Notes under the pieces: generated by a model
Seen by the model: only the letters and a program-made list of their open reading frames with translations
The model's database searches: none
Told to the model about the DNA's origin: nothing
Translations under genes and position numbers: made by a program
Part shown: piece by piece, positions 1-8,727 of the stretch
Numbering within the stretch: the first letter of the stretch is position 1
Layout of the letters: each line of letters begins with the position of its first letter
NCBI GenBank assembly: GCA_030669695.1
Contig: DAOVDC010000024.1
Coordinates: forward strand, 1-8,727
Source: Candidatus Bathyarchaeota archaeon
GTDB lineage: Archaea > Thermoproteota > Bathyarchaeia > Bathyarchaeales > Bathyarchaeaceae
Reading direction: 5' to 3'
DNA: 8,727 bases

Positions 1-1
1 T

Positions 2-1630
2 GGTCCGGGAACCAAGTTGTATCCAGAGTGGAACCCCGTCGAAGACAAGGTTACCTATATGAAAGACAACAACGGAGACGAAAAATACGAAATCTATCAA
101 GTGCCTGCAAAGGGAGGAGAAGTAGTTAATCTTACAAATAGGCCAGACATCTTGAAACAGGCGATGAGCTGGAGTCCTGACGGAAAGAAAATTGCAATTG
201 AAGGAAAATTTGATGGAAAATTCGCTCTTTGGATGCTAACGCTTGAAACGGGAGAATGCGAGAAGCTGGTGTATCATCCGCTTGGACGTTGGATGGATCC
301 TCGGTTCTCTCCAGACGGAAAATGGATTGCATTTGCGGGAAATCGTACCAAAAAACCAAGAAACCAAGACCTATACGTTATTCCTAGCACAGGCGGTGCA
401 GACGAAAAACTGGTCTCTCTCTCAGACGATTCAGAAGAGGCCATTACGTTCCGATGGTCTCCAGACTCAAACGGAATAGCCTTCGTTACCAACTTCTTCG
501 GGTCTGAAGACATTGGAATCGCATCGTTAGAGGATAAATTCATAACTTGGATAGCGAAGAACAGATGGGAAAAAAGTAGTCCAGTATTTTCTCCTGATGG
601 AAAACGCCTATCCTACACCGTCAACGCCAAAGGAAACTTTGACATATGCATCACCGAAATCTCAAGTATGAAAACTGAAAAGCTGGACTTGCCAAAAGGC
701 GTAAATTATAATCAAAGGTTCTCTCGTAACGGTGAAAACATAGTTTTTCTGCACTCTGGACCTAGATCGCCAGGTGATCTCTGGGAAATTTCGTTGGAAA
801 CGGGTGCGAAGAGACAATTAACTCACTCTCTGAGAGACGTTATTGATCCAAACTACTTGGTGGAATCAGAAGTTGTGACGTATCGCTCTTTTGACGGACT
901 TGAAATCTCTGCTTTTCTATATCTTCCGAAAGGAAGCAAGGGGCTCCTGCCTGCAATATTATGGATTCACGGAGGACCTACGGCGCAATGGGTGAACAGT
1001 TGGAAGCCAGGAGTTCAGTTCTTCGTCAGCTCGGGTTTCGCTGTTCTTGCACCAAACTACAGAGGAAGCACGGGATACGGCAAGAAATTCAGAGACCTTA
1101 ACTTGAAAGATTGGGGCGGAGGCGACCTAAAAGATGTGGTTGCGGGAGTAGAGTATCTAGAGAAACGCGGTATCTCTCACAGGTCAAACATCGGAATAAT
1201 GGGAACCAGTTATGGCGGATACACAACTTGGATGGCCCTAACAAAAGCTCCAGAGCATTTCAGCGCTGGAGTTCCTATATGTGGAATGACCAATCTTGTA
1301 ACGGACTTCAACACGACCCGAGAAGACCTCCGTCTCTATTCCATCCAACAACTCGGCCACCCAGACGAGAATCCTCAACTATACTACGACAGATCGCCAG
1401 TCAATTTCGCACAGAACATTCGTGCACCCGTGTTCATCATTCACGGTGCACGCGACCCTAATGTCACCATGGGAAACACTGACGAGATAGAACCACTTTT
1501 GAAAAAATACAACAAGCCCTACGAAAAGAAGGTTTATCCAGACGAAGGGCACGGGCTTATGAAGCTCAAAAACAGGATCGACGCGTTGAAATTGACGTTA
1601 GGCTTCTTCCAACGATACCTCCAACAATAG
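2..1630 (+). CDS. S9-family serine peptidase (acylaminoacyl-peptidase / prolyl oligopeptidase type), 5' truncated by window edge
   Basis: This is an alpha/beta-hydrolase peptidase that cleaves short peptides or N-acylated residues, probably in the cytosol because no signal peptide is visible (the true N-terminus is missing). Residues are counted from the TTG at base 17. The first half carries TolB/WD40-like propeller repeats, seen as W/F-S-P-D-G motifs near residues 52, 97, 147 and 191 with a weaker one near 238. The catalytic domain follows from about residue 290: oxyanion-hole motif HGGP at 318-321, nucleophile Ser398 in GTSYGGY, Asp480 in HGARDPN, and His512 in DEGHG. All three catalytic residues are present, so the enzyme looks active. 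The frame is open to the left edge, so the TTG at 17 is not a convincing start. Complete family members are usually around 600 residues, so I infer that only a few tens of residues are missing. Family assignment is strong; the substrate is not determined. Confidence 0.93.
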   Translation, partial: GPGTKLYPEWNPVEDKVTYMKDNNGDEKYEIYQVPAKGGEVVNLTNRPDILKQAMSWSPDGKKIAIEGKFDGKFALWMLTLETGECEKLVYHPLGRWMDPRFSPDGKWIAFAGNRTKKPRNQDLYVIPSTGGADEKLVSLSDDSEEAITFRWSPDSNGIAFVTNFFGSEDIGIASLEDKFITWIAKNRWEKSSPVFSPDGKRLSYTVNAKGNFDICITEISSMKTEKLDLPKGVNYNQRFSRNGENIVFLHSGPRSPGDLWEISLETGAKRQLTHSLRDVIDPNYLVESEVVTYRSFDGLEISAFLYLPKGSKGLLPAILWIHGGPTAQWVNSWKPGVQFFVSSGFAVLAPNYRGSTGYGKKFRDLNLKDWGGGDLKDVVAGVEYLEKRGISHRSNIGIMGTSYGGYTTWMALTKAPEHFSAGVPICGMTNLVTDFNTTREDLRLYSIQQLGHPDENPQLYYDRSPVNFAQNIRAPVFIIHGARDPNVTMGNTDEIEPLLKKYNKPYEKKVYPDEGHGLMKLKNRIDALKLTLGFFQRYLQQ

Positions 1631-1696
1631 CGAGAAAAACGCTTTGATTTCGTCACAAAAAACCTCAAGAAGTTTTGATGCTTGCAAAGGAACCGT

Positions 1697-1766
1697 AACA
1701 GTTTTTTGCGGTATTTGAACCCTCTTCAGCGAAAGTGTTCTTTCAACCTCTTATTTTGAATTTTCC
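1697..1766 (+). terminator. T-rich transcription terminator region after the S9 peptidase gene
   Basis: A run of six T at about 1701-1706 is followed by further T-rich stretches to 1766, starting about 70 bases after the peptidase stop codon. Archaeal transcription often ends at T-runs without a strong hairpin, and only a 4-base complement (ACCG/CGGT) flanks the first run. The assignment rests on base composition and position. Confidence 0.4.
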
Positions 1767-1782
1767 TCAAATAATACCCCAG

Positions 1783-1820
1783 TACAAAAACAAAAGATGG
1801 TTACCACGAGTTTATCCAAA
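1783..1820 (-). terminator. T-run terminator region downstream of tRNA-Ser
   Basis: On the minus strand, downstream of the CCA, there is a TTTT run at 1820-1817 and a stronger T-rich stretch, TCTTTTGTTTTTGT (1797-1784). This suits archaeal T-run termination. No strong hairpin precedes it. Confidence 0.45.
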
Positions 1821-1830
1821 ACTATGTTGT

Positions 1831-1948
1831 TGGCGCCGGGAATGGGATTCGAACCCATGCGGACCAACAGGTCCACGGGCTCTCAAGGCCCGCGCATTAT
1901 CCACTCTGCCCACGGGATGCAAGACTACACGCCTATCATTATCCCGGC
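1831..1948 (-). tRNA. tRNA-Ser(UGA), with encoded CCA and a 30-base intron between positions 8 and 9
   Basis: Read on the minus strand, the acceptor strand GCCGGGA (1948-1942) pairs perfectly with TCCCGGC (1841-1835). It is followed by discriminator G (1834) and encoded CCA (1833-1831). The T-arm is ATGGG-TTCGAAT-CCCAT. The anticodon arm is CGGGC-CTTGAGA-GCCCG, giving anticodon TGA, which reads UCA serine codons. The long variable arm GGACC-TGTT-GGTCC and discriminator G are typical of tRNA-Ser. The D-arm has a 3-bp stem GCA/TGC with A14 and G18G19. Without the intron the body is 85 bases: exon 1 is 1948-1941 and exon 2 is 1910-1834. Removing 1940-1911 restores T8 and G9. A reading as tRNA-Leu(GAG) was tested and fails because the anticodon stem would not pair. 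Confidence 0.9.
1911..1940 (-). other. Non-canonical tRNA intron (position 8/9) in a bulge-helix-bulge fold
   Basis: The 30-base insert interrupts tRNA-Ser between T8 and G9. A full archaeal splicing motif can be drawn. The central 4-bp helix is CGGG (exon 1) with CCCG (intron 3' end). The two 3-base bulges are ATA and TGG, cut as AT^A and TG^G. The inner helix is ATG/CAT, continued after a 2x2 mismatch by AGGC/GTCT around the loop GTGTA. The outer helix is TGC/GCA if the leader base at -1 is included. Cutting after the second base of each bulge gives a normal mature tRNA. The bulge-helix-bulge rule for the archaeal splicing endonuclease is established knowledge. The fold was drawn by hand, not computed. 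Confidence 0.82.
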
Positions 1949-1955
1949 ACAGCAG

Positions 1956-2001
1956 TCCCGGCCCACTAAACGAGCTTAACTAATCTGCGCCATCTTAAAA
2001 C
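1956..2001 (-). promoter_or_regulatory. tRNA-Ser upstream region: candidate TATA elements and a duplicate acceptor strand
   Basis: On the minus strand, GTTTTAAGAT (about 2001-1992) resembles an archaeal TATA element and would place transcription start near 1970, about 22 bases before the mature 5' end. A second candidate, TTAGTTAAG (1983-1975), would start transcription near 1952. An exact copy of the acceptor strand GCCGGGA lies at 1962-1956, 14 bases upstream of the true one. Whether it is transcribed depends on which TATA element is used. Confidence 0.4.
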
Positions 2002-2083
2002 GTTTGCTTGCAACACTAATCCAAACAATGCGTTGAAAACCGTTTCATGCGCACGCGAAGATTGGAGTTGGCCCCACGCTGAC

Positions 2084-2100
2084 TAAAATATTAATATTCT
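2084..2100 (+). promoter_or_regulatory. TATA promoter for the 85-residue protein gene
   Basis: The AT-rich block TAAAATATTAATATTCT lies about 27-30 bases before the GTG at 2121. That spacing puts the transcription start at or next to the start codon, so the mRNA would be leaderless. No Shine-Dalgarno-like sequence precedes the GTG, which fits. Confidence 0.55.
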
Positions 2101-2120
2101 TAGGACATATTTGTTACCCG

Positions 2121-2378
2121 GTGAACCGTTTGTCAGAGGAAAAATTTCCCGTCTCTGAAACCCTAAAGGTAATTGAAGGCCTAAACTTGTATAAGACAGA
2201 GAAATGGTGGTGTGCCGCAGTTCTCATGGAAGCTTTTGGAAAAAAACAAATAGGAGTGTATTTGTGGAATAAAAAGGCCGATCAATGGAAAAGAAGACAG
2301 AAATTTGTCATTCACAATAAAGATGAATGGGTGCGCATTAAGGAGAAAGTGGAGAAGCTAATTCCGAATTTGCAATAG
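2121..2378 (+). CDS. Small conserved-looking hypothetical protein, 85 residues, Trp/Lys rich
   Basis: I do not recognise this family. The protein begins at GTG 2121 and is probably leaderless, given the TATA block at 2084-2100. It is basic, with five tryptophans spread through the chain: a WW pair at residues 29-30 (KTEKWWCAAVLMEAF) and single ones in LWNKK, DQWKRR and DEWVR. The alternation of hydrophobic and charged residues (IGVYLWNKK, QKFVIHNKD, then a C-terminal helix-like segment EWVRIKEKVEKLIPNL) suggests a small beta-sheet followed by a helix. No signal peptide, membrane segment or cysteine-pair metal motif is visible. It stands alone between the tRNA gene and a T-rich terminator. The promoter, sensible composition and full-length frame make it likely real. 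Its function is unknown. Confidence 0.7.
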   Translation: MNRLSEEKFPVSETLKVIEGLNLYKTEKWWCAAVLMEAFGKKQIGVYLWNKKADQWKRRQKFVIHNKDEWVRIKEKVEKLIPNLQ

Positions 2379-2379
2379 G

Positions 2380-2403
2380 CTTTTGTCGAGTTTTGCATTT
2401 TTG
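2380..2403 (+). terminator. T-rich terminator after the 85-residue protein gene
   Basis: Three T-runs (TTTT, TTTT, TTTTT) occur within 25 bases directly after the stop codon at 2376-2378. This is a common archaeal termination signal. A hairpin at 2408-2424 follows rather than precedes the T-runs, so it is unlikely to be part of a bacterial-type terminator. Confidence 0.5.
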
Positions 2404-2407
2404 CGTG

Positions 2408-2424
2408 CGCGAAAGAGTTTCGCG
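2408..2424. repeat. Perfect inverted repeat (7-bp stem, 3-base loop)
   Basis: CGCGAAA and TTTCGCG flank the loop GAG. The repeat sits in the 209-base gene-free stretch 2379-2587, past the T-runs that end the upstream gene and about 160 bases before the CdvA-like start. It could be a DNA operator, a 3'-end RNA stem or chance. Apart from T-runs, this stem and the promoter at 2535-2543, I see nothing else in that stretch. Confidence 0.55.
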
Positions 2425-2534
2425 TGTCAACGATCAAGGCTATATTTGCGTTGCTAATCCTTGTGCATTTAAACTATTTTGTGAAGAAAAACGAGAAATA
2501 AGCTGATTTTGGCAGTTAGCGCTATATCTGCATG

Positions 2535-2580
2535 TTAATAAAAGTTATTTCGTTCTTTTATGCTAGCATTCGGCAGGGTG
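2535..2580 (+). promoter_or_regulatory. Promoter and Shine-Dalgarno for the CdvA-like gene
   Basis: TTAATAAAA (2535-2543) is a TATA candidate that predicts transcription start near 2566, giving a leader of about 20 bases. GGTG (2577-2580), complementary to the archaeal 16S 3' end, lies 7 bases before TTG 2588. This is the main support for that unusual start codon. Confidence 0.45.
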
Positions 2581-2587
2581 TATAAAT

Positions 2588-3445
2588 TTGATTTCATGGG
2601 AGTATTCCTTTGAGAAAATAAGCAAGGATTTGGAATTAGCGAAGAAAAAGAAACAGGCCCTCGACGATCTGTTTAATACAGGCAAAATCTCGCAGTTTAC
2701 ATATGACTCCTTTAACAAGGGGCTCACGGACACCATCGCAGAGATTGAAACTCATCGGAAAGCCTTGGCTGAAAAGATGACCTCCAAAATCACTGAACTT
2801 GAACAACAGGTCAACACGTTAGAGATGTTTCTCGCAAACGCAGAGATACTTTACGCCGCTGGGGAAATCGATGATGAACTACACACGCGTGAGAGCAATG
2901 CCTTCACTCAAGGACTCGAAGCCACCAAGCAAGAATTAGAGGTCATAAAAGAGGTTGTCACTAATCTCATGCCGGAAAAAATGGAGCTCGCACTTCCACC
3001 CGCACCAGGAGAAATCGTAGAAGCACCGTCGGCAGAAGAGGTTCTTGAAGAAGTGCCTGAAATACCTACAGAAGTGCCGATCGAAGCACAAGTGGAAGTA
3101 GAAACCGAAAACATTTCTGAAGAAACGGAAATTGAGCAACCAATGGAATTACAAGCAGAAGAAGCACCTACAGAAGAGGCATTAACTGAAGAGACACCTA
3201 CTGAAGGGTTCGAAAGGATCGAAGAGAACGCACCTGAAACGCCAACAGAAGAACAGTCCTCATCATCCGAGGAAGTTGATGAAGAACCTGTAGTTTCCCC
3301 AGAAGTTGCCACCGAAACAATTGTAGAAGAGACTCCAATCGAAGGAGAAACTGAAGTGGAAGTTGAAGCAGAGGCAGAGGATACCTCTTCTTTTCAAGGA
3401 GAAGAAGAGGAAGCGGCAGCTGAAGAGCAAGAGGAAGAAGAATAG
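2588..3445 (+). CDS. CdvA-like coiled-coil protein with long acidic C-terminal tail, 285 residues
   Basis: The protein begins at TTG 2588, supported by GGTG 7 bases upstream. Residues 3-130 are charged and helical, with heptad-like leucine/isoleucine spacing (SFEKISKDLELAKKKKQALDD; KITELEQQVNTLEMFLANAEILYAAGEI). This resembles the helical region of archaeal CdvA, the membrane-linked partner of ESCRT-III in TACK cell division. The N-terminal PRC-barrel of classical CdvA is absent, so 'CdvA-like' is the safest name. A proline motif LPPAPGEI follows at about 136-143, and residues 145-285 are an extremely acidic Glu/Pro/Thr tail with imperfect PTEE repeats, probably disordered. No membrane segment is seen. 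No cdvB or cdvC gene is in the window. Function in division or membrane remodelling is inferred from resemblance only. Another acidic coiled-coil protein remains possible. Confidence 0.62.
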   Translation: MISWEYSFEKISKDLELAKKKKQALDDLFNTGKISQFTYDSFNKGLTDTIAEIETHRKALAEKMTSKITELEQQVNTLEMFLANAEILYAAGEIDDELHTRESNAFTQGLEATKQELEVIKEVVTNLMPEKMELALPPAPGEIVEAPSAEEVLEEVPEIPTEVPIEAQVEVETENISEETEIEQPMELQAEEAPTEEALTEETPTEGFERIEENAPETPTEEQSSSSEEVDEEPVVSPEVATETIVEETPIEGETEVEVEAEAEDTSSFQGEEEEAAAEEQEEEE

Positions 3446-3469
3446 GTATCAAAAGCCTTCCCACGAATT

Positions 3470-3532
3470 TCTTCTTTTTTTGTTTCATCAATCTGCACTA
3501 GCGCAGCTTTTTTTGTAGTTCTTTTCATTTTT
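3470..3532 (+). terminator. Double T-run terminator between the CdvA-like and deacetylase genes
   Basis: Seven T at 3475-3481 and seven T at 3508-3514 lie 30 and 63 bases after the stop codon. A short stem CTGC/GCAG (3493-3496 with 3503-3506) precedes the second run by one base, which looks like a weak intrinsic terminator. This separates two codirectional genes into independent transcripts. Confidence 0.55.
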
Positions 3533-3542
3533 ATGATGAGAA

Positions 3543-3552
3543 CGAACGTTCG
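3543..3552. promoter_or_regulatory. Perfect 10-bp palindrome CGAACGTTCG, candidate operator
   Basis: The palindrome ends 11 bases upstream of the TATA-like CTTATAAG (3564-3571) of the deacetylase gene. That is a usual place for an archaeal activator or the BRE-proximal site of a repressor. A nine-base part, GAACGTTCG, also occurs inside the deacetylase gene near 3973, so chance occurrence is possible. Confidence 0.35.
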
Positions 3553-3563
3553 AGCTTTAAGAA

Positions 3564-3628
3564 CTTATAAGCTTTTACTGAACAAGAGTGCTCTATGTGA
3601 ACGTTTTTGATCAACGAGCTTGGAGAGG
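3564..3628 (+). promoter_or_regulatory. TATA promoter and Shine-Dalgarno for the deacetylase gene
   Basis: CTTATAAG (3564-3571) predicts transcription start near 3595. GGAGAGG (3622-3628) lies 6 bases before TTG 3635 and decides the start. The upstream TTG at 3620 overlaps the Shine-Dalgarno itself and is unlikely. AGCTTTAAG and CTTATAAGCT form an imperfect inverted repeat over the TATA element (3553-3573). Confidence 0.55.
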
Positions 3629-3634
3629 ACCCGT

Positions 3635-4702
3635 TTGAAAGTGGGTATAGCCTATCACGAAAAATATTGCCAGTACGATTTAGGACCAGACCACCCTTTT
3701 AGAGGCGATCGATTTGTCAACACCATGCGCCTTTTTGAAGAGCAAGGACTGTTTCGTTTACCTAATGTAACCATGCTAGAACCCAAGCCGGTCACTAAAC
3801 AAGACTTGCTCAAAGTTCACGATAAAGACTACGTAGACCTAATCTTCCGTTTGGCGGAAAAAAGCAAACCATACGATATGGAAACGCCGGTCTCCCCACA
3901 GATACTTGAGGCTGTTCGGCTGATAATAGGTGGAGCTCTAGAGGCGGGGAAAGCGGTTTATGAGGGAAAAGTTGAACGTTCGGTGGCATTAGGTTGTGGT
4001 TATCACCACGCTGGCAGAAATTATGGCGGAGGCTTCTGCTTGTTCAACGACATAGCCGTTCTGGTGGAACATCTCCGTGAAAAGTATGGGCTTAAACGCG
4101 CGTTGATCATAGATTACGATGTGCATTTCGGGAACGGAACCAGTGACATCTACTATTCAGATTCAAGTGTCCTTTACATTTCGTTACATCAGGATCCGAG
4201 AACTATTTACCCAGGCACCGGATTCGTCGAACAAGTCGGAAAGGGCGAAGGAGAGGGATACAACGTCAATGTGCCCTTGCCGCCTGGAACAGGTGACCAA
4301 ACATACCTCTACGCGTTGAAAGAGATTTTTGTTCCTCTTGCAGAAGAGTTCAAGCCAGATCTTATCGTAGCCAATGGAGGAAGCGACCCTCATTTTGCCG
4401 ACACGCTTGGAAGCCTTAGACTCACGGTGAACGGTTTCTTCAACCTATCCCAGATCATAGCTCAAGTAGCAGAAAAAGTGTGCCAAAACAAACTCGTCCT
4501 CATGCCTGGCAGCGGATACAACCCAATGGTTCTGCCGCAATGTTGGTACGCTCTCACGGCAGGAGTAGTCGGCTTAGAAACCATTAATGTAAGCGATTTT
4601 TACACTCCGCCGGTTGAGTCCGACTTGGCTCGTAAAACAGTCAGAAACATGCTTGCAAACCTAAAGCGGATTCTACAGAAATATTGGAGTTCTTTAAAAT
4701 AA
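3635..4702 (+). CDS. Histone deacetylase family (AcuC/HDAC-fold) zinc hydrolase, 355 residues
   Basis: This is a zinc-dependent amidohydrolase that removes acetyl groups from lysines or small acetylated amines such as polyamines. The natural substrate cannot be told from sequence. Counting from TTG 3635, which has a good Shine-Dalgarno, the active-site pair is His124-His125 in GYHHAG, followed by GGGFCLFNDIAV. The expected zinc ligands are Asp162 and His164 in DYDVHFGNGT and Asp251 in GGSDPHFADTLG. The transition-state tyrosine is Tyr295 in GSGYNP. All key residues are present. One deviation is that the usual HH of the DVHHGNG motif is HF here; the replaced residue is not a ligand in characterised HDACs. 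Length is normal for the family. The gene is monocistronic, with its own promoter and a terminator upstream. In archaea such enzymes have been proposed to act on acetylated chromatin proteins, but nothing here proves it. Confidence 0.93.
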   Translation: MKVGIAYHEKYCQYDLGPDHPFRGDRFVNTMRLFEEQGLFRLPNVTMLEPKPVTKQDLLKVHDKDYVDLIFRLAEKSKPYDMETPVSPQILEAVRLIIGGALEAGKAVYEGKVERSVALGCGYHHAGRNYGGGFCLFNDIAVLVEHLREKYGLKRALIIDYDVHFGNGTSDIYYSDSSVLYISLHQDPRTIYPGTGFVEQVGKGEGEGYNVNVPLPPGTGDQTYLYALKEIFVPLAEEFKPDLIVANGGSDPHFADTLGSLRLTVNGFFNLSQIIAQVAEKVCQNKLVLMPGSGYNPMVLPQCWYALTAGVVGLETINVSDFYTPPVESDLARKTVRNMLANLKRILQKYWSSLK

Positions 4703-4749
4703 AGAGAAACCAAAAACCCTCAAAGATGATTGGAAGTGCTTCAAGCGAT

Positions 4750-4764
4750 AACTAAATAAAAAAC
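4750..4764 (-). terminator. T-run terminator of the YbjQ-family gene
   Basis: On the minus strand, a run of six T followed by ATTTAGTT lies about 20 bases after the stop codon of the YbjQ gene, in the 79-base gap between two converging genes. No comparable T-run is seen for the plus-strand deacetylase gene before the YbjQ coding region. Confidence 0.5.
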
Positions 4765-4781
4765 GGATGGAATTTGAAGGC

Positions 4782-5138
4782 TCACTCTGTTTTCTTTGCG
4801 GATTTAACTATCACCGCGGGTCCCCACGCAGCGAACACCGTTGCCGAGCCCTGTAGAATGTCGCTTGTTTCAAAGTCTGCTCCGACAATTGCGTTGGCGC
4901 CCATTTTGGTGGCGTTATCAATTAATCTCTCTAGAGATTCTTTCCGCGCTTTTTCGCACTCCGAAGTGTACGAGGTTACTTCGCCGCCGAAAACACCTTC
5001 TATTCCAGCTATGATTTTTCCTCCAACACCCCTTGTCCTCACGGTCATCCCGTGAACTGTACCTAAGACTTTCGTAATCTCGTAGCCGGGCATTGTTGGG
5101 GTAGTGACAACAATTAAAGAGGTTTCTTTTCCACTCAA
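4782..5138 (-). CDS. YbjQ/UPF0145 family protein (putative heavy-metal-binding domain), 118 residues
   Basis: A small cytosolic protein spanning the whole YbjQ-like domain (Pfam 'putative heavy-metal-binding domain'). Diagnostic segments are the N-terminal VTTPTMPGYEITKVLGTVHG, the central RTRGVGGKIIAGIEGVFGGEV, the helix SECEKARKESLERLIDNATKMGANAIVGADFET and the C-terminal AWGPAVIV strand. Known structures of the family form ring-shaped oligomers, but the biochemical role is not established, and the metal-binding label is historical. Only one cysteine is present, so classical Cys-based metal binding is not evident. The start is TTG 5138, because an in-frame stop lies two codons upstream; GGGATG sits about 6 bases before it. 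The ATG at 5145 is in another frame. The gene has its own promoter. Confidence 0.9.
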   Translation of the reverse strand: MSGKETSLIVVTTPTMPGYEITKVLGTVHGMTVRTRGVGGKIIAGIEGVFGGEVTSYTSECEKARKESLERLIDNATKMGANAIVGADFETSDILQGSATVFAAWGPAVIVKSAKKTE

Positions 5139-5144
5139 ACTTCA

Positions 5145-5182
5145 TCCCTATACCCCGTTCATCTACACTTTGATATTAAACT
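5145..5182 (-). promoter_or_regulatory. TATA promoter and Shine-Dalgarno of the YbjQ gene
   Basis: Minus-strand AGTTTAATATCA (5182-5171) is a TATA candidate. It predicts transcription start near 5149 and a leader of about 10 bases. GGGATG (5150-5145) is a plausible ribosome-binding site 6 bases before TTG 5138. Confidence 0.5.
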
Positions 5183-5300
5183 TTGGTGTCTATAGGAGAT
5201 CTGTATAATTAGACCAAATTCACATTGTGCAATTGTTTAGGTAGGTGCGGAAGAATTGCAAGGTGAAGAAAGCGCGTCTGAAAGAAGAAGAGAATATGAA

Positions 5301-5330
5301 AGCGCACGCGCAAGAAAAATGGGGTTTGCG
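5301..5330 (-). terminator. Possible T-run terminator after the methyltransferase gene
   Basis: On the minus strand CCCCATTTTTCTTGC lies about 25 bases past the stop codon at 5346, followed by pyrimidine-rich sequence. The rest of the 207-base gap 5139-5345 holds the YbjQ promoter and a spaced GCAATT/AATTGC repeat, with no convincing gene. Confidence 0.35.
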
Positions 5331-5345
5331 GAAGATATCACATGA

Positions 5346-5993
5346 TCAAATCTGGACACTGACGAGAATGAATAGAAGAATGGCTGGAATTAAGATGGAA
5401 ACAAGAACATCTAGATCTTTTCTACTAGTCTTGAAAAAAGGTATAAGCAGAGGCACTTGGCCTTTGTAATCCTCAAAAGTTTTTCCATAATTTCTAGACA
5501 AGAATAGTTCTTCTATGTGCGCTAGGAAAACGTAAGTGAGCAGTTCAATGAACCACACACCTATAGTTTGCGATGGATTCAGAAATCCGATGCCGAAAGT
5601 GTTGTTTAGGATCCAGACGCTCCAGCTCGTTAAACCAAGGGTTGAGAGGATCATTCCCAAATACTGAGGATGTCTGGCCAATCGGTAAGGTCCTGAAGTA
5701 ACCAATCCTTCCTTTCTATTTACCCTTAGGTAAACAACAGAGTAAACAAGGATTAAGAGACCGATAATAATGAATATTCTTTCTAGAACAAGTATGGGGA
5801 AGGGTGCAAAGAATTCAGACAAGGCTCTTGGAAGGTTGACTGGAAGATTTGTGAAAGTCAGGATTAAATAACTAGCGAATGGAAGAGTCATCAAACCCGT
5901 CCAGACGCCGAGAGGCGGCAGTGATTGAACAAGAGGAATTAAGTAGCCTGCAAACCTCAAGAACTCCGATCTTATTCTATTTACTGGATTCAC
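5346..5993 (-). CDS. Membrane methyltransferase, isoprenylcysteine carboxyl methyltransferase (ICMT/PEMT) family, 215 residues
   Basis: A predicted integral-membrane SAM-dependent methyltransferase. Hydrophobic segments lie near residues 14-47 (probably two passes), 66-89, 111-130 and 142-165, with an additional C-terminal segment at 195-214. The cofactor motif GPYRLARHPQYLG is at 101-113, followed by the paired glutamates E161-E162 and YGKTFEDYKGQVP (169-181). These are the family's conserved C-terminal signature, so the catalytic core looks intact. Archaea are not known to make CaaX-prenylated proteins, so the acceptor is probably a lipid, isoprenoid or other small molecule; this is inference. 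The extra helix after the catalytic signature (residues 186-215) is not part of the minimal family core. The start is GTG 5993, since an in-frame TGA lies two codons upstream; GGGG about 10 bases before it is a weak ribosome-binding site. Confidence 0.87.
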   Translation of the reverse strand: MNPVNRIRSEFLRFAGYLIPLVQSLPPLGVWTGLMTLPFASYLILTFTNLPVNLPRALSEFFAPFPILVLERIFIIIGLLILVYSVVYLRVNRKEGLVTSGPYRLARHPQYLGMILSTLGLTSWSVWILNNTFGIGFLNPSQTIGVWFIELLTYVFLAHIEELFLSRNYGKTFEDYKGQVPLLIPFFKTSRKDLDVLVSILIPAILLFILVSVQI

Positions 5994-6028
5994 ATTTCAT
6001 TCCCCAATTTTTCCATAGACTTTGGCTA

Positions 6029-6062
6029 CTCTTAAAGCTAGACTTTAGAACAAGCTGTTCTA
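6029..6062 (-). promoter_or_regulatory. Methyltransferase promoter with adjacent TAGAACA-AGC-TGTTCTA palindrome
   Basis: Minus-strand TAGCTTTAAG (6038-6029) is a TATA candidate giving a start near 6006. Immediately upstream, 6046-6062 is a perfect inverted repeat with 7-bp arms and a 3-base spacer. The size and symmetry fit a dimeric helix-turn-helix regulator next to the TATA/BRE. The rest of the 138-base gap 5994-6131 is the degenerate downstream flank of the DUF72 remnant. Confidence 0.45.
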
Positions 6063-6131
6063 TGTTTTCGAACAGATTCCAAAAATGGGGGTTTCGGGGG
6101 ATATCACTAGCGTTGTGCTAATGTACTTGAG

Positions 6132-6302
6132 TCAGCCCATGACCGTGCCCTTTGAAGGGTATGCGTAGAAAGTGGAGTTAATTTCGGCTGTCTTGAAAAC
6201 TTCTGAATATGCCTTGAGCTTACTCGCTTTCTCAACCTTATAAAAAGGGCCCACCCAATCTTTGTAGAACCATCCAGAGCACCCTAACAATATTTTGTTC
6301 AC
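6132..6302 (-). pseudogene. DUF72-family gene remnant (N-terminal about 57 residues only)
   Basis: The fragment NKILLGCSGWFYKDWVGPFY...ASKLKAYSEVFKTAEINSTFYAYPSKGTVMG matches the strongly conserved N-terminus of DUF72 proteins (TIM-barrel-like, function unknown, usually about 240 residues). It ends at TGA 6134-6132, exactly where family members usually carry Trp after the glycine. Translation past the stop gives LKY, which fits for a few residues, and then nothing I recognise as DUF72. The other two frames also stop quickly. About three quarters of the gene is therefore missing. The start is probably GTG 6302, with GGTGGG a few bases upstream; GTG 6314 is a longer alternative. An intact promoter-like region remains. 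A sequencing or assembly error cannot by itself explain the missing 180 residues. Confidence 0.78.
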
Positions 6303-6315
6303 TAAACCCACCACG

Positions 6316-6349
6316 AGACTTGTATAATAAATGGAAACAGACTTGTATA
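6316..6349 (-). repeat. Tandem 11-bp direct repeat TATACAAGTCT carrying TATA-like elements
   Basis: Exact copies lie at 6326-6316 and 6349-6339, with a 23-base period. On the minus strand the proximal copy forms TTATTATACA, which is correctly placed to start transcription close to GTG 6302 of the DUF72 remnant. The distal copy forms ATATACAAG. It looks like a duplicated promoter core in the 89-base gap before the GNAT gene's 3' end. Confidence 0.6.
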
Positions 6350-6391
6350 TTGCTGATTGTTGAACTTGAAGCTGTTTGATTCAGCCAAGCA

Positions 6392-7162
6392 CTAACGTTT
6401 TTCGCCTCTAACAAAAAAGTAAGTTCTGTACGGTTTGAACCCTACTTTCTCGTATACATGAACAGCGGGTGGATTGTCGCTGAGAACATGAATAAACGCC
6501 ATTGGGCATCTTGCTAAGATTTTCTTAACTAATGTGGACGCGATTGATGTTGCGTAGCCTTTACGTCTATGTGACTCTTCGGTGGCAATCACTCCAATGT
6601 TACTTCCCCACTCACTGAAACGTGTACCCCCTAGCGAAACAAGCTTTCCATCAACCTTTATTCCCAACCAGAGTCTTTCATCCATACCTTCAATGATCCG
6701 TTGAGATGCAGCCTCGCCCCACCACTCTGGGTCTGCCTGTCTCATCAAACGCACTATCTCTTTTGCATCAGTAGGATTCAGCTTAACCACCGGATGTTTA
6801 ATGTGTAGTCTTTCCTCGCCATTCCGCAAGGTCATCAAAATCAATTCGTGCCTTGTCATCGGCTTATACCGCTTCAAGACCATGTCCTCGTGTTCTATCA
6901 AAGCTTGGATCTCAACTTTCTCTAAATCAAGATGACCCAAAAGAGCGGTTGCAGCTTCAGCGCTTCCCCTCAGTTGAACTATGCTTTGTCCATAAGTCAA
7001 CATCATTCCCTGTATCCGGTTCTCTTTCAAAGCCAGCAGTATCTTTGTCGAGTTTTTCTCAAATTTCCAATCGAGAATGAAAAAATGGTGATGAGGGACA
7101 TCTTGATACACGTGGTTCCAAAAAATGTCCTCAAGCCTAGAGTCAAGAGGTAGTATTTCCAT
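6392..7162 (-). CDS. GNAT-family N-acetyltransferase (FR47-like C-terminal domain), 256 residues
   Basis: An acetyl-CoA-dependent acetyltransferase; the acceptor (amine, peptide N-terminus or small molecule) is not determinable. From ATG 7162, the C-terminal half holds the GNAT fold: strand GKLVSLGGTRFSEWGSNIGVIAT, acetyl-CoA pyrophosphate-binding motif HRRKGYA (198-204) and NPPAVHVYEKVGF (230-242) with Tyr237 as the usual general-acid position. The N-terminal half (MEILPLDSRLEDIFWNHVYQDVPHHHFF...) looks like the accessory half of two-domain GNATs. The start is supported by GAGTGA 7 bases upstream of the ATG. A longer frame from TTG 7225 would begin at or upstream of the predicted transcription start. 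An AAAAGGAGG at 7199-7191 is a strong ribosome-binding sequence, but no in-frame start codon lies at usable distance from it. Confidence 0.88.
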   Translation of the reverse strand: MEILPLDSRLEDIFWNHVYQDVPHHHFFILDWKFEKNSTKILLALKENRIQGMMLTYGQSIVQLRGSAEAATALLGHLDLEKVEIQALIEHEDMVLKRYKPMTRHELILMTLRNGEERLHIKHPVVKLNPTDAKEIVRLMRQADPEWWGEAASQRIIEGMDERLWLGIKVDGKLVSLGGTRFSEWGSNIGVIATEESHRRKGYATSIASTLVKKILARCPMAFIHVLSDNPPAVHVYEKVGFKPYRTYFFVRGEKR

Positions 7163-7233
7163 GTTAAAGTCACTCGTCTTTTCCGGGTTTTCCTCCTTTT
7201 TTGAGGTTACAACCGAAAAAGTCAAAAAGCACA

Positions 7234-7250
7234 GGCTTTGTTATACGTTT
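7234..7250. promoter_or_regulatory. Shared divergent promoter core between the GNAT and FKBP genes
   Basis: TTTGTTATACG (plus) is about 25 bases before ATG 7264, so the FKBP mRNA is probably leaderless. The same bases read on the minus strand as CGTATAACAAAG, correctly oriented to start GNAT transcription near 7213 with a leader of about 50 bases. The two genes may share one TATA region. Confidence 0.45.
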
Positions 7251-7263
7251 CGGTTACTTAACA

Positions 7264-7998
7264 ATGTGTCCTGCGAGGAAGAAAACGGCTATTAAAAAGA
7301 GCGACTTCATCATCATCAACTATGTAGGTAGAGTTAAAGAGACCGGAGAAGTCTTTGACACCACCTTCGAAGACGTAGCAAAAAAGGAAAAACTGTACAA
7401 AGAAGGAGAAATCTATGAACCGAAACTGGTCGTTATCGGAGAAGGATGGGTGTTAAAAGCCTTAGATGAGAGTCTACTAAATTCTAAGGTGAAGAAAGCT
7501 TCTTCTGTCGAGATCACTCCAGAAAAGGCATTCGGACCCCGAGACCCAGAAAAAGTCAAAATGGTCGCCCTTCGGAGACTAATCTCCCGCGGAATCACGC
7601 CTAAGATGGGAATGCGCCTTGAGGTTGATGGAAAACTCGCCACTATAAGAACTATGGGATCTGGAAGAGTTCAACTGGATTACAACCCTCCCTTAGCTGG
7701 CAAAACCTTGGTTTACGACGTTACGGTTGAGAAAAAGCTTGAGACAAAAGCGGAAAAAATTGCTGCCCTTATCCATCGAAGGATACCTTCAGTAGACATG
7801 AAAATGTTTCGTGTGAAAATAGGAAAAACGGGTGTGGCGATAAACGTGCCTGAGGAAGCGTTCTATGTGGAAGGACTACAGCTTGCGAAAAGAGGAATCG
7901 CTACAGACACACAAAAGTTTTTCCCGAAGACAACAACAGTAAAGTTCGTCGAAGCGTTCAAGAAGAAGGAAGCCAATGCAAAAAACCTTAAAGAGTGA
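7264..7998 (+). CDS. Long archaeal FKBP-type peptidyl-prolyl cis-trans isomerase/chaperone, 244 residues
   Basis: A cytosolic prolyl isomerase and folding chaperone of the SlyD-like, long archaeal FKBP type. From ATG 7264, the FKBP domain begins with DFIIINYVGRVKETGEVFDTT (14-34), continues with KLVVIGEGWVLKALDESLL (54-72) and closes with NPPLAGKTLVYDVTVEKK (141-158). Active-site positions Tyr20 and Asp32 are present. Between them, residues about 83-140 (ITPEKAFGPRDPEKV...MGSGRVQLDY) form the insert-in-flap domain that gives this subfamily chaperone activity. Residues 160-244 are the extra C-terminal domain of long archaeal FKBPs. Length fits that class. ATG 7264 is preferred over an upstream in-frame TTG (7201) because the TATA element lies between them. 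The gene is monocistronic and converges on the lipid gene to its right. Confidence 0.93.
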   Translation: MCPARKKTAIKKSDFIIINYVGRVKETGEVFDTTFEDVAKKEKLYKEGEIYEPKLVVIGEGWVLKALDESLLNSKVKKASSVEITPEKAFGPRDPEKVKMVALRRLISRGITPKMGMRLEVDGKLATIRTMGSGRVQLDYNPPLAGKTLVYDVTVEKKLETKAEKIAALIHRRIPSVDMKMFRVKIGKTGVAINVPEEAFYVEGLQLAKRGIATDTQKFFPKTTTVKFVEAFKKKEANAKNLKE

Positions 7999-8071
7999 CA
8001 AAAATTTCACCAGCTTATCTGAGATCGACAAGGTGACCTTAGGCTTTCTTTGAACCAACGCCACCCCTGTT
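7999..8071. terminator. Convergent intergenic region with T-rich ends
   Basis: In these 73 bases between the convergent FKBP and glycerol-1-phosphate dehydrogenase genes, the plus strand has CTTTCTTTG and CTGTTTTAAT stretches. The minus strand has AAATTTTTGTCA (8010-7999), followed by TTTTTT inside the FKBP 3' end. These are plausible T-run terminators, and no other element is visible. Confidence 0.35.
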
Positions 8072-8727
8072 TTAATCTATCACACCCGTGGCTTTTGCAA
8101 TTTTCTCCGCAGAATCATAATCCAACCTTTTTTCTTCCAAAATCGTATATCGCTCAGGACGAATTGCACGAGCTCGCACCAAAGCCTGTACAATATACTT
8201 CGGTTCTATTCCAAGCTCCGCAGCAGTGGTGGGAGCACCCACTTTTCGCAGCGTCTTTTTGATGCGTTTCCAATTCATTTTATAAAGGTACGCCATCATT
8301 ATTGTTCCTACACCACACTGTTCCCCATGCAAGCTTGGTTTTGAAGCGACAAGATCGAGGGCGTGGCTGAATAAATGTTCGGAGCCACTGCAAGGTCTGC
8401 TGCTTCCCGCGATGCTCATGGCGACGCCACAGCTTATTAACGCTTCCAAGAGAACCCGAACTCCCTCTTCAATTCCATGCTTCATTATGCCTGCATTTTT
8501 TGCAACAAGCTTTGCGCTCATCAACGCTAAACTTGCAGAATATTCACCATAATACTCGTTTTTTACGCTGTTGGCTAATTTCCAGTCGCGGACCGCTGTG
8601 AATTTAGATATTGCGTCTCCACATCCACTTGCTGTGAAACGATGCGGTGCTTGGGTGATGATGCTGGTATCTGCAATGATGACCATAGGAGACTGCGCCA
8701 TTTCGGAGTAAGGTTTGTTCAACCCTT
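8072..8727 (-). CDS. egsA: sn-glycerol-1-phosphate dehydrogenase, C-terminal part (5' end beyond the window)
   Basis: This NAD(P)-dependent enzyme reduces dihydroxyacetone phosphate to sn-glycerol-1-phosphate, the first committed step of archaeal ether-lipid backbone synthesis. It acts in the cytosol and belongs to the iron-containing-alcohol-dehydrogenase/dehydroquinate-synthase fold. The visible part runs from the end of the nucleotide-binding domain (KPYSEMAQSPMVIIADTSII) through the helical metal-binding domain to the C-terminus. Counting from TTG 8722, the expected zinc ligands are Asp36 in ASGCGD, His116 in SGSEHLFSH and His132 in LHGEQCG. Further signatures are DWKLANSVKNEYYGEYSASLALMSAK, SIAGSSRPCSGSEH and the C-terminal IRPERYTILEEKRLD. 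The frame is open to the right edge, so the TTG at 8722 is not the start and roughly 130-150 residues are missing. This gene is strong evidence that the source is archaeal. Confidence 0.95.
   Translation of the reverse strand, partial: GLNKPYSEMAQSPMVIIADTSIITQAPHRFTASGCGDAISKFTAVRDWKLANSVKNEYYGEYSASLALMSAKLVAKNAGIMKHGIEEGVRVLLEALISCGVAMSIAGSSRPCSGSEHLFSHALDLVASKPSLHGEQCGVGTIMMAYLYKMNWKRIKKTLRKVGAPTTAAELGIEPKYIVQALVRARAIRPERYTILEEKRLDYDSAEKIAKATGVID

Follow-up and report, generated by a model that had tools for sequence, protein, structure and literature searches.

How can an archaeal tRNA accommodate an intron at a place where the splicing signal has to be built from its own acceptor stem? 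This question is raised by a tRNA-Ser(UGA) gene on the minus strand (1948-1831) of the window, by which we mean the whole 8,727-nt stretch of Candidatus Bathyarchaeota DNA analysed here. The gene is apparent from the sequence itself, with its body recovered by ARAGORN and the Rfam tRNA model, and is composed of exon 1 with tRNA positions 1-8 (GCCGGGAT, 1948-1941), a 30-nt insert (AATGATAGGCGTGTAGTCTTGCATCCCGTG, 1940-1911), and exon 2 with positions 9-73, anticodon TGA, and the encoded CCA (1910-1831). Within exon 2, the 3′ strand of the acceptor stem (TCCCGGC, positions 66-72, 1835..1841, identified by sequence and pairing scan and hereafter called A) is followed by the discriminator G (1834) and the CCA (1833-1831). 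The first-pass annotation of this DNA had proposed a 30-base intron between positions 8 and 9 whose removal would leave an 85-base tRNA plus CCA, and this proposal holds up in its coordinates and in its product: excision of the 30 nt in our script yields an 88-nt tRNA-Ser(tga) that ARAGORN reads from the first base to the CCA, and 12 relatives carry exactly the predicted T8-G9 join. Alignment to these genes without the insert places the intron at 8/9, a non-canonical position distinct from 37/38, and with both exons in order within 118 bases, the gene belongs to neither the split nor the permuted class.

The relatives fall on both sides of the comparison that the first-pass annotation had suggested, between genes with and without the insert. 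The nearest genome to the window, G001, has 42% of sampled 31-letter words in common with it. An exon 2 search of 27 family genomes gave a match in 20, with the exact T8|G9 join and no insert there in 12 genomes (G006, G009, G010, G012-G015, G018, and G020-G023; flanks read) and an insert at 8/9 in five (G001, G002, G003, G019, and G025); the remaining matches are other or partial tRNAs, and three of the 12 genomes with the uninterrupted join, or their relatives, have inserts at other places. In one pair, G025 with the insert and G018 without it, the two genes are probably one and the same locus in both states, because they share an upstream neighbour gene (53% identity) with matching orientation and a similar placement. 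Across the class, a pattern for the interrupted gene matched 22 of 256 genomes (five in family f1, 13 in f2, one in f6, and three in f10), and a control pattern read backwards had zero matches in the same 256 genomes, so that recurrence of the insert at this site is not a matter of chance. A stricter pattern run over the genome collection found 21 stretches, 19 of which hold this tRNA and two of which (from Kocuria and Acidimicrobiia) look like chance; 17 of the 19 are labelled Candidatus Bathyarchaeota, whereas the labels of the other two, which have f2-type genes, say no more than “archaeon” or “Crenarchaeota archaeon”. With the acceptor strand and T8 fixed in both patterns, variants outside them would escape. 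The pattern for the uninterrupted gene matched 202 of the 256 class genomes, a count that takes in other tRNA-Ser genes too. It is nearly certain to us that the insert is a genuine intron of an archaeal tRNA, at an unusual site, and its excision by the splicing endonuclease is the best supported reading, with splicing itself predicted.

What would the endonuclease recognize? The first-pass annotation had drawn a bulge-helix-bulge across the two junctions, and with helix and bulges enforced it can indeed be folded: CGGG at tRNA positions 3-6 (1943..1946) pairs with CCCG near the end of the intron (1913..1916) to form the central helix, flanked by the bulges AT^A and TG^G, and the inner ATG/CAT helix is extended by AGGC/GTCT into an intron hairpin (1917..1939). 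The same enforced motif, CGGG/CCCG with two 3-nt bulges and predicted cuts after the second bulge base, can be drawn in all 21 folded loci, which include 11 of the 13 f2 loci (the truncated G036 and G039, which is close to G038, were left out). The inner stems vary by lineage (AGGC/GTCT in the window, AGAC/GTCT in G002, and AGACT/AGTCT in G003), so the insert holds its place and pairing across loci while its inner stem changes. The central helix, set by the tRNA itself and built into the search pattern, provides no covariation evidence. Folded without constraints, the window hairpin keeps G4-G6/CCC, pairs A7 and C3 differently, and is 0.9 kcal/mol better; among the 21 loci, such hairpins are 0.3-3.0 kcal/mol better than the enforced motif and close part of the bulges, with G4-G6/CCC in 21/21, A7 paired in 21, and C3 off the intron G in 18. 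Because the freely folded hairpin is more stable, energy alone leaves the cut sites unfixed, and it is the join of the relatives that fixes them. The CGGG strand is also the 5′ side of the mature acceptor stem, and the CCCG of the intron mimics part of the 3′ acceptor strand. Since the motif borrows acceptor positions 3-6, motif and acceptor stem cannot coexist.

This competition was overlooked by the first-pass annotation, right as it was about the intron and its coordinates, and so was an element of the 5′ leader that bears directly on it. Upstream of the tRNA start lies GCCGGGA (1956..1962), a copy of tRNA positions 1-7 that can pair 7/7 with A and that we call L (L followed by a number, as in L003, is a locus label). 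The spacer in between, CTGCTGT (1949..1955), varies among relatives, and a TATA-like TTTAAG found by a crude consensus scan (1994..1999) lies 37 nt upstream of L, counted from its first T, and 51 nt from the tRNA start. The copy is shared by all ten intron genes outside f2 (the window, G001, G002, G003, G019, G025, G056, G110, G113, and G118), in each of which it pairs 7/7 with A at a distance of 1 to 10 nt from the tRNA start, and the leader sequence is absent from every search pattern. It reads GCCGGGA in eight loci, GTCGGGA in G019, and GCCGGGG in G056, with pairing kept through G-U wobble, and its mean pairwise identity is 0.94 compared to 0.37 for the 7 nt before it (10 loci, four of them from one genus). 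In 57 serine tRNA genes without an 8/9 intron, no 7/7 leader copy was found (0/57; best 6/7, in 4). These comparison genes represent a part of the genomes with the uninterrupted pattern, leaving out L051 (N) and L106 (contig end); a crude test of the anticodon marks 44 as UGA-like and leaves the remainder as serine tRNAs of other kinds, and introns at other places occur in some of the 57. The ten L loci, from 7 genera, are related, and we therefore put no weight on an exact-test value.

Folding of the unspliced precursor suggests what such a copy could do. All folds are ViennaRNA secondary-structure energies at 37 C, with tertiary contacts and proteins outside the model. For the ten L genes, the motif helix has a probability of 0.00-0.05 and the mature acceptor stem one of 0.92-0.98 when the leader is left off; with the leader, the motif helix rises to 0.52-0.99. 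Constrained folds of the full precursor point the same way: relative to the acceptor stem, the motif is disfavoured by 2.1 to 7.0 kcal/mol without the leader and favoured by 0.7 to 9.6 kcal/mol with it, each in 10/10 genes. Replacing L by seven A brings the motif probability down to 0-0.19 in nine of the ten, with G056 still at 0.85. The effect is not unique to L, since the motif is also raised by shuffled leaders, which reach the real value in 0 to 32 of 100 cases (ten L genes), and by nine leaders swapped in from genes without the intron, which give motif helix maxima of 0.17-0.97; the shuffled control is a weak one because the leaders are G+C rich. In the spliced RNA, L:A still outcompetes the true acceptor stem in 7/10 genes, by 2.1 to 6.3 kcal/mol, and for these seven the nearest-neighbour energies lend no support to a clean change to the mature stem upon splicing.

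The explanation that we prefer, and to which we assign as a whole a probability of roughly 0.57, joins these elements. In pre-tRNA-Ser(UGA), the splicing endonuclease would cut the 8/9 intron at the bulge-helix-bulge and RtcB would join the exons, with L pairing with A in the unspliced precursor and enclosing the motif like a clamp that holds the splice-ready form. Given the order L, exon 1, intron, A, an L:A helix around an exon 1:intron helix would be nested, and the other assignment would be a pseudoknot; by pairing with A, L would leave exon 1 available to the intron. Once the intron is out, A would have to pass from L to exon 1, either ahead of RNase P cleavage or in its course. Cleavage, ligation, the action of L in the cell, and this hand-over are steps that we infer. 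That the leader copy helps splicing at all is, in our judgement, modestly favoured. More tentative, at slightly less than even odds, is the fuller reading of the leader as a cis splicing element: a stand-in for the acceptor strand that descends from an old exon 1, with a different leader clamp, on the D-loop intron, in the sister lineage f2, and with splicing coupled to both acceptor-stem formation and 5′ maturation and necessarily preceding them.

The required enzymes are predicted in relatives. G001 has two endonuclease genes, one with Tyr/His/Lys and a best match to splicing endonuclease chain 3p1z_B and the other without Tyr and His. The endonuclease type, which the first-pass annotation had left to be identified, thus appears to be one of separate catalytic and structural subunits as in hosts of the alpha-beta heterotetramer; G001 would be such a host, with assembly of the enzyme predicted from its genes. 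This heterotetrameric type accompanies a broad substrate range, according to passages of two papers (PMC4033280, PMC12397907). In ten other intron-bearing genomes, PF01974 genes number two in 8/10 and one in G003 and G025, and the Tyr position of the catalytic subunit is Phe in G113, G118, G056, G040, and G047 (residue comparison of 20 rows, of which G110a and G047b, in a wrong reading frame, were not used). RtcB, a tRNA-splicing ligase by Pfam name, is found in 5/5 genomes searched and RNase P RNA in 3/5, in both cases including G001. As a separate observation, the tRNA gene has an archease gene within ~7 kb in both G003 and an f2 genome, and in G003 rtcB as well (L079 2326-2856 and 6235-7797; L088 6428-6895), and in G002 an RtcB match lies ~8.4 kb from the tRNA-Ser(UGA) gene. 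Archease is an activator of RtcB.

The f2 lineage sets a limit to the role of L. In its 13 intron loci the leader copy is absent, and the 11 distinct rows with a score pair at 4-5 of 7 positions at best (L032 was merged with L031, which has the same flank, and L030 was unscored), and the leader copy is hence rejected as a general requirement for an 8/9 intron. Full-length folds of 11 of the 13 f2 loci prefer the acceptor stem, with a motif probability of 0-0.05 with their own leader, a value equalled or exceeded by 63 to 100 of 100 shuffled leaders. Either some of these genes can do without a leader copy, or static folding gives a misleading picture. The leader of f2 genes is equally long (52-55 nt from the TATA-like element to the tRNA start), and in nascent folds of G028, G033, G040, and G047 it pairs with an intron in the D-loop and thereby encloses the 8/9 motif; the paired strands are GCAGGTT/AACCTGC in G033, GCGGGTT/AACCTGC in G040, and TGCGGT/GCCGCA in G028. 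These few folds faintly suggest that the f2 leader may be another clamp, acting on the D-loop intron. The f2 loci L025-L037 carry inserts besides the one at 8/9, and their leader seems complementary to the D-loop intron.

Where could L have come from? In the L genes, the distance from the TATA-like element is 31-40 nt (median 37) to L and 40-57 nt (median 51) to the tRNA start; in 41 genes without intron, the distance from element to tRNA start has a median of 36 and a range of 28-60 by the same crude and noisy scan. L thus sits at the normal place of a tRNA start and may be a readable trace of archaeal tRNA intron gain. In G110, the copy extends to GCCGGGATGGCA, which matches the initial 12 nt of the mature tRNA. 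Most simply read, L would be the old exon 1, behind which a new exon 1 and the intron were gained, a direction of change that we infer.

The same origin feeds the strongest rival, in which L is nothing but the passive relic of this event, the old exon 1 left upstream, and a plain 8/9 intron would be removed mostly during transcription. The position of L relative to the TATA-like element and the 12-nt copy of G110 fit this view, as does a 5′ fragment of tRNA-Thr left over after intron gain in Caldiarchaeum (described in the part of PMC3293823 available to us), and the f2 genes carry the intron and a leader of equal length without L. Folds of nascent RNA lacking A speak for it as well, given that the central helix forms with a probability of 0.36-0.99 in 19/21 loci and that masking L does not lower it in most cases; no clear gain from L is seen in most genes. 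In the other two loci, G019 and G118, the motif is at 0.00 and L itself binds the intron strand (0.99 and 0.72, respectively). Help from L during transcription is thus not supported by these folds, and splicing before A is made could, in this model, do without L. A relic should decay like its flanks, yet L stays 7/7 pairable in 10/10 loci from 7 genera, and we regard its complete passivity as an unlikely, if serious, alternative to the clamp.

Much less probable is a reading of L as the true exon 1, in which a longer intron made up of spacer, second copy, and insert would be removed. Among predicted acceptor stems, L:A ranks best in 10/10 unspliced and 7/10 spliced RNAs, both choices give an identical mature tRNA in G110, and the pairing of L with the intron in nascent G019 and G118 RNA would suit such an arrangement. 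However, tRNAs have U8, and T8 is not kept after L: the following base is T in only 1/10 loci and C, A, or G in 9/10, compared to T after exon 1 position 7 in 10/10, a base demanded by the pattern though six of the ten L loci (the window and five family genomes) were found without it. A join that uses the inner copy, moreover, equals that of the 12 relatives exactly, and we rank this reading very low. Least credible of all is a dead gene copy with junk as its insert, to which the merely partial recovery of the gene by ARAGORN and Rfam could be taken to point, as its tRNA body is intact, the insert recurs at the same site, and in the sister genomes G001 (98% complete) and G002 (99% complete) the exon 2 search found one tRNA-Ser(UGA) each and the uninterrupted pattern no gene. 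We retain endonuclease and RtcB splicing with an L:A clamp as the preferred account.

The partial recovery belongs to the behaviour of gene finders, which, according to the first-pass annotation, could miss or misread such a site. On the window, ARAGORN calls tRNA-Ser(UGA) with a false 5′ end at 1916, and alignment to the Rfam tRNA model is confined to model positions 9-63 (34.8 bits), compared to 62.0 and 56.6 bits over positions 1-71 in two relatives without the insert. Of 21 unspliced intron genes, ARAGORN called seven, none with the right 5′ end, and the G003 gene was miscalled as tRNA-Leu(GAG); as a finder for 8/9-intron genes it was hence rejected. After in-script removal of the intron, 7/21 loci are complete tRNA-Ser(tga) to ARAGORN and the other 14 are not, most of them with further inserts. 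In practice, the single gene finder tried puts the 5′ end in the wrong place, overlooks the gene, or, in G003, miscalls the amino acid.

Other interruptions were seen along the way. The tRNA-Ser(UGA) of G003 (L003 / L042) has a second insert of 10 nt at about 37/38 (GCTTTGAGAG), shorter than the range of 11-129 nt for intron length given in the consulted part of PMC4090602, and inserts near 37/38 in G006, G019, and G023 measure about 11, 13, and 14 nt by eye. A tRNA-Ser gene in L005, L004, L022, and L024 shows apparent interruptions in the D-loop, near 29/30, and at 37/38; its anticodon is GGA by eye in at least L004, L005, and L022, and ARAGORN finds nothing in L004 or L005. Elsewhere in the window, 2588-3445 encodes a CdvA-like coiled-coil domain protein (PF18822) with a long acidic tail, preceded by a short ORF without Pfam match (2121-2378), and 3620-4702 a histone deacetylase family protein (PF00850); a weak match to the Rfam opuB motif (2510-2621, minus strand; 22.7 bits with a gathering threshold of 75, E 0.67) is most likely chance.

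If the proposed account is true, tRNA introns can occupy a position at which the acceptor stem and the splicing signal compete, and a 5′ leader, usually viewed as discarded, can evolve to resolve that conflict. Non-canonical introns as such are on record: tRNAscan-SE 2.0 counted 673 of them in 217 genomes (PMC8450103), Asgard genomes have many (PMC11291895), and introns in acceptor-stem regions are mentioned in a 2025 paper (PMC12397907). In the portions of the literature covered by our search, whose scope lay outside the site surveys of Marck and Grosjean (2003) and Sugahara (2008), no 8/9 intron and no leader copy of the acceptor strand was seen. An earlier description of the 8/9 site is possible, and what seems new here is the leader element rather than this site alone.

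Compared to known systems, the intron most resembles the non-canonical tRNA introns of Crenarchaeota and relatives, which likewise lie outside 37/38 with a bulge-helix-bulge (PMC4090602). The sites named in the relevant section of that paper are 20/21, 22/23, 25/26, 29/30, 30/31, 45/46, 53/54, 56/57, 59/60 “etc.”, and 3/4; 8/9 is not among them, in a list that ends in “etc.”. Unlike in the introns described there, the central helix here uses the acceptor strand, and the leader copies that strand. A 5′ tRNA fragment similarly persists upstream of the intron-bearing copy of tRNA-Thr(GGU) in Caldiarchaeum (PMC3293823, in the part consulted), but that fragment is a 1.8-kb mobile element away, whereas L lies 1-10 nt from the tRNA start with no element between. 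Finally, split and permuted archaeal tRNAs, as far as the available text of PMC3218864 describes them, likewise build a splice-ready fold through leader pairing; the difference is that here the leader would pair in cis with the 3′ acceptor strand of its own tRNA, outside the motif.
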